DNA from: an uncultured Bacteroidales bacterium
GTDB lineage: Bacteria; Bacteroidota; Bacteroidia; Bacteroidales; Muribaculaceae
NCBI GenBank assembly: GCA_902776955.1
Contig: CACYSG010000030.1
Span: 1-63,314, forward strand
Direction: 5' to 3'
Length of the DNA: 63,314 bases
The notes under the pieces were generated by a model that did no database searches, was not told where the DNA came from, and was given only the letters and a program-made list of their open reading frames with translations. A program made the translations under genes and the position numbers. This document shows, one piece after another, positions 1 to 63,314 of this stretch. How positions within the stretch are numbered: the first letter of the stretch is position 1; every line of letters starts with the position of its first letter.

Positions 1-1
1 T

Positions 2-586
2 GTCCAGGGCGAGATTATTGCCTGCGACCCGTTCCTGAGGCTGCGTTGGCGTGAAAACGGCAGCGATTGGCACGAGGTGGCAACCCACCTCATCGGCAGC
101 TACAACCTGGACAATGCGCTGGCAGCTGTGACCGTCGGTTTGCACTTCGGTGTCACCGCCGAACAAATCTGCCACGCGCTGGAGAACTACGTGCCGTCCA
201 ACAACCGTTCACAACTCACCGAGACGCCCCACAACCACCTCATCGTGGACGCCTATAACGCCAACCCCACGTCAATGGCCGCCGCCCTCGACAACTTCAG
301 CCTCATGGATGTCGCCCCCAAGATGGCCATCCTGGGCGAAATGCGCGAACTGGGCGCCAGCAGCCGCGAGGAGCACGTCCGCGTGGTCGAGCGCCTCAAG
401 GATTGCCCCTTTGACGAGGTATGGCTCGTGGGCGAGGAATTCAAGGACATCGACTGCCCCTTCCGCAAGTTTGACGACGTCGAGCAGGTCAAGGCCGCTA
501 TTACCGCCGACCGTCCCGAGGGCCGCTACATCCTCATCAAGGGTTCCAACGGCACCCGCCTCTTCCAGTTGCCCGAGTTGCTGTAA
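2..586 (+). CDS. murF: UDP-N-acetylmuramoyl-tripeptide--D-alanyl-D-alanine ligase, C-terminal part (5' end outside window)
   Basis: The reading frame is open from the first bases of the window, so this is the last 194 residues of a longer protein. MurF adds D-Ala-D-Ala to UDP-MurNAc-tripeptide in the cytoplasm, the last soluble step of peptidoglycan precursor synthesis. The central-to-C-terminal Mur ligase signature is visible: GSYNLDNALAA (adenine/sugar-binding region), then VDAYNANPTSM, which is the DxYNANP motif typical of MurF, then AILGEMRELG. The C-terminal Rossmann-like domain ends in ILIKGSNGTRLFQL, the usual MurF KGS ending. It is followed after 23 nt by a thioesterase gene on the same strand, so it probably heads or belongs to a housekeeping operon with dprA. 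Confidence 0.93.
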   Translation, partial: VQGEIIACDPFLRLRWRENGSDWHEVATHLIGSYNLDNALAAVTVGLHFGVTAEQICHALENYVPSNNRSQLTETPHNHLIVDAYNANPTSMAAALDNFSLMDVAPKMAILGEMRELGASSREEHVRVVERLKDCPFDEVWLVGEEFKDIDCPFRKFDDVEQVKAAITADRPEGRYILIKGSNGTRLFQLPELL

Positions 587-609
587 AAATACCCGTCTCC
601 CGATAGGTC

Positions 610-1032
610 ATGATCAACAAGGACAAATACTTTTTCACGCTCGAGATTGCAGTCCGGGACTACGAGCTCGACAGCGAGGGCATCGTCAACAATGCCATCT
701 ACCTGCACTATCTGGAGCACACCCGCCACGCCTTTGTCAAGCAGGAGGGACTCCCCTTTGGCAGCCTCACCACCGAAGGGCTCGTGCCCGTTGTCAAGCG
801 CATGACCATCGACTACCACTGCCCGCTGCGCAGCGGTGACGTGATGGTGAGTTGCTTGTGGGTCGAGCGCAAGGGGCCGCGCTTCATCTTCTATCAGGAT
901 ATCTTCAAGAAGCAGGGTGGCGAACCCGTCGTCAGCGCCGCCGTCACCATCGTGTGCCTTGAAAAGGACGGCCGCATCAACCGTGGCGATGACCTGGCCG
1001 CACGCCTTTCCAAATACTTTGACAAGCCATGA
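610..1032 (+). CDS. Hotdog-fold acyl-CoA thioesterase (4-hydroxybenzoyl-CoA thioesterase/YbgC family)
   Basis: A 140-residue protein, the usual size for single hotdog-domain thioesterases. The motif DSEGIVNNAIYLHYLEHTR near residues 20-38 matches the family pattern D-x2-G-x-V-N-N-x-x-Y, in which the Asp and the following helix form the active site for hydrolysis of acyl-CoA thioesters. It is expected to be cytosolic and multimeric; the natural acyl substrate cannot be read from sequence. The gene lies 23 nt after murF, and its last codon overlaps the ATG of dprA by 4 nt (ATGA), so the three are probably co-transcribed and dprA translationally coupled. Confidence 0.88.
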   Translation: MINKDKYFFTLEIAVRDYELDSEGIVNNAIYLHYLEHTRHAFVKQEGLPFGSLTTEGLVPVVKRMTIDYHCPLRSGDVMVSCLWVERKGPRFIFYQDIFKKQGGEPVVSAAVTIVCLEKDGRINRGDDLAARLSKYFDKP

Positions 1033-2144
1033 CCAACGACGTCCGCTCTCCTCTGGTCTATCGCATCGCTTTTGCCAGCCTGCAAGGCATGGGTGTGGAT
1101 CTCGCACGCAAGCTGCTTGACGTGGTGGGCAGCGAGCAGCGCTTCTTTGAGATGAGCGAGAAGGACCTGAGGGCGCTCACTCGCGGACGCAGCAAGATTT
1201 ATCGCGACGACTACCGCCGCGACTGCCTCCAGCGTGCCGCCAGCGAGGAGGCGTTTATCCGGGAACACGGCATCAGCGCCACCTACTACACCGACGAAGC
1301 CTATCCGCACCGCCTGATCGAGGCTCCCGACGCACCGGCCATGTTCTACTCGCTGGGGCAATGTAACCTCGAGAGTGCGCATGTCATCAGCGTGGTGGGA
1401 ACGCGGCATGCCACCCAGTACGGCAGCCGTTTCTGCGACACACTCATCGGGGAATTGGCCACACGCCTGCCCGATTTGGTCGTGGTCAGCGGTCTGGCCT
1501 ACGGCATCGACATCGCGGCACACCGCGCGGCCATCAAGCACGGGGTGCCTACGGTAGCCGTCCTGCCCCGAGGCCTCAACTGCATCTATCCCGCCGCACA
1601 CCGGCCAGACGCCGTCGCCATTGCCAAGCGCGGCGGCATGCTCCTGACCGACTATACCAGCCAGGACCAGGTCCAGAAGGGCAATTTCCTGGCCCGCAAC
1701 CGCATTGTGGCCGCATTGAGCGACTGCACCGTGGTTGTCGAGTCGGCAGGCTCGGGTGGAGCGCTCGTGACGGCATCGCTCGCCATGAGCTATAACCGCG
1801 ATGTGATGGCCGTGCCGGGACGTTGTGGCGACGAGTTCTCGGCAGGATGCAACAAGCTCATTGCCACCAACAAGGCGGCACTCATCACGGGAGCAGACGA
1901 CCTGATGGCCACCATGCGCTGGGAATCGGCTCGACAAGAGCCCAAACCGATGGAACTCTTCCCCGAATTGACCCGTGAAGAGCAGGCCGCCGTGGACGTC
2001 ATCCGCGACCGAGGCGAAATCCATATCAACGCGCTTGCCGAGGCGCTGGGCGTCCCTGTCTATAAGCTCATGAGCACGCTTGTCGAGCTGGACTATAAAA
2101 AGGTCATCACTACCCTGCCCGGCTGCCGCTACAGCATGGCATAA
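1029..2144 (+). CDS. dprA: DNA-processing protein DprA
   Basis: A 371-residue protein. DprA binds incoming single-stranded DNA and loads RecA during natural transformation. An N-terminal helix-hairpin-helix-like part precedes the Rossmann-type DprA domain, with GTRHATQYG near residue 123, SGLAYGIDIAAH near residue 155 (the typical SGxAxGID motif), LPRGLN, and FLARNRIVAAL, which matches the conserved RNRIIA segment. The C-terminal 60 residues (EEQAAVDVIRDRGEIHINAL...) look like the DprA winged-helix domain. The start overlaps the thioesterase stop by 4 nt. Such genes are near-universal even in organisms not known to be competent, so its presence does not prove transformability. Confidence 0.93.
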   Translation: MTNDVRSPLVYRIAFASLQGMGVDLARKLLDVVGSEQRFFEMSEKDLRALTRGRSKIYRDDYRRDCLQRAASEEAFIREHGISATYYTDEAYPHRLIEAPDAPAMFYSLGQCNLESAHVISVVGTRHATQYGSRFCDTLIGELATRLPDLVVVSGLAYGIDIAAHRAAIKHGVPTVAVLPRGLNCIYPAAHRPDAVAIAKRGGMLLTDYTSQDQVQKGNFLARNRIVAALSDCTVVVESAGSGGALVTASLAMSYNRDVMAVPGRCGDEFSAGCNKLIATNKAALITGADDLMATMRWESARQEPKPMELFPELTREEQAAVDVIRDRGEIHINALAEALGVPVYKLMSTLVELDYKKVITTLPGCRYSMA

Positions 2145-2201
2145 TTCATGGATTTTATACTTTTTAACACTCGGATTCATCGACAATCTGAAATAAAGCA
2201 G

Positions 2202-2209
2202 TATCTTTG
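2202..2209 (+). promoter_or_regulatory. Bacteroidetes-type -7 element upstream of the nucleoside phosphorylase
   Basis: TATCTTTG matches the Bacteroidetes consensus TAnnTTTG and lies 47 nt before the ATG at 2257. No clear TTTG -33 element is seen 19-21 nt upstream, so the promoter may be weak or regulated. Confidence 0.5.
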
Positions 2210-2256
2210 ATTTTTCATTTTTCCAATAAAAACAGCACTTAAAACGAGGCAACGAA

Positions 2257-3138
2257 ATGAATACCGACAGAATACCCGATTCAGAATTCATCATCAATGA
2301 TGATGGTTCGGCTTTTCACATTCATGTAAAGCCTGAGCAGTTGACTGACAATATCATTGTCTGTGGCGACCCCGGCCGCGTGACCATGATTGCATCTTAC
2401 TTTGACACACGCGATTGGGAGACCTCCAGCCGTGAGTTCCACGGCATCGGCGGCACCTACCATGGCAAACCCATCATGGCGCTCTCCCACGGCATCGGCC
2501 CCGACAACATCGACATCGTCATGACCGAGCTCGACGGCCTGGCCAACATCGACTTCGCTACCCGCACCCCGCGCGCCGAGCACCGCACGCTCAACATCGT
2601 GCGCATCGGCACATCGGGCGGCCTGCAGCCCTATGTCCCCGTTGGCACTCCCGTCATTGCCTCCAAGGCCATCGGCTTTGACGGCGTCATCAACTACTAC
2701 GCCGACCGCAACAAGGTCGCCGACCTTGACTTTGAGAAGAAATTCTGCGAGTTCGTCCATTGGAATGAGCTCTTTGCCAAGCCCTACGTCGTGGACGCAG
2801 ATCCCTGGCTGGTCGAGAAAATCGGCCGCGACGACATGGTGCGCGGTTACACCATCTCGGCAGTGGGATTTTACGGTCCCCAGGGCCGCAGGGTAAGACT
2901 CGACCTCGCCGAGCCCGAGCTCAACAGCCGCATCGAGAAATTTGAGTACAACGGTGGCCACATCACCAACTACGAGATGGAGAGCAGCGCCCTGCAGGGC
3001 ATGGCCCTCATGCTGGGACACCGCGCGATGACCGTCTGCTCCATCATCGCCAACCGCGTCGCAACCGACGTTAACCCCAACTATAAGACTGCCGTCGAGG
3101 ACCTGGTGCGCACCGTCCTTGACCGCTTGACGGAATAA
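2257..3138 (+). CDS. Nucleoside phosphorylase (uridine phosphorylase-like, PNP/UDP family 1)
   Basis: A 293-residue cytosolic enzyme of the NP-I family that cleaves a (deoxy)ribonucleoside with phosphate to free base and (deoxy)ribose-1-phosphate for salvage. Family features visible are IVCGDPGRVTMIASYFD (phosphate-binding GDPxR) near residue 33, ALSHGIGPDNIDIVMTEL, RIGTSGGLQPYVPVGT near residue 118, and the nucleoside/ribose segment TNYEMESSALQGMA near residue 240 with the catalytic-site EMES motif. It is somewhat longer than E. coli Udp (about 253 residues), so the exact base specificity is uncertain. It has its own promoter and a strong terminator, so it appears to be a single-gene unit. 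Confidence 0.85.
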   Translation: MNTDRIPDSEFIINDDGSAFHIHVKPEQLTDNIIVCGDPGRVTMIASYFDTRDWETSSREFHGIGGTYHGKPIMALSHGIGPDNIDIVMTELDGLANIDFATRTPRAEHRTLNIVRIGTSGGLQPYVPVGTPVIASKAIGFDGVINYYADRNKVADLDFEKKFCEFVHWNELFAKPYVVDADPWLVEKIGRDDMVRGYTISAVGFYGPQGRRVRLDLAEPELNSRIEKFEYNGGHITNYEMESSALQGMALMLGHRAMTVCSIIANRVATDVNPNYKTAVEDLVRTVLDRLTE

Positions 3139-3165
3139 TAATCATAATCACTATGAGAATATTTC

Positions 3166-3205
3166 GGGCCTTGCCGCTAGCGTTAGCGACAAGGTCCATT
3201 TTTTT
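3166..3205 (+). terminator. Intrinsic terminator after the nucleoside phosphorylase
   Basis: GGGCCTTGCCGCTAG (3166-3180) pairs with TTAGCGACAAGGTCC (3183-3197), allowing G-U pairs, and is followed by seven T (3199-3205). Confidence 0.8.
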
Positions 3206-3241
3206 AAGCGACTGTTCAGCGAAAAACCTTCTGTATCGCCT

Positions 3242-3498
3242 CACGCTAAGCCGCAAAGGCGCTAAGATATTGATATTCAATTAAAAGGATTCTGAAAAAT
3301 GAAATATGTCATCGTAATATCATTAATTCAAGCTTTCTATATTACACGTTCCACCAGTGAGAGCACGGGTGCCATCAGCTGGGACGGTTCTAATGATGCG
3401 GTAAGCGAAGCGGCGCTATCAGTTAGAACCGAGTGTAATTACCATCACTTCTCTGCTTTAATGGCGGACATTACTTAGCGGCTTTGCGCCTTAGCGTG
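3242..3498. repeat. Composite dispersed repeat with CACGCTAAG terminal inverted repeats, copy 1
   Basis: The left end CACGCTAAGCCGCAAAGG and the right end (…GCGCCTTAGCGTG) are inverted repeats of about 25 bp with two mismatches. The interior contains a shared block reading GGGTGCCATCAGCTGGGAC, a hairpin GGTTCTAA/TTAGAACC, and a block GTGTAATTACCATCACTTC. The same blocks in the same order occur at 19432-19750, and parts occur near 7153, 9653, 37430 and 41366. No convincing gene lies in it. This entry accounts for most of the 3139-3627 gap. Confidence 0.65.
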
Positions 3499-3627
3499 GT
3501 GTCAAACTGCTATATCGTTAGTTTTTTAATTACAAAATGAAAAAAAAACTTAAATCACTGTTTCGATATAATATTATGATACAACACTGCGTTATGTAGA
3601 TGTAACAATAATAAAACAAGATTGCCT

Positions 3628-3783
3628 ATGCACAGAACGACTACTTCGACAAAAAATGAAAAAGACGTTATTTCAGTAAAAGGGCCCAAGAAGGCCACCA
3701 TCGAGTTGCTCAAGCAATTTGCACGGGTTTACCAGTACAACGTCGAGTTGCCGAGAGGATTAGAGTCGATGATCTTGAATTAA
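3628..3783 (+). CDS. Small 51-residue protein of unknown function
   Basis: This short frame starts at ATG 3628 and ends at TAA 3781-3783. The product begins MHRTTTSTKNEKDV and continues VKGPKKATIELLKQFARVY, ending in QYNVELPRGLESMILN. It is a soluble, basic, probably helical mini-protein with no signal peptide. Support for it being real: codon use and composition resemble neighbouring genes from residue 18 on, it is immediately followed by a strong terminator (3822-3855), and similar small proteins with a KGPKKAT…FARVYQY pattern are, from memory, widespread in Bacteroidales. Function is unknown and I do not assign one. It sits as a single gene between the phosphorylase and cdsA. Confidence 0.65.
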   Translation: MHRTTTSTKNEKDVISVKGPKKATIELLKQFARVYQYNVELPRGLESMILN

Positions 3784-3821
3784 TTAATCAGGCTATCGCC
3801 CCTCTCTCAAAGTTAAACGGG

Positions 3822-3855
3822 AAAGCTTTCTGCATCATGATGTGGAAGGCTTTTT
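3822..3855 (+). terminator. Intrinsic terminator after the 51-residue protein gene
   Basis: AAAGCTTTCTGCATCA (3822-3837) and TGATGTGGAAGGCTTT (3838-3853) form a 16-bp inverted repeat with three G-U-type pairs. The tract of T runs from the end of the stem (TTTTT). Confidence 0.78.
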
Positions 3856-3927
3856 CTCTCTCCGGCGGCAAGCGGGTCTGCAACCCCTTGATTTGTTCAA
3901 ATTTTGACACTTGACTGGAGTTTCGAG

Positions 3928-3959
3928 TTTGTTCATGTCACAATATTATTGTACTTTTG
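3928..3959 (+). promoter_or_regulatory. Complete Bacteroidetes promoter of cdsA
   Basis: TTTG at 3928-3931, then 20 nt, then TACTTTTG at 3952-3959. This fits the TTTG-N20-TAnnTTTG consensus fully and lies 22 nt upstream of the cdsA ATG. Confidence 0.8.
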
Positions 3960-3981
3960 CACCAAGTAAAACAAGATAGTC

Positions 3982-4830
3982 ATGTTGAACCTGATTAAAC
4001 GCATCCTTTCGGGTGCTCTATACATAGCGCTGATTGTGGCGGCGATATTGTTGCTCGACAATTCGCCCGTGATGTTTATGCTGGTTTTCTCGCTGCTCAT
4101 TGTGCTGGGCATTGGCGAGTTAATCACCATGGCCAAGGACGACACCACACAATCATGGCTGGTGAACATCATCGACATGGCCGGTGGTGTAGGCCTGTTC
4201 GTGTCTTTCTACCTCCACTACGAGGGGTCAACACTGCAGTCACGCATGTTGTGGCTGCTGCCCATCGCCACCTACCTGCTGCTGCGAACCATCGTGCAGC
4301 TTTACCGTCCGCGACAGAATGCGGTACACAGCCTGGAACGCTCGTTCTTCTCGCTGGGTTATGTCGCCCTGCCCATCGCCATGCTCAACAGCATCATGAG
4401 CATTACGGCTCCGCGGTTGCTGCTCGGCATGTTCATCTTCATCTGGCTCTATGACACGGGAGCATTCTGTGTGGGCGTGCTTCTGGGTCGCCACCGCCTG
4501 TTTGAACGCATCTCGCCCAAGAAGTCGTGGGAGGGCGTTATCGGCGGTATCGCCGTGAGTGTTGCCGGTGCCTTCGCTACCCACTACTGGTTCGACGAGT
4601 TCTTCCAGGTTCCCGACCTCAACACCTGGGTCGGCCTGAGCATCGTCGTGGCCGTGTTCGCCACCTTTGGCGACCTGGTGGAATCGCTCATCAAGCGCAC
4701 CGTCGGCGTCAAGGACTCGGGCCATATCCTGCCTGGGCACGGTGGCATCCTCGACCGCATCGACAGCTTGCTGCTGGTAGCCCCCGCAGTGCTTATCTAC
4801 CTGTTGCTCATCGTCCCCAACATCCGTTAA
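3982..4830 (+). CDS. cdsA: Phosphatidate cytidylyltransferase (CDP-diglyceride synthase)
   Basis: A 282-residue inner-membrane enzyme that makes CDP-diacylglycerol from phosphatidate and CTP, the branch point for phospholipid synthesis. The protein is hydrophobic with about seven to eight membrane segments. The C-terminal CDP-diglyceride synthetase signature is present near residues 233-259: S-L-I-K-R, then VKDSGHILPGHGGILDRID, containing the conserved KDxxxxxPGHGG and DRxD Mg-binding residues. The start follows a complete promoter (3928-3959). The lytic transglycosylase gene begins 3 nt after the stop, so the two are likely one transcript. Confidence 0.94.
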   Translation: MLNLIKRILSGALYIALIVAAILLLDNSPVMFMLVFSLLIVLGIGELITMAKDDTTQSWLVNIIDMAGGVGLFVSFYLHYEGSTLQSRMLWLLPIATYLLLRTIVQLYRPRQNAVHSLERSFFSLGYVALPIAMLNSIMSITAPRLLLGMFIFIWLYDTGAFCVGVLLGRHRLFERISPKKSWEGVIGGIAVSVAGAFATHYWFDEFFQVPDLNTWVGLSIVVAVFATFGDLVESLIKRTVGVKDSGHILPGHGGILDRIDSLLLVAPAVLIYLLLIVPNIR

Positions 4831-4833
4831 ACC

Positions 4834-6210
4834 ATGCGCGGTATTCTTCCGTCACTGCTTTTGGCCTTCATGCTGGCCTTTATGCTGGCATGTGGTGGCA
4901 AGGATGTGGCGCCCGTGCAGCACACTCTGCCCGACACGATCGTCGTCGGGACACTTTACAGCCCTACGGGATTCTTCATCCTCAAGGGTGACACGATGGG
5001 ATATGACTATGACCGAATCTGCGATTTCGCCAATTCCCACGGCATCACCCTGAAGTTCAGGGTCGCCCGTAGCATGCCGCAACTGCTCGACATGCTCAAG
5101 ACCAAGAAGGTCGACGTACTAGCCTGCGAGATTCCCGTCACCGCCGAATACAAGTCGCGCGTGCTGCATTGCGGCGCCGTCAACGAGACCTACCAGGTGC
5201 TGGTCCAGCACAGCGGCAAGGGCATGATTTATGACGTGACCCAACTCATCGGGCGAGAAGTGTATGTCGAGAAAGGGTCCAAGTATGAGTCGCGTCTGCG
5301 CAACCTTGACAACGAGGTGGGCGGCGGCATCATCATCCATGCCGTCGAGGGCGAGGAGGCCTTGCCCACCGAGCTGATACAACGCGTCTCGCGCCACGAG
5401 ATCGATTTCACCATCGTGGACAGCGACATCGCCCAGATGAACCTCACCTACTATGACAGCATCAACATCGGCCTGAAGGTGGGCTTCGTCCAGCGGTCGT
5501 CGTGGGCCGTCGCCCAGCGCGACAGGTGGCTCGCCGACAGCATCAACCTGTGGGCTGCGAGCGTCAATGCCCAGGAATACTCCAAGCAGGCCCTGAAGCA
5601 CTACTTCGAGATGAACCGCGGCCCCAAACCCGACTCGGTCAAGGTCGATACCTTGCCCGTGACCCCGCCGGGTGCCATCTCCCCCTATGACCACGTGTTC
5701 AAGAAGTATGCCCAGGAAATCGGATGGGACTGGCGACTCCTGGCCGCCATCGCCTACTCTGAGTCGGGATTCGACCCGAATGCCACCTCGTGGATGGGAG
5801 CCAGGGGGCTCATGCAGGTCATGCCCAAGACCGCCCGCTCGTTCGGCGTGCGTGAGGAAGACCTGGGCAACCCCGAGGTGAGCATCCGCGTCGCCTCGCG
5901 CATCCTCAAGGAACTGGACGGCATCATGCGCAGCCGCACCGGACCCGGCGACCGCATCAAGTTTGTACTCGCCGCCTATAACGCCGGTTCGGGACACGTG
6001 ACCGACGCCATCGCCCTGGCCCGTAAAAACGAACTTAACCCCCGCGTGTGGGAAGAGAATGTCGAGCAGGCCATGCTCTGGAAGATGGACCCCGAGTACT
6101 ATAACGACTCGGTGTGCTCTAACGGATACTGCCGCGGCACCGAGCCCGTGGACTATGTCGTCAAGGTGCTCAACTGCTATGAGCACTACAAGAAAAACTA
6201 CAAGAAATAA
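4834..6210 (+). CDS. Membrane-bound lytic murein transglycosylase, MltF-like lipoprotein
   Basis: A 458-residue envelope protein. The N-terminus is a lipoprotein signal with lipobox LAC (Cys20), so it should be anchored in a membrane facing the periplasm. Residues about 35-265 resemble a periplasmic amino-acid-binding (SBP type 3) domain, and about 290-430 form an SLT domain. The catalytic Glu is E310 in IAYSESGFDP, followed by SWMGARGLMQVMPKTA and LAAYNAGSGHV, all typical of family 1 lytic transglycosylases. This SBP plus SLT order is that of MltF. It cleaves glycan strands to 1,6-anhydromuropeptides during wall remodelling. It is very likely co-transcribed with cdsA (3-nt gap). Confidence 0.9.
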   Translation: MRGILPSLLLAFMLAFMLACGGKDVAPVQHTLPDTIVVGTLYSPTGFFILKGDTMGYDYDRICDFANSHGITLKFRVARSMPQLLDMLKTKKVDVLACEIPVTAEYKSRVLHCGAVNETYQVLVQHSGKGMIYDVTQLIGREVYVEKGSKYESRLRNLDNEVGGGIIIHAVEGEEALPTELIQRVSRHEIDFTIVDSDIAQMNLTYYDSINIGLKVGFVQRSSWAVAQRDRWLADSINLWAASVNAQEYSKQALKHYFEMNRGPKPDSVKVDTLPVTPPGAISPYDHVFKKYAQEIGWDWRLLAAIAYSESGFDPNATSWMGARGLMQVMPKTARSFGVREEDLGNPEVSIRVASRILKELDGIMRSRTGPGDRIKFVLAAYNAGSGHVTDAIALARKNELNPRVWEENVEQAMLWKMDPEYYNDSVCSNGYCRGTEPVDYVVKVLNCYEHYKKNYKK

Positions 6211-6243
6211 CAATACTAACCAATAACCAAGTTACAGCAAGAG

Positions 6244-6795
6244 ATGAGAAAGAAACATTTAATCGTGGCCACGGTCGTGGCCCTCTCGGCATCAATGATG
6301 ATGCAATCGTGTATTGGCAGCTTCGCGTTGTTCAACAAGGTGAAGAACTGGAACGAGCACGTGGGCGATAAGTTCGTTAACGAGATTGTTTTTGTTGCCA
6401 TGTGGATTCTGCCCGTGTATGAGCTCTGCTTCACGGCCGACCTGCTCATCCTCAACTCCATCGAATTCTGGTCCGGCGAGAACCCCGCAACAGCCGAGAC
6501 CAAAGTCATCGACGGCAAGGATGCCCAATATCTTGTTGCCCGCAACGAGGCTGGCTACACCATCACCAACCTGAACACCAAGCAGGTGACCCGCTTCAAC
6601 TTCGACGCCAGCGACAACTCATGGTCACTCGAGAACAACGGCCAGGAAATCAAGCTCTTCAACTTTGTGGACGAGACCCATATCGACGTGCTCACCCGCG
6701 ACGGCAGTTACACCCGCGTAGAGCTCTCACAGGCCGGCGTGCTCGCCTATCAGGAACTTATCGGCATCGGCGGCACCGCCTTCGCCCTCAAGTAA
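6244..6795 (+). CDS. DUF3332-type lipoprotein
   Basis: A 183-residue protein with a lipoprotein signal (MMMQSC, Cys23). After the signal come IGSFALFNKVKNWNEHV and a hydrophobic stretch FVAMWILPVYELCFTADLLIL, which is the arrangement typical of the DUF3332 family (small bacterial lipoproteins of unknown function). The C-terminal half is a beta-rich globular part (residues about 85-183). It lies 33 nt after the lytic transglycosylase, so it is probably the last gene of the cdsA operon, and a strong terminator follows. No biochemical role is known to me. Confidence 0.75.
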   Translation: MRKKHLIVATVVALSASMMMQSCIGSFALFNKVKNWNEHVGDKFVNEIVFVAMWILPVYELCFTADLLILNSIEFWSGENPATAETKVIDGKDAQYLVARNEAGYTITNLNTKQVTRFNFDASDNSWSLENNGQEIKLFNFVDETHIDVLTRDGSYTRVELSQAGVLAYQELIGIGGTAFALK

Positions 6796-6837
6796 CCCAC
6801 GCCAGCCCTCCCAAGGGAACGCGACATCAAACAAAGC

Positions 6838-6873
6838 GAACCTCAAAAGTGGTTTCCCCCACTTTTGAGGTTC
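6838..6873 (+). terminator. Intrinsic terminator closing the cdsA operon
   Basis: GAACCTCAAAAGTGG (6838-6852) and CCACTTTTGAGGTTC (6859-6873) are perfect 15-bp arms with a 6-nt loop. GTTTCATC follows. The flanking A/T allow pairing to be extended (AACAAAGC…GTTT). Confidence 0.75.
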
Positions 6874-6924
6874 GTTTCATCACCAATGCAAGAAAGTACT
6901 AATCCTAAATGCTCCCCTACTGTA

Positions 6925-6946
6925 GAGACGCAAAATTTTGCGTCTC
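6925..6946. repeat. GAGACGCAAAA/TTTTGCGTCTC palindrome, copy 1
   Basis: A perfect 22-bp palindrome with arms GAGACGCAAAA and TTTTGCGTCTC. Identical intact copies lie at 41564-41585 and 54280-54301, with a split copy at 41445-41528, always between genes. It is followed at about 6990-7015 by a short repeat reading TAGGGCCTCGCCTTGGCGTG that also recurs in the window. Confidence 0.8.
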
Positions 6947-7030
6947 AGGTGCTGGATTTAAGTAACGCCTTGGTGCAGAACCTGCAGGATGTAGGGCCTC
7001 GCCTTGGCGTGGCCGCAATGAGGCAAAATA

Positions 7031-7262
7031 AACTACGAATTACACGAATTTTACTAATTGGCATCCGCGTTCAATTAAGCCAAATTTCACGAATTGCGGC
7101 CTCGACTTGGCGTGAAGTAATACCAAGGGGAAGTGCATCATTGGGACGGGAAGGTGACAGCATCGGGGAAGGTGCATCATTGGGACGGGTCTTTGTGATG
7201 GCGTCGCTTCGCTTTGGCCATCAAAAGAACGCGTCCCAGCTGATAGCACCCGTGCTCTCAAG
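7031..7262. repeat. Left arm of the inverted repeat flanking the radical SAM cassette
   Basis: Two blocks. Block b (7031-7114) starts AACTACGAATTACACGAATT. Block A (7153-7262) contains the reverse complement of GGGTGCCATCAGCTGGGAC. Both return in inverted orientation at 9819-9902 and 9653-9762 with only a few differences each (by eye). Related single blocks occur at 9556-9594, 12985-13106, 19519-19670 and 37389-37640, so these are dispersed repeats that happen to bracket this cassette symmetrically. Long frames across it are repeat-derived. Confidence 0.75.
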
Positions 7263-7272
7263 TGAAACAACT

Positions 7273-7432
7273 CTAACCTCTAAACTCTAAACTGCGAGCG
7301 CAAGACCGCATATTTGCGGATGCCCCCTCTAAACTCTAACCACTAAACTCTAAACTGCGGGCTCGAGACCGCATATTTGCGGATGCCCCCTCTAAACTCT
7401 AACCTCTAAACTCTAAACTGCGAGCGCTAGCG
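7273..7432. repeat. 63-bp tandem repeat, about 2.5 copies
   Basis: The unit CTAACCTCTAAACTCTAAAC plus a segment with the small palindrome CCGCATATTTGCGG recurs at 7273, 7336 and 7399 (period 63 bp). The last copy runs into the stop codon of the radical SAM gene. The CTAAACTCTAAC-like heptad composition resembles tracts at 11760-11870 and 57035-57060. Confidence 0.75.
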
Positions 7433-8707
7433 ATGCGTTAGGTTGCGGGAATAGATTTTGACGATGCCGTCGAGGAAGGCGTTGAGTTCATATTCGCAGA
7501 AGTCGCCTGTGTCGGCCACATTGCCCGTCTCGTAGTAGCCGCGGGCACGGCAGGCGCCGCCACAGATGTAACGGATGGCGCAGTCGCGGCATTTGCCGAT
7601 GTGGTCCACGTCGAGCGAGGCGCAACGGCGCAAGGCTGGCGAGTCGCGGTAGATTTCCTTGATGCTGCGCTCGTGCACATTGCCAGCGAGCAGCTCGTCG
7701 ATGTGAAGCAACTGGCACGGATAGACGTCGCCCGTGGGCGAGATGCTGATTTCGTTGTCGCCAATCGCGCATTTATGGGTCTGGATGCATTTGGATATGT
7801 CCAGTGACGACTCGCAGTAGCCGAGCGGATTCACCCCGAAGGCGCCCGCCAGCGCGTCATAGTATTGCCGACCCGTGATGGACAGCTCGTCGTCGGCGAG
7901 GTCCGACACGGGGAATAGCGGCGCGTAGTTCAGCCGCCCACCGAAACGTCGTGCCATCTCCTCGACCTGGCCGATGTTCAGCCTCGTGACGGTCATCGAG
8001 AGCGTATAGTCGATATCGTTCCGCTCCAGGATATCCGCGGCTCGCATCACCTGGTCATAGTTGTCGCCACGCGTCAGGCTATGGGTCTCCCGCGTGGGGC
8101 CGTCGATGCTCAGCGTCACCAGATTGAAAGTTTCCTTGATGAAAGGGGCATTCTGCTCGTTGATGAGCAGGCCGTTGGTCAACAGGAGCATATCGCAGCC
8201 GCAGGCCTTGCCATAGGCCGACACCGGCTGCCATAGCGGGTTGAGCAGCGGTTCGCCGCCCGTGATAGTGATGGACAGATGGGCTGACAGGTCACACAGG
8301 TCATCTATCAGACGTTTATACTCGTCCAGCGTCAGCCGCGGATGGGCTCTCTCAACACGTTCGGCGGCATAGCAGTACTTGCAGCGCAGGTTGCACTCGC
8401 TCGACAAGGACAGGTGCACACAATGGAGCCCCGTGTCGCGAGGCGGCTGCTCGTGGGGCTCGGTCTCAAAGATGGACGAGTCCACCACATGGCGGCAAAA
8501 GGCTTCCACCTCTTCCCGCCGTTCGTTACCCATGACACCGCATGCCGCCTCCACGATTTCGGCGACCGTATTATTGCCGTCAAACTGTGACAAGATGAGC
8601 CGTCCCAGCTCGTTGGTAACCAGCCAGGCGGGCAGCAAGGGGTTGATAAACACATATTTATCGCCCCGCTTGAACATCTGTACCTGTTCGGGGAGTCTAT
8701 ATCGCAT
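7427..8707 (-). CDS. Radical SAM/SPASM peptide maturase with PqqD-like N-terminus
   Basis: A 426-residue protein. Residues 1-80 resemble a PqqD-type recognition domain (NPLLPAWLVTNELGRLILSQFDG). The radical SAM core follows, with the [4Fe-4S] motif CNLRCKYC (Cys105, 109, 112), the GGEP segment TITGGEPLLNP and LSIDGPTRETHS. The C-terminus is a Cys-rich SPASM domain holding auxiliary clusters (SPTGDVYPCQLL, then CRDCAIRYICGGACRARG and a late Cys). Such enzymes use S-adenosylmethionine radical chemistry to install thioether or C-C links in ribosomal peptides. It lies 45 nt downstream of the Cys-repeat protein gene on the same strand, which makes that protein the obvious substrate. The reaction type is not deducible. 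It could instead be an anaerobic sulfatase-maturase relative, but no sulfatase is nearby. Confidence 0.88.
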   Translation of the reverse strand: MRYRLPEQVQMFKRGDKYVFINPLLPAWLVTNELGRLILSQFDGNNTVAEIVEAACGVMGNERREEVEAFCRHVVDSSIFETEPHEQPPRDTGLHCVHLSLSSECNLRCKYCYAAERVERAHPRLTLDEYKRLIDDLCDLSAHLSITITGGEPLLNPLWQPVSAYGKACGCDMLLLTNGLLINEQNAPFIKETFNLVTLSIDGPTRETHSLTRGDNYDQVMRAADILERNDIDYTLSMTVTRLNIGQVEEMARRFGGRLNYAPLFPVSDLADDELSITGRQYYDALAGAFGVNPLGYCESSLDISKCIQTHKCAIGDNEISISPTGDVYPCQLLHIDELLAGNVHERSIKEIYRDSPALRRCASLDVDHIGKCRDCAIRYICGGACRARGYYETGNVADTGDFCEYELNAFLDGIVKIYSRNLTHR

Positions 8708-8752
8708 GGGATATCGCTAAAGGTTTCTCGCTGGGGATATGCCTCCTTCTGC

Positions 8753-9418
8753 TTAGCGGTTCTGGCCGCCGCAGTTATAGGACGACCCGCACTTGCCGCC
8801 ACCGCCGGCGCACTCGTAGGAACTGCCGCATTTGCCCTGACCATTGGCACCCTGCCCGGCACAACTGTAAGAAGAGCCGCACTTGCCGCCACCACCGGCA
8901 CACTCATAGGAACTGCCACACTTACCCTGGCCGTTGGCGCCCTGGCCTGTGCAACTGTAAGAAGAGCCACATTTGCCACCACCGCCGGCACACTCGTAGG
9001 AACTGCCGCACTTGCCCTGGCCGCTGGCACCCTGGCCCGTGCAACTGTAGGAGGAGCCGCACTTGCCGCCACCGCCCGAGCACTCATAGGAACTGCCGCA
9101 CTTGCCCTGGCCTTCGGCACCTTGGCCGCTGCACCCGTAGGAGGAGCCGCACTTGCCGCCACCGCCGGCGCATTCATAGGAACTGCCGCACTTGCCCTGG
9201 CCGTTGGCGCCCTGACCACTGCACTCGTAGGACGAGCCGCACTTGCCGCCACCGCCGGCGCACTCATAGGAAGACGAGCAGTTACCTTTGCCCGAAGGGT
9301 CGCCTGCGGGCATCTCTCCGGCCTTGGCACCGAAGAATAGCGACGGCTGAACCACACTGGCCGCTACCAGCGCCGCCAGCTTCTTGATAAAATCCCTGCG
9401 TGATTGTTCATTATCCAT
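8753..9418 (-). CDS. TAT-exported Cys-repeat protein, candidate radical SAM RiPP precursor
   Basis: A 221-residue protein. The N-terminus MDNEQSRRDFIKKLAALVAA is a twin-arginine signal (SRRDFIK, then a hydrophobic stretch). From residue 45 to the end it is a regular repeat: six dyads of about 30 residues, each made of GKCGSSYECAGGG and GKCGSSYxCxGQGAxGQ. This gives 12 C-x5-C units and 24 cysteines, with virtually only G, S, K, C, Y, E, Q, A and N. There is no globular domain. It is upstream of and likely co-transcribed with the radical SAM gene. Inference: a multi-core precursor modified in the cytoplasm and exported folded or cross-linked by Tat. Alternatives are a metal-binding or structural surface protein. 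I know of no named family that I can assign with confidence. Confidence 0.82.
   Translation of the reverse strand: MDNEQSRRDFIKKLAALVAASVVQPSLFFGAKAGEMPAGDPSGKGNCSSSYECAGGGGKCGSSYECSGQGANGQGKCGSSYECAGGGGKCGSSYGCSGQGAEGQGKCGSSYECSGGGGKCGSSYSCTGQGASGQGKCGSSYECAGGGGKCGSSYSCTGQGANGQGKCGSSYECAGGGGKCGSSYSCAGQGANGQGKCGSSYECAGGGGKCGSSYNCGGQNR
8756..9286. repeat. 90-bp coding tandem repeat inside the Cys-repeat protein
   Basis: Six in-frame copies of a roughly 90-bp unit encode the C-x5-C dyads. Copies differ mostly at third positions and at the variable residue before the second Cys, so the array is partly homogenised and prone to copy-number change. It is not a CRISPR: there are no unique spacers and the frame is kept throughout. 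Confidence 0.88.
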
Positions 9419-9448
9419 CTTTTCTCCCTTTCATTGTTTTTCAAATGG

Positions 9449-9480
9449 CAAATTTACGAAAAAAACTCCATAAATCCAAG
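9449..9480 (-). promoter_or_regulatory. Promoter of the Cys-repeat/radical SAM operon
   Basis: On the minus strand TAAATTTG (9449-9456) is the -7 box. CTTG (9477-9480) sits at the -33 position with a 20-nt spacer, one mismatch from TTTG. The start codon at 9418 is 30 nt downstream, with a purine-rich AAAGGGAGAAAA between. Confidence 0.65.
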
Positions 9481-9652
9481 TCCACGCCAACATTACTTCA
9501 AAAAACAAAAGGGCGCCCAGTAAAAACGCCCTGGTGTGGCCACTCGTTCTATCAAAACTACGAATTACACAAATTAAACTAATAGGCATCCGCGTACTTA
9601 TTCTTTCTAATTACACGAACGGCATCCGCTTTTCTGGGAAGGTGGGAAAAAC

Positions 9653-9902
9653 CTTGAGAGCACGGGTGCCATCAGCTGGGACGCGTTCTTTTGATGGCCA
9701 AAGCGAAGCGACGCCATCACAAAGACCCGTCCCAATGATGCACCTCCCCCGATGCTGTCACCACCCCAAAAAGCGCCATCAACAAGACCCGTCCCCATTC
9801 GCTGGCGGGTAGCGGCCACGCCAAGGCGAGGCCGCAATTCGTGAAATTTGGCTTAATTGAACGCGGATGCCAAATTAGTAAAATTCGTGTAATTCGTAGT
9901 TT
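9653..9902. repeat. Right arm of the inverted repeat flanking the radical SAM cassette
   Basis: Block A (9653-9762) and block b (9819-9902) are the inverted counterparts of 7153-7262 and 7031-7114. A partial extra b block lies at 9556-9594. A hairpin AACGGCC…GGCCGTT follows at about 9914-9940. The whole 9419-9987 interval, apart from the promoter, is repeat sequence with no credible gene. Confidence 0.75.
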
Positions 9903-9987
9903 TAGATAGAACGAACGGCCACGCCAAGGCGAGGCCGTTCATTCTGTAGGTTCTACACTAATGGGGGGGTACCAGGCACTAGCGTCT

Positions 9988-11616
9988 TTACTTCACGACC
10001 TTAATGGTGGCGGTGGTGCCGTCACTGCGGGTGGTGCGCTGCAGGTAGATGCCGCTAGCGGGCTCGGCGGGCAGCTGGCGACCGGTGAGGTCGTAGTAGC
10101 GGGTGTCGATCACACGGGCGGTGCCGTCGAGTTCGCTGATGCCAGTATGGAAATCATTCTCAACGGTGGCTACCTCAGAGTAGTTAACCTCGCCGCCACC
10201 GGTGTAGAAGCTCTGCACGCCGATGGTGTTGAAGTTGGTGTTGTAGATATAAACGGTGTGACGGCCGTCGTTGCCCATATAGATGTCGAAGTTGATGTTG
10301 TCCTCAAACTTGTAGGGGATATCGGTCATGGCGCTCGAGAAGCCGATATAGGCCTCGGGCTCAAAGGTGAAGACCTCGCCGTCGAGCAGGATGTTGTAGT
10401 ACAACTTGTTGTCGTTGATCCTGTAGCCCTCGACATCAACAACGGGGATGGTGAAGTGGATCACAGCCCAACCTGCGGCATTGTTGACCATGAGGTCGTC
10501 TTGAGTGAGGACGGGCGTGGCGGGCGTGGCGGGCATCTCGTCAAAGGCGACGAGGCCGGGAGCCACATAGTCGTTGATGATCTGGAGCGTGTTGGGGCCG
10601 ATGTTGGTAACCATCGAGGCAGGCCACTCGGCAACCAGGCTGTGTGCGTCCTCATCGACATTGAAGACAATCTGGTCGTTGAGGTTGTAGTTGAACACGG
10701 TGCTGCTGTAGGTCTCGCTGTCGATAAAGGCGTCGGCGGTGAGCAGGTAGACGTGGCCGTTATAATAGGGGTCAACGCCCAGGTACTGGCGTGTGGGGAA
10801 GATGGCCTTGCCGTCGCGCAGGGTACCCTTGACAAACGAATCCCAGTTGTTGTCGTTGAGGTTGCCCATGTAGATGTCCTCGCCGTCGATAATCACGTCG
10901 AGGATGCGCTCCTTGGTCTTGGTGAGGTCGGTGGGGTCTGACAGGTAGGTCATGGTATAACCCTCGATGTAGTAATCGTCAAACGAGAAGACCAGGGGCT
11001 CGTCGTTCTGCGGTGCATAGACGATGTGCTGGTCGGCCATGTAGAACCAGTCGGCGGTAGCGTCACACAGGCCAATGTACTTGTCTCCCAGCTGGGTGAG
11101 CACACCGTCCTGCCAGGTGAACTCGATCTCGCCTTCCTCTTCAACAACGGGCATGCCCTCGTCCTCGTCGTAGTGCATGCAGTAGGCATAGTAGGGATCG
11201 CCGTAGTCGAGGATGTAGAGCTGGGGCAGCTTCACGACATACTTGCCGTCGCCGGCAGGCTCGGCCTTGATCCAGGGCAGGATCGAGAACCAGATGTAGC
11301 CCTGAGAGATGGGATTGTAGATGTAGAGGTTGCCATCGTCGCCCTCGACCACCTTGCCGATGCCGCCATCAACCTCCTGGATGTAAATGTCGCCCCAGCC
11401 CAGTCCGTAGGCCGACGAGGTGGCATACATGTTGTCATAGAGGAGACCCTCGGGAGCGTCCATGATGGGCTCCTCATCTTCGCGGGCGGGAGCCATAGCG
11501 GGAGCCTTGAACTGTGAGAGCCTCATGCCTGCTTGAGGCGCACGGTGCTGTGCCGTGGCATAGTTGGGCACGAGCAATGCCGCAACAAGTGCAAATAAAG
11601 TAAAGAATTGTTTCAT
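9988..11616 (-). CDS. Secreted protein of unknown function with type IX-like C-terminal sorting tail
   Basis: A 542-residue protein. MKQFFTLFALVAALLVPNYATAQ is a Sec signal peptide. The body is acidic, aromatic and beta-rich (many D, Y, W), without a motif I recognise. The C-terminal 40 residues, TRYYDLTGRQLPAEPASGIY followed by LQR…TIKVVK, match the pattern of Por/T9SS type A sorting domains (v-y-D-l-x-G-r…G-i-Y…K). It is therefore expected to be exported and delivered to the surface or medium. Single gene with its own promoter (11666-11697). Some Bacteroidales use this tail on large families of paralogous surface proteins whose function is unknown. Confidence 0.75.
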   Translation of the reverse strand: MKQFFTLFALVAALLVPNYATAQHRAPQAGMRLSQFKAPAMAPAREDEEPIMDAPEGLLYDNMYATSSAYGLGWGDIYIQEVDGGIGKVVEGDDGNLYIYNPISQGYIWFSILPWIKAEPAGDGKYVVKLPQLYILDYGDPYYAYCMHYDEDEGMPVVEEEGEIEFTWQDGVLTQLGDKYIGLCDATADWFYMADQHIVYAPQNDEPLVFSFDDYYIEGYTMTYLSDPTDLTKTKERILDVIIDGEDIYMGNLNDNNWDSFVKGTLRDGKAIFPTRQYLGVDPYYNGHVYLLTADAFIDSETYSSTVFNYNLNDQIVFNVDEDAHSLVAEWPASMVTNIGPNTLQIINDYVAPGLVAFDEMPATPATPVLTQDDLMVNNAAGWAVIHFTIPVVDVEGYRINDNKLYYNILLDGEVFTFEPEAYIGFSSAMTDIPYKFEDNINFDIYMGNDGRHTVYIYNTNFNTIGVQSFYTGGGEVNYSEVATVENDFHTGISELDGTARVIDTRYYDLTGRQLPAEPASGIYLQRTTRSDGTTATIKVVK

Positions 11617-11665
11617 AACGCAATTAAATTTTGTGAAATTAAAAATATAAATGATTATTCAACTG

Positions 11666-11697
11666 CAAATGTAAAGAAAATACCACAGAACCGCAAT
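11666..11697 (-). promoter_or_regulatory. Promoter of the secreted T9SS-tail protein
   Basis: On the minus strand ATTG (11694-11697), a 20-nt spacer and TACATTTG (11666-11673). The -7 box is perfect and the -33 box has one mismatch. Confidence 0.68.
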
Positions 11698-11757
11698 AGT
11701 CCTGTGGCCGTTTTTATATTAAAATTTAAAGTTTCTAAAGTTCTAAAATTTTATAAA

Positions 11758-11909
11758 CTTGAGGTTTAGGGTTTAGAGGTTAGAGTTTAGTGAAGAAAAA
11801 TTTTCATATAATGAGAGAATAGCAGCCAGTGGCTAATCTCTAAACACTAAACACTAACCTCTAAACTTCAAGTTTTCTAAAGTGGCGCAGCTACTTTAGA
11901 AAACTTGAA
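11758..11909. repeat. Heptad-like TTTAGAG tract and 17-bp hairpin
   Basis: 11758-11790 reads as TTGAGGTTTAGGGTTTAGAG-type repeats, and 11840-11865 carries the complementary CTCTAAACACTAAACACTAA type. A perfect hairpin follows: TTCAAGTTTTCTAAAGT (11867-11883) and ACTTTAGAAAACTTGAA (11893-11909). It lies just beyond the corA stop and could terminate corA transcription, though no clean T-run follows. Nothing coding is seen in 11617-11940. Confidence 0.6.
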
Positions 11910-11940
11910 TTAAAATGTTATTACTCTCGGCGGGCCGGGC

Positions 11941-12870
11941 TCACTTGAAGAATTTGCTGTGGCGCATGAACAGGTAACACAGGGCCATGAGCAGCAGGGA
12001 GACAATGACGGCGAACGTGAAGCCAAAAGGCCATTCCTCCATGAAGTTGGGGACGTTCATGCCGTAGTATCCGGCGACAACGGTAGGCACCATGAGCAGG
12101 ATGGTGACAACGGTGAGGGTCTTCATGATGCGGTTAAGGTTATTGCCGATAATCGAAGAATAGGTTTCCTGTTCGCGATCGAGGATGGTGCTGTAAATCT
12201 CGGCGGTGTCAAGAGCCTGCTGCGACTCGATCTCGACATCCTCGAGCAGGTCCTGGTCGTGCGGAAGGGAGCGAAGGCGCATCTTGAGCCGGGCCAAGAC
12301 GGTGGCATTACCCTTGATCGAGGTGATGAAATAGATAAGGAATTTGCCCAGTCCCATCATGCGCATGAGCTCATCGTTGTCCATCTTCTTCTCGAGCCGG
12401 TCCTCGGCAGCGTTCATCATCACGTTCATCTGCTTGAGGTACTTGAGGTACCAAACCGAGGTCGAAAGCATCAACGACAGCAACAGATCGTAGCCCTTAC
12501 ATGAGGTCAGGCGGCGGCGCTGGCTCCAGCGGATGAAGTCGTCCAGCACCTCGTTGTCATAGTAGCTGACGGTGATAAACACGTCATCGCGGATGAGGAT
12601 GGCCAACGGAACGGTCGTGAACTGGTTCTCGCCGTCATCCGTGCGCTTGGCGGGGAGACGCAGGAAGACCAGCATCCAGTTATCCTCGTGGTCCACACGA
12701 GGGCGCTCCTCGGCGTCAAGGGCATCGTCGATGAAATCAAGCGGCACATCAAAGCGCTCGACCAACATCTGCAACTCATCCTCAGTTGGATTAGTCGCCT
12801 TAATCCAACAGCCTGGCTTCCAGAGGTTAATCTGGTCAAAACCCGTCTTGCATTTCCAGTAAGTAATCAT
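11941..12870 (-). CDS. corA: CorA-family magnesium/cobalt transporter
   Basis: A 309-residue protein when started at the ATG at 12870 (MITYWKCKTG). An upstream in-frame TTG at 12903 lies before the predicted transcription start and is rejected. The long cytoplasmic N-terminal domain with extended helices (residues about 1-240) is followed by two C-terminal membrane segments. Between them is the invariant selectivity motif YGMNVPNF (the GMN motif), then the second segment and a basic tail (RHSKFFK). CorA proteins form pentameric channels for Mg2+ uptake across the inner membrane. Monocistronic with a TAACTTTG promoter. Confidence 0.94.
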   Translation of the reverse strand: MITYWKCKTGFDQINLWKPGCWIKATNPTEDELQMLVERFDVPLDFIDDALDAEERPRVDHEDNWMLVFLRLPAKRTDDGENQFTTVPLAILIRDDVFITVSYYDNEVLDDFIRWSQRRRLTSCKGYDLLLSLMLSTSVWYLKYLKQMNVMMNAAEDRLEKKMDNDELMRMMGLGKFLIYFITSIKGNATVLARLKMRLRSLPHDQDLLEDVEIESQQALDTAEIYSTILDREQETYSSIIGNNLNRIMKTLTVVTILLMVPTVVAGYYGMNVPNFMEEWPFGFTFAVIVSLLLMALCYLFMRHSKFFK

Positions 12871-12908
12871 GTCTTGTCGCTCGATTAAATCGTCCTGTCT
12901 CAAAAATG

Positions 12909-12916
12909 CAAAGTTA
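12909..12916 (-). promoter_or_regulatory. -7 element of corA
   Basis: On the minus strand TAACTTTG, 38 nt upstream of the ATG at 12870. No clear -33 box at 20 nt. It supports the downstream start choice for corA. Confidence 0.6.
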
Positions 12917-12984
12917 ACGCTTTTCCCACAATCCGCCTCAACAATAAGGAGAAAATCATCAGCTTGTCCGATAAAATCACCCTG

Positions 12985-13106
12985 GTGTGTAGGGCCTCGC
13001 CTTGGCGTGGCCGCTCTTTCTAAAACTACGAATTGCGCGAATTAAACAAATTGGCATCCGCGCTCAATTAAGCCAAATTTCACTAATTACGGCCACGCCT
13101 TGGCGT
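12985..13106. repeat. Dispersed repeat (block b family) between pulA and corA
   Basis: TAGGGCCTCGCCTTGGCGTG is followed by AACTACGAATTGCGCGAATT, GGCATCCGCG and CAATTAAGCCAAATTTCAC, then a second copy of CCACGCCTTGGCGTGG. It is a relative of 7031-7114. No gene is present in 12871-13233. Confidence 0.7.
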
Positions 13107-13159
13107 GGGGCAAGGGCGTGTGCGCGTGGACGAATCGAGCAAAAGCGGGCTGACAACGG

Positions 13160-13213
13160 AAGCGGGCCTTCAGTCCCAAATCGCTGATGCAATCTGTTCC
13201 TGAAGGCCCGCTT
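13160..13213. terminator. 14-bp hairpin downstream of pulA
   Basis: AAGCGGGCCTTCAG (13160-13173) and CTGAAGGCCCGCTT (13200-13213) are perfect arms with a 26-nt loop. The T-run lies on the plus-strand side, so it would work best for rightward transcripts. It may still mark the 3' end of the minus-strand MFS-malQ-pulA operon. Confidence 0.5.
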
Positions 13214-13233
13214 TTTACCTTGGGTCAATCGGG

Positions 13234-15153
13234 TCAATTATGGATGATGAGGGCCGATTGGGCGGGAACGGTGATGCGGCCGCCGCTGACGGTCGTCAAA
13301 CCCGACGGGTCACACTTGATGTTGCGGCAAACGACGGTATAGGTACCCTCGGGAACCTCTATCGTGCGGGCACGCTTGTTGGCATTCAACGCCACATAGA
13401 TGTCGCCCCACTGCTCGCCAGGCACGCCACGGCCATTGATATGGAAGGCCACGAGGCAGTTCTGGTCGGGCAGGAAGTCCAGGCGTTCACGCACCATCTG
13501 GGCACTGGCCATGTGGAAGGCGGGATGGGCTTTGCGCATGGCGATCAATCCCTGGTAATAGTCCATCACCTGGGGATAGCGCTCCAGGTTGTCCCAATCC
13601 AGGTGGTTGATGCTGTCGGGGCTTTCATAGCTGTTGTGGACGCCCTTCTTGTCGCGCAGCATCTCCTCGCCGCTGAGGATGAACGGCACGCCCTGAGAGG
13701 TCAACACTGCCGTTTGGGCCAGCAGGTCCAGGCGGATGATTTCGTCGGTGGTGATGCCCTTGACGCTCGCCTTGAGTCGGTCCACGAGGCACATGTCGTC
13801 GTGACAGCTCACGTAGGCGATCATCTGGGTGGGCTCAGTGGCATAGGGCTCCTTGCTGTAATTCACCTTGCTGTAGTCCACGCCGGGATGCTGGATGGCA
13901 CCCACGATACCAAATTTCAGGCTCTCCTCGTTGCCCTTGACACCGCCCAGGAAGGCGGCCTTGCTATCGCTGTCCCAGGGACCGCGCAAGGCGTCACGCA
14001 TGCAGTCGCTGAAGGCGGCGATGCCGGGCATCTGACTGATGTGGGCCTTCATAGCCAACTGTTCGCCGGGGATGGCACACGAGCCGGCGCTCCAGCCCTC
14101 GCCATAGATGAAGATGTCGCTGGGCAGGGCCTGGCGGATGGCGTTCATCGTCGCGATGTCGTGCACGCCCATCAGGTCAAAGCGGAAACCGTCGATATGG
14201 TACTCATCCACCCAATACTTCACGCTCTCGACCATATAACGGCGCATCGCCTCGCGCTCGCTGGCCGTCTCGTTGCCGCAACCGCTGCCGTTGCTGTAGG
14301 TGCCGTCGGCGTTCTTGCGGTAGAAGTAGTCGGGACGGGTGAGCTGGAAGTTGCTGCCGTCGATGTTCCAGGTGTGGTTGTAAACCACGTCGAGGATGAC
14401 CTTGATGCCTGCACGGTGCAGGGCCTGGACCATCTGCTTGAACTCGTTGATGCGCACCTCGGGCTTGTAGGGGTCGGTGGAGTAGCCGCCCTCGGGCACG
14501 TTGTAGTTCACGGGATCATAGCCCCAGTTGTACTGCGGCTCGCCCAGGCGGGTCTCATCGACCGAGGCATAGTCAAACGACGGCAGGATGTGCACGGCGT
14601 TCACGCCCAGCGCCTTCAGGTGGGCGATGGCGCGCGGCTCGGTCAGGGCGAGGAATTTGCCCTTGTTGACGAGGCCGCTCGACGCGTCTATCGAGAAATC
14701 ACGGTGGTGCATCTCGTAGATGATCAAGTCGCTAGCAGGAATCGAGGGACGGCGGTCGGCATTCCAGCCCTGGGGGTCGGTGCCGCGCAGGTCAACGATG
14801 GCGCCGCGCTTGCCGTTCACGCCCACGGCGGTGGCCCAGATACCCGGACACTCGCCACGGAACTTGCCGCCGTATTTCACATCAAAGGTGTAGAACTTGC
14901 CGTTCAGGTCACCCTTGACCGAGGCTTGCCACAGCGTGGGATCAGCCTTGTCACGCTTCATGTTGACGGTCTTGACGGGTTTGCCGCCCAGGCCCACATT
15001 GTAGATGCGCAACTTGACCTGCTGGGCATCCTCATTGGTCTCAACCGTAAAAGCGCTCGCGCTCGGGGTGTAATTGACCCCGGTGCGAGCGTTAAGGAAT
15101 TGTGGTACGAGTAATGCCATGATTATCGTTACCCATTGAATCAGATGTTTCAT
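13234..15153 (-). CDS. pulA: Type I pullulanase (GH13_14), exported
   Basis: A 639-residue debranching enzyme that hydrolyses alpha-1,6 links of pullulan and branched dextrins. MKHLIQWVTIIMALLVPQFLNA is a signal peptide, so it acts in the periplasm or is lipid-free secreted. A short N-terminal CBM48-like beta domain (about 30-115) precedes the GH13 barrel. The type I pullulanase signature YNWGYDP is present, with VILDVVYNHT (region I), GFRFDLMG with nucleophile D326, IYGEGWSAG with acid E352, and VSCHDD (region IV). A C-terminal beta domain follows. Its ATG overlaps the malQ stop by one base (TGATG), so translation is coupled. It is third in the MFS-malQ-pulA operon. Confidence 0.93.
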   Translation of the reverse strand: MKHLIQWVTIIMALLVPQFLNARTGVNYTPSASAFTVETNEDAQQVKLRIYNVGLGGKPVKTVNMKRDKADPTLWQASVKGDLNGKFYTFDVKYGGKFRGECPGIWATAVGVNGKRGAIVDLRGTDPQGWNADRRPSIPASDLIIYEMHHRDFSIDASSGLVNKGKFLALTEPRAIAHLKALGVNAVHILPSFDYASVDETRLGEPQYNWGYDPVNYNVPEGGYSTDPYKPEVRINEFKQMVQALHRAGIKVILDVVYNHTWNIDGSNFQLTRPDYFYRKNADGTYSNGSGCGNETASEREAMRRYMVESVKYWVDEYHIDGFRFDLMGVHDIATMNAIRQALPSDIFIYGEGWSAGSCAIPGEQLAMKAHISQMPGIAAFSDCMRDALRGPWDSDSKAAFLGGVKGNEESLKFGIVGAIQHPGVDYSKVNYSKEPYATEPTQMIAYVSCHDDMCLVDRLKASVKGITTDEIIRLDLLAQTAVLTSQGVPFILSGEEMLRDKKGVHNSYESPDSINHLDWDNLERYPQVMDYYQGLIAMRKAHPAFHMASAQMVRERLDFLPDQNCLVAFHINGRGVPGEQWGDIYVALNANKRARTIEVPEGTYTVVCRNIKCDPSGLTTVSGGRITVPAQSALIIHN

Positions 15154-17834
15154 CAGCGTCCGTTCTGGTTGATGAGGTCCTTGATATGGCCGTTGAAGGC
15201 ATCGGCCTTCATCAGCTGCTCAATCGTCATGTGCATGCGGTAACGCCAGTAGTGACGCGGATTGGCCGGGATGTTGATGCGCTCGGCATCGGCATCGGCC
15301 AGACGCATCTGCTCGTCGATGGCAAGCCAGTCCTGGAGGGAGAGCAGGCAGAGCATTGACGGGCAGGCCAGATGGGCGCGCACGATATCGTCGGCAAGCC
15401 AGCCGGGCAGCGGATGGGGAGCGGCATCACCACGCCACAGGGCCGAGTTGTAATACTCCTGGGTGCGGTCCCAATCCTCCTCCCACCACTGGCGCAGGGT
15501 CGGCATGTCGTGAGTCGAGATGGTGGCGACGCTGCGATAGGGGTTGGTGTTGAGGTTGCCAAACTTGATGTGGTTGTCCTTGGGCATCGACTGGATCTCG
15601 AGGCTCAAGATGCGCAACTCGTTCATCACCCATGCCACGCAATCGGGCACCATGCCCAGGTCCTCGGCACAGACGAGCATGCGGGTAGCCTGTACCAGCT
15701 TGGGCAACTTCTTCATCGCCTCGTGATACCAGAAGTCGTTGTTGCGGTGGTAGTAGTACTCGTTGTAAAGCTTGTTGAACGCGGCCTTGTCGTTGTCGTA
15801 GAGCGCCTCGTAGATAAAGTCGAACTGAACCGAGATGCGCGGGTGGTACAAGGCGGGATTCTTGCGGTCACGCACAAACAGCACGTCGCTGATAAGGGCA
15901 TACAGGCCGTCGCGCAGCCAGATGTCCTCGTCGCTGGTCTTGCCCTGGAAAGCAGCCTCGACCTTGCGCTGCGTGTCAAACTCGGGCTTCATGCGGTAGA
16001 TATCGTCATGTACCCGCTCGACATACTTCTCGCGAACGGTGTCGGCAAGACGGCCGAAGATGCGGTCAAGCACCCAGTCGGCAATGAACGGCTCGGTCAT
16101 GAGCTGTTCCTGGAAATTGAGGCCGTAACTGCGGATCTCGTCGGCACTCATACCCAGCGAGGGCGAGAATTGGCCCAACAGACCGTGGACGGCATTGATG
16201 GGAATCTCCCAGATGCGGAAGAAGCCCAGGACATGGTCGATGCGGTAAGCATCAAAGTACTGCGCCATCTTGCGGAAGCGCTTTACCCACCACTGGCAAC
16301 CGTCGGCGAGCATCACATCCCAGTTGTAGGTCGGGAAGCCCCAGTTCTGGCCGTTGGTCGAGAACGCATCGGGCGGAGCACCGGCCTGGCCGTTGAGGTT
16401 GAAGTATTTGGGCTCTACCCATGCCTCGACACTGTCGCGGCTGATGCCGATGGGGATGTCACCCTTGAGGATGACATGCTTGCTCTGGGCATACTCGTGG
16501 GCAGCGTGCATCTGCTTGTCGAGGTAATACTGAACATAGTACCACAGGCTCACCTCCTTGAAGGCCTTGGTGCGCGAGTTGGACATGGCGGCGCGCTCCT
16601 CGTCGGTGAAGATGTGGTGGGCGGGCCACTTCGAGAACGAGGAAGTGCCGTACTGGTCGCGGTAGTGGCAGAAAGCCGCATAGGGCACCAGCCAATCCTC
16701 GTTGGCCACAAAGAACAGCTTGAACTCGTTGCTCTTGAGCACCTCGGCACCCTCCTGTTCAAACAAGAGTTTCATGTACTCGCGCTTGGCATTGTTGACG
16801 CGCTCATAGTCGATCTGGGGCAAGGCATTCAACTCCTTGCGCAGCTTCTCAAACTCGGCAGCACGTTTCTTGTCCTTGAGCTTGGGCAACTGGCGCAGGT
16901 CCATATACTGGGGATGCAAGGCGTAGATGCTGATGCTGTTATAGGGGTAGCTGTCGCTCCAGGTGTGGGTGATGGTGGTGTCGTTGATGGGCAACACCTG
17001 CAGGGCTCGCTGACCCGTGCTGGCTACCCAGTCCACCATCATCTTGAGGTCACCGAAGTCACCCACGCCAAAGCTGCCCTCGCTCCTGAGCGAGAAAATG
17101 GGCACCACAGTACCGGCCAACTTGACGGGATACAGGGGGAAGTAGGCCTGCGAGAGCTCATAAACGATGTGCTCGCCCTCACGCAGGACAGGCAGCAACA
17201 CCGTGCGGTTGTCGCCGGTCTCCCAGATGACAGTCTTGCCCTTATCGCCCAAGATGACGAACTTGAACTCGACAAAGGCCTTCTTGAAGGCGGCACCGTC
17301 GAGCGAGATCACCCACTCGTTGTGGTTATGCTCGGTCATCTTCAGGGCCTGTGCCTCGTCCCAATCGCCCAGCGTGGGCTCGTTGCCTACCACGCCCAGG
17401 GTCTCGCCCGTGCGCAGCTGCGGGGCACGCACCTTGAGCTGGATGATGGTCGAGAACCTGCTCTTGGCCATCGGCTGATGCTTGCGCAGCGCCACACAGT
17501 CGGTGAATGCCGAACTGTAGAGGTAGCTGTCGTCGGGCATGTCGTTCCAGTGGTCATAGGTGATATATCGTGTGGCCTTGGCAGCGTTCAAGTCCACGCG
17601 GTGAGGGATGACGGTCCACTCGTGGCGCGTCTGCTTGCCCTCACGCTCCACACTGTAGTAATAATCGACGATACCGGCCTTGGCAGGGAGATCGATTTCA
17701 CATTTCCATGCCTTGTCGGTGGCGGGTTTCATGACGTGGCTCGAAACGACTTCGTTCGTCCCGGGGTCCACGATATTGAGTACGAGGTTTTCACCGTAAA
17801 CGGTGCTGTACTCCACATTGAATCTTACTTTCAT
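15153..17834 (-). CDS. malQ: 4-alpha-glucanotransferase (GH77 amylomaltase) with N-terminal starch-binding domains
   Basis: An 893-residue protein that transfers alpha-1,4-glucan segments and releases glucose from maltodextrins. No signal peptide, so cytoplasmic. The first about 280 residues look like two starch-binding CBM20-type domains (KVRFNVEY…; TIIQLKVRAPQL…GNEPTLGDWD). The GH77 domain follows, with AGAPPDAFSTNGQNWGFP, nucleophile in YRIDHVLGFFRIWEIP (D about 532), acid/base in VCAEDLGMVP, and STHDMPTLRQWWEED. This CBM20-GH77 architecture is the long form common in Bacteroidetes. Middle gene of the operon, coupled to pulA and 81 nt downstream of the transporter gene. Confidence 0.94.
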   Translation of the reverse strand: MKVRFNVEYSTVYGENLVLNIVDPGTNEVVSSHVMKPATDKAWKCEIDLPAKAGIVDYYYSVEREGKQTRHEWTVIPHRVDLNAAKATRYITYDHWNDMPDDSYLYSSAFTDCVALRKHQPMAKSRFSTIIQLKVRAPQLRTGETLGVVGNEPTLGDWDEAQALKMTEHNHNEWVISLDGAAFKKAFVEFKFVILGDKGKTVIWETGDNRTVLLPVLREGEHIVYELSQAYFPLYPVKLAGTVVPIFSLRSEGSFGVGDFGDLKMMVDWVASTGQRALQVLPINDTTITHTWSDSYPYNSISIYALHPQYMDLRQLPKLKDKKRAAEFEKLRKELNALPQIDYERVNNAKREYMKLLFEQEGAEVLKSNEFKLFFVANEDWLVPYAAFCHYRDQYGTSSFSKWPAHHIFTDEERAAMSNSRTKAFKEVSLWYYVQYYLDKQMHAAHEYAQSKHVILKGDIPIGISRDSVEAWVEPKYFNLNGQAGAPPDAFSTNGQNWGFPTYNWDVMLADGCQWWVKRFRKMAQYFDAYRIDHVLGFFRIWEIPINAVHGLLGQFSPSLGMSADEIRSYGLNFQEQLMTEPFIADWVLDRIFGRLADTVREKYVERVHDDIYRMKPEFDTQRKVEAAFQGKTSDEDIWLRDGLYALISDVLFVRDRKNPALYHPRISVQFDFIYEALYDNDKAAFNKLYNEYYYHRNNDFWYHEAMKKLPKLVQATRMLVCAEDLGMVPDCVAWVMNELRILSLEIQSMPKDNHIKFGNLNTNPYRSVATISTHDMPTLRQWWEEDWDRTQEYYNSALWRGDAAPHPLPGWLADDIVRAHLACPSMLCLLSLQDWLAIDEQMRLADADAERINIPANPRHYWRYRMHMTIEQLMKADAFNGHIKDLINQNGR

Positions 17835-17915
17835 GCTTTATAGTTTTTTTGGTTGCTCATCGGCCACGAACGGGTCGCGGCACAGATGAGTACTAGATTT
17901 AGTAACTGTTAACTC

Positions 17916-19250
17916 TTAATTCTTAACTTTTCTCTTGTCCTCGATGATAAACACGCAGACGGCACCTATCACGAGCAGGATACCTGCCAGCAAGAGCATA
18001 TTGCCCTGCACGCTGCCCATCGCTGCCAGCAACACACCACCCAGGGCGGCGGCTACGATCTGCGGAACACAGATGGTGCAGTTGAACAGACCCAGGGCGG
18101 TACCCATGCGGCTGCTGCCCTCAAATGCGTTGGTCACCATCGTGAACGGCATGGCCAGCATGGCGGCCCAAGCGAAGCCGATGAGGAAATAAGGCACGAA
18201 CAGCAGGTACTGGTTATGGATATAAGGTACCATGGCAAAGCCGATACCGCCGATAACCAGACTCAAGGCGTAAGCCACCTTGATGTTCTTGAACTGCGGC
18301 AGCACAACGGCCCAGAGCACACTGCCGATGGCCTGCACGGCAAACAGGATGCCCACCCAGTTACCAGCCAGCTGATAACCCTCGCTGGCAGCGTCGGTGG
18401 TATTCCATACCGTGTCGGCGATGGTGCCGTTGGTATAGGTCCACATATACATGAATGCGGCCCAGCAGAAGAACTGCACCAGACCCACCTCAAAGAACAC
18501 CTTGATGGCGTGCTTGCGCTGCTCGGGGCTCATCTCTGCAGCCTCGGCTTTGCCATCTTGCGCCTCGGCATTGGCGGCGGCATTGAATTCGGCCATCTCG
18601 GCAGGGGTGTACTCCTTCACGTGGCTGATGGTGTAGATAACACACAGGATCAGAATGCCAGCGCCCACATAGAATGACCACTTCACGCTGTCGGGGACAA
18701 CGCCCTCGGGGGCCACATTGGCAATGCCAATGGCCGTGAACAGGAACGGGAAGATGTAGCCCACCAGCGAACCAGCGTTGCACAGGAACGACTGAATCGA
18801 GTAGGCCTTGGCCTTCTGTTTCTCGTTGACCATGTCGCCCACCATCATCTTGAAGGGCTGCATCGCCATGTTGATGCTCGTGTCGAGGAACATCAACGCA
18901 ATCAAGCCGAAAATCATCGCGCCGGCAATGGTCAAGCCAAACGAGCCCGCATTAGGCAGCAGGCACATCACGATAACAGCGGCGAGCGCGCCAATCAGCA
19001 GGTAAGGAATGCGGCGGCCCCAACGGCCCATCCACGTCTTGTCGCTGAAGAAGCCCACGAGCGGCTGCACCACCATTCCCATCAACGGCGGCAGAATCCA
19101 AAAATAACTCAGGTTGTGCGGGTCTGCACCCAGGGTCGCAAAGATACGACTGATGTTGGCACTCTGCAGTGCATACGCGATCTGCACGCCAAAGAATCCA
19201 AAGCTGATATTCCACAGCTGGTTGAATTTCAAATCCGGTTTTGTCTTCAT
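17916..19250 (-). CDS. MFS sugar transporter, maltose/maltodextrin type (GPH/SLC45-like)
   Basis: A 444-residue inner-membrane protein with about 12 membrane segments and a charged central loop (about 225-250, rich in A and E). The N-terminus LWNISFGFFGVQIAYALQSA, then LPPLMGMVVQPLVGFFSD and RRIPYLLIGA, is typical of SLC45/GPH-type sugar:cation symporters found beside maltodextrin genes in Bacteroidetes. First gene of the operon with malQ and pulA, so it most likely brings maltose or short maltodextrins into the cytoplasm for MalQ. Expression probably depends on the LacI-type operator at 19373-19386, placed 55 nt upstream of its -7 box. Substrate assignment rests on context. Confidence 0.86.
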   Translation of the reverse strand: MKTKPDLKFNQLWNISFGFFGVQIAYALQSANISRIFATLGADPHNLSYFWILPPLMGMVVQPLVGFFSDKTWMGRWGRRIPYLLIGALAAVIVMCLLPNAGSFGLTIAGAMIFGLIALMFLDTSINMAMQPFKMMVGDMVNEKQKAKAYSIQSFLCNAGSLVGYIFPFLFTAIGIANVAPEGVVPDSVKWSFYVGAGILILCVIYTISHVKEYTPAEMAEFNAAANAEAQDGKAEAAEMSPEQRKHAIKVFFEVGLVQFFCWAAFMYMWTYTNGTIADTVWNTTDAASEGYQLAGNWVGILFAVQAIGSVLWAVVLPQFKNIKVAYALSLVIGGIGFAMVPYIHNQYLLFVPYFLIGFAWAAMLAMPFTMVTNAFEGSSRMGTALGLFNCTICVPQIVAAALGGVLLAAMGSVQGNMLLLAGILLVIGAVCVFIIEDKRKVKN

Positions 19251-19309
19251 AGTTGGGTTATTTTTAAGTGTTAAGTTATAAATTCATAATAATCTGGGTT
19301 AAGCACCTA

Positions 19310-19317
19310 CAAAAATA
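19310..19317 (-). promoter_or_regulatory. -7 element of the MFS-malQ-pulA operon
   Basis: On the minus strand TATTTTTG (matches TAnnTTTG), 59 nt upstream of the ATG. No TTTG at the -33 position, as expected if an activator is needed. Confidence 0.6.
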
Positions 19318-19372
19318 ACACAAAAAACAGCCAAATTATTTTATATAATGTATTTCAAGCACAAAAAAACTA

Positions 19373-19386
19373 TGCAACCGATTGCA
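19373..19386. promoter_or_regulatory. LacI-family operator TGCAACCGATTGCA (MFS-malQ-pulA)
   Basis: A perfect-arm palindrome TGCAA-n-CG-n-TTGCA with the central CG typical of LacI-family sites. The gap to the -7 box at 19310-19317 is 55 nt. The same pattern occurs at 41236-41249 and 49139-49152. Confidence 0.78.
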
Positions 19387-19431
19387 TTCAACAACCGTTT
19401 CGTCCGTGCGCACACGCCCCAGCCCGTGCCC

Positions 19432-19750
19432 CACGCTAAGGCACCAAGATTATTAAAACAACTATAACAACCCCCTGCCGAGCAGAAATTAAAAACAACT
19501 CAAACAACTCACTCTAGGGCAGCACGGGTGCCATCAGCTGGGACGCGTTCTTTTGATGGCCAAAGCAAAGCGAAAGATGGTGCAAGCCGAATGCCATAAT
19601 GCTTGCATTAATGGCTAAGGCGCAGCCCATCTTGTGCGGAGCAACCCCATCACAAAGACCCGTCCCAACCAGAAAATCCCACAAGTGTAATTTCCATCAC
19701 TTCTCTGCTTTAATGGTGGACCTTGCTTAGCGTCTTAGCGCCTTAGCGTG
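19432..19750. repeat. Composite dispersed repeat with CACGCTAAG terminal inverted repeats, copy 2
   Basis: The left end CACGCTAAGGCACCAAG and the right end CTTAGCGCCTTAGCGTG are inverted. Internal blocks are GGGTGCCATCAGCTGGGAC, a segment with GCAAGCCGAATGCCATAATG, and GTGTAATTTCCATCACTTC, in the same order as copy 1 (3242-3498) but with extra sequence in the middle. With the operator and promoter it fills the 19251-19831 gap; no gene is seen. Confidence 0.62.
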
Positions 19751-19831
19751 GGGCTAAGGCGTGTGCGCGAACGAAACGGCCCACCTTTTATAGGGTGAGC
19801 CGAGAACGGTTGATTCTTGTAATCTCCTGAA

Positions 19832-20917
19832 TTATCTGGATGTCTTGTTCAACAGGCGGGAAACGGGGCGGGTGAACAGGCGGTTAACTGCCCAGGCCAG
19901 AAGGATGTCGATGGGGAGGATGAACCACACGACCAGCGGCGGTGCGGACGCGCCGAACAGGTCAGCAGCCACGAAGTCATAGGCTTGTTTCAACCCGATG
20001 TGACCCAGCAAGGGCTGCATCCAGTAGTAAACGAGTCCGGCGAGGCCCTGCAGCATGAACAACTCGAAACTGATGTCACCAATCCACTGCAACGGCTTGG
20101 AAACCAAAATTTTGCCGATAAAGCCCTCGCGGCGGTCATAGGCCTTGCACACGACAATAATCAGCGCCACCGGGAGCCACCACAGCACGGCATCGCTCCA
20201 CGGCCGGAGTGAACTGTAGGAGCGGTAGGTCATCACCATGGCCGACAGCAGGGCGAGAGCGACAAGTTCGGCATCGGTGCCGTTCTCGCCGCGTCCCAGA
20301 ACCCGAAATTTTCCCAAGTTATCGCACACATCGGCCAATATCATACCGATGATGAAGTCGATAATGCGCACCGGCGGGAACACATACATGGCAGTGCGGC
20401 CATAATCGTCCATCCCGGCCAGCACGATGAAGTCGATGAGGGCAAGCGCAACAAGAATGACGGCCTTGGGCTTTGCGGGCAACGGCTTGAACCATCGTGC
20501 CAGCAAGGGATAACACAGGTAGCAGAACAACAGTGTGCTCAGGAACCATGAGAACTTGTTATAGGAAAAATAGATGGAATGGGAGAGCGACCAGCTGTGC
20601 AACAGCGTGACGTTGAGCGCCAACGCGAGCGGCTTGATGACCAACAGCCCTATCACGGCCAGCGCAATGAGCCACAAGGCAAGGGTCAGCCAGTGCAGCG
20701 GAAACAGTTTGCAAGCGTGACGGCAGGCGAAACGACGGTAACTATCGCCATCCAGCTGTTCAAAAGGATGTTTCATCGACAGCAGGAAACCGCTGACCAT
20801 GAAGAAAAAGGTCACACCGGCCCACGTCATCTCTTCAAATCCCGTAGCGCCCACATGAAAGAGGACGATCATCAGCGCGAAAACGCCGCGCCATCCGTTA
20901 ATTGTCTTGATTATCAT
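19832..20917 (-). CDS. Membrane acyltransferase, acyltransferase-3 family (second of a tandem pair)
   Basis: A 361-residue polytopic inner-membrane protein with about 10 segments. The N-terminal INGWRGVFALMIVLFHVG carries the conserved R and H of the acyltransferase-3 (OafA/NodX-type) fold, and TFFFMVSGFLLS follows. These enzymes move acetyl or similar groups from acyl-CoA to sugars of O-antigen or exopolysaccharide. The start overlaps the end of the upstream paralogue by 20 nt. Together with the flippase and Wza/Wzc genes, which start just to the right on the opposite strand, it points to O-acetylation of the exopolysaccharide. Confidence 0.86.
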   Translation of the reverse strand: MIIKTINGWRGVFALMIVLFHVGATGFEEMTWAGVTFFFMVSGFLLSMKHPFEQLDGDSYRRFACRHACKLFPLHWLTLALWLIALAVIGLLVIKPLALALNVTLLHSWSLSHSIYFSYNKFSWFLSTLLFCYLCYPLLARWFKPLPAKPKAVILVALALIDFIVLAGMDDYGRTAMYVFPPVRIIDFIIGMILADVCDNLGKFRVLGRGENGTDAELVALALLSAMVMTYRSYSSLRPWSDAVLWWLPVALIIVVCKAYDRREGFIGKILVSKPLQWIGDISFELFMLQGLAGLVYYWMQPLLGHIGLKQAYDFVAADLFGASAPPLVVWFILPIDILLAWAVNRLFTRPVSRLLNKTSR

Positions 20918-21971
20918 TGGAATCGAGTTTACTTATCACATTTTTTATCCTTGCGCCCAACGGACGGGTAAAATAGCGGTTCACCACCCACGACAGCGGC
21001 AACAGCAACGGCAGCACGAACCACTCCAGATGGCCGTAGATGCTCCACCCGAAGTGTCCCACAAGCGGCGACACCACAAAGGCAAAGAGGTGAAACACAA
21101 CAAATTGCAGCACATACACCTCAAAGCTGATACTCCCCAGCCACTGCAAGGGACGGCTCAGCAGCACACGCCCGATGAGTCCTTCGCGCCCATTGAGCAG
21201 CACCAGCGCCATGAGAATGGCTCCCTGGGGCAGTAACCAGATGAGCACGTCCTCCCACGGTCTTATCCACGTCGTGGCCACGTTCACACCGATGACCACA
21301 GCCAGCGACAACAGGGCTCCGGCCTCGATAAGAGTCGCCGTGCGCCGTCCCGTCACGGTATACCTGGCTTTCAATATCCTGTACAGGTGGGCCAGCGACA
21401 GTCCCACCATCACATCCAGCACATGGGACAACGGATTGACAAACACCGCCTCGCGATGGGGAATGTCCAGCGGCCACAACACGATGGCCAGCACCAGGGC
21501 CAGCGCCAGCACCAAAGCCGCCTTGTAACGCAACCGCCAGTGCCCCACCCGATTAGCGACAAACGGATAGATGGCGTAGCAGAACAGTAACGCGCTCAGG
21601 TACCAGGTCACGGGATTCAGCCCGTAGTGAACGTCATGCACGGGCGACCACGCGTGCAGCAGCAATGCGTTGAGCGCTGTCGCACCCCAGTCGATCGGAC
21701 CCGTGTTGAACCACAGGGCGATGGCCACCAGCAGGGCAAGTCCCAGCCAGTGAAGCGGATAGAACCTGGCGGCATGGCTGGTGACAAAACGCCGATAGGC
21801 GCCTGCCGTGAGCCGACCGAACGGATGCCGCACCGCCAGCAGGAAGGTGCTGGAAATGAAGAAGAACGTCACACCCGACACCGCGACATTGTAAATCCAG
21901 CCGACACCGCAGTGGAACAGCACCACCGCGACGGCCATGAGTCCGCGCCAGGAATTGATCGTCTTAATCAA
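20898..21971 (-). CDS. Membrane acyltransferase, acyltransferase-3 family (first of a tandem pair)
   Basis: A 357-residue paralogue of the neighbouring gene, with the same opening INSWRGLMAVAVVLFHCG and TFFFISSTFLLAVRHPF, and the same end pattern (WVVNRYFTRPLGARIKN versus WAVNRLFTRPVSRLLNK). This suggests tandem duplication followed by divergence. Predicted role is acyl transfer to a periplasmic or lipid-linked glycan. It is divergent from the wzx-wza-wzc-wzy cluster, with 142 nt between, and heads a two-gene minus-strand unit. Substrate and acyl group unknown. Confidence 0.86.
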   Translation of the reverse strand: MIKTINSWRGLMAVAVVLFHCGVGWIYNVAVSGVTFFFISSTFLLAVRHPFGRLTAGAYRRFVTSHAARFYPLHWLGLALLVAIALWFNTGPIDWGATALNALLLHAWSPVHDVHYGLNPVTWYLSALLFCYAIYPFVANRVGHWRLRYKAALVLALALVLAIVLWPLDIPHREAVFVNPLSHVLDVMVGLSLAHLYRILKARYTVTGRRTATLIEAGALLSLAVVIGVNVATTWIRPWEDVLIWLLPQGAILMALVLLNGREGLIGRVLLSRPLQWLGSISFEVYVLQFVVFHLFAFVVSPLVGHFGWSIYGHLEWFVLPLLLPLSWVVNRYFTRPLGARIKNVISKLDSNDNQDN

Positions 21972-22084
21972 GATGTGACTTCTTTTAGGTTACAATAATC
22001 TGTGAGTACTCTTGCCGCGGGGCAAGAAATCATGCGAAATTACAAACATTTACTCAAAGAGCACGTAAAAACACAAATATTTTG

Positions 22085-22092
22085 TAATTTTG
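22085..22092 (+). promoter_or_regulatory. -7 element of the exopolysaccharide operon
   Basis: TAATTTTG, 21 nt before the ATG at 22114. No standard -33 box is seen. A small hairpin TCTTGCC/GGCAAGA lies upstream at about 22010-22027. Confidence 0.6.
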
Positions 22093-22113
22093 CACCCGCT
22101 AAAAGAAAGACTA

Positions 22114-23559
22114 ATGAGTGTAAACAGCGCTAATATGGCAGGCAACCGAGGTTCTAAATTCCTGAAGGACATCGGTATTTATGCTATTGGCAACATCGGT
22201 TCCAAGCTCATCACCTTCATGATGATCCCGCTGTACACCCATTTTGTACCCAATACCTCGGCTTTTGGCTACTATGACCTGTGCCTGCAGGCGTGCCTGC
22301 TGCTCATCCCCTTTGTCACGGTTCAGCTGCGCGACGGAGCCTTCAGGTTCCTGCTCGACTGTGACGATACCACTCAGCGTCAACGCATTGTGTCGTTCGT
22401 GGCACGCACACTGGCCACAACGCTGTCCCTCTCGGTGCTGATCACCATTGTGATGTCGGCCTTTACCAGCATCCACTATCTGGGCTATGTGCTGGGGCTG
22501 CTCATCGCCATGTCGCTGCAGGAAGTGTATTCCCAGGTCTTCCGCGGCCTGGGCAACAACCGGGCATTTGTCGCCGTGGGCATTCTGTCGGCCCTGGGCA
22601 TCGGCGTGTTCAGCATCATCTTTGTCGCGGGCCTGGGCTGGGGCATCAAGGGCATTTTCCTGGCCAACATCATTGCGCGCATCCTGTCGCTGCTGCTCGT
22701 CGAGAGCAAGGTGCGTCTGGTCACACGCTACACCCGCTGGCACATCGACACCCGCGCCGTGGCAGGGGACATCCTGCGCTACACGTTGCCGTTGCTGCCC
22801 GGCTCGCTGTGCTGGTGGCTCACCGGCAGCAGTGACCGCTATTTCATCAAGCACTTCCTGGGCCTGGACATCAATGGCCTGTATGCCGTAGCGATCCGCT
22901 TCACGGGCATCATCAGCACCCTGGCCATCATCTTCTACCAGGCATGGCAGGAAACGGCCATCCTGCAGTACAACAGCCCTGACCGCAACCGCTTCTTCTC
23001 CAAGATGTTGAATGGCTACATTTTCCTGCTGGCGACGATACTGGTGGGGTATGTGTTCATGCTCAAGGTCAACTACTTCTGGCTTGTCGCCGACGAATAC
23101 AAGGAGAGCCTCAACTACATCTATCCCCTGGGCCTGTCGGCCGTGATATTTGCCATCGCAGCCTTTTTCGACATGGGCTACCAGTGCGCCAAGGACACCC
23201 CCCGCACCCTGCCTGCCATCGTGCTGTCGGCAATAGTCAATGTCGTGCTCAACTTCACGCTTATCAAGTATTTAGGCGTTTATGGCGTCATTGCCACCCA
23301 ATTGATCACCTACCTTGTGCTTCTCACCTACCGCTGGCATGACATGAAGCGCTACTTCATTCTCTCCATCGACCGTCGCACCGCGGTTCCCGTCGCAGTG
23401 ATGGTTTTGAGCTTTATTCCCTTCTACCTGAGCCACTCGGTGTGGCTTGACATCGCCTACATGCTGCTGGCGCTGGCGGTCATTATCATGGGATGCGGCA
23501 AGGACATCAGGGACTTTTTATTGTCAAAATTCATCAAAACACGCGGCTCCGTAAAATAA
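22114..23559 (+). CDS. Polysaccharide flippase (Wzx/MATE-like, oligosaccharide translocase)
   Basis: A 481-residue polytopic membrane protein with 12-14 predicted segments. The start is taken at ATG 22114 (MSVNSANMAGNRGSKFLKD), because an in-frame TTG 24 nt upstream falls inside the -7 box. The N-terminal KDIGIYAIGNIGSKLITFMM and LPGSLCWWLTGSSDRYFIKH are characteristic of RfbX/Wzx flippases, which turn undecaprenyl-linked repeat units to the periplasmic face. First gene of a collinear plus-strand group wzx-wza-wzc-wzy-GT-beta-helix, consistent with a Wzx/Wzy-dependent exopolysaccharide or capsule. Confidence 0.88.
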   Translation: MSVNSANMAGNRGSKFLKDIGIYAIGNIGSKLITFMMIPLYTHFVPNTSAFGYYDLCLQACLLLIPFVTVQLRDGAFRFLLDCDDTTQRQRIVSFVARTLATTLSLSVLITIVMSAFTSIHYLGYVLGLLIAMSLQEVYSQVFRGLGNNRAFVAVGILSALGIGVFSIIFVAGLGWGIKGIFLANIIARILSLLLVESKVRLVTRYTRWHIDTRAVAGDILRYTLPLLPGSLCWWLTGSSDRYFIKHFLGLDINGLYAVAIRFTGIISTLAIIFYQAWQETAILQYNSPDRNRFFSKMLNGYIFLLATILVGYVFMLKVNYFWLVADEYKESLNYIYPLGLSAVIFAIAAFFDMGYQCAKDTPRTLPAIVLSAIVNVVLNFTLIKYLGVYGVIATQLITYLVLLTYRWHDMKRYFILSIDRRTAVPVAVMVLSFIPFYLSHSVWLDIAYMLLALAVIIMGCGKDIRDFLLSKFIKTRGSVK

Positions 23560-23611
23560 TTACCACCTATCTACGTTTATAGTGTGTAATGTTACATGTA
23601 TTTATCACCGT

Positions 23612-24412
23612 ATGAAATCAAGATTTCTTATCATTTTGATAGCAACGGTAACGTTGTTGTCATGCTCGAAAAATAACAATCTGGCTTATTTTAATAACCT
23701 GGGTGACTCACCCAGCGGCACCTTGCCCAACCCGCAGGGCATTTATCCCATCCGCGTGCAGCCCGACGATGAGCTGGTCATCACTGTGACCTCGGCCATT
23801 CCCGAAGCCACTGCCGCCTACAACCTGCCGATGGACAACCCCGCCACCCGCGGCAACCTGCGCCAGCAGACGCAACCCCGTTCCCAGACCTATATCGTTG
23901 ACGACGACGGATATATCATCATGCCGGTGCTGGGACGTCTCCATGTCAAAGGCAAAACGCTGAAGGAGATTTCGACCGAAATCACCTCGATGGTGGCCCA
24001 GGACGTCAAGGATCCCCACGTGAGGGTGGACTTCGTCAACTTCTCGGTCGATGTGATGGGTGAGGTGAAGGCTCCCCAGCGTGTTTACACGGGACATCAG
24101 CACTTCACCGTGCTCGATGCGTTGGCCCAGTGCGGCGACTTGACCGAGTTTGGCCAGCGCGACCGCGTCTATGTCATCCGCACCGAGGAGAACAGCCGCA
24201 CCTATCAGCGACTGGACCTCACCTCGAGCGATGTGTTCAACTCGCCCTACTTCTACCTCAAGCAGAACGATGTTATCTACGTGGAACCGAACAAAATCCG
24301 CGTCGACAACTCCAAGTATAACCAGAACAACGCTTTCAAGCTCTCGGTCATCTCGACCATCGTGAGCAGCGTCTCGGTCATCGCGTCGCTTGTCATCGCC
24401 CTGGCCCGATAA
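23612..24412 (+). CDS. Polysaccharide export lipoprotein, Wza/BexD family
   Basis: A 266-residue outer-membrane lipoprotein (LLSCS lipobox, Cys18) when started at ATG 23612. An in-frame GTG 30 nt upstream is unlikely because it adds a polar stretch before the signal. Domains: polysaccharide biosynthesis/export domain (IRVQPDDELVITVTSA, about 45-140, ending YIIMPVLGRLHVKGKT), then a SLBB-like segment (DVMGEVKAPQRVYTG…VLDALAQCGDLTEFG). The C-terminal hydrophobic helix (VISTIVSSVSVIASLVIALA) is typical of Bacteroidetes Wza homologues. It would form the exit pore with the adjacent Wzc, whose gene starts 19 nt later. Confidence 0.9.
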   Translation: MKSRFLIILIATVTLLSCSKNNNLAYFNNLGDSPSGTLPNPQGIYPIRVQPDDELVITVTSAIPEATAAYNLPMDNPATRGNLRQQTQPRSQTYIVDDDGYIIMPVLGRLHVKGKTLKEISTEITSMVAQDVKDPHVRVDFVNFSVDVMGEVKAPQRVYTGHQHFTVLDALAQCGDLTEFGQRDRVYVIRTEENSRTYQRLDLTSSDVFNSPYFYLKQNDVIYVEPNKIRVDNSKYNQNNAFKLSVISTIVSSVSVIASLVIALAR

Positions 24413-24431
24413 TCCAAGTCAATAATCCGAT

Positions 24432-26759
24432 ATGGCAAAATTCAATACACCTCCCACAGCTCAACAAGAGGAGCAGATCATCGACTTTGGCGCCTTTGTG
24501 CGCAAGTACAAGCGCTACTGGTGGCTCTTCCTGTTGTCCTTGATCGCATGTATTTCGCTCGCGTTTGTCTATCTCAAGATAGCCAAGCGCGTTTACAACG
24601 TCAAGGCCGTCGTGCTGGTAGCCCAGGACGACAACGGGGCCGGAGCGGGCGCCAGCCTGCTCAAGAGCATGAAACTCATGGGCCAGGGCAGCAAGGTCGA
24701 TGACGAGATGGTTGTCTTCTCGTCACAGGAACTGTGCACCCAGGTCGTCAAGCAACTCAAGCTCAACCGCTCCTATATCGAGGATAAGGGGTGGTTCAAG
24801 CCCGAGCGCGACCACTACAATTCGTCACCCATCGAGGTCATTGCCCCCGAGGAAATGTACGACACGCTCTCGTCGGTGAAGTTCAAGATCGACGTGGACA
24901 AGGCCGGACGGGCCAACATCAAGGCCACCAGCGGAAAACACAAGCTGGCCGACGTCAAGGGAGCAACGCTGCCGACGACCCTCAAGACCGTCTACGGCAC
25001 GTTTGCCATCAAGGCGACCGAAAAATTCAAGCAGGGCAAGGAATGCCACATCACCGCCCGTCTCACCGGCAACCAGATACTGGGAGAGCGCCTGAACAAA
25101 CGCATCAAGGTTAAACTCGCCAGCAAGAAATCCAACGGCATCAACCTGTCTATCGCCGAGAACAACAAGTCGCGCGGCATTGACATCCTCAACACGCTCA
25201 TGGACCTCTATAACGACCGTGGGCAGCGCGAGAAGGACGAGCAGGCCATCAACACGGCCAAGTTCATCGACGAGCGCCTGGCGCTCATCTACAAGGGCCT
25301 CACCAGCAGCGAGGCCGACATCGAGTCTTACAAGAAAGCCCACAAGATCGTTGACCCCGAGCTCCAGATCAAGTCGGCCGTCGCCAAGCAGGAACTCAGC
25401 GACCGCGCCATCGTCAAACTCGAGACCAACAAGCAGTTGCTGGGCATGGTGCGGGACTTCGTGAGCAATCCGGCCAACAAGCACAGCTATATTCCCTTTG
25501 AGGTGGACTCCAGTGCCGCCTCGGGCTCCATCCGTGCCTATAACAACCTGCTCGCCAAGAGGCAGGAACTGGCACAATCGGCCAAGGGGGACAACCTGGC
25601 GCTCAAACAACTCGACGAGCAGATCGACGCCATGCACGGCAACGTCCTCCAGGGCATCAACAGCTCGATCAAGGGCGTTGATATGCAGTTGAACAAGATG
25701 CGCAGCCAGGCCAACATGACGGCCAGCGAGATGGGACAAGTGCCCACCGAGGAGCGCGAGGCCCGCGAGCTGCTGCGCCAGCAGGGCATCCAGAACACGC
25801 TCTACACCTTCCTGCTCGAGAAGCGCGAGGAAAACGCGCTCGTGCTCGCAGCCACCACGCCCAAGGGCAAGATTGTGGACCACGCCTACGCCCAGACCAC
25901 GCCCATCAGCCCCAACCGCATGGTCGTGCTGGTCATGGCGTTGCTTGCCAGTCTGCTGCTCCCGTTGCTGCTGGTTTACCTGAAGGATCTGTTCACCACC
26001 AAGTTCTCCAACCAGGATGAACTGGAAGAGATTTCCCAGGTGCCCTTCATCGGCCACATTCACCACAACCGCCACAATACTCAACTTGTCGTCAAGGAAG
26101 GCAAGACCTCGGCCATTGTCGAGTTGTTCCGCTATGTGCGCAACAACCTGCAGTTCATGCTCAACAAGGAGGACGACAAGGTCATCCTGGTCACCAGCTC
26201 GGTCAGCGGCGAGGGCAAGTCGTTCATCAGCACCAATATCGCCTCGTCGTTCGCTCTGCTGGGCAAGCGCGTCGCCCTGGTGGGTATGGACATTCGCTCG
26301 CCCAAACTGGCTACCATGCTCGACCTGCAGGAGGTGCCCGGCGTTACCAGCTACCTCTCGCGCAGCGATGTGACCCTCGACCAGATTGCGCAACCCTGCC
26401 GCGAGGTAAACGGTCTGGACGTGTTCGTCGGCGGTGCCATTCCGCCCAACCCGTCGGAGTTGCTGCTCAGCGACCGTGTGAAAGACATGTTCCGTGACCT
26501 GCGTGAGCGCTATGACGTCATCATCGTGGACTCGGCACCCGTGGCCATGGTGAGCGACAGCTTCGCGCTCGACAAGTACAGCAACGCCACCGTCTATGTG
26601 ACACGTGCCAACTACACCAAGCGCAACCTCATCAAGTTCATGAACCGCATCGCCGCCAACAAGCAGCTCAAGAATATGTGCGTCGTGCTCAACGATACCA
26701 AGCCGAGCAACGACAACACCTACGGATACGGCTACGGCAAGACCAAGGACGAGGAGTAA
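24432..26759 (+). CDS. Exopolysaccharide chain-length regulator/BY-family tyrosine kinase (Wzc-like)
   Basis: A 775-residue inner-membrane protein. Residues 1-60 include the first membrane segment after VRKYKRYWW. A long periplasmic Wzz-type region with coiled coils follows, and the second segment (VVLVMALLASLLLPLLLVYL) lies near residue 500. The cytoplasmic kinase domain has Walker A in VTSSVSGEGKS (K596), Walker A' VGMDIRSPKL and Walker B VIIVDSAPV. The tail YGYGYGKTKDEE is a short tyrosine cluster for autophosphorylation. It controls polymer length and export together with Wza. This single-polypeptide form is usual in Bacteroidetes. Confidence 0.93.
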   Translation: MAKFNTPPTAQQEEQIIDFGAFVRKYKRYWWLFLLSLIACISLAFVYLKIAKRVYNVKAVVLVAQDDNGAGAGASLLKSMKLMGQGSKVDDEMVVFSSQELCTQVVKQLKLNRSYIEDKGWFKPERDHYNSSPIEVIAPEEMYDTLSSVKFKIDVDKAGRANIKATSGKHKLADVKGATLPTTLKTVYGTFAIKATEKFKQGKECHITARLTGNQILGERLNKRIKVKLASKKSNGINLSIAENNKSRGIDILNTLMDLYNDRGQREKDEQAINTAKFIDERLALIYKGLTSSEADIESYKKAHKIVDPELQIKSAVAKQELSDRAIVKLETNKQLLGMVRDFVSNPANKHSYIPFEVDSSAASGSIRAYNNLLAKRQELAQSAKGDNLALKQLDEQIDAMHGNVLQGINSSIKGVDMQLNKMRSQANMTASEMGQVPTEEREARELLRQQGIQNTLYTFLLEKREENALVLAATTPKGKIVDHAYAQTTPISPNRMVVLVMALLASLLLPLLLVYLKDLFTTKFSNQDELEEISQVPFIGHIHHNRHNTQLVVKEGKTSAIVELFRYVRNNLQFMLNKEDDKVILVTSSVSGEGKSFISTNIASSFALLGKRVALVGMDIRSPKLATMLDLQEVPGVTSYLSRSDVTLDQIAQPCREVNGLDVFVGGAIPPNPSELLLSDRVKDMFRDLRERYDVIIVDSAPVAMVSDSFALDKYSNATVYVTRANYTKRNLIKFMNRIAANKQLKNMCVVLNDTKPSNDNTYGYGYGKTKDEE

Positions 26760-26803
26760 TCCGCACGTCCCCACGTCGCCACAACAAGGAGGTAAGCAGG
26801 TAG

Positions 26804-28282
26804 ATGGATCGAGTCCTTATATTCGTGACCCTGGGTTTCGCATTGATGTTCTTCATCATGCGGGAGGGGTCACGTTTGACCAAGTCACGGCTCTATGAGA
26901 TCATCATTGCCATCTACACGTTCTCGTGCTGCTTCACCCGCCTGTATCTTCCCGTTCTCAAGGTAGCGACCGAGACCGAGGGTTCCTTCGGTGCCAGTCT
27001 GGCCGTTTGGCCCTTCTATGCCTTGTCGCTGCTGCTCATCTGGATTGTCGCCCGTGACAAGCGGTGGCGCATCCGCCGTCCCAACATCTGGCTGTTCTTC
27101 ATCTTCTCGGGGTATGCGGCCTACACGTTGCTCAACCCCTATGACGTGTCGCGCATGCAGACGGTATTTGCCGTGTTCTATCTGCTGGCGTTCGCCGTGT
27201 TCATGTATCTGTTTGCCAACAGTTTCTCGGTCAAGAATGTGATTAACGGCATCTTCATGGGACTTGCGATTACCGTCATCCTGCACGCGTTCCTGGCATT
27301 CTGCTATCCCGTGCTGGACATGGAGCCGGTGATGAAGCTGTTTGACAAGGAAGCCGCCACGCGTAACGACGAACGTGTGGGTGCCGTCGGCACTATGGGT
27401 CACCCCAACGGCTTGGGAACCTATGCTTCCTATTATTTCACCTTCTTTGCAGCTTGCTTCATCACGGCATACAAGCGTCGGGCCAGCGGCATCTATGCCG
27501 CCCTGTCGTTTGTCGTCATCGTGCTGAGCGCCAGCCGCAGCGCCCTGCTCGCCGCCGGAGTGGCACTCGTGGCCATCGTGGTCTATTACGTGTACCGCCG
27601 CTACAAGCTGCTCAGTCTGCAGAGCGTCTTCAAGGGCATCGTCCCGCTGGGTATCGCCATAGCCCTGCTGCTCATGGGACCCCTGAACTTCTTGTTCAGT
27701 GACGTGGACAACCTGGACGAGATGACCACCTCGCGACTGATGCACTACTACTGCGGCTACGAGATCTTTGAGGATCACCCGATGGTGGGCGTGGGCCTGA
27801 ACGACCACCTGAGCTACCTAGTCGAGAACGGCTCGGCGATGATGTTTGAGCAGATATTTGATGCTGCCGACATCTACCAGCCCGAGGAATTCATGTTCTC
27901 CAACCCCATCCACAACATCTGGATTATTCTGATCGATGAACTGGGGCTTATCGGTTTCCTGCCCATCCTGGTATTCATCTTCTGGTATATCGGCACCTTC
28001 AAGCGACGAACCCGCCGCTCCCAGAACCGCTACTACAACATCTTGAACATCACCGGATTGGGCATAGCCTTCTGCCTGCTGGTACAAGGAAATAGCGACT
28101 GGGCTCCTCTCACGCCCCAGATGCTCAATCTGTCGCTCATGTTCATCGCCTTGTCGCTCAACAAGCACTACGCGGCCGAGGAACACGCCGAGTTTGAGAC
28201 CGTGGAGGCCGAAAAACGCCATTCACAGGCTGCCGCACAGCAGGAAGAAGACGAAGAAGCCTTATCTACCCAACCCGCATGA
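26804..28282 (+). CDS. O-antigen ligase/polymerase-like membrane protein (Wzy/WaaL family)
   Basis: A 492-residue polytopic protein with about 10-12 segments, preceded by GGAGGTAAG. The large periplasmic loop with NPIHNIWIILIDELGLIGF and the DHPMVGVGLND segment fits the O-antigen ligase/polymerase superfamily (H-x-x… and G-x-G-x-N/H patterns). In this position it most likely polymerises the repeat units flipped by the wzx product. The C-terminus is a polar Glu/Ala-rich tail (about 455-492), unusual for the family and possibly cytoplasmic. Its last codons overlap the next gene by 4 nt (ATGA). Confidence 0.8.
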   Translation: MDRVLIFVTLGFALMFFIMREGSRLTKSRLYEIIIAIYTFSCCFTRLYLPVLKVATETEGSFGASLAVWPFYALSLLLIWIVARDKRWRIRRPNIWLFFIFSGYAAYTLLNPYDVSRMQTVFAVFYLLAFAVFMYLFANSFSVKNVINGIFMGLAITVILHAFLAFCYPVLDMEPVMKLFDKEAATRNDERVGAVGTMGHPNGLGTYASYYFTFFAACFITAYKRRASGIYAALSFVVIVLSASRSALLAAGVALVAIVVYYVYRRYKLLSLQSVFKGIVPLGIAIALLLMGPLNFLFSDVDNLDEMTTSRLMHYYCGYEIFEDHPMVGVGLNDHLSYLVENGSAMMFEQIFDAADIYQPEEFMFSNPIHNIWIILIDELGLIGFLPILVFIFWYIGTFKRRTRRSQNRYYNILNITGLGIAFCLLVQGNSDWAPLTPQMLNLSLMFIALSLNKHYAAEEHAEFETVEAEKRHSQAAAQQEEDEEALSTQPA

Positions 28283-29409
28283 GAGACCCTGAGCAGCACA
28301 TATTGTACATCGCCACCGAATATGCGGCAGGAATGAGGCCCTATGCCAACGCCATCATCCACACCTTGTGGCAAGCGGGCGACCATGCCATCATCGTCGC
28401 CAAGGACGATGACGTGAAGCACGACTTCGACGACATGGACGGCGACAGCGTCACCTGGGTGGATTATCCCACCTCGAAATTGCGGAAACTGGCTTTCAGG
28501 TTCCACCCGACACGTCTGTTGAAGTTCATCGAGCAAGTGGTCGTCGAACGCGGCATCCGGCTCATCTACTGCCTGACCGGGGAACTCATCCTTGTCAATC
28601 ACATCAAGCGCCTGCAACAGCTGGCGCCCATGCTCTATACCGTCCATGATGCCGTGGGGCACGACTCCAAGTTTGACGGCTGGGGCACCTGGCTCAAGCA
28701 TCAGATCCTGATCGACGGTCCGCGACAGCGGCTCATCAGGAACACGAACTGCCAAATCACCAACAGCTACGACCAGCAACGCCTCATCACTGAACGTTAC
28801 CCCTACCACAAGGTGTACTACGCTCCCTTCCCCACCCTTGTCACCGACGACATCGCCCACGGCACCGACACCGTGCCCGAGACCCGTCCTATCGCCGACG
28901 GCTATATCCTGTTCTTCGGCAACCTGCAGCTTTACAAGGGTGTCCACCTGCTCTATGACGCCTACATGACGCACCCGGGGTTGCAGACGCGCCACCTGGT
29001 CATTGCCGGCGCCGGACACATCTACTTCAAGCGGCAGGCCGATGAAAAGGGCGTCACCTTTGTCAACCGCTACATCGACGACAGCGAGTTGAACGACCTC
29101 TTCTCCCGCGCGGCGGTCGTCGTCTATCCCTATATCTCGGCAACCCAGAGCGGCGTGACGAGCATCGCCTCCTACTTCGACAAACCGATGGTGCTTTCCG
29201 ACCTGCCTTTCTTCAAGCAGGCTTGTGAGGGCATCAAGGGTGTGGAATTTTTCCCAAGTGGCGATTCCCTCGAACTCATTGCCGCCATCGACCGCGCCCT
29301 GATGAGCGCCGACTCCACCCGACCCCTGTATGAGCGCCTGTATGCTCCCGAAGCCATGCTCGCCGCCCTCGAAGGGGTCATCCAAGCCGCCTGCGGCGCG
29401 CCAAAATAA
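28279..29409 (+). CDS. GT4-type glycosyltransferase
   Basis: A 376-residue cytosolic or membrane-associated protein with two Rossmann-like halves. Visible features are EYAAGMRPYANAIIHTLWQA near the N-terminus (acceptor side), ILFFGNLQLYKGVHLLYDA (the usual start of the GT4 nucleotide-sugar domain), LVIAGAGH, then AAVVVYPYISATQSGVTSIAS with the conserved donor-site P-Y…S-G-V pattern. It should add one sugar to the lipid-linked repeat unit. Translation is coupled to the preceding wzy-like gene by a 4-nt overlap. Sugar specificity cannot be read. Confidence 0.84.
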   Translation: MRDPEQHILYIATEYAAGMRPYANAIIHTLWQAGDHAIIVAKDDDVKHDFDDMDGDSVTWVDYPTSKLRKLAFRFHPTRLLKFIEQVVVERGIRLIYCLTGELILVNHIKRLQQLAPMLYTVHDAVGHDSKFDGWGTWLKHQILIDGPRQRLIRNTNCQITNSYDQQRLITERYPYHKVYYAPFPTLVTDDIAHGTDTVPETRPIADGYILFFGNLQLYKGVHLLYDAYMTHPGLQTRHLVIAGAGHIYFKRQADEKGVTFVNRYIDDSELNDLFSRAAVVVYPYISATQSGVTSIASYFDKPMVLSDLPFFKQACEGIKGVEFFPSGDSLELIAAIDRALMSADSTRPLYERLYAPEAMLAALEGVIQAACGAPK

Positions 29410-29456
29410 ACCAAAATGTCAATCATCGGTCTAACGATAAAAAACCAGTTACAGTG

Positions 29457-31139
29457 ATGAATACAATCTTGAAATATTTCGCAGCAGTGATGGTCATGTG
29501 CGTGACGATATTCACGGGACAGGCTAAAACCATCGATGTCAACGTGAGCAAGGTCAAGGGCGACCTGCCCATGCAGTTGCGCAAGTACTGCGCCCAGGCG
29601 ACATACAACGACACGGTCATCCTCAACTTCGGCAAAGGCACCTATACCATCGACGCTACCATCGAGTGCCGCGGCCACGTCATCATCAAGGGCAAGAACA
29701 GCAAGCAATCCAAGATTGTCTTCAACCAGGGACACAGCCGCAACGGCCAGAAGGCTTACATATCTGACGCCTTCTTCAAGTTCCACGGCACGCCCAGCCA
29801 CCCCATCAGCGTGACCATCAGCGATATCTCCTTCGACATCAAGCGCCATGACGGCATCTGGTGGAAAGACGGCGAGCGCTATGCCGTCAAGATCTACCAT
29901 GCCGACGGCGTCAATGTCCACGACGTGGACAGCTACCTCGAGAATGCCTACATCACCAACTTTGACCTGCACGTGTGCTCCAACGTCTCCTTCACCGACA
30001 ACGTCATCACCAACTACAACAACTGCGAGACCGGTGGCTGCCTCTGGATCAGGGGAGAGATGCACAATGTCAGGGTGAGCGGTAACAAGTTCTACAAGTA
30101 CGGCAAGGACGAGACGCTGGCCTTCTTTGACAACGTGGTGGATAACACGCGCAACTACGTCCGCGGTATTGCCAGCCGCACCGATATCATCGTCGAGAAC
30201 AACGAATTCCACTATGGCGGATATGACCGTCGCGACAAGGACCCCAAGGCCAACTGCGGCATGATTTTCTCGCTCTTCACCAACGACCTGAAGGACAGCG
30301 ACCGCTGCACCACGAGCAATTTCCACCTGAGGAACAACAAATTCTACGTCAGCGATGTCTGCACGCGTTGCATCTTCATCGGATTCTCGGCCAATGATGT
30401 CCACAACGACATCTATGTGGAAAACAACCAGATTGTCAACAACAGCGTCGACCGCAGCAGGCGGTACTATCATGACGACTTCACGATTCAGGACGAGAGC
30501 GCTGCCGCCGACACCATCCACCTGATCGGCAACACCGTCAAGAACAAGAACCTGGTCATCAACAACGACGGCGACAACGCCTACATCTTCCTGCACCTCT
30601 ACGGCGGCAACGTGTCGCTGGTGGGCAACAAAGTCACCGACGAGGTGACCGTCAATCCCCACACGGGCAAGTATGCGGGCATACGGCTCGTCTATTGCGG
30701 CTCCAACGACGGCACGGTGACGATGAGGGACAATGTCTTCAAGGGCATCGGCCGGCTCGCCCACTTCAGCACCAGCAAGGGTATTGACCGGTTCACCCTC
30801 AATGCCAGGAACAACTACTTCGCCGGCGAGACACGCATCTATTGCGACAACATCAAGTTGCTCAACATCGACTTCACCGGCAACACGTTTGTCAGCAACA
30901 GCGTCAACTTCTTCCTCAACAACTTTGCTGCAAAGGGGTCGGTGACGTTCAACAACAACGATGTGACCATCAAGTCGGGCAACGGGCAGTTCATCACCGG
31001 TTCCAGCGACAAGGCCAAGTTTGACAAGCTGGAAATCCAGAACAACGTCTTCCGCGGCGTGAAAGGCGAGCAGGACCTGTTCCGCAACGTCAATAGGGTC
31101 AACAAGCGCAGGGTGAGCCACAACTCCATCTCGAGGTGA
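29457..31139 (+). CDS. Secreted right-handed beta-helix protein
   Basis: A 560-residue protein starting at ATG 29457 (an adjacent GTG at 29454 is less likely). MNTILKYFAAVMVMCVTIFTGQAK is a signal peptide. The rest is a series of short beta-strand coils rich in N and D, with repeated IxVxxNxF and VRVSGNKFYKYG / IIVENNEFHYGG / LHLRNNKFYV-type turns, the look of pectate lyase or epimerase right-handed beta-helices. No catalytic residues can be assigned. At the end of the exopolysaccharide operon, 47 nt after a glycosyltransferase, it may bind, cut or epimerise the exported polymer (inference). A hairpin follows the stop. Confidence 0.75.
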   Translation: MNTILKYFAAVMVMCVTIFTGQAKTIDVNVSKVKGDLPMQLRKYCAQATYNDTVILNFGKGTYTIDATIECRGHVIIKGKNSKQSKIVFNQGHSRNGQKAYISDAFFKFHGTPSHPISVTISDISFDIKRHDGIWWKDGERYAVKIYHADGVNVHDVDSYLENAYITNFDLHVCSNVSFTDNVITNYNNCETGGCLWIRGEMHNVRVSGNKFYKYGKDETLAFFDNVVDNTRNYVRGIASRTDIIVENNEFHYGGYDRRDKDPKANCGMIFSLFTNDLKDSDRCTTSNFHLRNNKFYVSDVCTRCIFIGFSANDVHNDIYVENNQIVNNSVDRSRRYYHDDFTIQDESAAADTIHLIGNTVKNKNLVINNDGDNAYIFLHLYGGNVSLVGNKVTDEVTVNPHTGKYAGIRLVYCGSNDGTVTMRDNVFKGIGRLAHFSTSKGIDRFTLNARNNYFAGETRIYCDNIKLLNIDFTGNTFVSNSVNFFLNNFAAKGSVTFNNNDVTIKSGNGQFITGSSDKAKFDKLEIQNNVFRGVKGEQDLFRNVNRVNKRRVSHNSISR

Positions 31140-31148
31140 GGCCGCAGC

Positions 31149-31179
31149 CGGGGCAGCAATCATTGCAGGCCCCGATTTT
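31149..31179 (+). terminator. Probable terminator after the beta-helix gene
   Basis: GGGGC-A-GCAA-TCA-TTGC-A-GGCCCC forms an interrupted stem at about 31150-31173, followed by GATTTTC. It lies 10 nt after the stop. Confidence 0.5.
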
Positions 31180-31200
31180 CACCGAAAACCGATTTTAATG

Positions 31201-31540
31201 CAGGGCAACCGCACCAAAATCGGTTATGCGCGACAAGTCATGCTGTGTGTCAGACGCCCAAAGGACGGCCCATTGAATAACCCCCAGTGAATCAGGCGGC
31301 CGAGCGTGAGCGAGGGCACCTGATTCACTGGGGGTATAGAGGTCATCTCCTCGGGTCGCTGAAGGCGACCCCAATGTCGATGACAAGCAAGGGGTCGCCT
31401 CCAGCGACATGGATTGTTGCATGCTTATCCCTGGGTAACGCAATCCACTTCGCTATCGCTCAGCGAATTGCGTTACCCAGGGTTACTCAGAGGCCACCCT
31501 CCGGGTGTTTTTTGCGACACATTTTGGTGCGGTTGCCCTG
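31201..31540. mobile_element. 340-bp non-coding TIR element (MITE-like), copy 1, with 9-bp target duplication
   Basis: The left end CAGGGCAACCGCACCAAAAT (31201-31220) and the right end ATTTTGGTGCGGTTGCCCTG (31521-31540) are perfect 20-bp inverted repeats. ATTTTAATG directly flanks both sides (31192-31200 and 31541-31549), as expected for a target-site duplication. Inside are three stem-loops: CCCCCAGTGAATCAGG with its complement (31281-31334), GTCGCTGAAGGCGACCCC with a near-complement (31355-31408), and CCCTGGGTAACGCAAT with its complement (31429-31482). It encodes no transposase. A second copy of identical length is at 34327-34666. Confidence 0.82.
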
Positions 31541-31581
31541 ATTTTAATGCGCCTTTAGCGGTATCTCATGCTATTTTTTTG

Positions 31582-31589
31582 TAACTTTG
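31582..31589 (+). promoter_or_regulatory. -7 element of the second GT4 gene
   Basis: TAACTTTG. The transcription start would fall near 31594-31596, just before the first in-frame ATG (31598), so the ATG at 31613 is preferred as start. No clear -33 box; the TIR element ends 41 nt upstream. Confidence 0.6.
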
Positions 31590-31612
31590 CGCACACTATG
31601 GCCGCAACAAGC

Positions 31613-32710
31613 ATGAAGGTACTGATCATCAACTGCATTCTCTCGACAGCCGAGCATGGCATCATCAAGCGCAAGGAATCCATCAGCGATTGCATGATCA
31701 GTAACTTTGCGCGCGGTTTCATCGAGTTGGGTCACCAGGTGACCCTGCTGGCGTCTGCCGATTTCATGCCCACCGGCAAAGACGAGCAGTTGCCGTTTGA
31801 CGTCATCTATTTCCCTTCACGGCTGCCCCAAGTGTTCAAGCCCTCGCTGCTGCCGTGGCCTCGCGGAATGCGCCAGTGGCTCAAGCAGCATGCGGGAGGT
31901 TATGACCTGGTCATCACCAGCGAAGCCTTCCAGATTCCTTCACTCATCGCCTCACGGGTGTGTCCCTCTCGCCTGATCATCTGGCAAGAGATGGACCGTC
32001 ACCAGCGCCTGTTATTCAAACTGCCGTCGCGACTGTGGCACAACACCGTGGTGCGCCTGCTCATGCGGGACGTGACCGTGGTGCCCCGCAGCGAGCCCGC
32101 CAGGGAGTTCATCGGCCGCTACAGCCGCCGCGTGAGCGATGTGACCGTCGACCACGGCACCGATGCCCGTGTCCTCCATCCCGGCGAGGAGCACGACAAG
32201 GCCTTTATCGTCGTTTCCCAACTGGTCAAGCGCAAGAACGTGGACAGCATCATCACCAAGTTTGCCCGTCTCGTGGCCCGTGAGGAATATCAAGATTACC
32301 GCTTGGACATCATCGGCGACGGTGACCAGGCCAGCGAACTGGAACGGCAGGTCGCCACGCTGGGCATCGGGGACAATGTCACCTTCCATGGTTTCCTCTC
32401 CCATGCCCAACTGGCCGACAGGCTGCGGCGCGCGTTGGCCCTGCTGGTGGACACAAGCAGCGACCTGAACATGGTGACTATTGCCGAGGCCATCACCAGC
32501 GGCACTCCCGTGGTCACCAACACCAAGCCCTCGACAGCGCGCTTCATCCGTGAAAACGGATTGGGCATCGTGCGCGACGGCTGGGACGAGAACGACCTCA
32601 TCCAGGTCATCACGGGTTATGACCGGATGCACAGCGCTTGCGTCGCTGCGGGCAAGGAACTGACCAATGTGGCCTGCGCCCGCAAGATGATCAAAGTCCT
32701 TGATCATTAA
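31613..32710 (+). CDS. GT4-type glycosyltransferase
   Basis: A 365-residue protein started at MKVLIINCILSTAEHG (31613). An ATG at 31598 would leave almost no leader after the TAACTTTG box, and one at 31568 precedes the promoter. The donor domain is clear: AFIVVSQLVKRKNVDSII, LDIIGDGDQASELERQV, VTFHGFLSHAQLADRLRRA, LLVDTSSDLNMVTIAEAITSGTPVVTN. The E-A-I-x-x-G-x-P-V-V segment is the conserved GT4 nucleotide-binding end. It is separated from the main exopolysaccharide operon by the 340-bp element and has its own promoter, so it may be a later addition or a separately regulated sugar transferase. Confidence 0.84.
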   Translation: MKVLIINCILSTAEHGIIKRKESISDCMISNFARGFIELGHQVTLLASADFMPTGKDEQLPFDVIYFPSRLPQVFKPSLLPWPRGMRQWLKQHAGGYDLVITSEAFQIPSLIASRVCPSRLIIWQEMDRHQRLLFKLPSRLWHNTVVRLLMRDVTVVPRSEPAREFIGRYSRRVSDVTVDHGTDARVLHPGEEHDKAFIVVSQLVKRKNVDSIITKFARLVAREEYQDYRLDIIGDGDQASELERQVATLGIGDNVTFHGFLSHAQLADRLRRALALLVDTSSDLNMVTIAEAITSGTPVVTNTKPSTARFIRENGLGIVRDGWDENDLIQVITGYDRMHSACVAAGKELTNVACARKMIKVLDH

Positions 32711-32779
32711 TTCTCATGTCATGAAATAATAACTTCCACGCCTATCCGTTACTTAGTCAAGAGTTATTACTACTATATC

Positions 32780-34309
32780 ATGAAACCTGCTAATATCATA
32801 TTATTTGTTCTGACGTTAGTCCTGGGAGGGCTGACGGCTAACGCACAAACCGGATTGAGGCCACGCGGTGACGTGAATTGTGATTGGGAGGTAACTATCG
32901 CCGATTTCAACGCGATTATCGACTCCATCGTCGGCGGGGTTGAGTATCATGGGCTCTACAACTACGCCATCGACGTTAACGGCGACCGCGAAATCAACAT
33001 TGCCGACATCAACATGGTCATCGATGCCATCATGGGTCACGAACTGCCGCCCATGCCTTCCTTCTCGGGCACCATGCCGGTCCTGTATATCAATACCGAG
33101 GGACACCGCAACATCGACAGCAAGGAGAGTGAGGACTACCTGCACGCCGACTGGTGGCTGGACGCCATGGGCATTGAGGGTTACGACTCCATCGGCTCGC
33201 CCGAAGCGCCTTTGGGCATGGTCATCAAGGGGCGGGGCAACTACACCTGGGACAACTTTGACAAGAAATCCTTCCGCATCAAGCTTGACACCAAGCAGGC
33301 ACCGCTGGGAATGAAGGAAAACCGCCACTTCTGCCTCCTGGCCCATGCCGACGACCACCTGGCCAAACTCAAGAACACCATGGGGTTTGAGTTGAGCCGA
33401 CGCCTAGGACTCGCCTACACCCCCGAACAGGAACCCGTCGAGGTGGTGCTCAACGGCCAGTACATCGGCCTGTATTTCCTCGCCGATAAAATACGCGTGG
33501 GTAAACACCGCGTCAACATCGAGGAACAGCCCGACATGGAGACCAACCCTGCCGTGATTACCGGAGGGTGGTTGCTTGAACTGAACGACTTTGACGGCAC
33601 GGTCATCTATGTGCAGGAACACTATATGGACGGCTGGGATTGGGATGACATGCTCTGTTTCCTGTCGCTAAGCCCCGAGAATCTGTCCAACGCCCAAAAA
33701 AAATACATCCAGAAATTCCTCACCGACGCCAATGTCGCCATCCAGACCGATGACGTGTCCAGCACCGAATGGGAGAAATACATCGACCTTGACTCATTGA
33801 TCGATTACTATATCGTGGGCGAGATCATGGACGACATCGAGCACTTTGCGGGCAGCTGCTACATGCACAAGCACCGCGGTGACTCGGCACGCCTGATATT
33901 CGGCCCGGTGTGGGACTTCGGCAACGCGTTCACGCGCGAGGCCCATTACGGACCCGATTCGGTGGGGCATTTCATCTATGAGCAACCGTCGTTCATCAGG
34001 TCACACTGGATTCAGGAAATGGCCAAGTTCACCCATTTCCAGGAAAAACTCAGGGAACGGTGGACCGAATTTTACGACTCGGGGTTCAACGGCTTGGATA
34101 TCGACACCTTTATTGACGAGTTCGTGGAGCGCATTAGGCCGGCATACGAAGCCGACGTCGCACGCTGGCCAAGCTATGGCATCGATAATCAGAAACGCGA
34201 TTTCTCGCGATACATCCACGCCAAAATCGACTGGCTCAACTCGCAATGGAGCAACGACGACCCAGGTGACGACCCGGGCGATGACCCAGGTGGCGACCCG
34301 ACCGAATAG
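32780..34309 (+). CDS. Secreted dockerin-CotH kinase-fold protein
   Basis: A 509-residue protein. Signal peptide MKPANIILFVLTLVLGGLTANAQ, then two type I dockerin-like Ca-binding repeats (GDVNCDWEVTIADFNAIID and IDVNGDREINIADINMVID, residues about 30-85), then a CotH domain (about 95-470). CotH features are VIKGRGNYTWDNFDKKSFRI, LLAHADDHLAKLKNTMG, VEVVLNGQYIGLYFLADKI and IFGPVWDFGNAF. CotH of Bacillus phosphorylates spore-coat proteins. Here the metal-binding segment reads WDFGNAF, where many members have a second acid (WDxD), so activity is uncertain. The tail is a DDPG repeat. Probably cell-surface or extracellular. It sits between a glycosyltransferase and a TIR element. Confidence 0.83.
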   Translation: MKPANIILFVLTLVLGGLTANAQTGLRPRGDVNCDWEVTIADFNAIIDSIVGGVEYHGLYNYAIDVNGDREINIADINMVIDAIMGHELPPMPSFSGTMPVLYINTEGHRNIDSKESEDYLHADWWLDAMGIEGYDSIGSPEAPLGMVIKGRGNYTWDNFDKKSFRIKLDTKQAPLGMKENRHFCLLAHADDHLAKLKNTMGFELSRRLGLAYTPEQEPVEVVLNGQYIGLYFLADKIRVGKHRVNIEEQPDMETNPAVITGGWLLELNDFDGTVIYVQEHYMDGWDWDDMLCFLSLSPENLSNAQKKYIQKFLTDANVAIQTDDVSSTEWEKYIDLDSLIDYYIVGEIMDDIEHFAGSCYMHKHRGDSARLIFGPVWDFGNAFTREAHYGPDSVGHFIYEQPSFIRSHWIQEMAKFTHFQEKLRERWTEFYDSGFNGLDIDTFIDEFVERIRPAYEADVARWPSYGIDNQKRDFSRYIHAKIDWLNSQWSNDDPGDDPGDDPGGDPTE

Positions 34310-34326
34310 TCCTGCAGGCTTTTCGG

Positions 34327-34666
34327 CAGGGCAACCGCACCAGAATCGGTTGTGCGCGACAAATCATGCTGTGTGTCAGACGCCCAAAGGGCGGCCCATT
34401 GAATAACCCCGGGTAAATCAGACAGCCGAGCGTGAGCGAAGGCACCTGATTCACTGGGGGTATAGAGGTCATCTCCTCGTGTCGCTGAAGGCGACCCCAA
34501 TGTCGAGGACAAGTAAGGGGTCGCCTCCAGCGACATGGATTGTTGCATGCTTATCCCCAGGTAACGCAATCCACTTCGCTATCGCTCAGCGAATTGCGTT
34601 ACCCGGGGTTACTCAGAGGCCACCCTCCGGGTGTTTTTTGCGACACATTTTGGTGCGGTTGTCCTC
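34327..34666. mobile_element. 340-bp non-coding TIR element (MITE-like), copy 2
   Basis: The same element as 31201-31540, in the same orientation and the same 340-bp length, with scattered differences. The left TIR is CAGGGCAACCGCACCAGAAT. The right TIR is eroded (GTTGTCCTC instead of GTTGCCCTG), and no target duplication is visible (left flank …TTTTCGG, right flank GGAACC…). The first internal hairpin is also eroded, while the third (GGTAACGCAAT…ATTGCGTTACC) is kept. This looks older than copy 1. It fills the gap 34310-34731 together with the amylase promoter. Confidence 0.8.
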
Positions 34667-34685
34667 GGGAACCGAGTTTTTTTTG

Positions 34686-34693
34686 TACATTTG
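34686..34693 (+). promoter_or_regulatory. -7 element of the neopullulanase gene
   Basis: TACATTTG, 38 nt before ATG 34732 and 19 nt after the end of the TIR element, so any -33 or operator sequence would lie inside the element. No TGCAAnCGnTTGCA operator is seen here. Confidence 0.6.
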
Positions 34694-34731
34694 CAGCACA
34701 AGATAATAACCATTCAGATATAACCAAAGCG

Positions 34732-36594
34732 ATGAAAAGATTATTCCTCCTGATGGCAGCGGTGACATGCTTATTTGCCGCTCAGGCTGCCAAAGTGAAT
34801 GTGGACCGAATAGAGCCCACCAATTGGTTTGTGGGACTCAATGATCCCAGTGTTCAACTCATGGTCTATGGCCAGGGCATCCGTGATGCCGAGGTCGGTA
34901 TCAACTACCCCGGTGTGGTCATCGACAGCATCGTGCGCATGGACTCGCCCAACTACCTGCTCATCTACCTCAACACCCGTGGCGCACAGCCCGGCACGAT
35001 GGACATCACCTTCAAGCAGGGCAAGAACAAAAAGACTGTGAAATACCAACTCCTGGCCCGCGAGATGAGCGGCGACAAGCGCATGGGCTTCACCAATGCC
35101 GACGTGCTCTATATGCTCATGCCCGACCGCTTTGCCGACGGCAACCCCGCCAATAACCAGGTGCCCGGCATGAGGACTTACAAGAACGACAGGAGCCAGC
35201 CCAGCCTGCGACACGGTGGTGACATCGAGGGCATCCGCCAGCACCTGGACTACTTCACCCAACTCGGCGTTACCGCCCTGTGGTTCACGCCCGTGCTCGA
35301 GAACAACTCTCCCGACGGCCACGGCCACTCGACCTACCACGGCTATGCCACCACCGACTACTATAAGGTGGACCCGCGATTCGGCACCAACGAGGAATAC
35401 CGCCGCCTCATTGACGAGGCTCACAGCCGCGGCCTCAAGGTGGTCATGGACATGATCTTCAACCACTGCGGCGCCCATCACCCCTGGCTCGAGGACATGC
35501 CCAGCAAGGACTGGTTCAATCAGCCCGACTACAAGAACAACTACCTCCAGACCAGCTACAAGCTCACCCCCGTCATGGACCCCTATGCCAGCGAGGTGGA
35601 CCTCAGGGAGACCGTCGAGGGCTGGTTCGTGCCCTCCATGCCCGACCTCAACCATCACAACCCGCACGTGATGAACTACCTGATCCAGAACAGCATCTGG
35701 TGGATTGAAACCGTCGGCATCGATGGCATCCGCATGGACACCTACCCCTATGCCTATGCCGACGCGATGGCCCGCTGGATGAAACGGCTCGACAACGAGT
35801 ATCCCAACTTCAACACCGTGGGCGAGACCTGGGTCGAGAATCCCGCCTATACCGCCGCATGGCAGAAGGGCAACAAGATGGGCAAACCCGAGAGCTACCT
35901 CAAGACGGTGATGGATTTCTCGTTCTATGAGAAACTGGACAGCGCCAGGCACGAGGAGACCGACGGCTGGTGGCGCGGCTACAACCGTGTGTATAACAGC
36001 CTGTGCCTCGATTACCTCTACCCCGACCCGTCGAGCGTGATGGCCTTTATCGAGAACCATGACACCGACCGCTTCCTCCACAACGGGCAGGATGTGGCCT
36101 CGCTCAAGCAGGCCCTGGCCCTGCTGCTTACCATCAAGCGCATCCCGCAACTCTACTACGGCACCGAGGTGCTCATGAACGGTACCAAGGAGATCACCGA
36201 CGGCAACGTCCGCAAGGACTTCCCCGGCGGCTTCCCCGGCGACACCGAGAACGCCTTTACCGCCGAGGGCCGCAATCCCTTGCAGAACGACATGTTCAAC
36301 TGGCTGAGCGCCCTGCTGCACTGGCGACAGGGCAACAAACTCATCACCGACGGCAAGATGACACAATTCATCCCCTACAACGGCATCTACGTCATCGACC
36401 GCTCGCTCAGGGGCCGCCACGCCGTGACCATCCTCAACGGCACGACCGAACCCCGCCAGATGAAGCTGGACCGCTACAGCGAGGTCTTCGGGAACACGGC
36501 ACTCGCCCGCGAGGTGACCTCAGGCACGACGGTCAACCTCACCGACGGCGTGCTCTCGCTCCCCCCGCGAGCCACCCTCGTTCTTGAATTCTGA
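34732..36594 (+). CDS. Periplasmic neopullulanase/cyclomaltodextrinase (GH13, SusA-like)
   Basis: A 620-residue enzyme started at ATG 34732. The frame stays open upstream into the TIR element, but MKRLFLLMAAVTCLFAAQAA is a clear signal peptide at this start. An N-terminal beta domain (about 22-115) of the cyclomaltodextrinase type precedes the GH13 barrel: MPDRFADGNPANN, MDMIFNHCG (region I), GIRMDTYPYAYADA (nucleophile D336), VGETWVE (acid E365), FIENHDTDRF (D444). In B. thetaiotaomicron the SusA homologue hydrolyses imported maltooligosaccharides in the periplasm. It is the likely functional counterpart here, though it stands apart from susCDEF. Confidence 0.92.
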   Translation: MKRLFLLMAAVTCLFAAQAAKVNVDRIEPTNWFVGLNDPSVQLMVYGQGIRDAEVGINYPGVVIDSIVRMDSPNYLLIYLNTRGAQPGTMDITFKQGKNKKTVKYQLLAREMSGDKRMGFTNADVLYMLMPDRFADGNPANNQVPGMRTYKNDRSQPSLRHGGDIEGIRQHLDYFTQLGVTALWFTPVLENNSPDGHGHSTYHGYATTDYYKVDPRFGTNEEYRRLIDEAHSRGLKVVMDMIFNHCGAHHPWLEDMPSKDWFNQPDYKNNYLQTSYKLTPVMDPYASEVDLRETVEGWFVPSMPDLNHHNPHVMNYLIQNSIWWIETVGIDGIRMDTYPYAYADAMARWMKRLDNEYPNFNTVGETWVENPAYTAAWQKGNKMGKPESYLKTVMDFSFYEKLDSARHEETDGWWRGYNRVYNSLCLDYLYPDPSSVMAFIENHDTDRFLHNGQDVASLKQALALLLTIKRIPQLYYGTEVLMNGTKEITDGNVRKDFPGGFPGDTENAFTAEGRNPLQNDMFNWLSALLHWRQGNKLITDGKMTQFIPYNGIYVIDRSLRGRHAVTILNGTTEPRQMKLDRYSEVFGNTALAREVTSGTTVNLTDGVLSLPPRATLVLEF

Positions 36595-36661
36595 CACGAT
36601 CGCCAACCTACAGGAAACAATAAGGCAGATTTAACAATTATTAAGATTCCACCTTAACACC

Positions 36662-36706
36662 AATGCCTAAAAAGGAGCTAATTTTGCACGCTCTTTTTTA
36701 GGCATT
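36662..36706 (+). promoter_or_regulatory. 17-bp palindrome whose loop is a -7 promoter box
   Basis: AATGCCTAAAAAGGAGC (36662-36678) and GCTCTTTTTTAGGCATT (36690-36706) are inverted with a single mismatch. The 11-nt centre is TAATTTTGCAC, which contains the -7 box TAATTTTG (36679-36686). The methyltransferase ATG follows at 36713. This could be an operator for a dimeric repressor covering the promoter. Confidence 0.65.
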
Positions 36707-36712
36707 AGTTTA

Positions 36713-37357
36713 ATGACCAATTTTTTAAGAAAATATTATTCAAACTTTAGACACCCCAAAGGCATCATCGGGAAGTACATTGTCCACAAGATGAACGGCA
36801 AGGGGCATGCGGCACTCGCCGAGTGGACGTTTGCGGGCGTCGACATCGCCAGCGACGCACAGGTTCTCGACATCGGATGCGGAGGCGGCGCCAACGTCAA
36901 GCGGCTGCTCGAGTTGTGCCCCAACGGCATGGTGTCCGGCGTAGACTTCGCCCCAGTCGCCGTCAACAAGTCCAGGAGTTACAACTGGGAGGCCATCAAC
37001 GAGGGCCGATGCAAGATTGTCGGCGGCCACGCCAAGATGCTGCCCTTCTTCAAGGACTTGTTCGACGTGGTAACGGCATTTGAGACCATCTATTACTGGC
37101 ATCCCATCGACGAGTGCCTGGCCGAAGCGCTCAGGGTACTCAAGCCCGGTGGACAATTCATTATTGCCAACGATGCCGATGGCATCGACCCCGTCGGCGA
37201 CAAGTGGGTCGCACGCATCGGCCACATGCGCGTCTACAGCATCGACGAGCTCAAGGACATGCTTACCACGGCAGGTTTCACCGACATCTCGGCCCGACAC
37301 GACGCAAAACGCCACTGCATCTGCGTGACAGCCCATAAACCCCACCCCACACACTAA
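36713..37357 (+). CDS. Class I SAM-dependent methyltransferase
   Basis: A 214-residue cytosolic protein. Motif I VLDIGCGGGANVKRLLELCP binds SAM, GVDFAPVAVNKSR gives the acidic residue of motif II, and VVTAFETIYYWHPIDECLAEALRVLKPGGQFIIAND covers motifs post-II and III. This pattern fits the UbiE/Methyltransf_11 group. The methyl acceptor is unknown. Neighbours (neopullulanase upstream, GH53 on the other strand) do not suggest a substrate. Its promoter is embedded in a strong palindrome, so expression is probably controlled. The leader is very short (about 20 nt). Confidence 0.82.
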   Translation: MTNFLRKYYSNFRHPKGIIGKYIVHKMNGKGHAALAEWTFAGVDIASDAQVLDIGCGGGANVKRLLELCPNGMVSGVDFAPVAVNKSRSYNWEAINEGRCKIVGGHAKMLPFFKDLFDVVTAFETIYYWHPIDECLAEALRVLKPGGQFIIANDADGIDPVGDKWVARIGHMRVYSIDELKDMLTTAGFTDISARHDAKRHCICVTAHKPHPTH

Positions 37358-37388
37358 ATCGAACAAGGCCGGAGTGCATCCTACAAGG

Positions 37389-37640
37389 CTGAAGTACAAT
37401 CAGCTGGGACGGTTTCACTTGAGAGAACGGGTGCCATCAGCTGGGACGCGTTCTTTTGATGGCCAAAGCGAAGCGAAAGATGGTGCAAGCCGAATGCCAT
37501 AATGCTTGCATTAATGGCTAAGGCGTCCCCCTAAATCCAAGAAAAAACAAACTACGAATTACGCCAAATTAGTTTAATTAGCGTAATTCGTAGTTTCTTT
37601 TTTGGGGGGGGACGGCCACGCCAAGGCGAGGCCCTACATC
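37389..37640. repeat. Dispersed repeat cluster (block A, then palindromic block b)
   Basis: Contains CAGCTGGGAC twice, the full GGGTGCCATCAGCTGGGAC block, GCAAGCCGAATGCCATAATG, then an inverted pair AAACTACGAATTACGC / GCGTAATTCGTAGTTT around CAAATTAGTTTAATTA, a G-run, and CCACGCCAAGGCGAGGCCC. It lies between the convergent methyltransferase and GH53 genes. No gene is present. Confidence 0.72.
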
Positions 37641-37660
37641 CGGACGATCATCGTCTCAGG

Positions 37661-39025
37661 CTATCGCTCGACGAAGGATTTAAGTTCGTATAAAGCGGGA
37701 GTCGCGCGGCCGGTCTCGTGGTTCCACAGGCCGGCGTTATACCAGTTGTCATTGACGTGAAGCGTGCTCCAGTAGCTGCCACCCAGGCCGTACTCGTTGG
37801 CCTCGGGGAACCACCAGAACAGGCCCTTGAGGCGGGTATAGGGCTTGAGGCGCGCAATGAGGTCGGCGGTGAACTGGCGCTGTCCCTCGGCGGTCAGCGG
37901 CCACTTTGACGAGTAGTCAATGTCGCCCACCTTGTAGTGATAGCTATAGCCCGTTTCCACGATCATGATATCCTTGTCCTGATAGCTGTTGGACACATTG
38001 TTGAGTGCGTTGGCCAGGATTGCCAAATCCCCGTGGAAATAAGGATAATAGCTCAAGCCGATGATGTCATAGTCCACCTGCTTGTTCCTCATCTGATTGT
38101 AGAAATTGAGCAGGATGTTGACCTTAGCGACACGCTCGGTGTGCAGGATGATTTTAGCGTTGGGACATTCCTCGCGGCAAGCGCGTCCTGCAGCCTTGAG
38201 CAGGTTGGCAAAACGGTCCCAGTTGGCCTCATCGCCCATATAGCACTTCTTCAGGTTGGCAGTTGGCGTCCCCACGGGGCCCCACAGCATGCCGTAGCTG
38301 ATTTCGTTACCCGTCTGGATATAGTCGGGCGTAGCGCCGGCGGCCTTGAGGGCACGCAGGCAGTCACGGGTATATTCATAGATCTTGACCGTCAGTTGCT
38401 CGTCGTCCAGGTTGGCCCACTCGGCGGGCGTATATTGCTTCACAGGGTCGGCCCAGCTGTCGCTGTAGTGGAAGTCGAGCATGAACTGCATGCCGGCCTC
38501 CTTGATGCGTCGTCCCAGCACCTTGACGGTGTCGAGGTTCTGGATGACGCCCTGTCCCTTATCGGCTACCGAGGCGTTGGCGGGGTTGACGAACAGGCGC
38601 ACACGGGCGGCGTTCCAGCCCTGCTGCTTGGTCCAAGTAATGACGTCGTTGATGACCTGGCCATTCACGTCATAGTAGTGGGCATTAGTGATGCCGTAAC
38701 GCAGGGCCATGCGCTGGTGGGACTCATACTTGGTCAACATCGAGATGTCGCCGCCGACGACCGGCCCGTTATAAGGCTCGGGCTGTTCGCCGCCACTCAG
38801 GATGATGCTGATCAATGCGTTCACGTCGCTGATGTTCAACTCCCCATCAGCGTTAATGTCGGCCTCGGCAGTGTATTCATCGGCCAAAATCATGTCGATG
38901 AGCGCATTCAGGTCACTGATGCCCACCTCACCATCGTTGTTGATGTCACCATGCTGAGCAGCACTGGCGCTGACTGCCGTCAACGCCAATGCCAATAGCA
39001 TGAAAATGCTTTTCAGATATCTCAT
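37661..39025 (-). CDS. Arabinogalactan endo-beta-1,4-galactanase (GH53) with N-terminal dockerin
   Basis: A 454-residue secreted enzyme. Signal peptide MRYLKSIFMLLALALTAVSASA, then two dockerin-like repeats (GDINNDGEVGISDLNALID and ADINADGELNISDVNALIS, residues about 25-80), then the GH53 barrel. GH53 hallmarks are FHYSDSWADP, YIQTGNEISYGMLW (acid/base E241) and IMIVETGYSY (nucleophile E357), with a WWFPEANEY-type end. It cuts beta-1,4-galactan side chains of pectin to galactooligosaccharides. It lies 52 nt downstream of the alpha-amylase gene on the same strand with no promoter visible between, so it may be co-expressed under the starch operator. Confidence 0.92.
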   Translation of the reverse strand: MRYLKSIFMLLALALTAVSASAAQHGDINNDGEVGISDLNALIDMILADEYTAEADINADGELNISDVNALISIILSGGEQPEPYNGPVVGGDISMLTKYESHQRMALRYGITNAHYYDVNGQVINDVITWTKQQGWNAARVRLFVNPANASVADKGQGVIQNLDTVKVLGRRIKEAGMQFMLDFHYSDSWADPVKQYTPAEWANLDDEQLTVKIYEYTRDCLRALKAAGATPDYIQTGNEISYGMLWGPVGTPTANLKKCYMGDEANWDRFANLLKAAGRACREECPNAKIILHTERVAKVNILLNFYNQMRNKQVDYDIIGLSYYPYFHGDLAILANALNNVSNSYQDKDIMIVETGYSYHYKVGDIDYSSKWPLTAEGQRQFTADLIARLKPYTRLKGLFWWFPEANEYGLGGSYWSTLHVNDNWYNAGLWNHETGRATPALYELKSFVER

Positions 39026-39077
39026 TCTTTTTTGTTTTCTCTTATCAGTAGTGGATGACTTAATCGTGTCTCTGGAT

Positions 39078-41141
39078 TTATAATGCCAGGATGATGTCGA
39101 TCAGGGCGTTGATGTCGCTGATGCCCAGCTCACCGTCGCCGTTGATGTCGGCTGCCTCGCTATACTCGTCGGCCAGAATCATGCTGATGGCCGCATTCAC
39201 GTCGCTGATACCCACCTCGCCGTCACCGTTGATGTCACCGATGAGGCGGAGATAGGGCAGGTAGATGTCGGTCACGTCATTGATGGTGTATTTGTTGGTC
39301 TGACTCGTCACCTCATAGAATGAAGTCTTCTTGACGTCGGTCACATCGACGGTCTGATGGCTGCCGGCAGTGCTGCCGCCCTGGTTGAACACGAAGTTCA
39401 TGTAGTAATCCTTGCCCGTAATCTGATAGGTGTGATAGTAGAACTTCTCACCCTTCACCACACGGGTGGCCGTGATGGTTTCACCGGGCCAGTTGCCGTT
39501 GAACTGACGGTCGGAGCTGTCCCAGGTGTAGAAGTTCACCATCGGCCAGTTGTTGGGGGCCGTCGTCGGGTCTTTCAGGAAGACCGTGATCTCGTAGGGC
39601 TCAAACGATGCATCATCGATGGTGTAGTTGCGGGTAATCACACCGCTCACGGCGCCGTTGATGAGCAGACCGGCTTTCATCGTGCAGGTCTTGTTGACAT
39701 TGACGGTAGAGCCGCTGGCCACCTTTGTGCCGTTGCTGGCGGTGGGCTGGCTGCCGTCGAGGGTATAGACGATCTGGGCATTATCGGTCTGGCTCACTGC
39801 GGTGAGTGTCATGGCAAAAGCGCCGGGATACTCGCCGCTAGGCTTGCTGGCCCATGCGGTCTCGGTGGTCTTGCTCAGCGCCAGGCGGTAGTTGGTACCG
39901 CTCACCACCGTTACGTAAGTTGCGGGGATACTGTAGGCCGTTCCACCCATGGCGGCAAGAAGGTAGCCACGATCGCCCTGGGTGCGCTGCACATAGTAGT
40001 TGCTGGTAGTACTGTTGGCCATGTTAAAGGAGACGCTCGTGTTGGTGATTCCGGCCAGCTGGCGCGCATAGATCATCTGCTTGATGCTCTCCTTGTAGTT
40101 GAGCCAGTGCTTGAGGAAGATGCAAGGCGTGCCCGGCATCGCCAACAGATAGGCGTTGGCAGCCTCGATGTTGGTGCGGATGGGATCCTGCTGCTCGGTT
40201 GAACTGCGGTACTCGGTATCGTGGTTCTCGACGAAGGTCACGGCATAGCGCTTATAAGCGTTCTGCAGGTTCAGACCCTTGTTTGAGCCAGCGAGGTTAG
40301 ACCACACGCTGCTATTGACAGCATCACGGATGGTGTAGCGGAAGGGGAAGTCGAACGCGGCACTCTGTACCACGCCGTCAACCTTAGTGCCGTCGACCCA
40401 GTTCTTGACGGTCGTCAGGTTACCGTCCCAGAACTCGCCCACCGAGAACTCGGGCTTGGCGGTGGAGTTGTACAGGCCGGTGAACTGAGCGGCATAACCC
40501 TTGGTCATATCGTAGCGGAAGCCCGCATAGCCCAGGTCATTGAGCAGCATGTCCAGATAGGCCTTGACGTTGTTCTGCACATTCTGGCTGCGGTGGTCCA
40601 GGTCGCGCATGCCACCCCAATCCTCGCCGGTGTCGTTGTTGGGGCTCAGCGCGTAGCCGTTGTTAGTCGCCCACTCCAGGGCAGCGCCGCCGTCGTCATT
40701 GCGGCAGATGTCGGTCGACTGGAGCTGATAGGTCACGCCCTTGTAGGTCTCGGCAGGGAAGTTGACCCAGTTGGAAACGTTCTTGCGGTGGTTGATGACC
40801 ACGTCGGCAATGGTGCCGATGCCCTTGCTCTTGAAGGTGTTGATCATCGAACGGAGCTGCGACTCGGTACCGAACGAGCTATTGTAGTTGGTGAACCAGT
40901 ACAGGTCATCATAGCCCATCGACGTGCCGCCGCCACACGAGGCGCTCTGGGGCACCCACACGAGCTTGAAGAACTCGGCCAGTTCGTCGACCTGAGACTC
41001 GAGCTTGGGCCAACGGGAATCGCTGTAGGAATTCCAGTAGAATCCCTGCAACATCACGCCATCATACTTTTCGGGCCAGCCCTGGGCCAGGACCAGCAAT
41101 GGCAACATCACGACAAGTGCTGTAGTAAGAATCTTTTTCAT
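39078..41141 (-). CDS. Secreted multidomain alpha-amylase (GH13) with starch-binding module and C-terminal dockerin
   Basis: A 687-residue enzyme. Signal peptide (MKKILTTALVVMLPLLVLAQG), GH13 barrel (about 25-400) with IADVVINHRK, GFRYDMTKGY (nucleophile D211), VGEFWDG (acid) and FVENHDTEYRS, then a beta domain. A chitobiase-like fn3 segment follows (IVYTLDGSQPTASNGTKV, about 450-510), then a CBM26-like starch-binding module (ITVFLKDP…NWPMVNFYTWDS, about 515-620), and finally two dockerin repeats (GDINGDGEVGISDVNAAIS, ADINGDGELGISDINALID). It would play the role of SusG, although it is not a lipoprotein. The promoter carries the LacI operator 56 nt upstream of its -7 box. Confidence 0.93.
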   Translation of the reverse strand: MKKILTTALVVMLPLLVLAQGWPEKYDGVMLQGFYWNSYSDSRWPKLESQVDELAEFFKLVWVPQSASCGGGTSMGYDDLYWFTNYNSSFGTESQLRSMINTFKSKGIGTIADVVINHRKNVSNWVNFPAETYKGVTYQLQSTDICRNDDGGAALEWATNNGYALSPNNDTGEDWGGMRDLDHRSQNVQNNVKAYLDMLLNDLGYAGFRYDMTKGYAAQFTGLYNSTAKPEFSVGEFWDGNLTTVKNWVDGTKVDGVVQSAAFDFPFRYTIRDAVNSSVWSNLAGSNKGLNLQNAYKRYAVTFVENHDTEYRSSTEQQDPIRTNIEAANAYLLAMPGTPCIFLKHWLNYKESIKQMIYARQLAGITNTSVSFNMANSTTSNYYVQRTQGDRGYLLAAMGGTAYSIPATYVTVVSGTNYRLALSKTTETAWASKPSGEYPGAFAMTLTAVSQTDNAQIVYTLDGSQPTASNGTKVASGSTVNVNKTCTMKAGLLINGAVSGVITRNYTIDDASFEPYEITVFLKDPTTAPNNWPMVNFYTWDSSDRQFNGNWPGETITATRVVKGEKFYYHTYQITGKDYYMNFVFNQGGSTAGSHQTVDVTDVKKTSFYEVTSQTNKYTINDVTDIYLPYLRLIGDINGDGEVGISDVNAAISMILADEYSEAADINGDGELGISDINALIDIILAL

Positions 41142-41171
41142 TTTATGAATAGTTTTAATGGTTATATGTCA

Positions 41172-41201
41172 CAAAATTAACAAATTATCGTCAAATACAA
41201 A
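41172..41201 (-). promoter_or_regulatory. Promoter of the amylase-GH53 unit
   Basis: On the minus strand TAATTTTG (41172-41179). The nearest TTTG (41198-41201) is 18 nt upstream, slightly off the usual spacing. The ATG is 31 nt downstream. Confidence 0.62.
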
Positions 41202-41235
41202 AAAACACAGAAAATATCTTTAAAAAAAATCACTG

Positions 41236-41249
41236 TGCAATCGTTTGCA
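41236..41249. promoter_or_regulatory. LacI-family operator TGCAATCGTTTGCA (amylase)
   Basis: Palindromic TGCAA-n-CG-n-TTGCA. The gap to the -7 box (41172-41179) is 56 nt. It is nearly identical to the site at 49139-49152. Confidence 0.8.
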
Positions 41250-41332
41250 GCCCTCCCGACGCCCCGACATCACAATCACGAGGCATTTGTTCCATTAGTA
41301 TCCGGCAAAATGCATTGGTGTAGAAGCCACAG

Positions 41333-41440
41333 GATGTAGGGCCTCGCCTTGGCGTGGCCTTGCCTCACGCTAAGGCGCCAAGACGCTAAGATAACGTGAA
41401 TTTGACGAAATTAAAGTACTGATACTCAATGTTTTTAGTC
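41333..41440. repeat. Dispersed repeat fragments upstream of the amylase
   Basis: GTAGGGCCTCGCCTTGGCGTG (block shared with about 6990 and 12989) is joined to CTCACGCTAAGGCGCCAAGA, the end of the CACGCTAAG composite repeat, and a tail CTGATACTCAATG similar to about 3270-3280. Confidence 0.6.
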
Positions 41441-41444
41441 TGTA

Positions 41445-41585
41445 GAGACGCAAAATTTGTGCAAACTGAATACCATGATGCTTGCATCAATGGTTGAAGT
41501 GCCGCCAAATTTATCCAAAATTTTGCGTCTCCCATCGGTAGAAATCACCATTATGCTGCCCTTGAGACGCAAAATTTTGCGTCTC
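41445..41585. repeat. GAGACGC palindromes: one split by an insertion, one intact
   Basis: The first copy begins GAGACGCAAAATTT at 41445 and resumes as CAAAATTTTGCGTCTC (ending about 41531). Between them are about 55 bp resembling the GCAAGCCGAATGCCATAATG part of block A (here GCAAACTGAATACCATGATG). A second, intact copy is at 41564-41585. No gene lies in 41142-41717. Confidence 0.68.
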
Positions 41586-41663
41586 TACAGGTCCCAGATG
41601 GCTAACTCATTGACATTTAATGTACATTTTCGTCGAACTCACGGTAATATAGATGATACACAA

Positions 41664-41692
41664 CAGGGGCGCACCATTGCGGCGCGCCCCTG
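41664..41692 (-). terminator. Hairpin after the sus operon
   Basis: CAGGGGCGC (41664-41672) and GCGCCCCTG (41684-41692) form a GC-rich stem 26 nt past the susF-like stop on the minus strand. The following TTGTGTATC is only weakly T-rich. Confidence 0.55.
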
Positions 41693-41717
41693 CATGTCTT
41701 ATAGCTTTATGACTCGA

Positions 41718-42794
41718 TTACTCAGAGATAAAGTAGTAGCGACCCAAGATGTCGTTGAACACAACGGTGTAGGTACCGGCGTCAACGGGGATGTTGGCAC
41801 CATTCTGAACACCCACACCAACGGGGAATGTCGGTGCACCCCAGTTCACAGCCCAGCTGCCGTTAGCAAACTTGAGCTCGGTGTTGTCCTCATAGGTCAC
41901 ATGCTTCATGATCCAGTCATGGTTCTCAACCACGGTGCTCATGGGAGTCATCGCGTTGCCACCAGCGTTCCAGTCCTGATATCCACCAGGCATGGTGATC
42001 ATGTCGTAAACGCCAACAAGTCCGTCATAGGGAGCGATGGTCAGCGTCTCTTCGGCCATGTCGTAGGTAATCTGATAGTAACCGTCGGCAGGAACCTCGA
42101 TGTTGCTACTACCACCGTCGTTCTTGACGGGAGTGCCATCGGTCATACCCCACTGCTCGTCCCAGTTGCCGGGCTGATGGATGAGTTTGAAGCCCTGGCC
42201 GGCGGGGAAGTAGCCCACATAGGTGATAACCGTGAAGTTATCGGGCTCGGTGTACATGGGGATGAGGGCGGTGCCCACGTTAGCGGGATCGTTGCCCCAG
42301 CTACCGTCACCGATGCAAGAACCTACGAGATACCACAGGTCGGGCTTAGCGATAGGCTCAAGAATCACAGTAATCTCAAACGGCGCGCTCAAGATGGAGG
42401 TACTGGTGATTCCATTGGTCATCAACCACTCTACCTTAGCATCGAGTACGCGGGGCTCGGGAGCCTTGCCATAGAGATTAATGATATAATCCTTCAATTC
42501 CTGGGCATTAATAGTACCATCCTCACCCAGGAAGAATGCCTGGTCGTTGAGGAAGATGGTATACTGAGCATGATAAGCAGTGTCGCTCGTTGAGGGTGCA
42601 GTGATGTCACACACCTTGACGCGCTCGCCAGTCTGCTCGGCAAAGTCGATTATGCTAACAGGAGTCACCGAACCGTTGCCAAAGGTGATCACCTCATCCT
42701 GAGGATTGCTCTGGGGCTCGGCCCAGTCCTTGAAGTCCTCGGTACAGCTTGCCAGCAACAAGGTGGCGGCTGCGATATATAAAAACTTCTTCAT
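41718..42794 (-). CDS. SusF-like outer-membrane starch-binding lipoprotein
   Basis: A 358-residue surface lipoprotein (MKKFLYIAAATLLLASC lipobox). An N-terminal SusE-type domain (about 25-135) is followed by two starch-binding-like beta domains (about 140-245 and 250-358) with WYLVGSCIGDGSWGND, FKLIHQPGNWDEQWG and ELKFANGSWAVNWG. It belongs to the SusE/SusF family, whose tandem domains hold starch on the cell surface. The last two domains align closely with those of the neighbouring 42821-44008 protein (shared GYFxAxxxFKLI, NDGGSxNxxVPAxGYY and VVENHDW-type stretches), so the pair probably arose by duplication. Last gene of the susCDEF-like operon. Confidence 0.88.
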   Translation of the reverse strand: MKKFLYIAAATLLLASCTEDFKDWAEPQSNPQDEVITFGNGSVTPVSIIDFAEQTGERVKVCDITAPSTSDTAYHAQYTIFLNDQAFFLGEDGTINAQELKDYIINLYGKAPEPRVLDAKVEWLMTNGITSTSILSAPFEITVILEPIAKPDLWYLVGSCIGDGSWGNDPANVGTALIPMYTEPDNFTVITYVGYFPAGQGFKLIHQPGNWDEQWGMTDGTPVKNDGGSSNIEVPADGYYQITYDMAEETLTIAPYDGLVGVYDMITMPGGYQDWNAGGNAMTPMSTVVENHDWIMKHVTYEDNTELKFANGSWAVNWGAPTFPVGVGVQNGANIPVDAGTYTVVFNDILGRYYFISE

Positions 42795-42820
42795 ATTGTG
42801 TTAGTCTTTTATTTGATTAA

Positions 42821-44008
42821 TTACTCGACAGGAACAAAGTAGTAAGTGCCCAGAATATCGTTGAAGTATACGTGGTAGGTGCCTGCTGCTACGGGGATGT
42901 TGGCACCGCCCTGAGTACCCTGGCCATGGGGGAAGGCACTTGCACCCCAGTTCACATCCCAACTGTTGTCGGCAGCGAACTTGAGCTCAGTGTCGTCGTA
43001 GGTCACATTCTTCAGGTACCAGTCGTGGTTCTCAACGCTGGTGCTCATACCATTCATGAAGTTGTCACCAGTGTTCCAATCCTGGTATGCGCCAGGCATG
43101 GAGATCATGCTGTAAACACCAACGGTGCCCTCGATAGGCTCGATAGTGAGCTCATCGGCTGCGGTGTTCAGGTGGATGAGGTAGTAACCCTCGGCAGGAA
43201 CGGTCAGGTTGCCGCTGCCGCCGTCGTTCTTGACGTAGCCAGCGTCACCCATGCCCCACTGGTTATCCCAGCTACCAGGATCACGGATCAGCTTGAACTG
43301 CATGTCGGCAGTGAAGTAGCCGGCATACTGGATCTCACCAGGCATTACACTGCCATCGGTGTCATAAACGGGATACATCGGGATCAGACCACCGGTACCC
43401 ACAGCATTAGCGTCATTGTTCCAGTCGGCAGAACCGATACCAGCACCAACGAGGTACCAGATCTCGATCTCCTCGGTTACTTCAGAGCTGAGGTCAACAT
43501 AATAGGGATTCACATCCAGTTTTACAACATTGGAGTAAACCGGTTCGGGAAGACCGGCAGTCTTTGCACGGCAACGCACATAGACAGTCTGCACGTCGGG
43601 AACATTGTCTTCTTCCCACATGCACACCTTATTCAAGGCCTTGTTCAGGTCGATAACATCCATGTTACCGGTGCAACCTGCAAACACGGCCTTCAATGTA
43701 GCATAGTCAGCGAGAGTCCAACCGGTCGTGTCGGCATCGGCCTCTTCGGTGCTCGTCTCAAAATTGCCAGTGGGCGAAACCTCGAGCTGATACTCGCAGG
43801 CTGCAGGCCAACCGCCGAAATCGGGCTGTGACCAGACAAAGGGGATACCCGTCGACTCCGACAGGTCAACCAACGTGTTCACGGGGTTGTTGAGTGTGAA
43901 CCCGCTGGGCACAACCAGCGTGGGGTTGGAATCACGGTCATCCTCGCATGCCGTGAACACGAGAGCCATGCTCAGCAGCATCAGTGATGATAATAATATC
44001 TTTTTCAT
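42821..44008 (-). CDS. SusE-like outer-membrane starch-binding lipoprotein
   Basis: A 395-residue lipoprotein started at ATG 44008 (MKKILLSSLMLLSMALVFTAC). A start 27 nt upstream would add a charged peptide before the signal. The N-terminal domain (about 25-165) is the SusE-type Ig-like domain (PSGFTLNNPVNTLVDLSES, YQLEVSPTGNF). Two starch-binding-like domains follow (WYLVGAGIGSADWNND; FKLIRDPGSWDNQWG; ELKFAADNSWDVNWG). It binds and positions polysaccharide at the surface next to SusCD. It lies 26 nt before the susF-like gene and 112 nt after susD; that spacer is made of TTAGC-rich heptad-like sequence. Confidence 0.87.
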   Translation of the reverse strand: MKKILLSSLMLLSMALVFTACEDDRDSNPTLVVPSGFTLNNPVNTLVDLSESTGIPFVWSQPDFGGWPAACEYQLEVSPTGNFETSTEEADADTTGWTLADYATLKAVFAGCTGNMDVIDLNKALNKVCMWEEDNVPDVQTVYVRCRAKTAGLPEPVYSNVVKLDVNPYYVDLSSEVTEEIEIWYLVGAGIGSADWNNDANAVGTGGLIPMYPVYDTDGSVMPGEIQYAGYFTADMQFKLIRDPGSWDNQWGMGDAGYVKNDGGSGNLTVPAEGYYLIHLNTAADELTIEPIEGTVGVYSMISMPGAYQDWNTGDNFMNGMSTSVENHDWYLKNVTYDDTELKFAADNSWDVNWGASAFPHGQGTQGGANIPVAAGTYHVYFNDILGTYYFVPVE

Positions 44009-44120
44009 ATTCTTATTGTCATTTAGTTTTAGCACTTAGCTTTTAGCATTTTAGCTTTTCAGGCTAATGGCTTACGGCTAACAGCTAATAGCTTATTAAT
44101 TGTTAGACATTACGGTTGCA

Positions 44121-45770
44121 TCAATAACCGGGATTCTGAATCAAGTTGGAGTTAGCAATCAGGTCTTCGGTGGGGATGGCAAATACATTGCGGAATGCCT
44201 CGAAGTCGCGACCGGCATAAACGCCACCCTTCCATTGCCACTGGTAGCCGGTGTTGCCACCGAACTTGCCAAAGCGGATCAGGTCGACACGACGACGGCC
44301 CTCGAAGTAGAACTCACGGCCCCACTCGTCCAGAATCTGGTCGAGGGTGTAGCGGTTGCGCTGCAGGGCGTGGGCACGGCCACGGATAGCGTTGATAGCT
44401 GCTACGGCATCGGCAGGAGCAACATCTCCATTCAGGCGGGTCAGAGCCTCGGCATAGGTCAGATAAGCCTCAGCCACACGCATGTAGAACAGGTGGGAAT
44501 CAGCAAACGTGATATCGCTACCCTTGCTACCGTCACACTTGAAGTTGTTGAACTTGGCAACGGCATAGCCATACTTGAAGTTGGACTCATCCTCTACGTT
44601 GAGATGACGGCCCTCGGTCTCAAACAGGGCGCGGTCGTCCTCAGCAACCTCGGCCAGCAGGTAGGCGTGGCCTGCAGGAGCGTCATCGTTGGGGAAGAAC
44701 AAGCGAACCAGCTCGGGACGAGCACGGTTACCACCCCAAGCGCTGTTGTTGTACAGACCATTCACCTCGGTCTCGTCATAGGGGTTGGGATGCATGTCAG
44801 CATCGGCAGTGGAGCAGATCAGGAAGTTGGTACCGCCCCACGAGGTGGTGCGCAGACCATCTTGGATAACAGGGAATACAGCCTCATAGGCGGCATCGGT
44901 CTTGCCGTTATCACCCATGAACAGCATCTGGTAAGCCGTGAACTGACGGCCATTCACATTGTAGCCCTCGGTGTGCAGCTTGTAGGGAGAATCCATCACC
45001 TTCTTGGCATAGTTGGCAGCCTCCTGCCAGCGGGGAGTACCGGTGTAAACCTCGCTGTTCAGATACAAGCGGGCCAGCAGCATCCAAGCGGCAGCCTTGT
45101 CGACGCGGCCATAACCAGCCTCGCCATATTTCTTGGGCTTCGGGTCATTCAGGGTGTAGGCATTGCTCTCGCCCTCGCCGATGATGTCCTTGAGCTCACT
45201 CTCGATGAACTCACACACCTGAGCACGGCTGTACTGCTCGGGGTTGTCACCCGAGATGGTGGTGGCAAAAGGAATGTTGCCAAAGGCATCGGTCAACAGA
45301 TAGAACTGGAAGGCACGCAAGAAGCGAATCTCGGCAGTCATCGCTGCATCGTAGTCCTTATACACCTCGATATACTGGTTGCAGAAGGTGATACCGATAC
45401 ACAGGCCATAGTAGTAACCGCGCAGCATCGGGTGGGTGGCATCGTAGGTGTTGTGGCAATAGGAAGGAATACCCTCATCACCCCAACCGCAGATGGCCTC
45501 GTCGGTGGTCAACTCGTTAGAGTTCCACATCTGGCGGAACTTGTGCTGGAAACCGCCGTCAAGACCGTCAACGTCAACATTGTCGTCACCACCGTTGTTA
45601 CCCGAAGTGGCGAAAACAGAATAGCACTTGTTAAACAGCTGCTCGGGAGTGACATCGCTCTGCAGCGAGGGGTCGATAGGCTCCACGTCCAGGTCGTTGA
45701 CACATGATGAGAGTGCACCAGACATCAACAGGACCGCAGCACACAAGATATATTTGAAAAACTTATTCAT
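44121..45770 (-). CDS. susD: SusD/RagB-family nutrient-binding outer-membrane lipoprotein
   Basis: A 549-residue surface lipoprotein (MSGALSSC lipobox, Cys23). The N-terminal SusD-like region (TPEQLFNKCYSVFATSGN…LDGGFQHKFRQMWNSNELTTDEAICGW), a TPR-like middle (AEIRFLRAFQFYLLTDAFGNIPF; AAAWMLLARLYLNS) and a C-terminal RagB/SusD domain ending with DEWGREFYFEGRRRVDLIRFGKF are all typical. SusD closes as a lid over its SusC partner and delivers glycan. The order susC-susD-susE-susF matches the B. thetaiotaomicron starch locus, so alpha-glucan is the best substrate guess. The gap to susC is 40 nt, so they are co-transcribed. Confidence 0.94.
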   Translation of the reverse strand: MNKFFKYILCAAVLLMSGALSSCVNDLDVEPIDPSLQSDVTPEQLFNKCYSVFATSGNNGGDDNVDVDGLDGGFQHKFRQMWNSNELTTDEAICGWGDEGIPSYCHNTYDATHPMLRGYYYGLCIGITFCNQYIEVYKDYDAAMTAEIRFLRAFQFYLLTDAFGNIPFATTISGDNPEQYSRAQVCEFIESELKDIIGEGESNAYTLNDPKPKKYGEAGYGRVDKAAAWMLLARLYLNSEVYTGTPRWQEAANYAKKVMDSPYKLHTEGYNVNGRQFTAYQMLFMGDNGKTDAAYEAVFPVIQDGLRTTSWGGTNFLICSTADADMHPNPYDETEVNGLYNNSAWGGNRARPELVRLFFPNDDAPAGHAYLLAEVAEDDRALFETEGRHLNVEDESNFKYGYAVAKFNNFKCDGSKGSDITFADSHLFYMRVAEAYLTYAEALTRLNGDVAPADAVAAINAIRGRAHALQRNRYTLDQILDEWGREFYFEGRRRVDLIRFGKFGGNTGYQWQWKGGVYAGRDFEAFRNVFAIPTEDLIANSNLIQNPGY

Positions 45771-45810
45771 TGTAATCTATTCTATAAAATTATATAATGT
45801 GTCAACCAAA

Positions 45811-48800
45811 TCAGAAGTTCAGGCTCAAACCAAGGATGAATGAGATGGGACGCGGGAAGATGTCACCGCCGATACCACCGAAGACCTCGGGATCGATGCC
45901 GTCATACTTGGTGATGCAGAACACGTTGCTGACGGTACCGTAGATACGGCCACCAACACCGTTGTAGCTGCCACGCTTGAACAGGTTGTTGAAGCTGTAA
46001 CCCAGGGTGATGTTATCACACTTGAGGAACGAAGCGTTCTGTACCCAATAGTCGCTGAAGATAGCGTGGTTGTTATAAGTCTGCCAACCCATTTCTACCG
46101 AAGCCCTAGGACGGTTGTTCAGATAGAATGCACCTACCTCCTCAAACACGGCTGCGGGGCTCACGTTGTGATAACCCTGCATCACGTTGTTGAACACGTA
46201 GTTGCCGATGCTGGCACGCAGGTTGAAACCGAAGTCCCAATTCTTCCAGTCGAGGCGAGAACCCAGACCCATGGTCACAGGAGCCCACGGTGACTTGTAG
46301 AGGTACTTGTCGGCGTCACTGATCACGCCGTCGCCGTTGCGGTCAACCACCTGACCCTCGATGGGCTTGCCAGCCTGGTCATAAACCTGCTGGTAAACGT
46401 AGAAGCTGTTAGAGGGATGACCCACTACGTGAGCCTGAGCATTACCGTTGATACCGATGCCACCAGTGGCTACGTAGTAGTCGGGATCGTCGCTGATGAG
46501 CTCGACAACCTTGTTGTTATTGTAGGTCAGGTTATAGTCGATGGTCCACAGCACGTCGTTGGTGCTGATGGCCTTCCAGTTCAACGAGAACTCGATACCG
46601 GTGTTGCGCAGCGAACCGATGTTCTTGTAGTAGGCGTTGCGGAAGTTGGTCATGGCCGAGAAGGTAGCCCAGTTCAACAGATCGGTGCTCTTGCGATAGT
46701 ACCAGTCGATACTACCACTCAGGCGCTGGTTCATGATACCCCAGTCGAGACCGACGTTGGTCGTCGTGGTGGTCTCCCAAGTAAGGGCGGGGTTGTAAAC
46801 ATTGGGCCTAGCCTTGGAGCCGTCGCCAGCAACATCATAGTAAGAACCCATGCTACCGTTACTCATCACGTAGGTGGCAAAGTAGTTGTAGTCACCAATG
46901 CCTTCCTGCTGACCAGTCTTACCCCAACCGAGGCGGAGCTTCAGGTCGCTGAAAGGACCGTCCTTCATGAAGCCCTCCTCGTTGATCTTCCATGCGAAGG
47001 CTGCCGAGGGGAACATAGACCAGTGCTTCTTGAAGCGCGACGAACCGTCATAACGCATCGTGAAGGTCAACAGATAACGGTTGGCATAGCTGTAGTTCAT
47101 ACGACCGAAGAAGGATACCAGATAGTTCTCGGTGCGGTAACCCAGACCGTTGTTCTGGCGATAAACGCCCTCGGAACGGATGGCACCGGCCTTGCTGTCG
47201 CCAATGTTGTATTGAGCAGAGGGAATCCACTGGCCGGGATACACGACGAGCGCGCCGTTCTCGGCATCGGCAGCGGTGAAGTAGAGCTGTGAGTTGGTGG
47301 GATAGGTACCCCATGACTCGTTATACTCCTTGCGCCAGTTGTGCTGCCACTCGTAACCAGCCATGATATCGAAGTGGTGCATGTCGTTGAAGTCCTTGAA
47401 GTACTGAGCATAGGTGCTCAACTGCAGGTTCTCCTTGCTCTGGGTGTAGTAGCTGGTGTTGCCCCAGTAGTTGGCGGTGTTGGAGACATTGGCACTGATG
47501 TTGTGGCCATTGCCGCCGGTGAAGTCGCCACCCAAGGTGAGGTGGAGTCTCAAATCCTCAAAGCCGTGGATCTTATAGTCAACCTCGGCAGTACCGATAA
47601 ACGAGTGGGCCTTACCGCTGTTGTCATGGTTGTCAAGCATTGCCACGGGGTTGTAGGGAGCGTTGGTGTTCTTGGTGTAGGGCCAAGCGGGATCAGCACC
47701 ATTGGGCTGCATCCACTCGAAGTAGCCACCAACACCGTAATACTTAGCATCATCGCTGTAGACGGGCTGGGTCGGGTCCATGCGGACGGCATTGCCCACG
47801 GCACCGGTGTCGGCCCAACGCGACTTGGTCCAAGCCATCTTACCGCTCAGGTTCAAGGTCAGGTGGTCCTCAAAGAAGGAGGGATTCAAGTTCAGGGCTA
47901 CAGTGTAGCGCTTGAAGTCCGAGGTCTTGAGGATACCCTGCTGGTCGGTGTAACCCAACGACAGGCGATAGGGAAGGATCTGACCTACCGAACCAGCCAC
48001 GGTCACATTGTGGTCATGGCTTAAGGCGGTGCGATAAATTTCCTTCTGCCAGTCGGTGTTGGCGTTGCCCAGCAGCGACAGGGCGTTCTGCTCGCGGGTG
48101 CTACCAGCGAAGATGTCCTTCACGAATGCGCGGTACTCGTCACCGTTCATCACGTCGATGGTCTTCTTCTTCATGCTCCAGGTCACGTTACCGTTGTAGG
48201 AAACGGAGGGACGCTGGCCACGACGACCCTTCTTGGTGGTGATGATGATGACACCGTTAGAACCACGGCTACCATAGATAGCGGTGGCCGATGCATCCTT
48301 CAGCACGTTGAAGCTCTCGATATCCTGGGGATTGACGAGAGACAGAGGGTTGGACAGACCGCTAACGCCGTTGTTATCCATGGCAATACCATCAATCACA
48401 ATGAGGGGGTTGTTGCTCGCGCTCAGTGAGGAACCACCGCGGATGCGGATGGTGGCACCGCCACCGGGCTCACCACTGTTGCTGGTCACGCTCACACCGG
48501 CAACCTTACCGCCGAGCATGTCCTGGGCGCTGACAACGACACCCTTGTTCTTGGCATCGGGCTTGAGAGCCGTTACCGAACCGGTCAAGTCGTTCTTCTT
48601 TACTACACCATAACCGATGACCACCAGATTTTCAAGCATCTGAGTGCTCTCGGCCATGGTAATTACTAAGTCACTGGCTGCGGTGACCTCATGGTCATCA
48701 TAGCCGATAGACGTGATCAGGAGCTTGGCGCCCTGGGGCACACCGTCGAGTGTGAAGAGACCGTCAAAGTCGGTCACCGTACCCTGCTGTGTGCCAACGA

Positions 48801-48948
48801 CACGAACACTCGCGCCGATGACAGGTTCGCCGGTAGCATCCTTAACAATGCCATTCACAGTAATCTGTGCATAGGCGCCCAGTGACAAGAAGAGTCCCAT
48901 CACAAGGGTAAGAATCCTAGAAGGAATTCTGATGTTTACCTGCTTCAT
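45811..48948 (-). CDS. susC: SusC/RagA-family TonB-dependent outer-membrane transporter
   Basis: A 1045-residue TonB-dependent receptor. Signal peptide to about residue 27 (…LSLGAYAQ), then a CarboxypepD_reg-like domain (ITVNGIVKDATGEPVIGASV, TDFDGLFTLDGVP, about 28-110), TonB box region VVIGYGVVKKNDLTGSV, plug domain with DASATAIYGSRGSNGVIIITTKKG (the SusC signature), and a 22-strand barrel ending ISFILGLSLNF. It imports oligosaccharide captured by SusD using TonB energy. First gene of susCDEF, transcribed divergently from lacI. Its -7 box (49076-49083) lies 55 nt from the operator at 49139. The untranslated leader would be about 120 nt and contains a second, degenerate operator. Confidence 0.95.
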   Translation of the reverse strand: MKQVNIRIPSRILTLVMGLFLSLGAYAQITVNGIVKDATGEPVIGASVRVVGTQQGTVTDFDGLFTLDGVPQGAKLLITSIGYDDHEVTAASDLVITMAESTQMLENLVVIGYGVVKKNDLTGSVTALKPDAKNKGVVVSAQDMLGGKVAGVSVTSNSGEPGGGATIRIRGGSSLSASNNPLIVIDGIAMDNNGVSGLSNPLSLVNPQDIESFNVLKDASATAIYGSRGSNGVIIITTKKGRRGQRPSVSYNGNVTWSMKKKTIDVMNGDEYRAFVKDIFAGSTREQNALSLLGNANTDWQKEIYRTALSHDHNVTVAGSVGQILPYRLSLGYTDQQGILKTSDFKRYTVALNLNPSFFEDHLTLNLSGKMAWTKSRWADTGAVGNAVRMDPTQPVYSDDAKYYGVGGYFEWMQPNGADPAWPYTKNTNAPYNPVAMLDNHDNSGKAHSFIGTAEVDYKIHGFEDLRLHLTLGGDFTGGNGHNISANVSNTANYWGNTSYYTQSKENLQLSTYAQYFKDFNDMHHFDIMAGYEWQHNWRKEYNESWGTYPTNSQLYFTAADAENGALVVYPGQWIPSAQYNIGDSKAGAIRSEGVYRQNNGLGYRTENYLVSFFGRMNYSYANRYLLTFTMRYDGSSRFKKHWSMFPSAAFAWKINEEGFMKDGPFSDLKLRLGWGKTGQQEGIGDYNYFATYVMSNGSMGSYYDVAGDGSKARPNVYNPALTWETTTTTNVGLDWGIMNQRLSGSIDWYYRKSTDLLNWATFSAMTNFRNAYYKNIGSLRNTGIEFSLNWKAISTNDVLWTIDYNLTYNNNKVVELISDDPDYYVATGGIGINGNAQAHVVGHPSNSFYVYQQVYDQAGKPIEGQVVDRNGDGVISDADKYLYKSPWAPVTMGLGSRLDWKNWDFGFNLRASIGNYVFNNVMQGYHNVSPAAVFEEVGAFYLNNRPRASVEMGWQTYNNHAIFSDYWVQNASFLKCDNITLGYSFNNLFKRGSYNGVGGRIYGTVSNVFCITKYDGIDPEVFGGIGGDIFPRPISFILGLSLNF

Positions 48949-48981
48949 TTTTTAATTTTTAAAGTTAATATTATATTGGTA

Positions 48982-48995
48982 ATCAATCGTTTACA
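48982..48995. promoter_or_regulatory. Degenerate LacI-type operator in the susC leader
   Basis: ATCAATCGTTTACA keeps the CAATCGTTT core of the operator but differs at three outer positions. It lies downstream of the predicted susC transcription start, where binding could act as a roadblock. Weak evidence alone. Confidence 0.4.
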
Positions 48996-49075
48996 AATTG
49001 ATCGTGAATCTTGGCTCAACTAACTGACTTTGGTCACTCCATCATGGATGGCCGTTTTAAGGCAATTAAACAGGG

Positions 49076-49083
49076 CAAAAATA
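49076..49083 (-). promoter_or_regulatory. -7 element of the susCDEF operon
   Basis: On the minus strand TATTTTTG. No TTTG is seen 20 nt upstream. The 55-nt distance to the operator at 49139-49152 repeats the geometry of the MFS and amylase promoters. Confidence 0.58.
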
Positions 49084-49138
49084 GAAATTTTCAATTTAAT
49101 CTTCTTTTTATATAATGTTAAAATTTTCATTAAATAAA

Positions 49139-49152
49139 TGCAATCGTTTGCG
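49139..49152. promoter_or_regulatory. LacI-family operator TGCAATCGTTTGCG between susC and lacI
   Basis: Matches TGCAAnCGnTTGCA with one terminal mismatch. It overlaps the -33 TTTG (49147-49150) of the lacI promoter and is 55 nt from the susC -7 box, so one site could serve both divergent promoters. Confidence 0.78.
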
Positions 49153-49178
49153 TGATTCGATTATTCGTTGTAACTTCG
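49147..49178 (+). promoter_or_regulatory. Promoter of the lacI-family gene
   Basis: TTTG (49147-49150), a 20-nt spacer, TAACTTCG (49171-49178; one mismatch to TAnnTTTG). It supports the start at 49244 rather than the in-frame ATG at 49115, which lies before the promoter. Confidence 0.7.
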
Positions 49179-49243
49179 CCAGCAAAGAAGATTGTTTATC
49201 ACCGAAACCAACATTAACCAACTCAAGCAGACAATACTTATAT

Positions 49244-50275
49244 ATGGATGACAGACGACAAATGACGATGAAGGATATCGCCCGCGAGTTAGGCGTATCG
49301 GTTGCAACCGTTTCACGCGCATTGAGTGATAGTCCGAGTATCTCGCGCGAGCGCCGTCAGGCTATACAGCAATTTGCCCGCGAACACAACTATTTCCCTA
49401 ACGTGATTGCCGAACAGCTGCGTCACAGTCGCCGCAACCCGTCGAGGGCCATCGGCGTGATTGTGCCAGAGTTGGTGCATTACTATTTCTCGACCATCCT
49501 CGACGGTATCGAGAGCGAGGCCTCGGCCAGGGGCTACCACATCATCGTGGCCAAGAGCAACGAGAGCTACGACCGCGAGGTACAGATATGTGAAGCGATG
49601 CTCAAGAACAAGGTGTGCGGCATCATCGTGTCGCAAGCCAAGAACACCGAGCGCTATGACCACTTCCTGCACCTCGAGGCTGCCGGCGTGCCACTGGTGT
49701 TCTACGACCGCATCTGTCCGGCCCTGAATGCCAGCCGTGTGGTCGTCGACGACTACATGGGCACGATGAACGCGGTGTCCCATCTCCTGGAGACGGGATG
49801 CAAGCGCGTCGCCTTCTACGGTGCCCCGATGAACATGGAAATCGCCAAGAACAGGTTCAACGGCTACCGTGACGCCATCTACAAGCACGGCCTGGAACTT
49901 GACGAGTCGCTGGTGCGCATCTGCGACAACCGCGCCGATGCCGAGCGCATCACGCCCGCCATGATGCGCATGGAAGGACGCCCCGACGCCTTCTTTGCCG
50001 TCAACGATGAGACCGCCATCGGCATCCTCTCGGTCATCAAGCGTCTGGGGTACTCCATCCCCGAGGAGGTGAGCATCTGCGGCTTTACCAACGGTTACCG
50101 TGCCACCGTGTGCGAACCCATGCTCACGAGCGTCGAGCAACGCGGCTCCCAGGTCGGCAAAGAGGCCGCCGACATCCTCATCGGCCTCGTCGAGGGCACC
50201 CTCGCCCGTGACCGCGCCGAGAAACGCATCGTCAAGACCCGCCTCGTCCTCCGCGGCACCACCCGCCACCCCTAA
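49244..50275 (+). CDS. LacI-family transcriptional regulator of the starch regulon
   Basis: A 343-residue regulator started at ATG 49244 (MDDRRQMTMKDIARELGVSV). The LacI helix-turn-helix TMKDIARELGVSVATVSRAL and hinge region occupy residues 8-60. The periplasmic-binding-protein-like effector domain follows, with IGVIVPELVHYYFSTILDGI, FYGAPMNMEIAKNRFNGY, AFFAVNDETAIGILSVIK and a GFTNGYRA / TSVEQRGSQVGKEAAD end. It is divergent from susC. The DNA site it would recognise, TGCAAnCGnTTGCA, has the LacI-type central CG and recurs at three operons. The effector is probably maltose or a maltooligosaccharide (inference). No SusR-type regulator is present in the window. Confidence 0.92.
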   Translation: MDDRRQMTMKDIARELGVSVATVSRALSDSPSISRERRQAIQQFAREHNYFPNVIAEQLRHSRRNPSRAIGVIVPELVHYYFSTILDGIESEASARGYHIIVAKSNESYDREVQICEAMLKNKVCGIIVSQAKNTERYDHFLHLEAAGVPLVFYDRICPALNASRVVVDDYMGTMNAVSHLLETGCKRVAFYGAPMNMEIAKNRFNGYRDAIYKHGLELDESLVRICDNRADAERITPAMMRMEGRPDAFFAVNDETAIGILSVIKRLGYSIPEEVSICGFTNGYRATVCEPMLTSVEQRGSQVGKEAADILIGLVEGTLARDRAEKRIVKTRLVLRGTTRHP

Positions 50276-50316
50276 AAACTATTTTAAAACAAGAAATACA
50301 AAAAATACAATTAATA

Positions 50317-50754
50317 ATGATTGATATCCACAAGTTAAAAGAGCACGTTTATGACGTCGTGGGGGCACTTTATGAGGTCCATAAGGAACTAGGTGCGGGA
50401 CTTAATGAATACTGCTATCAAGAGGGATTGCAGATTCAGCTTGAGGAGTCTCAAATCCCTTATAAAAAAGAACTTACTTTTTATCCTAAATATCATGGGC
50501 AACAGATGAAGACCCACTATCGCGTTGACTTTCTTTGCAAAGAAGATATCATCCTTGAATGCAAGTCTGTTGAACAATTAAACAACAACCATCGGGCTCA
50601 GTTGTTCAATTACATGAGATTACTCAATCTTCCATGTGGAATTCTTGTTAACTTTGCTCCCAAGAATATTGATATCCAGCGTTTTTTCTTTGATTCAGAG
50701 AAACGAGATATCATTGATGTATACGGACGTTTAGTCCATAAATACAGAAGCTAA
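50317..50754 (+). CDS. GxxExxY-type protein (PD-(D/E)XK-like fold)
   Basis: A 145-residue protein with the family hallmark GLNEYCY (G-x-x-E-x-x-Y) near residue 29, then VDFLCKEDIILECKSVEQL, where D, E and K match the D…ExK core of the PD-(D/E)XK nuclease fold, and HRAQLFNYMRLLNLPCGILVNF. GxxExxY proteins are widespread in Bacteroidetes and their function is unknown; a nuclease or RNA-related role is only suggested by the fold. Base composition is clearly more AT-rich than the neighbours lacI and the phosphatase gene, which suggests horizontal acquisition. Single gene, 41 nt after lacI. Confidence 0.82.
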   Translation: MIDIHKLKEHVYDVVGALYEVHKELGAGLNEYCYQEGLQIQLEESQIPYKKELTFYPKYHGQQMKTHYRVDFLCKEDIILECKSVEQLNNNHRAQLFNYMRLLNLPCGILVNFAPKNIDIQRFFFDSEKRDIIDVYGRLVHKYRS

Positions 50755-50833
50755 TTGTCCATGAGATTTATGATTTGTACTTCTTGTATTTCTTGTTTTC
50801 ATTAATTAAGAACCTATCAATATTGTTTTTCAA

Positions 50834-52294
50834 ATGAAATATATTAAGAGATTTTTTGTTGTGGTGATGGCGGCTGTGGCTTTGTGCGCGGCGGCCCAGG
50901 TGGAGAGGCCCAAGTTGATTGTGGGCCTGGTTGTGGACCAGATGAGGTGGGACTACCTCTATAATTACCAGTGGGGAGAGGGCGGTTTCAAGACCCTGCT
51001 CACCGACGGTTACCTGTGCAACAACACCATCATCGACTATGTGCCCACGGTCACCGCCGCGGGGCACGCCAGCATCTACACGGGCACGACGCCCGCCTTT
51101 CACGGCATCGCCGGCAACAACTTCTTGCTCAACGGCAAGAACGTCACCAGCGTGCAGGACGACAGTGAACGCGCCGTCGGCGGTAACGAGAAAACCCGGG
51201 GCAAGTCGCCGCGCAACCTCATTACTACCACCATTGCCGACCAGCTGCAGCTAGCCACCAACTTCAAGAGCCGTGCCGTGGGCATCGCCCTCAAGGACCG
51301 TGCCGCCATCCTCCCCGCCGGACATCATCCCGTGGGGGCCTACTGGTTTGACGGCAACAGCAAGTCGTTCGTTACCAGCACCTACTACCGCGACAAACTG
51401 CCCAAGTGGGTCAGCGACTTCAACAAGCGCCACCGCGACGAACTCGCCAGCGATGTGTATAACCTGCCCGTGGGCACTACCCTCACCTTTGCCATGGCCG
51501 AGCAGGCACTCATCAACGAAGGTCTGGGGCAAGGCGAGGCTACCGATCTGCTCGCCATCAGCGTTTCCAACACCGACATGTGCGCCCACTACTACGGCAC
51601 CCATTCGCCCAAGGTGGACTCCATCTACCAGCAGCTGGATAAGGAAATTGCCCATTTCATCGAACTTTTGGACGCACGCATCGGCCGCGGCAACTACCTG
51701 CTGTTCCTCAGTGCCGACCACGGTGGCACCCACAGTTATCCCCGCATGACCTCTCACGGCCTGCCCAGCGGCTGCTGGCATAACCCCGACGCCCTCATCG
51801 CCGCCAACAAGCTGCTTGAGGACCAGTTCGGTGTCAAGAACCTTATCAAGGACGAGATGGAATACACCTTCTGCCTCAACCACGAGGCCATCGACAGCGC
51901 CCGTCTGAACTATGACGAGGTCATCAAAGCCGCTTGCCAAGCCCTCGAGCAACCCGAGGAGATTCAGTGGGCCATCGACGTTTCCCGTATCGATACCTAC
52001 CCCATCCCCACCATCCTCAAGGAACGCATCAAGCTCGGCTACTTCCCCGAGCGCAGCGGTGAGATCTACATCGTTCCCCGCACCGGCGTGTATGCCGGCA
52101 AGAAAGAGTGGGCAGCCTCTAACCACGGCTCCTGGAGCCAGAGCGACTCCCACATCCCCCTCATCTTCATGGGATGGCACATCACCCCCGGCGAGACCAA
52201 CCGTCTCACCCACATGACCGACATCGCCGCCACCGTGTGTGCGATGCTCCACATCCAGGCTCCCAACGGCGCCATCGGCACCCCGATTTTCTAG
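50834..52294 (+). CDS. Exported alkaline phosphatase/phosphodiesterase superfamily protein (PafA-like)
   Basis: A 486-residue protein with signal peptide MKYIKRFFVVVMAAVALCAAA. Alkaline phosphatase superfamily residues are visible: VGLVVDQMRWDYL (metal Asp near residue 35), PTVTAAGHASIYTG (Thr nucleophile and conserved GHAS), SVSNTDMCAHYYG, FLSADHGGTHSY, and SNHGSWSQSDSHIPLIF. The Thr nucleophile and overall plan match PafA, the Ca-independent Bacteroidetes phosphatase of the periplasm that releases phosphate from many monoesters. The length is slightly short relative to about 540 residues in Elizabethkingia PafA. Single gene. Confidence 0.86.
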   Translation: MKYIKRFFVVVMAAVALCAAAQVERPKLIVGLVVDQMRWDYLYNYQWGEGGFKTLLTDGYLCNNTIIDYVPTVTAAGHASIYTGTTPAFHGIAGNNFLLNGKNVTSVQDDSERAVGGNEKTRGKSPRNLITTTIADQLQLATNFKSRAVGIALKDRAAILPAGHHPVGAYWFDGNSKSFVTSTYYRDKLPKWVSDFNKRHRDELASDVYNLPVGTTLTFAMAEQALINEGLGQGEATDLLAISVSNTDMCAHYYGTHSPKVDSIYQQLDKEIAHFIELLDARIGRGNYLLFLSADHGGTHSYPRMTSHGLPSGCWHNPDALIAANKLLEDQFGVKNLIKDEMEYTFCLNHEAIDSARLNYDEVIKAACQALEQPEEIQWAIDVSRIDTYPIPTILKERIKLGYFPERSGEIYIVPRTGVYAGKKEWAASNHGSWSQSDSHIPLIFMGWHITPGETNRLTHMTDIAATVCAMLHIQAPNGAIGTPIF

Positions 52295-52324
52295 CCCGAG
52301 GAGGAAAAATAATTGCCGCGCCAT

Positions 52325-52356
52325 GTTGGATTGTCGCAGGAAAAGTATTATCTTTG
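52325..52356 (+). promoter_or_regulatory. Promoter of dnaX
   Basis: GTTG (52325-52328), a 20-nt spacer, TATCTTTG (52349-52356). Perfect -7, one mismatch at -33. The ATG is 32 nt downstream. Confidence 0.68.
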
Positions 52357-52388
52357 CAGATTAGACAAACAGACCGTTTTATAATCCA

Positions 52389-54179
52389 ATGAGTGACAAA
52401 TATATCGTATCGGCCCGCAAATACAGGCCCTCGACGTTCCGCAGCGTGGTGGGACAGCAATCGTTGACCCACACCCTCAAGACCGCCATCGCCAGCGGAA
52501 GGTTGGCGCATGCCTACCTCTTCTGCGGCCCGCGCGGCGTGGGCAAGACGACCTGCGCGCGCATCTTCGCCAAGACCATCAACTGCGAGCATCCCACGCC
52601 CGAGGGCGAGGCTTGCAACGAGTGCCCGTCGTGCAAGGCGTTCAACGAGCAGCGTTCCTACAACATCAACGAACTCGATGCGGCGTCCAACAACAGCGTG
52701 GACAACATTCGCGACCTCACCGACCAGGTACGCATCCCGCCCCAGACGGGCCGCTACCGCGTGTTCATCATCGACGAGGTCCACATGCTCTCCCAGGCCG
52801 CCTTCAACGCCTTCCTCAAGACGCTCGAGGAGCCGCCCGAATATGCCATCTTCATCCTCGCCACCACCGAGAAGCAGAAGGTCATCCCCACCATCCTGTC
52901 GCGCTGCCAGATCTATGACTTCGCACGCATCACCGTGCCCGACATCGTGCAGCAGCTCCAGTACGTCTGTGAGCAGGAGAGCATCGAGGCCGAACCCGCC
53001 GCACTCAACGTCATTGCCCAGAAGGCCGACGGCGCCATGCGTGACGCCCTGTCGATCTTCGACCAGGTGGCCGCCTCGACCCAGGGGCACATCACCTATC
53101 AGAGCGCACTTGACAACCTCAACGTGCTCGATTATGACTACTACTTCAGGCTCGTGGACACCTTCCTGAGGGGTGACGTCATGCAGTCCCTACTCATTTA
53201 CAAGGAAATACGCGACAAGGGCTTTGACTCGCAATTCTTCATCAACGGCCTGGCGCAACACTTGCGCGACCTGATGGTCGCCAGCACCCCCCAAACGCGC
53301 AAATTGCTTGAGATGAACGACGAGGTGGCACAACAATACGGCGAACAGAGCGCCAAACTCTCTCCTGCGTTCTATTACCGCGCGCTTGACCTGTGCAACA
53401 CCTGCGACCTGAATTACCGCAATGCGAGCAGCAAACAGCTACTCGTGGAATTGACACTGATCAAGCTGTGCCAATTGGTGACTCCGCAGCCCCAGCAGGC
53501 CGCCCAGCCGCCTATCCAGAAGATAGCTGCCGCCCCTACTCAGGCCCAGCAGGCACCTCCCGCTCAGGCCACCCAGCAGCCCCGCGCCGCGGCGCCACAA
53601 CCGCAACAACCCGCGGCTGCTGCCCAGCCACCCCACCCTGCCCAGGCCCAGCAGCCTGCCGCACGCCCCGCTCAGCCGGCTCAGCCGTCAGCTGCAGGCC
53701 GCCCGATGCCCCGTGCCGTCGGCAATGCGCCACGCATCATGGTGAATGTGGCCAATCAGCCTACACCTCAGCAGCAGGAGGCCGCTAACGCCCCGGCAGC
53801 ACAGCAGCGCACCGAACAATTCACTGCCGACCAGCTGCAGGCGGCATGGCAACGCTATATCGACGAGCACCCTCAAGAGAGGGCCCTGGTCACGACGATG
53901 TCCTACTCTCTGCCCCAACCCGGCGATAATGCCGAGCACTATGTCATGATGGTCGGCAGTCCCACCGAGCAGAAGAATGTCGAGGAGCACAAGACCGCCT
54001 TGATGGCCTTCCTGTGCGACTCGCTCAAGAACGACCGGCTCGTCCTTGACGTGAAAGTCAGCGAGGAACCCATCGATACGCCTAAAATCCTCTCCCCCCG
54101 CGAAGTCGTTGAGCAAATCAAGCAGAACAACCCCAACTTCATCCAGTTCATCAAAGACTTCGACCTAGGCCTCGCCTGA
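52389..54179 (+). CDS. dnaX: DNA polymerase III subunit gamma/tau
   Basis: A 596-residue clamp-loader subunit. AAA+ features are RKYRPSTFRSVVGQQSLTHT, Walker A GPRGVGKTTCARIFAKT, a zinc module with four cysteines (CEHP…EACNECPSC), Walker B VFIIDEVHMLS, sensor 1 ILATTEKQKVIPTILSRC and sensor 2 DGAMRDALSIFDQ. The clamp-loader C-domain runs to about residue 360. A long linker of about 100 residues made almost only of A, Q and P follows, then a smaller C-terminal domain (about 475-596) for polymerase/helicase contacts. No A-rich frameshift site was noticed near the domain boundary, so only the full-length form is predicted. Confidence 0.95.
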   Translation: MSDKYIVSARKYRPSTFRSVVGQQSLTHTLKTAIASGRLAHAYLFCGPRGVGKTTCARIFAKTINCEHPTPEGEACNECPSCKAFNEQRSYNINELDAASNNSVDNIRDLTDQVRIPPQTGRYRVFIIDEVHMLSQAAFNAFLKTLEEPPEYAIFILATTEKQKVIPTILSRCQIYDFARITVPDIVQQLQYVCEQESIEAEPAALNVIAQKADGAMRDALSIFDQVAASTQGHITYQSALDNLNVLDYDYYFRLVDTFLRGDVMQSLLIYKEIRDKGFDSQFFINGLAQHLRDLMVASTPQTRKLLEMNDEVAQQYGEQSAKLSPAFYYRALDLCNTCDLNYRNASSKQLLVELTLIKLCQLVTPQPQQAAQPPIQKIAAAPTQAQQAPPAQATQQPRAAAPQPQQPAAAAQPPHPAQAQQPAARPAQPAQPSAAGRPMPRAVGNAPRIMVNVANQPTPQQQEAANAPAAQQRTEQFTADQLQAAWQRYIDEHPQERALVTTMSYSLPQPGDNAEHYVMMVGSPTEQKNVEEHKTALMAFLCDSLKNDRLVLDVKVSEEPIDTPKILSPREVVEQIKQNNPNFIQFIKDFDLGLA

Positions 54180-54202
54180 CGCCATTTCAAGAACCAAGAA
54201 TC

Positions 54203-54249
54203 ACGCTGGTTTAACGAATTAATTGACGGACAATTCGTTAAACCAGCGT
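54203..54249. repeat. 18-bp perfect hairpin downstream of dnaX
   Basis: ACGCTGGTTTAACGAATT (54203-54220) and AATTCGTTAAACCAGCGT (54232-54249) with an 11-nt loop. No T-run follows, so it is more likely a repeat hairpin or processing/stabilising structure than a classic terminator. Confidence 0.65.
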
Positions 54250-54279
54250 AACTTCAGTGTACAATTCCACCTCATTGTA

Positions 54280-54301
54280 GAGACGCAAAATTTTGCGTCT
54301 C
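54280..54301. repeat. GAGACGCAAAA/TTTTGCGTCTC palindrome, intact copy 3
   Basis: Identical to the 22-bp palindromes at 6925-6946 and 41564-41585. Confidence 0.8.
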
Positions 54302-54331
54302 AAGGTACGGCCTTGGTAATGCCTAACGATG

Positions 54332-54503
54332 GGGTGCGTCATAATTACCACCCAGCAATAAAACCGTGCTATCGCACGGGAAATTAAACAAATTTTTAAA
54401 TTAAAATTGACATTATTATCATAATAATAATTTTATAATTAATTTGCTTAATTTCCCGCCCGCAGGGCGGTTATAGTTCTAGCCTTTGAATTATGACACA
54501 CCC
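54332..54503. mobile_element. 172-bp non-coding element with 15-bp imperfect TIRs
   Basis: GGGTGCGTCATAATT (54332-54346) and AATTATGACACACCC (54489-54503) are inverted with one mismatch. Inside, GGGAAATTAAACAAATT and AATTTGCTTAATTTCCC form a second inverted pair around an AT-rich core, with small hairpins CCGTGCTATCGCACGG and CCGCCCGCAGGGCGG. No open frame and no obvious target duplication. Possibly a MITE or a deletion remnant of an insertion sequence. Confidence 0.6.
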
Positions 54504-54542
54504 TTTACAAGGTCGTTAAATAGCTAACTTGTTGAGAGAAGA

Positions 54543-56474
54543 CTATGGCAGGGAGTTGATGCTTGCGGCCTTGGCGTTAAAGAAGTTGTCGTTGTTGTTC
54601 TTCAACAGGTTATACTCGCCGTGGTTACCCCAGGAAGCCGGTTTGTCCTCGATAGTCATGTCCTCGCCCGTGTCGTTGGTCACGTAGGGCTCAATCCTAC
54701 GTTGCCATGAGCGGATGCGCGCCTGAGAGGATTGACGGTCCATAAAGGCGTTCTTGACATCTATGAGCTCTTTAAGGTAGGCCACATACTTCTGCTTGAA
54801 GTCGTTGAACTTGAGAATTCGCGCAATGAGTCGGTTATTGTCTGAGCCCCACTGCAGCGGATTTTGCCTACCGGCATCCTCCTGCACACCACACCTCAAG
54901 CTGGTTCCCAGCGTGTTATCGTAGTCATAGGGGATGAAGAAGAACTTGTATCCCGTCAATTCCTTGCCGTTGAAGTAGATGTAGTAGTTGTTGGCGTTGT
55001 TCCAGTAGTCGTCCCACATGCCGACGGCGACGTTGACGGCATAGGTGCGCAGCAGCAAGTCGACATCTGTCACTTCTTGAATCCAAGTATAGAATTCATT
55101 GTCGCTGAGGCTGTTGAGCTTATTCATGAAGTCCACCAGCTGGGCGCGGGCGTTCTCAAAGTCGCCGGTCTGGGTCTCGAGCGTATAGGCGTGACGGTCA
55201 TCGCTGTCGTCATCATACCAGATGTCGCCATTCGGGTTGTTGAGGCCCGCGGCGGCATTGCGGCATTTCCACAGGTAGCCATTGCTGGCCCCGAAATGGG
55301 CTTTTCTGTCGGTAAGATAGCGTTTGTCGATGGGCTCCAGCAACTCATACACGCCGAAGTAGGCCTCCTGGCTATCCCCCTCGACATGAACCCACAAGCG
55401 GCAGTAAATATCACGTATGGCGGTCCACACGCCAGCCCTCTTGAACAGTTCGAAGCAGAACATCTCGCGCACATAGGCAGGGTCGTCCTTGAACCACTTG
55501 AGATGCAGTTTGCGCACTCCCTGAATCGTGTGGGCATCGTCATCGACATACTTGCGCAGGTTCACACCAAAGTGGGCGTGGTGCCAGTCGGTGTTGTCGC
55601 GCTGATGCATCTCGCCGTACCACCCCTCGGGGCGGCGGCGGGAGGTATTGCCCTTGAGGCGGATTCCCACGCTGTCGATAACGGTCGTTTCCCCATCCTT
55701 GACGAATGACAAAGCGCCCATGACATACTGCGTCGTGAAAGCGTTGGCATCATACAGGCCGAGCAGTCGGTTCCACTCGTTCAGGCTCACGCTCAGGTGA
55801 ATCTCGGGGATGACATCATTGTCCCAAACGTAGTCATATCCCTCCTTGACGTATGCGGGTACGTAATCCCACAACACCATATTGATGAGCACCGTGACGT
55901 CACTGACATTGACCTCCTTGTCGTGGTTCAGGTCGCTGCGTTGCAGCACATCATAGTTGGCAAAACCGCCCAACATAATGTTAATCAATGCGTTAACGTC
56001 AGAGATATTCTTCTCACCATCACCATTGATGTCGCCTATTTCAATATCAAAGGGGTCAGGTAATTCCGGTTCCTGATACTCGCTGATACCAAAAGTGAGC
56101 GCATTGAGGTTGAACGTGAAGACGTAGTCCTTGCCGCTGCCCGTGAATTTGTAGGAATGGTTGTTGTTGGCCTTCTGCGTCGTGTAAGTGTTGCCGATGG
56201 ATACTTCCTGGCTACCGCCCGATGCCGGGCCGTAACGATAATTGGCGTTAAAGACGTTCCAATCACTGTCCTGGCCGTCGGCAAACACAAACCAGACCGT
56301 TCCGCTGATGTTTGCGGTCAAGGTATATACCCCATTGCCCTGATTGGCCATTTCGACACCCCCGCCTGGATTCCAATCACCAAATGGGGTGTTACCCACC
56401 ATATAGATGGCCGCTTGCGACGGCATGATTGCCATCACAAGCGACACGATTATCATTAAGCAATACTTCTTCAT
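54543..56474 (-). CDS. Secreted CotH-fold protein with internal dockerin
   Basis: A 643-residue protein. Signal peptide MKKYCLMIIVSLVMAIMPSQA; N-terminal starch-binding-like beta domain (IYMVGNTPFGDWNPGGGVEM, about 22-135); two dockerin-like repeats (GDINGDGEKNISDVNALIN and SDLNHDKEVNVSDVTVLIN, about 147-205); CotH domain (about 225-600) with IRLKGNTSRRRPEGW, LHLKWFKDDPAYVREMFC and FIPYDYDNTLGTSL. The YDYDN motif keeps both acidic residues expected for CotH metal/ATP binding, unlike the 32780-34309 protein. Extracellular substrate unknown. It lies 26 nt after a carbonic anhydrase gene on the same strand, so it may be read through from there. Confidence 0.84.
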   Translation of the reverse strand: MKKYCLMIIVSLVMAIMPSQAAIYMVGNTPFGDWNPGGGVEMANQGNGVYTLTANISGTVWFVFADGQDSDWNVFNANYRYGPASGGSQEVSIGNTYTTQKANNNHSYKFTGSGKDYVFTFNLNALTFGISEYQEPELPDPFDIEIGDINGDGEKNISDVNALINIMLGGFANYDVLQRSDLNHDKEVNVSDVTVLINMVLWDYVPAYVKEGYDYVWDNDVIPEIHLSVSLNEWNRLLGLYDANAFTTQYVMGALSFVKDGETTVIDSVGIRLKGNTSRRRPEGWYGEMHQRDNTDWHHAHFGVNLRKYVDDDAHTIQGVRKLHLKWFKDDPAYVREMFCFELFKRAGVWTAIRDIYCRLWVHVEGDSQEAYFGVYELLEPIDKRYLTDRKAHFGASNGYLWKCRNAAAGLNNPNGDIWYDDDSDDRHAYTLETQTGDFENARAQLVDFMNKLNSLSDNEFYTWIQEVTDVDLLLRTYAVNVAVGMWDDYWNNANNYYIYFNGKELTGYKFFFIPYDYDNTLGTSLRCGVQEDAGRQNPLQWGSDNNRLIARILKFNDFKQKYVAYLKELIDVKNAFMDRQSSQARIRSWQRRIEPYVTNDTGEDMTIEDKPASWGNHGEYNLLKNNNDNFFNAKAASINSLP

Positions 56475-56500
56475 CTTGAATTCTGGTTATCTATTGATTA

Positions 56501-57025
56501 TTATTGTTCGTCCTGATCATACCATGTGGAATACATCAGGTAGTTCTTGGCGATTTTCACGTTGATTTCGCTGGCCTGACTGGGGTCAACCATCTTCTTG
56601 AACTTCGCGGGACTACCGGCCCACAACTCGTGAGGACCGATCTTGGTGCCGCCCAGCACGACGCTTCCTGCAGCAACGATGGCACCTTCACCGATTTCGG
56701 CGTGGTCCAGGATGATGCTGCCCATGCCGATGAGGGCCATATCACCGATTTTTGCCCCGTGGACAACCACGTTGTGGCCGATAGAGACATCGTTGCCGAT
56801 TTCGGTCACCGATTTCTCATACAAGGTATGGATCACCGCATTGTCCTGAATGTTCACACGGTTACCGATGGTGATGGTGTTGACATCGCCGCGCAGCACG
56901 GCGCCAAACCAGATGCTGCAATCCCTGCCCATCGTCACGTCACCCACGACGACGGCATTGTCGGCCAAAAAACAATTTTCTCCGATTTTGGGGTCAAAAC
57001 CCCTGACTTTCTTTATAATAGCCAT
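56501..57025 (-). CDS. Gamma-class carbonic anhydrase family protein
   Basis: A 174-residue left-handed beta-helix protein with hexapeptide repeats. The three zinc/iron-binding histidines are visible in NAVIHTLY and SIGHNVVVHGAKIG, and the surrounding residues (RGDVNTITIGNRVNIQDN) are typical of the YrdA/PaaY/CaiE group. It forms trimers in the cytosol. Some members are active carbonic anhydrases and others are of unknown activity. It lies 36 nt downstream of the aminopeptidase gene and 26 nt upstream of the CotH gene, all on the minus strand, probably one transcript, although a functional link is not evident. Confidence 0.9.
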   Translation of the reverse strand: MAIIKKVRGFDPKIGENCFLADNAVVVGDVTMGRDCSIWFGAVLRGDVNTITIGNRVNIQDNAVIHTLYEKSVTEIGNDVSIGHNVVVHGAKIGDMALIGMGSIILDHAEIGEGAIVAAGSVVLGGTKIGPHELWAGSPAKFKKMVDPSQASEINVKIAKNYLMYSTWYDQDEQ

Positions 57026-57061
57026 TTTCTTTTACTAGTTTAGAGTTTAAAGGTTAAAGGG

Positions 57062-58843
57062 TTAAAGCTCTTTGGTTTTTTCGGCGAGCCAGGCGGCCTC
57101 GTCGGCGTTGAGCAGCGGAGTGATGCGCTCGCGCACCATGCGGTGGTAGTCGTTGATCTGAGCGACTTCCTCGGCTGTGAGCATCGCGCGGTCAATCAGA
57201 CGCAGGTCGTAGGGGAAGAGCGTCAGCGGCTCAAAGGCCAGGAAATCACCGAATTCCTCGGTCTTCTCGGCCTCGGTGACGAGCAGCAGATTCTCGGTGC
57301 GGATGCCATATTCGCCTGTTTTGTAGAGTCCCGGCTCGTTGCTCAGGATCATACCGGGAATAAGCTTGACGTCAACCAGGTTGGTGCGGATGCTCTGCGG
57401 TCCCTCGTGGCAACCCAGGAAGTGGCCCACGCCATGACCGGTTCCGTGGCCATAGGTCATCGCCTCTTGCCACAGGGGCAGGCGGGCAAGCACGTCGAGC
57501 TGGCAGCCGGTTGTGCCCACGGGGAACTTGGCGCGCTGCAGGGCCAGATGTCCCTTGAGCACGAGTGTGAAGTCGTGTTTCTCTTGTGCAGTGGGATTAC
57601 CCAGGGTTACGGTGCGGGTGATATCGGTAGTGCCGTCAAGGAACTGTGCGCCGCTGTCCACGAGCAGCAGACCCTCGCCGTGCAAGGTTGCCGCGCTCTC
57701 GTCGGTCGCCTCATAGTGCACGATGGCACCGTGCTCCTTGTAGCCGCAAATCATGGCGAAGCTGTCCTCGCGATAGAGGTCCTGCTGGGCGCGGAATTCC
57801 ATGCCCTTGGTCCACACGTCAACCTCGTTGATTGTGCCCGTGGGCGCGTTCTTCTCGATCCACATGAACAGGCGGGTCAAGGCGGCGCCGTCACGCTCCA
57901 TGGCATGGCGGAAGCCCTCGATCTGCACCTCGTTCTTGACGCACTTGAGGTCGGTAATGGGAGAGCGGAAGTATACCTTCTGGCACGGCAGGGCGTTGGC
58001 CAGGGTATCGCTCACGCGGTTCGGGTCGATGAGTACCACCTCATGCTCTTTCACACGCTCGAGGAAACGAACCACGTCGTCATAGTCACGCGTCTTGATA
58101 TTGCAAGCCTTGAGGTGCTGCCTAACCTCGTCGGTCAGTTTATTCTCGTCGATAAACAGCACCCTGTTGTCGCGGGAGATATAGGCATAGGCGATAACCA
58201 CCGGCGTGAACGCCACATCGTTGCCGCGCAGGTTCAGCAGCCATGCGATGTCATCCAGTGCGGTCACCAGCATTGCGGTGGCGTCGTTATTCTCAAGCAC
58301 ATTAACCAGGCGCTCGATCTTGTCGCTGGCCTCCTCGCCGGCATACTGGACGTCGTGAATATAGGCCGGCTCACTAGGCCTGGCGGGACGGTCGGTCCAG
58401 ATGACGTCGGCGGGGAAGAACTCGGTAGCGAGCATGAAACCGTTCTCGCCGCAGAAACGTTCCAGCTGGTTAGCTTCCTGAGCGTTATATAAGCGTCCGT
58501 CGATGGCGATGACCGCATCCTCCTCGAGTACCTGTTGCAGCCACTCGTGAATGGTGGGGTCGTTACCCATATTCTCCTTCATCATCACAAATCCGCTGTC
58601 TTCCAGCTCAATGCCGGCCTGCAGGAAATAGCGCGAGTCGGTCCACAGGGCGGCCTGGTCAAGCGTCACCACGGCAGTACCGTTGCTGCCCGTGAAGCCG
58701 CACACCCAGTCGCGGAACTTCCAGTGGTCACAGATGTATTCACTCTGGTGCGGGTCAGTGCCGGGGATGATCACGGCATCGACATTCAGTCGGCGCATCT
58801 CGTTGCGCAACGCCTCAAGATGAGGCAACGTCTCTCTACTCAT
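57062..58843 (-). CDS. Xaa-Pro aminopeptidase (M24B, aminopeptidase P type)
   Basis: A 593-residue cytosolic metallopeptidase that removes N-terminal residues preceding proline. Two creatinase-like N-terminal domains (about 1-310) precede the pita-bread catalytic domain. Metal ligands are recognisable: VDSGAQFLDGTTDITRTV (two Asp), GHGTGHGVGHFLGCHEGP (His), LSNEPGLYKTGEYGIRTE (two Glu). A short C-terminal domain (LFPYDLRLIDRAML…) as in three-domain APP1-type enzymes follows. First gene of a minus-strand group with carbonic anhydrase and CotH. The promoter TACCTTTG lies 44 nt upstream. Confidence 0.94.
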   Translation of the reverse strand: MSRETLPHLEALRNEMRRLNVDAVIIPGTDPHQSEYICDHWKFRDWVCGFTGSNGTAVVTLDQAALWTDSRYFLQAGIELEDSGFVMMKENMGNDPTIHEWLQQVLEEDAVIAIDGRLYNAQEANQLERFCGENGFMLATEFFPADVIWTDRPARPSEPAYIHDVQYAGEEASDKIERLVNVLENNDATAMLVTALDDIAWLLNLRGNDVAFTPVVIAYAYISRDNRVLFIDENKLTDEVRQHLKACNIKTRDYDDVVRFLERVKEHEVVLIDPNRVSDTLANALPCQKVYFRSPITDLKCVKNEVQIEGFRHAMERDGAALTRLFMWIEKNAPTGTINEVDVWTKGMEFRAQQDLYREDSFAMICGYKEHGAIVHYEATDESAATLHGEGLLLVDSGAQFLDGTTDITRTVTLGNPTAQEKHDFTLVLKGHLALQRAKFPVGTTGCQLDVLARLPLWQEAMTYGHGTGHGVGHFLGCHEGPQSIRTNLVDVKLIPGMILSNEPGLYKTGEYGIRTENLLLVTEAEKTEEFGDFLAFEPLTLFPYDLRLIDRAMLTAEEVAQINDYHRMVRERITPLLNADEAAWLAEKTKEL

Positions 58844-58886
58844 AATCTTTATTTGTCGTTGTTATTGATTTCAGGTTACTGACCTG

Positions 58887-58894
58887 CAAAGGTA
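58887..58894 (-). promoter_or_regulatory. -7 element of the aminopeptidase P operon
   Basis: On the minus strand TACCTTTG (fits TAnnTTTG), 43 nt from the ATG at 58843. No clear -33. Confidence 0.58.
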
Positions 58895-58988
58895 CAATTT
58901 TCTTCTTAAAATGGACTATGCCGCTTTGGTTTTTTAAGTCCCGTACAGCGATATTAAAAAATGTGGAAATATTTTCTACACCCATCTG

Positions 58989-59020
58989 TTTGGAAATTCC
59001 AGAAGTAATGCGTAAATTTG
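58989..59020 (+). promoter_or_regulatory. Complete promoter ahead of the first small HTH gene
   Basis: TTTG (58989-58992), 20 nt, TAAATTTG (59013-59020), a full consensus match. The next credible start codon is about 300 nt away (59324), which implies a long leader. Confidence 0.72.
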
Positions 59021-59026
59021 CAACGT

Positions 59027-59323
59027 TGAAAATGCGGATACAAGCATAACATGAATTTTTTGAAAGATACATATTGGAATAGTATGAATGACGATGTTTT
59101 ACAATGTCGTGAGACATAAGTGTAAAATATTGGAAATTTCTTTTTTAAAGATTCACTATTGGCGTTGTGGGGGGATACTATACCCTCTTGTGAACGCTCA
59201 CCCAAGGTGCCAAATGCACCATGGGAGAGGTAGGTCCACATGAAAACCCACTAGGCTCCCACGCTCTTGTGTAACCTAAAGGGTCGCTACAAGGGAGCCG
59301 TTGCGATCGATGTTTGTACTGCA
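59027..59323 (+). other. Long untranslated leader, possibly structured RNA
   Basis: Between the promoter at 58989-59020 and the HTH start at 59324 there is no supported frame. The second half (about 59165-59310) is markedly more GC-rich and has many short complementary segments (for example GGTGCC…GCACC, GGGAG…CTCCC, ACCCTCTTGTG…CTCTTGTGTAACC). It may be a regulatory leader or a separate small RNA. No known riboswitch class was recognised. Confidence 0.4.
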
Positions 59324-59566
59324 ATGTCGATACACATAGGACAAGAAATCGAAACTGAGCTGCGCCGCAAGGGGCGCGGCGCGACGTGGTTTGCAAATGA
59401 GCTGCATTGCGACCGCACCAACGTATACAACATCTTCAAGCGTGAAGGTATCGACACGATACTGCTGCAACGCATCTGTGCCGTGTTGCAGCGCGACTTC
59501 TTTGCGCTCTATTGCGCAGCTTGGGAGGACAGGTTTGGCGCTGAAAAATATTCAACGGATTCGTAG
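59324..59566 (+). CDS. Small HTH protein (XRE-like), paralogue 1
   Basis: An 80-residue protein started at ATG 59324 (MSIHIGQEIETELRRKGRGA). An in-frame ATG at 59267 adds an unrelated stretch and is not shared with the paralogue. The HTH reads ATWFANELHCDRTNVYNIFKRE, and the following LLQRICAVLQRDFFALYC resembles the last helix of XRE domains. It probably binds DNA as a dimer and acts as a small regulator; targets unknown. About 70% of residues match the gene at 59989-60225 over their common 60 residues (by eye), so the two are a local duplication. Confidence 0.75.
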   Translation: MSIHIGQEIETELRRKGRGATWFANELHCDRTNVYNIFKREGIDTILLQRICAVLQRDFFALYCAAWEDRFGAEKYSTDS

Positions 59567-59611
59567 CATTTTATGCTATATCCATTGAAGACTCGCAGTT
59601 GCAATTAGCAG

Positions 59612-59936
59612 TAATTTTGCAATTGCCAAGTGGGCCGCGCAGGATTACGGCCCGACGGCATCATCGTTATATTTTACTATGTATGAATGAAAATGACAAA
59701 AACAACTCACATGTATAATTCAATCACGACTCTCCTCCGCGGGCCGCCTGTTCTAAAAAAGGGTATCGGTAGAAGTATGGCCTCTCTCCATAATTCGGTA
59801 AAGATTTTTCCCCCATTAAGAATATCGGGGGGCCGCAGCCACATGAAATATCCCGTAGGCTCAGTACTACGGTCGTCGCTACGGCAAATGCAAGAGCCCC
59901 CTCTTGCCCAATTTCATCCAAGAGGGGGTTATTTTT
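59612..59936 (+). ncRNA. Candidate non-coding transcript between the two HTH genes
   Basis: A -7 box TAATTTTG at 59612-59619 and a strong terminator at 59897-59936 bracket about 280 nt with no supported coding frame. A frame of 83 codons from 59687 has poor composition and no ribosome site. This could be a small RNA or just a short leader region ending before the second HTH gene. No known RNA family was recognised. Confidence 0.35.
59897..59936 (+). terminator. Intrinsic terminator between the two HTH genes
   Basis: CCCCCTCTTG (59897-59906) and CAAGAGGGGG (59919-59928) are perfect arms with a 12-nt loop, followed by TTATTTTTA. Confidence 0.85.
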
Positions 59937-59988
59937 AATAAACTTAGATTCAATTCATAAAGCTGCAACTGGAGCAGCTATCAAGTCA

Positions 59989-60225
59989 ATGCCTGTACAC
60001 ATCGGTAAAGAAATCAAGGCAGAGTTGCGCCGTCAGGAACGCGGCGTGAGTTGGCTCGCAGACAAGTTGCACTGCGACCGCACCAATGTGTATGACATCT
60101 TCAAGCGTGAAGGCATCGATACACGTCTGCTCGAACGCATCAGCATTATCCTGAACCGCAACTTTTTCTCCCTGTATTATCACGATGATCGCAACGACGT
60201 GGAAAATCATTCAACAGATGTGTAG
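59989..60225 (+). CDS. Small HTH protein (XRE-like), paralogue 2
   Basis: A 78-residue protein, MPVHIGKEIKAELRRQERGV, then SWLADKLHCDRTNVYDIFKRE and LLERISIILNRNFFSLYY. Same plan as 59324-59566: one helix-turn-helix domain and a short acidic tail ending in STDV (STDS in the other). A small hairpin AGCTGC…GCAGCT lies 10 nt before the ATG and might affect translation. It follows a strong terminator, so its promoter must lie within 59937-59988 or it depends on read-through. Predicted DNA-binding regulator, targets unknown. Confidence 0.75.
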   Translation: MPVHIGKEIKAELRRQERGVSWLADKLHCDRTNVYDIFKREGIDTRLLERISIILNRNFFSLYYHDDRNDVENHSTDV

Positions 60226-60270
60226 AATCATCTGCTACGTGCTACCCATACTCATTCACAACCTTATCAA

Positions 60271-60278
60271 TAATTTTG
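60271..60278 (+). promoter_or_regulatory. -7 element of the 60.4-61.5 kb operon
   Basis: TAATTTTG, 95 nt before ATG 60374. A hairpin AGCCGTT (60302-60308)/AACGGCT (60323-60329) lies in the leader. Confidence 0.55.
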
Positions 60279-60373
60279 CATTACGAAAATAAGTATGTTG
60301 TAGCCGTTTCACAGATTCCCGGAACGGCTCCATAAAAAAAGTTGTGGGAGTCATTATTTAATACCAATTTATT

Positions 60374-60820
60374 ATGATTAAAAAGTTCTTTGTTTTCATC
60401 TCGATGGTTGCTTTGCTTGGCATGGCATCATGCACAACAACCCTAAATTCATCCAAGACCAAGGATTTCGGGTCTTCGGCAATCACGGCAACGTTCGCCG
60501 ATCTTGTCGTATCGCCCCACAAAATCACCTACACCTACAAGCCATCTGACGATGTACGTCGAGGCGGAGAAGTAAACGTCATCAACACCGCAATCCGCAT
60601 GGCGCTTGATGCAAATGGAGGCGGCGATGTTTTGGTCGAGCTGCAAACCACAGTGAAGAAAAAAGGCAGAAAAAATGTTTCGGAAGTCACTGTTTCGGGA
60701 TATCCCGCAACATACAAGAATTTCCGTTGTGCCGACGAGGAGACGCTGAAAGAAGCGCTCAAGTTGCGCGCTATTCCTGACGAGCCCGTCGTTAAAAAGA
60801 GATTTCTCGGCATCTTCTAA
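60374..60820 (+). CDS. Small lipoprotein of unknown function
   Basis: A 148-residue protein with a lipoprotein signal (MIKKFFVFISMVALLGMASC, Cys20). The mature part contains SSAITATFADLVVSPHKITY, YKPSDDVRRGGEVNVINTAI and GGGDVLVELQTTVKKKGRKN, an alternating beta pattern of the kind seen in small envelope lipoproteins, and ends with the basic KKRFLGIF. I do not recognise a named family. First gene of a three-gene unit (60374-61494) of proteins with no known function; AT-richer than the main part of the window. Confidence 0.68.
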   Translation: MIKKFFVFISMVALLGMASCTTTLNSSKTKDFGSSAITATFADLVVSPHKITYTYKPSDDVRRGGEVNVINTAIRMALDANGGGDVLVELQTTVKKKGRKNVSEVTVSGYPATYKNFRCADEETLKEALKLRAIPDEPVVKKRFLGIF

Positions 60821-60844
60821 TTGACACCACAAGAGCAGAACACT

Positions 60845-61144
60845 ATGGGATTTTTTAGAAACCTTCGCAGTATCGGCTTGATCAATGACAAGCTGAAACA
60901 TCTTGAGGCCCTGCTATTGGGAATCAAGGACAACTTTCACAGGTGCGCCTCGCGAGGTGATATTCAAGCGGATATCACACACGGCAGATTTATCCTTTCA
61001 GAGATTGCCGATATCGTTAGCGACAGCGGCCGGTCGGTTTTTCTCGCACCGTATTGGTTCTTAGGGCAAAAGATGGAACTGCCTGAAATTTGCTCAAGAA
61101 CAGCTGATATGCTCAATGAGTTCGATACGCTCAATGCACTCTAA
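60845..61144 (+). CDS. Hypothetical protein, 99 residues
   Basis: Started at ATG 60845 (MGFFRNLRSIGLINDKLKHL). A TTG 24 nt upstream directly after the lipoprotein stop is possible but less likely. Soluble, mostly helical, with RGDIQADITHGRFILSEIAD and a C-terminal SRTADMLNEFDTLNAL. No signal peptide, no membrane segment and no recognised motif. It lies 24 nt after the lipoprotein gene on the same strand, so the two are probably co-expressed. Confidence 0.62.
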   Translation: MGFFRNLRSIGLINDKLKHLEALLLGIKDNFHRCASRGDIQADITHGRFILSEIADIVSDSGRSVFLAPYWFLGQKMELPEICSRTADMLNEFDTLNAL

Positions 61145-61170
61145 GTAAATCTAAACCAACTAACTTCTTT

Positions 61171-61494
61171 ATGATGACTACAACTGAAAAAAACTATGTG
61201 GCAACGCTAGTAGCATTCATGTGCGCAAACTCACAAACGTCAAAAGGCGTTCAGTGTTTCGGAGACACTTGCCGGGAACTGGGAGTTTCGGCTAATGACA
61301 TACAAAGATGTGTATCCAGAGGGCCGTCTTTCAAAACAACAATGTACGAAACCCTTAGCATGATGTCACCAAGCGACAAAAAGCAAGCTCAACAGTATTT
61401 TGTGAAAGCGGCATTAGCCGATGGCAGCAATCTTTCGGCATTTATTCTTAATGAGGTGCTTGAAGAGTGCCAAATGTTTGACCATGTTATATAA
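61171..61494 (+). CDS. Hypothetical protein, 107 residues
   Basis: Begins MMTTTEKNYVATLVAFMCAN (the second Met at 61174 is an equally possible start). Soluble, helical, with five Cys (GVQCFGDTCRELGV, IQRCVSRG, EECQMFDH). A SANDIQRCVSRGPSF segment could be part of a small helical bundle. No recognised family. Last gene of the 60374-61494 unit, followed 34 nt later by a strong terminator. Confidence 0.62.
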   Translation: MMTTTEKNYVATLVAFMCANSQTSKGVQCFGDTCRELGVSANDIQRCVSRGPSFKTTMYETLSMMSPSDKKQAQQYFVKAALADGSNLSAFILNEVLEECQMFDHVI

Positions 61495-61528
61495 ACTTAA
61501 TTAGTAACGTCTGTAATATCTGACAACG

Positions 61529-61569
61529 TGTCATCAAGGGTAGAACCGATCCCTTGATGACATTTTTTT
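61529..61569 (+). terminator. Strong intrinsic terminator
   Basis: TGTCATCAAGGG (61529-61540) and CCCTTGATGACA (61551-61562) are perfect 12-bp arms with a 10-nt loop, followed by seven T. The rest of the gap to 61807 is AT-rich and holds only the tdh promoter. Confidence 0.92.
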
Positions 61570-61728
61570 GCAACGCTTTTGATCCATGAATCAGTGATTT
61601 ATTGAGCCATACTGCAGTTATTAAGAGGTCACTAATAAACAAATGCGGGTCTAAGCATGAATCAACACCCTATTTTTGTTGGCCTCACATTATTTTAGGA
61701 GTTTATTTATAAAAATATGTGGGTCAAA

Positions 61729-61760
61729 ATTGCACATTAATGAGAATTGGTGTATTTTTG
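61729..61760 (+). promoter_or_regulatory. Promoter of the threonine dehydrogenase-like gene
   Basis: ATTG (61729-61732), 20 nt, TATTTTTG (61753-61760); the ATG is 47 nt downstream. Confidence 0.68.
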
Positions 61761-61807
61761 TGCCTCAAATACTAACATAAACCTGAACATAATTAAGAAC
61801 TACTGCA

Positions 61808-62764
61808 ATGAAAAATATCTTGATCATCGGCTCAACGGGACAAATCGGTTCCGAGCTGACAATGAAGTTGAGAGGCATCTACACAGGTAATGTCGTGGCT
61901 GGTTATATCCCTGGTGCTGAGCCCAAAGGCGAGTTGCTGGAGAGCGGCCCCTCGGAAATCGTTGACATCACCAACGCCCAGCAGATTGCTGCCGTAGTGG
62001 ACAAGTACAACATCGACACCATCTACAACCTCGCCGCCCTGTTGAGCGCCGTTGCTGAGAACAAGCCCCAGCTGGCCTGGCACATCGGTATCGACGGCTT
62101 GATGAACGTGCTGGAAGTGTCTCGCGAGAAAAAATGCGCCGTATTCACACCCAGCAGCATCGGCTCCTTCGGTCCCAACGCCCCCAAGGACGGCACGCCC
62201 CAGGACACCATCCAGCAGCCGCGCACGATGTACGGCGTGACCAAGGTGACCGGCGAGTTGCTGAGCAACTACTACGCCCTCAAGTTTGGCGTTGACACCC
62301 GTTCGGTGCGCTTCCCCGGCCTGATCAGCTATGTCACTCCTCCGGGTGGCGGCACGACCGACTATGCTGTTGACATCTATTACAGCGCCGTCCAGGGCAA
62401 GAAGTTCATCTGCCCCATCGCCGCTGGCACTTTGATGGACATGATGTACATGCCCGACGCCCTGCGCGCCGCCATCGAGATCATGGAGGCCGACGCCAGT
62501 CGTCTGGTACACCGCAACTCGTTCAACATCGCCTCGATGAGCTTTGATCCCGAGGTGATCTACCACAAGATTAAGGAGTACATCCCCGAGTTTGAGATGG
62601 AATACCAGGTTGACCCGCTGCGTCAGAGCATTGCCGACAGCTGGCCCAACAAGCTGGACGACACCTGCGCCCGCGTCGAGTGGGACTGGAAGCCCGAGTA
62701 TAACCTTGATGGCATGACTAGGGACATGATCGAGAAACTTCGCATCAAGTTCGGCCTCAAATAG
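61808..62764 (+). CDS. L-threonine 3-dehydrogenase-like short-chain dehydrogenase (NAD-dependent epimerase family)
   Basis: A 318-residue cytosolic SDR. The N-terminal NAD-binding motif is ILIIGSTGQIGSEL (GxxGxxG). NLAALLSAVAENKPQLAWHI, FTPSSIGSFGPNAP and the catalytic MYGVTKVTGELL (Y-x3-K) follow. RFPGLISYVTPPGGGTTDYAV is the segment that, in my knowledge, separates threonine dehydrogenases of this type from sugar epimerases. The reaction would be L-threonine plus NAD+ to 2-amino-3-oxobutyrate. It has its own promoter and is followed 17 nt later by a small lipoprotein gene. Confidence 0.86.
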   Translation: MKNILIIGSTGQIGSELTMKLRGIYTGNVVAGYIPGAEPKGELLESGPSEIVDITNAQQIAAVVDKYNIDTIYNLAALLSAVAENKPQLAWHIGIDGLMNVLEVSREKKCAVFTPSSIGSFGPNAPKDGTPQDTIQQPRTMYGVTKVTGELLSNYYALKFGVDTRSVRFPGLISYVTPPGGGTTDYAVDIYYSAVQGKKFICPIAAGTLMDMMYMPDALRAAIEIMEADASRLVHRNSFNIASMSFDPEVIYHKIKEYIPEFEMEYQVDPLRQSIADSWPNKLDDTCARVEWDWKPEYNLDGMTRDMIEKLRIKFGLK

Positions 62765-62781
62765 TAAATTTTCTGCCTGCG

Positions 62782-63138
62782 ATGAAACTGTGTCGGTCCT
62801 TGCTGGTGTGTGCCGTGATGTTGCTCCTGAGCGGTTGCAGCGGTACGAGTTACAAGTTGGCTAAGGACTATGCCTCGACCGACACCTTCGGCTATCTCGT
62901 GTTTGTTAGCGAGTCGGGCAAGCAGTACGATGACCTGTGGGTCAATATCTCAGGGCTAAAGAAGACGTTCCTCGCCTCCACAGCCCAAATCGTCAACGGC
63001 GAGGTCAAGGGCATGCGCTATGGCGCTCAACAAGGCTCGCGCCGCGTACTGGTGCGCCAGGGGAATGATATTTTCCTCTTCCAGGACGTCGTAGAGATTC
63101 GCGCCGGCGAGAACACCATCATCATGCTAAAGGACTGA
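62782..63138 (+). CDS. Small lipoprotein of unknown function
   Basis: A 118-residue protein with lipobox LLSGC (Cys19), then a mostly beta domain (TFGYLVFVSESGKQYDDLWV; SRRVLVRQGNDIFLFQDVVE; AGENTIIML). No recognised family. Co-transcribed with the dehydrogenase (17-nt gap) and followed by a hairpin at 63157-63196. Confidence 0.65.
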   Translation: MKLCRSLLVCAVMLLLSGCSGTSYKLAKDYASTDTFGYLVFVSESGKQYDDLWVNISGLKKTFLASTAQIVNGEVKGMRYGAQQGSRRVLVRQGNDIFLFQDVVEIRAGENTIIMLKD

Positions 63139-63156
63139 TTCATTCATCAGATATCA

Positions 63157-63196
63157 AAGGGACAACGTTTTGCAATCATGCAAGTCGTTGTCCCTT
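63157..63196 (+). terminator. Hairpin after the small lipoprotein gene
   Basis: AAGGGACAACG (63157-63167) pairs with CGTTGTCCCTT (63186-63196), with an inner GCAATCATGC. Only a short T-rich tail (GTTATT) follows. Confidence 0.65.
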
Positions 63197-63202
63197 GTTA
63201 TT

Positions 63203-63314
63203 ACCGAGTCGCAATCATTGCTGTCCACTAAAAATTGTGGACGGTTAATAAATAAAATTTTCAAACAAACTCGGTTCACTTGAACCATTGAGCTCTTTGA
63301 CATTTTTGAAATTC
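63203..63314 (+). other. Structured region with boxA-like element at the right edge
   Basis: ACCGAGT (63203-63209) pairs with ACTCGGT (63269-63275), enclosing the hairpin GTCCAC (63223-63228)/GTGGAC (63237-63242). GAGCTCTTTGACA (63290-63302) resembles the antitermination boxA (core GCTCTTTAACA) of rRNA leaders. An rRNA operon, or an insertion sequence end, may start just beyond the window. Low certainty. Confidence 0.35.

Follow-up and report, generated by a model that had tools for sequence, protein, structure and literature searches.

What does a radical SAM enzyme do beside a cysteine-rich repeat protein that carries a twin-arginine (Tat) signal? The two genes lie in a 63,314-nt stretch of DNA (the window, taken as a whole) from an uncultured Bacteroidales bacterium of the family Muribaculaceae. 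The original prediction placed a radical SAM/SPASM gene directly downstream of the gene for a Tat-signal protein with 24 cysteines, and both open reading frames are present there on the minus strand, with 45 nt between the repeat-protein gene and the downstream enzyme gene. We regard it as somewhat more likely than not that the two genes form a self-contained cassette, in which cysteines are modified in the cytoplasm, probably to thioethers, and the intact protein is then exported by Tat. The features of the locus are as follows.

8753..9418, minus strand: repeat protein, the presumed substrate, with Tat signal and Gly/Cys repeats (221 aa, 24 Cys; orthologues found)
9320..9418, minus strand: twin-arginine signal region (SRRDFIK ... 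AKA), approximately residues 1–33, cleavage site picked by eye
8765..9283, minus strand: twelve C-x5-C units in six dyads (repeat finding, unit scoring and shuffling)
7427..8707, minus strand: RRE-like/radical SAM/SPASM enzyme, the presumed maturase (426 aa)
8444..8707, minus strand: PqqD-like (RRE-like) N-terminal domain, approximately residues 1–88, weak by Pfam, with profile support
7946..8428, minus strand: radical SAM core, with CNLRCKYC at residues 105–112
7496..7771, minus strand: SPASM domain, with seven invariant cysteines (313, 331, 373, 376, 382, 386 and 404)
9449..9456, minus strand: TAAATTTG, possible -7 element of a Bacteroidota promoter, noted without a computed chance expectation

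The motif TAnnTTTG, which we take to be the Bacteroidota promoter -7 consensus, was found 29–41 nt upstream of the repeat gene in four loci (window, G252, G272 and G083) of the six that had 150 nt of upstream DNA to examine; the element was counted within 50 nt of the gene, and no chance expectation was computed for this count. The other two loci, G222 and G237, lack it, and there the repeat gene follows closely behind CorA.

The array itself was evident at both the DNA and the protein level. Tandem Repeats Finder reported a 90-nt period in 5.5 copies at 8778–9272, and the cysteines of the window protein recur at spacings of 6, 7, 6 and 11. Cut after AKA, a site picked by eye, the unmodified protein with its 24 Cys has a calculated mass of 17,308.2 Da. 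Twelve C-x5-C pairs were observed; when the protein's own letters were shuffled 2000 times, the mean was 2.5 and the highest count 7. The predicted count of 12 KCGSSYxC units was right in number and for 11 of them, the first unit being NCSSSYEC. As a repeat motif GKCGSSYxC was too narrow; relatives have CGSAFxC, CGSAWxC or CGIGAGC.

Each protein was used as a query against 297 genomes of Muribaculaceae, a sample from a larger group. The enzyme was matched at E ≤1e-40 in 10 genomes, nine of them with a full-length protein, and the repeat protein was found in those same nine, where its gene lay by coordinates directly upstream of the enzyme gene in every case. The original prediction stood to fall if such repeat proteins routinely lacked a radical SAM neighbour; among the 297 family genomes, as far as the searches were sensitive, all nine were paired, a co-occurrence that is not independent of phylogeny. 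G203 held an enzyme remnant only, C-terminal and inside its contig (residues 280–423 of the window enzyme, or 276–423 of the G272 enzyme), and tblastn of the 20 kb around it gave no repeat gene. A Muribaculaceae MAG from goat duodenum (L004) had the same gene arrangement and was not counted in addition to G222.

Searching the order with the enzyme profile (E ≤1e-45) returned the window's genome alone among 393, and searching the phylum (E ≤1e-40) returned five of 395 genomes, namely G000, G848, G892, G940 and G722, whereas the repeat profile returned G000 and G848 among 395. First-look candidates were scored per genome, up to four in the order and phylum enzyme-profile searches and up to five in the family enzyme search. 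The repeat profile failed to recover G892, a genome that the enzyme profile picked up at identical settings and sample size; outside the family, weak repeat proteins may therefore have escaped the search. Within the class of G848, two of 98 genomes had the enzyme (E ≤1e-45), both paired with a repeat protein. We take G848 and G892 to be green sulfur bacteria because both carry PF02043, a chlorosome protein family that is absent in G940 and G722. Directly upstream of the enzyme, G848 encodes a Tat-signal protein with six CGSAF[GE]C units and G892 one with four CGIGAGC units, and a FastTree phylogeny of 13 enzymes placed both green sulfur enzymes in one group (support 0.999), apart from those of Muribaculaceae. 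The enzymes of G940 and G722, which served as outgroups, scored 230 and 227 bits with the enzyme profile. They adjoin a short Cys-containing peptide and an ABC transporter gene (PF00005), and therefore look like a conventional RiPP cluster. Viral contigs gave no relatives when queried with the repeat profile and with the proteins of the green sulfur bacteria, and plasmids gave no match to the repeat protein; plasmid and phage scans with the enzyme returned relatives that were all below 60% identity (23.8–31.7% for the ten matches listed of each).

The 11 carriers fell into six neighbourhood groups. CorA, DUF3332 and a lytic transglycosylase accompany the pair in the window, G222 and G237; a pseudouridine synthase, an esterase and RuvC do so in G252 and G272; the remaining groups are G172/G179, G001, G083 and the green sulfur G848/G892. 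Among 122 open reading frames within 9.5 kb, each 100 aa or longer, no third gene was common to all 11 carriers; short contigs limit G001, G083 and G892 to 2, 5 and 3 open reading frames. The commonest neighbour was a ROK-family gene, present in four carriers (G172, G179, G252 and G272) at a distance of 0.1 to 8.5 kb. As this gene is common to G172/G179 and G252/G272, the two groups may share one ancestral locus, and the neighbourhoods are not all independent. A Sel1-repeat gene lies 39 nt upstream in both G848 and G892 and might belong to the green sulfur system as a local partner. Flanking inverted repeats were also considered as cassette ends and were ruled out, since the tested 113-bp core belongs to a repeat that is scattered through the genome, with 44 matches there.

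Is the array a set of core peptides or one protein? The units could be cleaved apart after modification and released as small peptides, as in a multi-core RiPP. The tandem units with their short Gly-rich linkers and the RRE-like enzyme fit such a product, as do the short Cys peptide and ABC transporter gene beside the outgroup enzymes of G940 and G722, and the unit number varies between classes, from 12 to 6 (G848) and 4 (G892). However, it is 12 in all eight unmasked Muribaculaceae proteins; the array of the ninth, G179, is partly hidden by masked letters, so that this protein is absent from the eight-protein alignments and entered the unit counts with two units. The units are also individually conserved: same-type units within a genome diverged at synonymous sites (mean pS 0.15–0.95) and only slightly in protein (mean pN 0.00–0.16) in all eight genomes examined. 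The lowest unit pS, in G001 and G172, points to more recent homogenisation in these two genomes. Between species, the repeat region had a lower pN than the signal region in 27 of 28 pairs; only G252–G272 departed from this (0.12 vs 0.08). Moreover, no protease or exporter gene, and indeed no other open reading frame, recurs with the cassette in all carriers. The constant 12 units and their conservation in protein argue for one defined protein in Muribaculaceae rather than a variable multi-core precursor. They ruled out multi-core release as the leading idea; it is now an improbable explanation, and this part of the original prediction was not supported.

The positions kept within the unit bear on the residue that is modified. 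Across 108 scored units (98 from Muribaculaceae and 10 from green sulfur bacteria), Cys0, Cys6 and Gly8 were the sole invariant positions. Position +4 was Tyr or Trp in 97 of the 98 Muribaculaceae units, the remaining one being masked, Phe in all six units of G848 and Ala in all four of G892. As judged from these alignments, the aromatic residue of the unit is dispensable and the two Cys and one Gly are not. An enzyme that links the aromatic residue, by a cyclophane or aryl link, instead of Cys would explain why an aromatic residue stands at +4 in nearly all Muribaculaceae units and in G848, and the W-K-linking WgkB is among the better NCBIfam matches of the enzyme. Nevertheless, G892 keeps the enzyme with Ala at +4 throughout, which weakens aromatic-centred chemistry, and we consider this explanation improbable.

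The domain structure of the enzyme was largely as first proposed (PqqD-like, radical SAM and SPASM). The radical SAM and SPASM domains scored over their Pfam cut-offs, but the PqqD-like N-terminus of the window enzyme was weak by Pfam (16.5 vs 23.4 bits, E 0.011), and only one of eight aligned enzymes had a PqqD match at E ≤0.01, also below the cut-off. By hhalign, the N-terminus matched the PqqD domain of the two outgroup enzymes, which itself is over the Pfam cut-off, with a probability of 76 (P 2.3e-5) for stretch ends picked by hand; one reversed control gave 0.57. CteB, the best profile match among enzymes of solved structure (E 8.1e-34), is also aligned along its N-terminal region.

In the 11 family enzymes aligned, seven SPASM cysteines were invariant (one letter is masked in G179), and there was no invariant eighth among them. 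An additional cysteine, Cys298, occurs in all nine Muribaculaceae enzymes and not in the green sulfur ones, and it might complete the auxiliary cluster in some members. An open Aux I site has been linked to CteB and seven cysteines to AlbA, in contrast to the fully ligated clusters of SuiB, PqqE and anSME (PMC6231123 and PMC8326336). Since the cassette enzymes have seven invariant SPASM cysteines without an eighth, one auxiliary cluster would be a ligand short, as in the thioether synthase CteB, and by analogy an open Aux I site is predicted for them.

The cassette was compared with several known systems. It resembles the ranthipeptide (SCIFF) pair CteB (PDB 5WGG) and CteA in its N-terminal RRE region, its radical SAM and SPASM layout and its Cys-rich substrate. 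The substrate differs in its Tat signal, its repeat array and its size: a SCIFF precursor has six Cys in forty-five residues, the cassette protein 24 Cys in 221. Ranthipeptides are further marked by a non-alpha thioether that joins Cys to an acceptor side chain. With the SCIFF maturase model (TIGR03974, cut-off 425), the G848 and window enzymes scored 98.7 and 87.7 bits. The seven conserved SPASM cysteines, a ranthipeptide/SCIFF feature, are found in the cassette enzymes, in which the Aux I site would, going by PMC6231123 and PMC8326336, be open. The top NCBIfam model for both the window and G848 enzymes was the sactipeptide enzyme StsB (NF045574), matched by all eight aligned enzymes, although at 166 and 171 bits the two lie far below its cut-off of 625. 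PapB-type synthases follow a C-x3-D/E rule, whereas none of the scored units has Asp or Glu four residues after a Cys, and with the PapB model (NF047865) the G848 and window enzymes reached 99.4 and 92.3 against 340 bits. The QhpD system (quinohemoprotein amine dehydrogenase) has, to our knowledge, no repeat array or Tat signal, and the QhpD model (TIGR03906) gave the G848 enzyme 70.4 bits against a cut-off of 453. The likeness to both lies in the presumed thioether chemistry: the freyrasin maturase PapB is a thioether synthase of the radical SAM type that installs six Cys links in a single peptide (PMC11002830), and QhpD is a radical SAM enzyme whose thioethers are placed on a protein, not a natural product (PMC8326336).

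The original prediction matched the repeat to no named RiPP class, and no curated family fits the pair. We tried filing it under StsB, SCIFF, PapB and the other listed NCBIfam models and rejected this, as no model shown came up to its cut-off. The reaction is left unsettled by the sequence, because StsB lies so far under its cut-off and the heme-pathway AhbD and WgkB also rank high. The seven SPASM cysteines, CteB as the nearest solved enzyme and the strict retention of only Cys and Gly in the units nevertheless favour Cys-directed, thioether-type chemistry.

The export signal was supported by one profile and not by another. The window protein scored over the NCBIfam TAT cut-off (TIGR01409, 22.1 vs 16.7 bits) but under that of Pfam (13.4 vs 22.7 bits). 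TIGR01409 was matched at E ≤0.1 by seven of eight aligned repeat proteins, all but G848, and the RR pair was invariant in the eight. The original prediction looked to the rest of the genome for the Tat system, and TatC was present; it was found in nine of 11 carriers, the exceptions being G001 (85% complete) and G179 (59% complete). TatC was equally present in all 21 genomes tested without an intact cassette (20 of one genus, plus G203), and so indicates no specific link and was ruled out as a specific companion.

Tat suits a protein that folds or is cross-linked before it is exported, and it is also the route for cofactor-bearing proteins. The repeat protein could be ordinary Tat cargo that binds metal or iron-sulfur clusters through unmodified cysteines, of which it has 24 in pairs, while the enzyme modifies just a few residues or produces a small molecule unrelated to it. 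The RRE-like and SPASM layout, typical of peptide modification, and the strict pairing of enzyme and repeat protein in two classes speak against this, and we judge it quite unlikely.

The strongest rival to thioether formation concerns a different product. MNIO enzymes need oxygen and the cassette hosts are, we presume, anaerobes, which makes an oxygen-free counterpart of their products attractive. The enzyme could, by analogy with SbtM, turn Cys by oxidation into thiooxazole-type rings on a protein that, once exported, would bind copper or some other metal in the periplasm, as an anaerobic counterpart of bufferins and oxazolins. Both are Cys-repeat proteins with a signal peptide, modified and exported by a general pathway, and MNIO substrates carry repeated EGKCG motifs, are predicted to form a beta-helix with inward Cys and, as bufferins, chelate copper (PMC12452194). 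SbtM, a radical SAM/SPASM enzyme, removes four hydrogens and yields a thiooxazole (PMC11002830; as an analogue, also PMC12538549). In keeping with this, Gly comes directly after Cys0 in 101 of 108 units and Lys directly before it in 90, and an MNIO enzyme (PF05114) was found in none of the 11 carriers, four of which are below 90% complete. The cassette differs from bufferins and oxazolins, however, in using a radical SAM enzyme and not an MNIO, Tat and not Sec, and C-x5-C units; Lys precedes Cys in only three of 10 green sulfur units. The SbtM model gave the G848 enzyme just 68.6 vs 350 bits, and no metal gene lies beside the cassette in all carriers, CorA being near in three. On balance we consider this explanation unlikely.

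We return to a thioether-type cassette, which would work as follows. The enzyme's N-terminal RRE-like domain would bind the repeat protein, whose C-x5-C units would be modified by the radical SAM centre while still in the anaerobic cytoplasm, in the likeliest case by joining a Cys sulfur to a nearby carbon. The conserved cysteines suggest that the substrate Cys is held on the under-ligated SPASM cluster. The modified, compact protein would pass the Tat pathway and be trimmed by ordinary signal peptidase, and the full-length multi-unit protein would presumably work outside the inner membrane. The earlier interpretation survives here in its conserved pair, TatC and lack of a curated family, and not in its multi-core product. 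More speculatively, and with rather low confidence, the Tat signal may double as the leader for the maturase and the acceptance of folded cargo by Tat may serve as a checkpoint that lets out modified protein alone; the cassette would then be a protein-scale RiPP class of anaerobes and an oxygen-independent counterpart of bufferins, its product an extracytoplasmic, internally locked Cys/Gly repeat protein.

No title describing such a system was seen among the literature matches listed for radical SAM or ranthipeptide with Tat, in which subscription papers are thinly covered. The word Tat is absent from the main text of a survey of Bacteroidales RiPP clusters (PMC10352776), and likewise from that of PMC12452194, which calls RiPP precursors with a general-pathway signal a rare feature and speaks of Sec. 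This is weak evidence that the combination, a Tat-exported repeat protein modified by a radical SAM enzyme, has not been described.

The cassette is compact, with two genes, and is carried by some gut Bacteroidales (Muribaculaceae) and two green sulfur bacteria. It offers a two-gene test bed in which unit numbers of 12, 6 and 4 occur naturally and the aromatic residue is naturally absent in one member. If our reading is true, these bacteria have joined peptide-style radical chemistry to an export route for folded cargo.

The cassette in the window, consisting of the genes for the Tat-signal Cys-repeat protein and the radical SAM/SPASM enzyme, is bordered by the following features.

6970-7262 and 9653-9961: inverted repeats, long and imperfect, one on each side of the cassette
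7269-7427: 63-bp tandem repeat (2.5 copies), immediately 3' of the enzyme gene
9988-11616: gene for a 542-aa protein, directly upstream of the cassette

The 113-bp core of the inverted repeats, the part that was tested, is a dispersed repeat with 44 matches in the genome, and this core is therefore not specific to the cassette. The 542-aa protein had no match above the cut-off in Pfam or NCBIfam, and its counterparts in two Muribaculaceae genomes of the same neighbourhood group (G222 and G237) were located approximately 4.3 kb from the cassette, beyond CorA and a 986-aa protein.

At two of the loci compared with the window (L006, 1501-3390, and L005, 868-2769), the repeat array was also open in another frame, and therefore stop-to-stop ORFs of 630-634 codons run from the array into the enzyme. 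These fused ORFs suggest that automatic gene callers may assign a wrong start to the enzyme or lose the repeat gene.

Outside the window, the comparison yielded the following features.

L107 6286-6741 and L119 3176-3835: Sel1-repeat gene, 39 nt upstream of the cassette repeat gene in both green sulfur genomes (2/2)
L025 3-602: C-terminal part of an enzyme (49% identity to that of the window), at the beginning of a viral-collection contig
L120 1348-4295 and L121 1381-4326: related PqqD/radical SAM/SPASM enzyme locus in the outgroup genomes G940 and G722

The upstream part of the L025 enzyme falls beyond the contig edge, and the same contig bears a gene matching the major capsid protein GP7; the fragment may be encoded by a phage or by its host. 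In G940 and G722, the enzyme adjoins a short Cys-containing peptide (MFNPLGFASLS...) and an ABC transporter gene, and this locus is likely a separate RiPP cluster.
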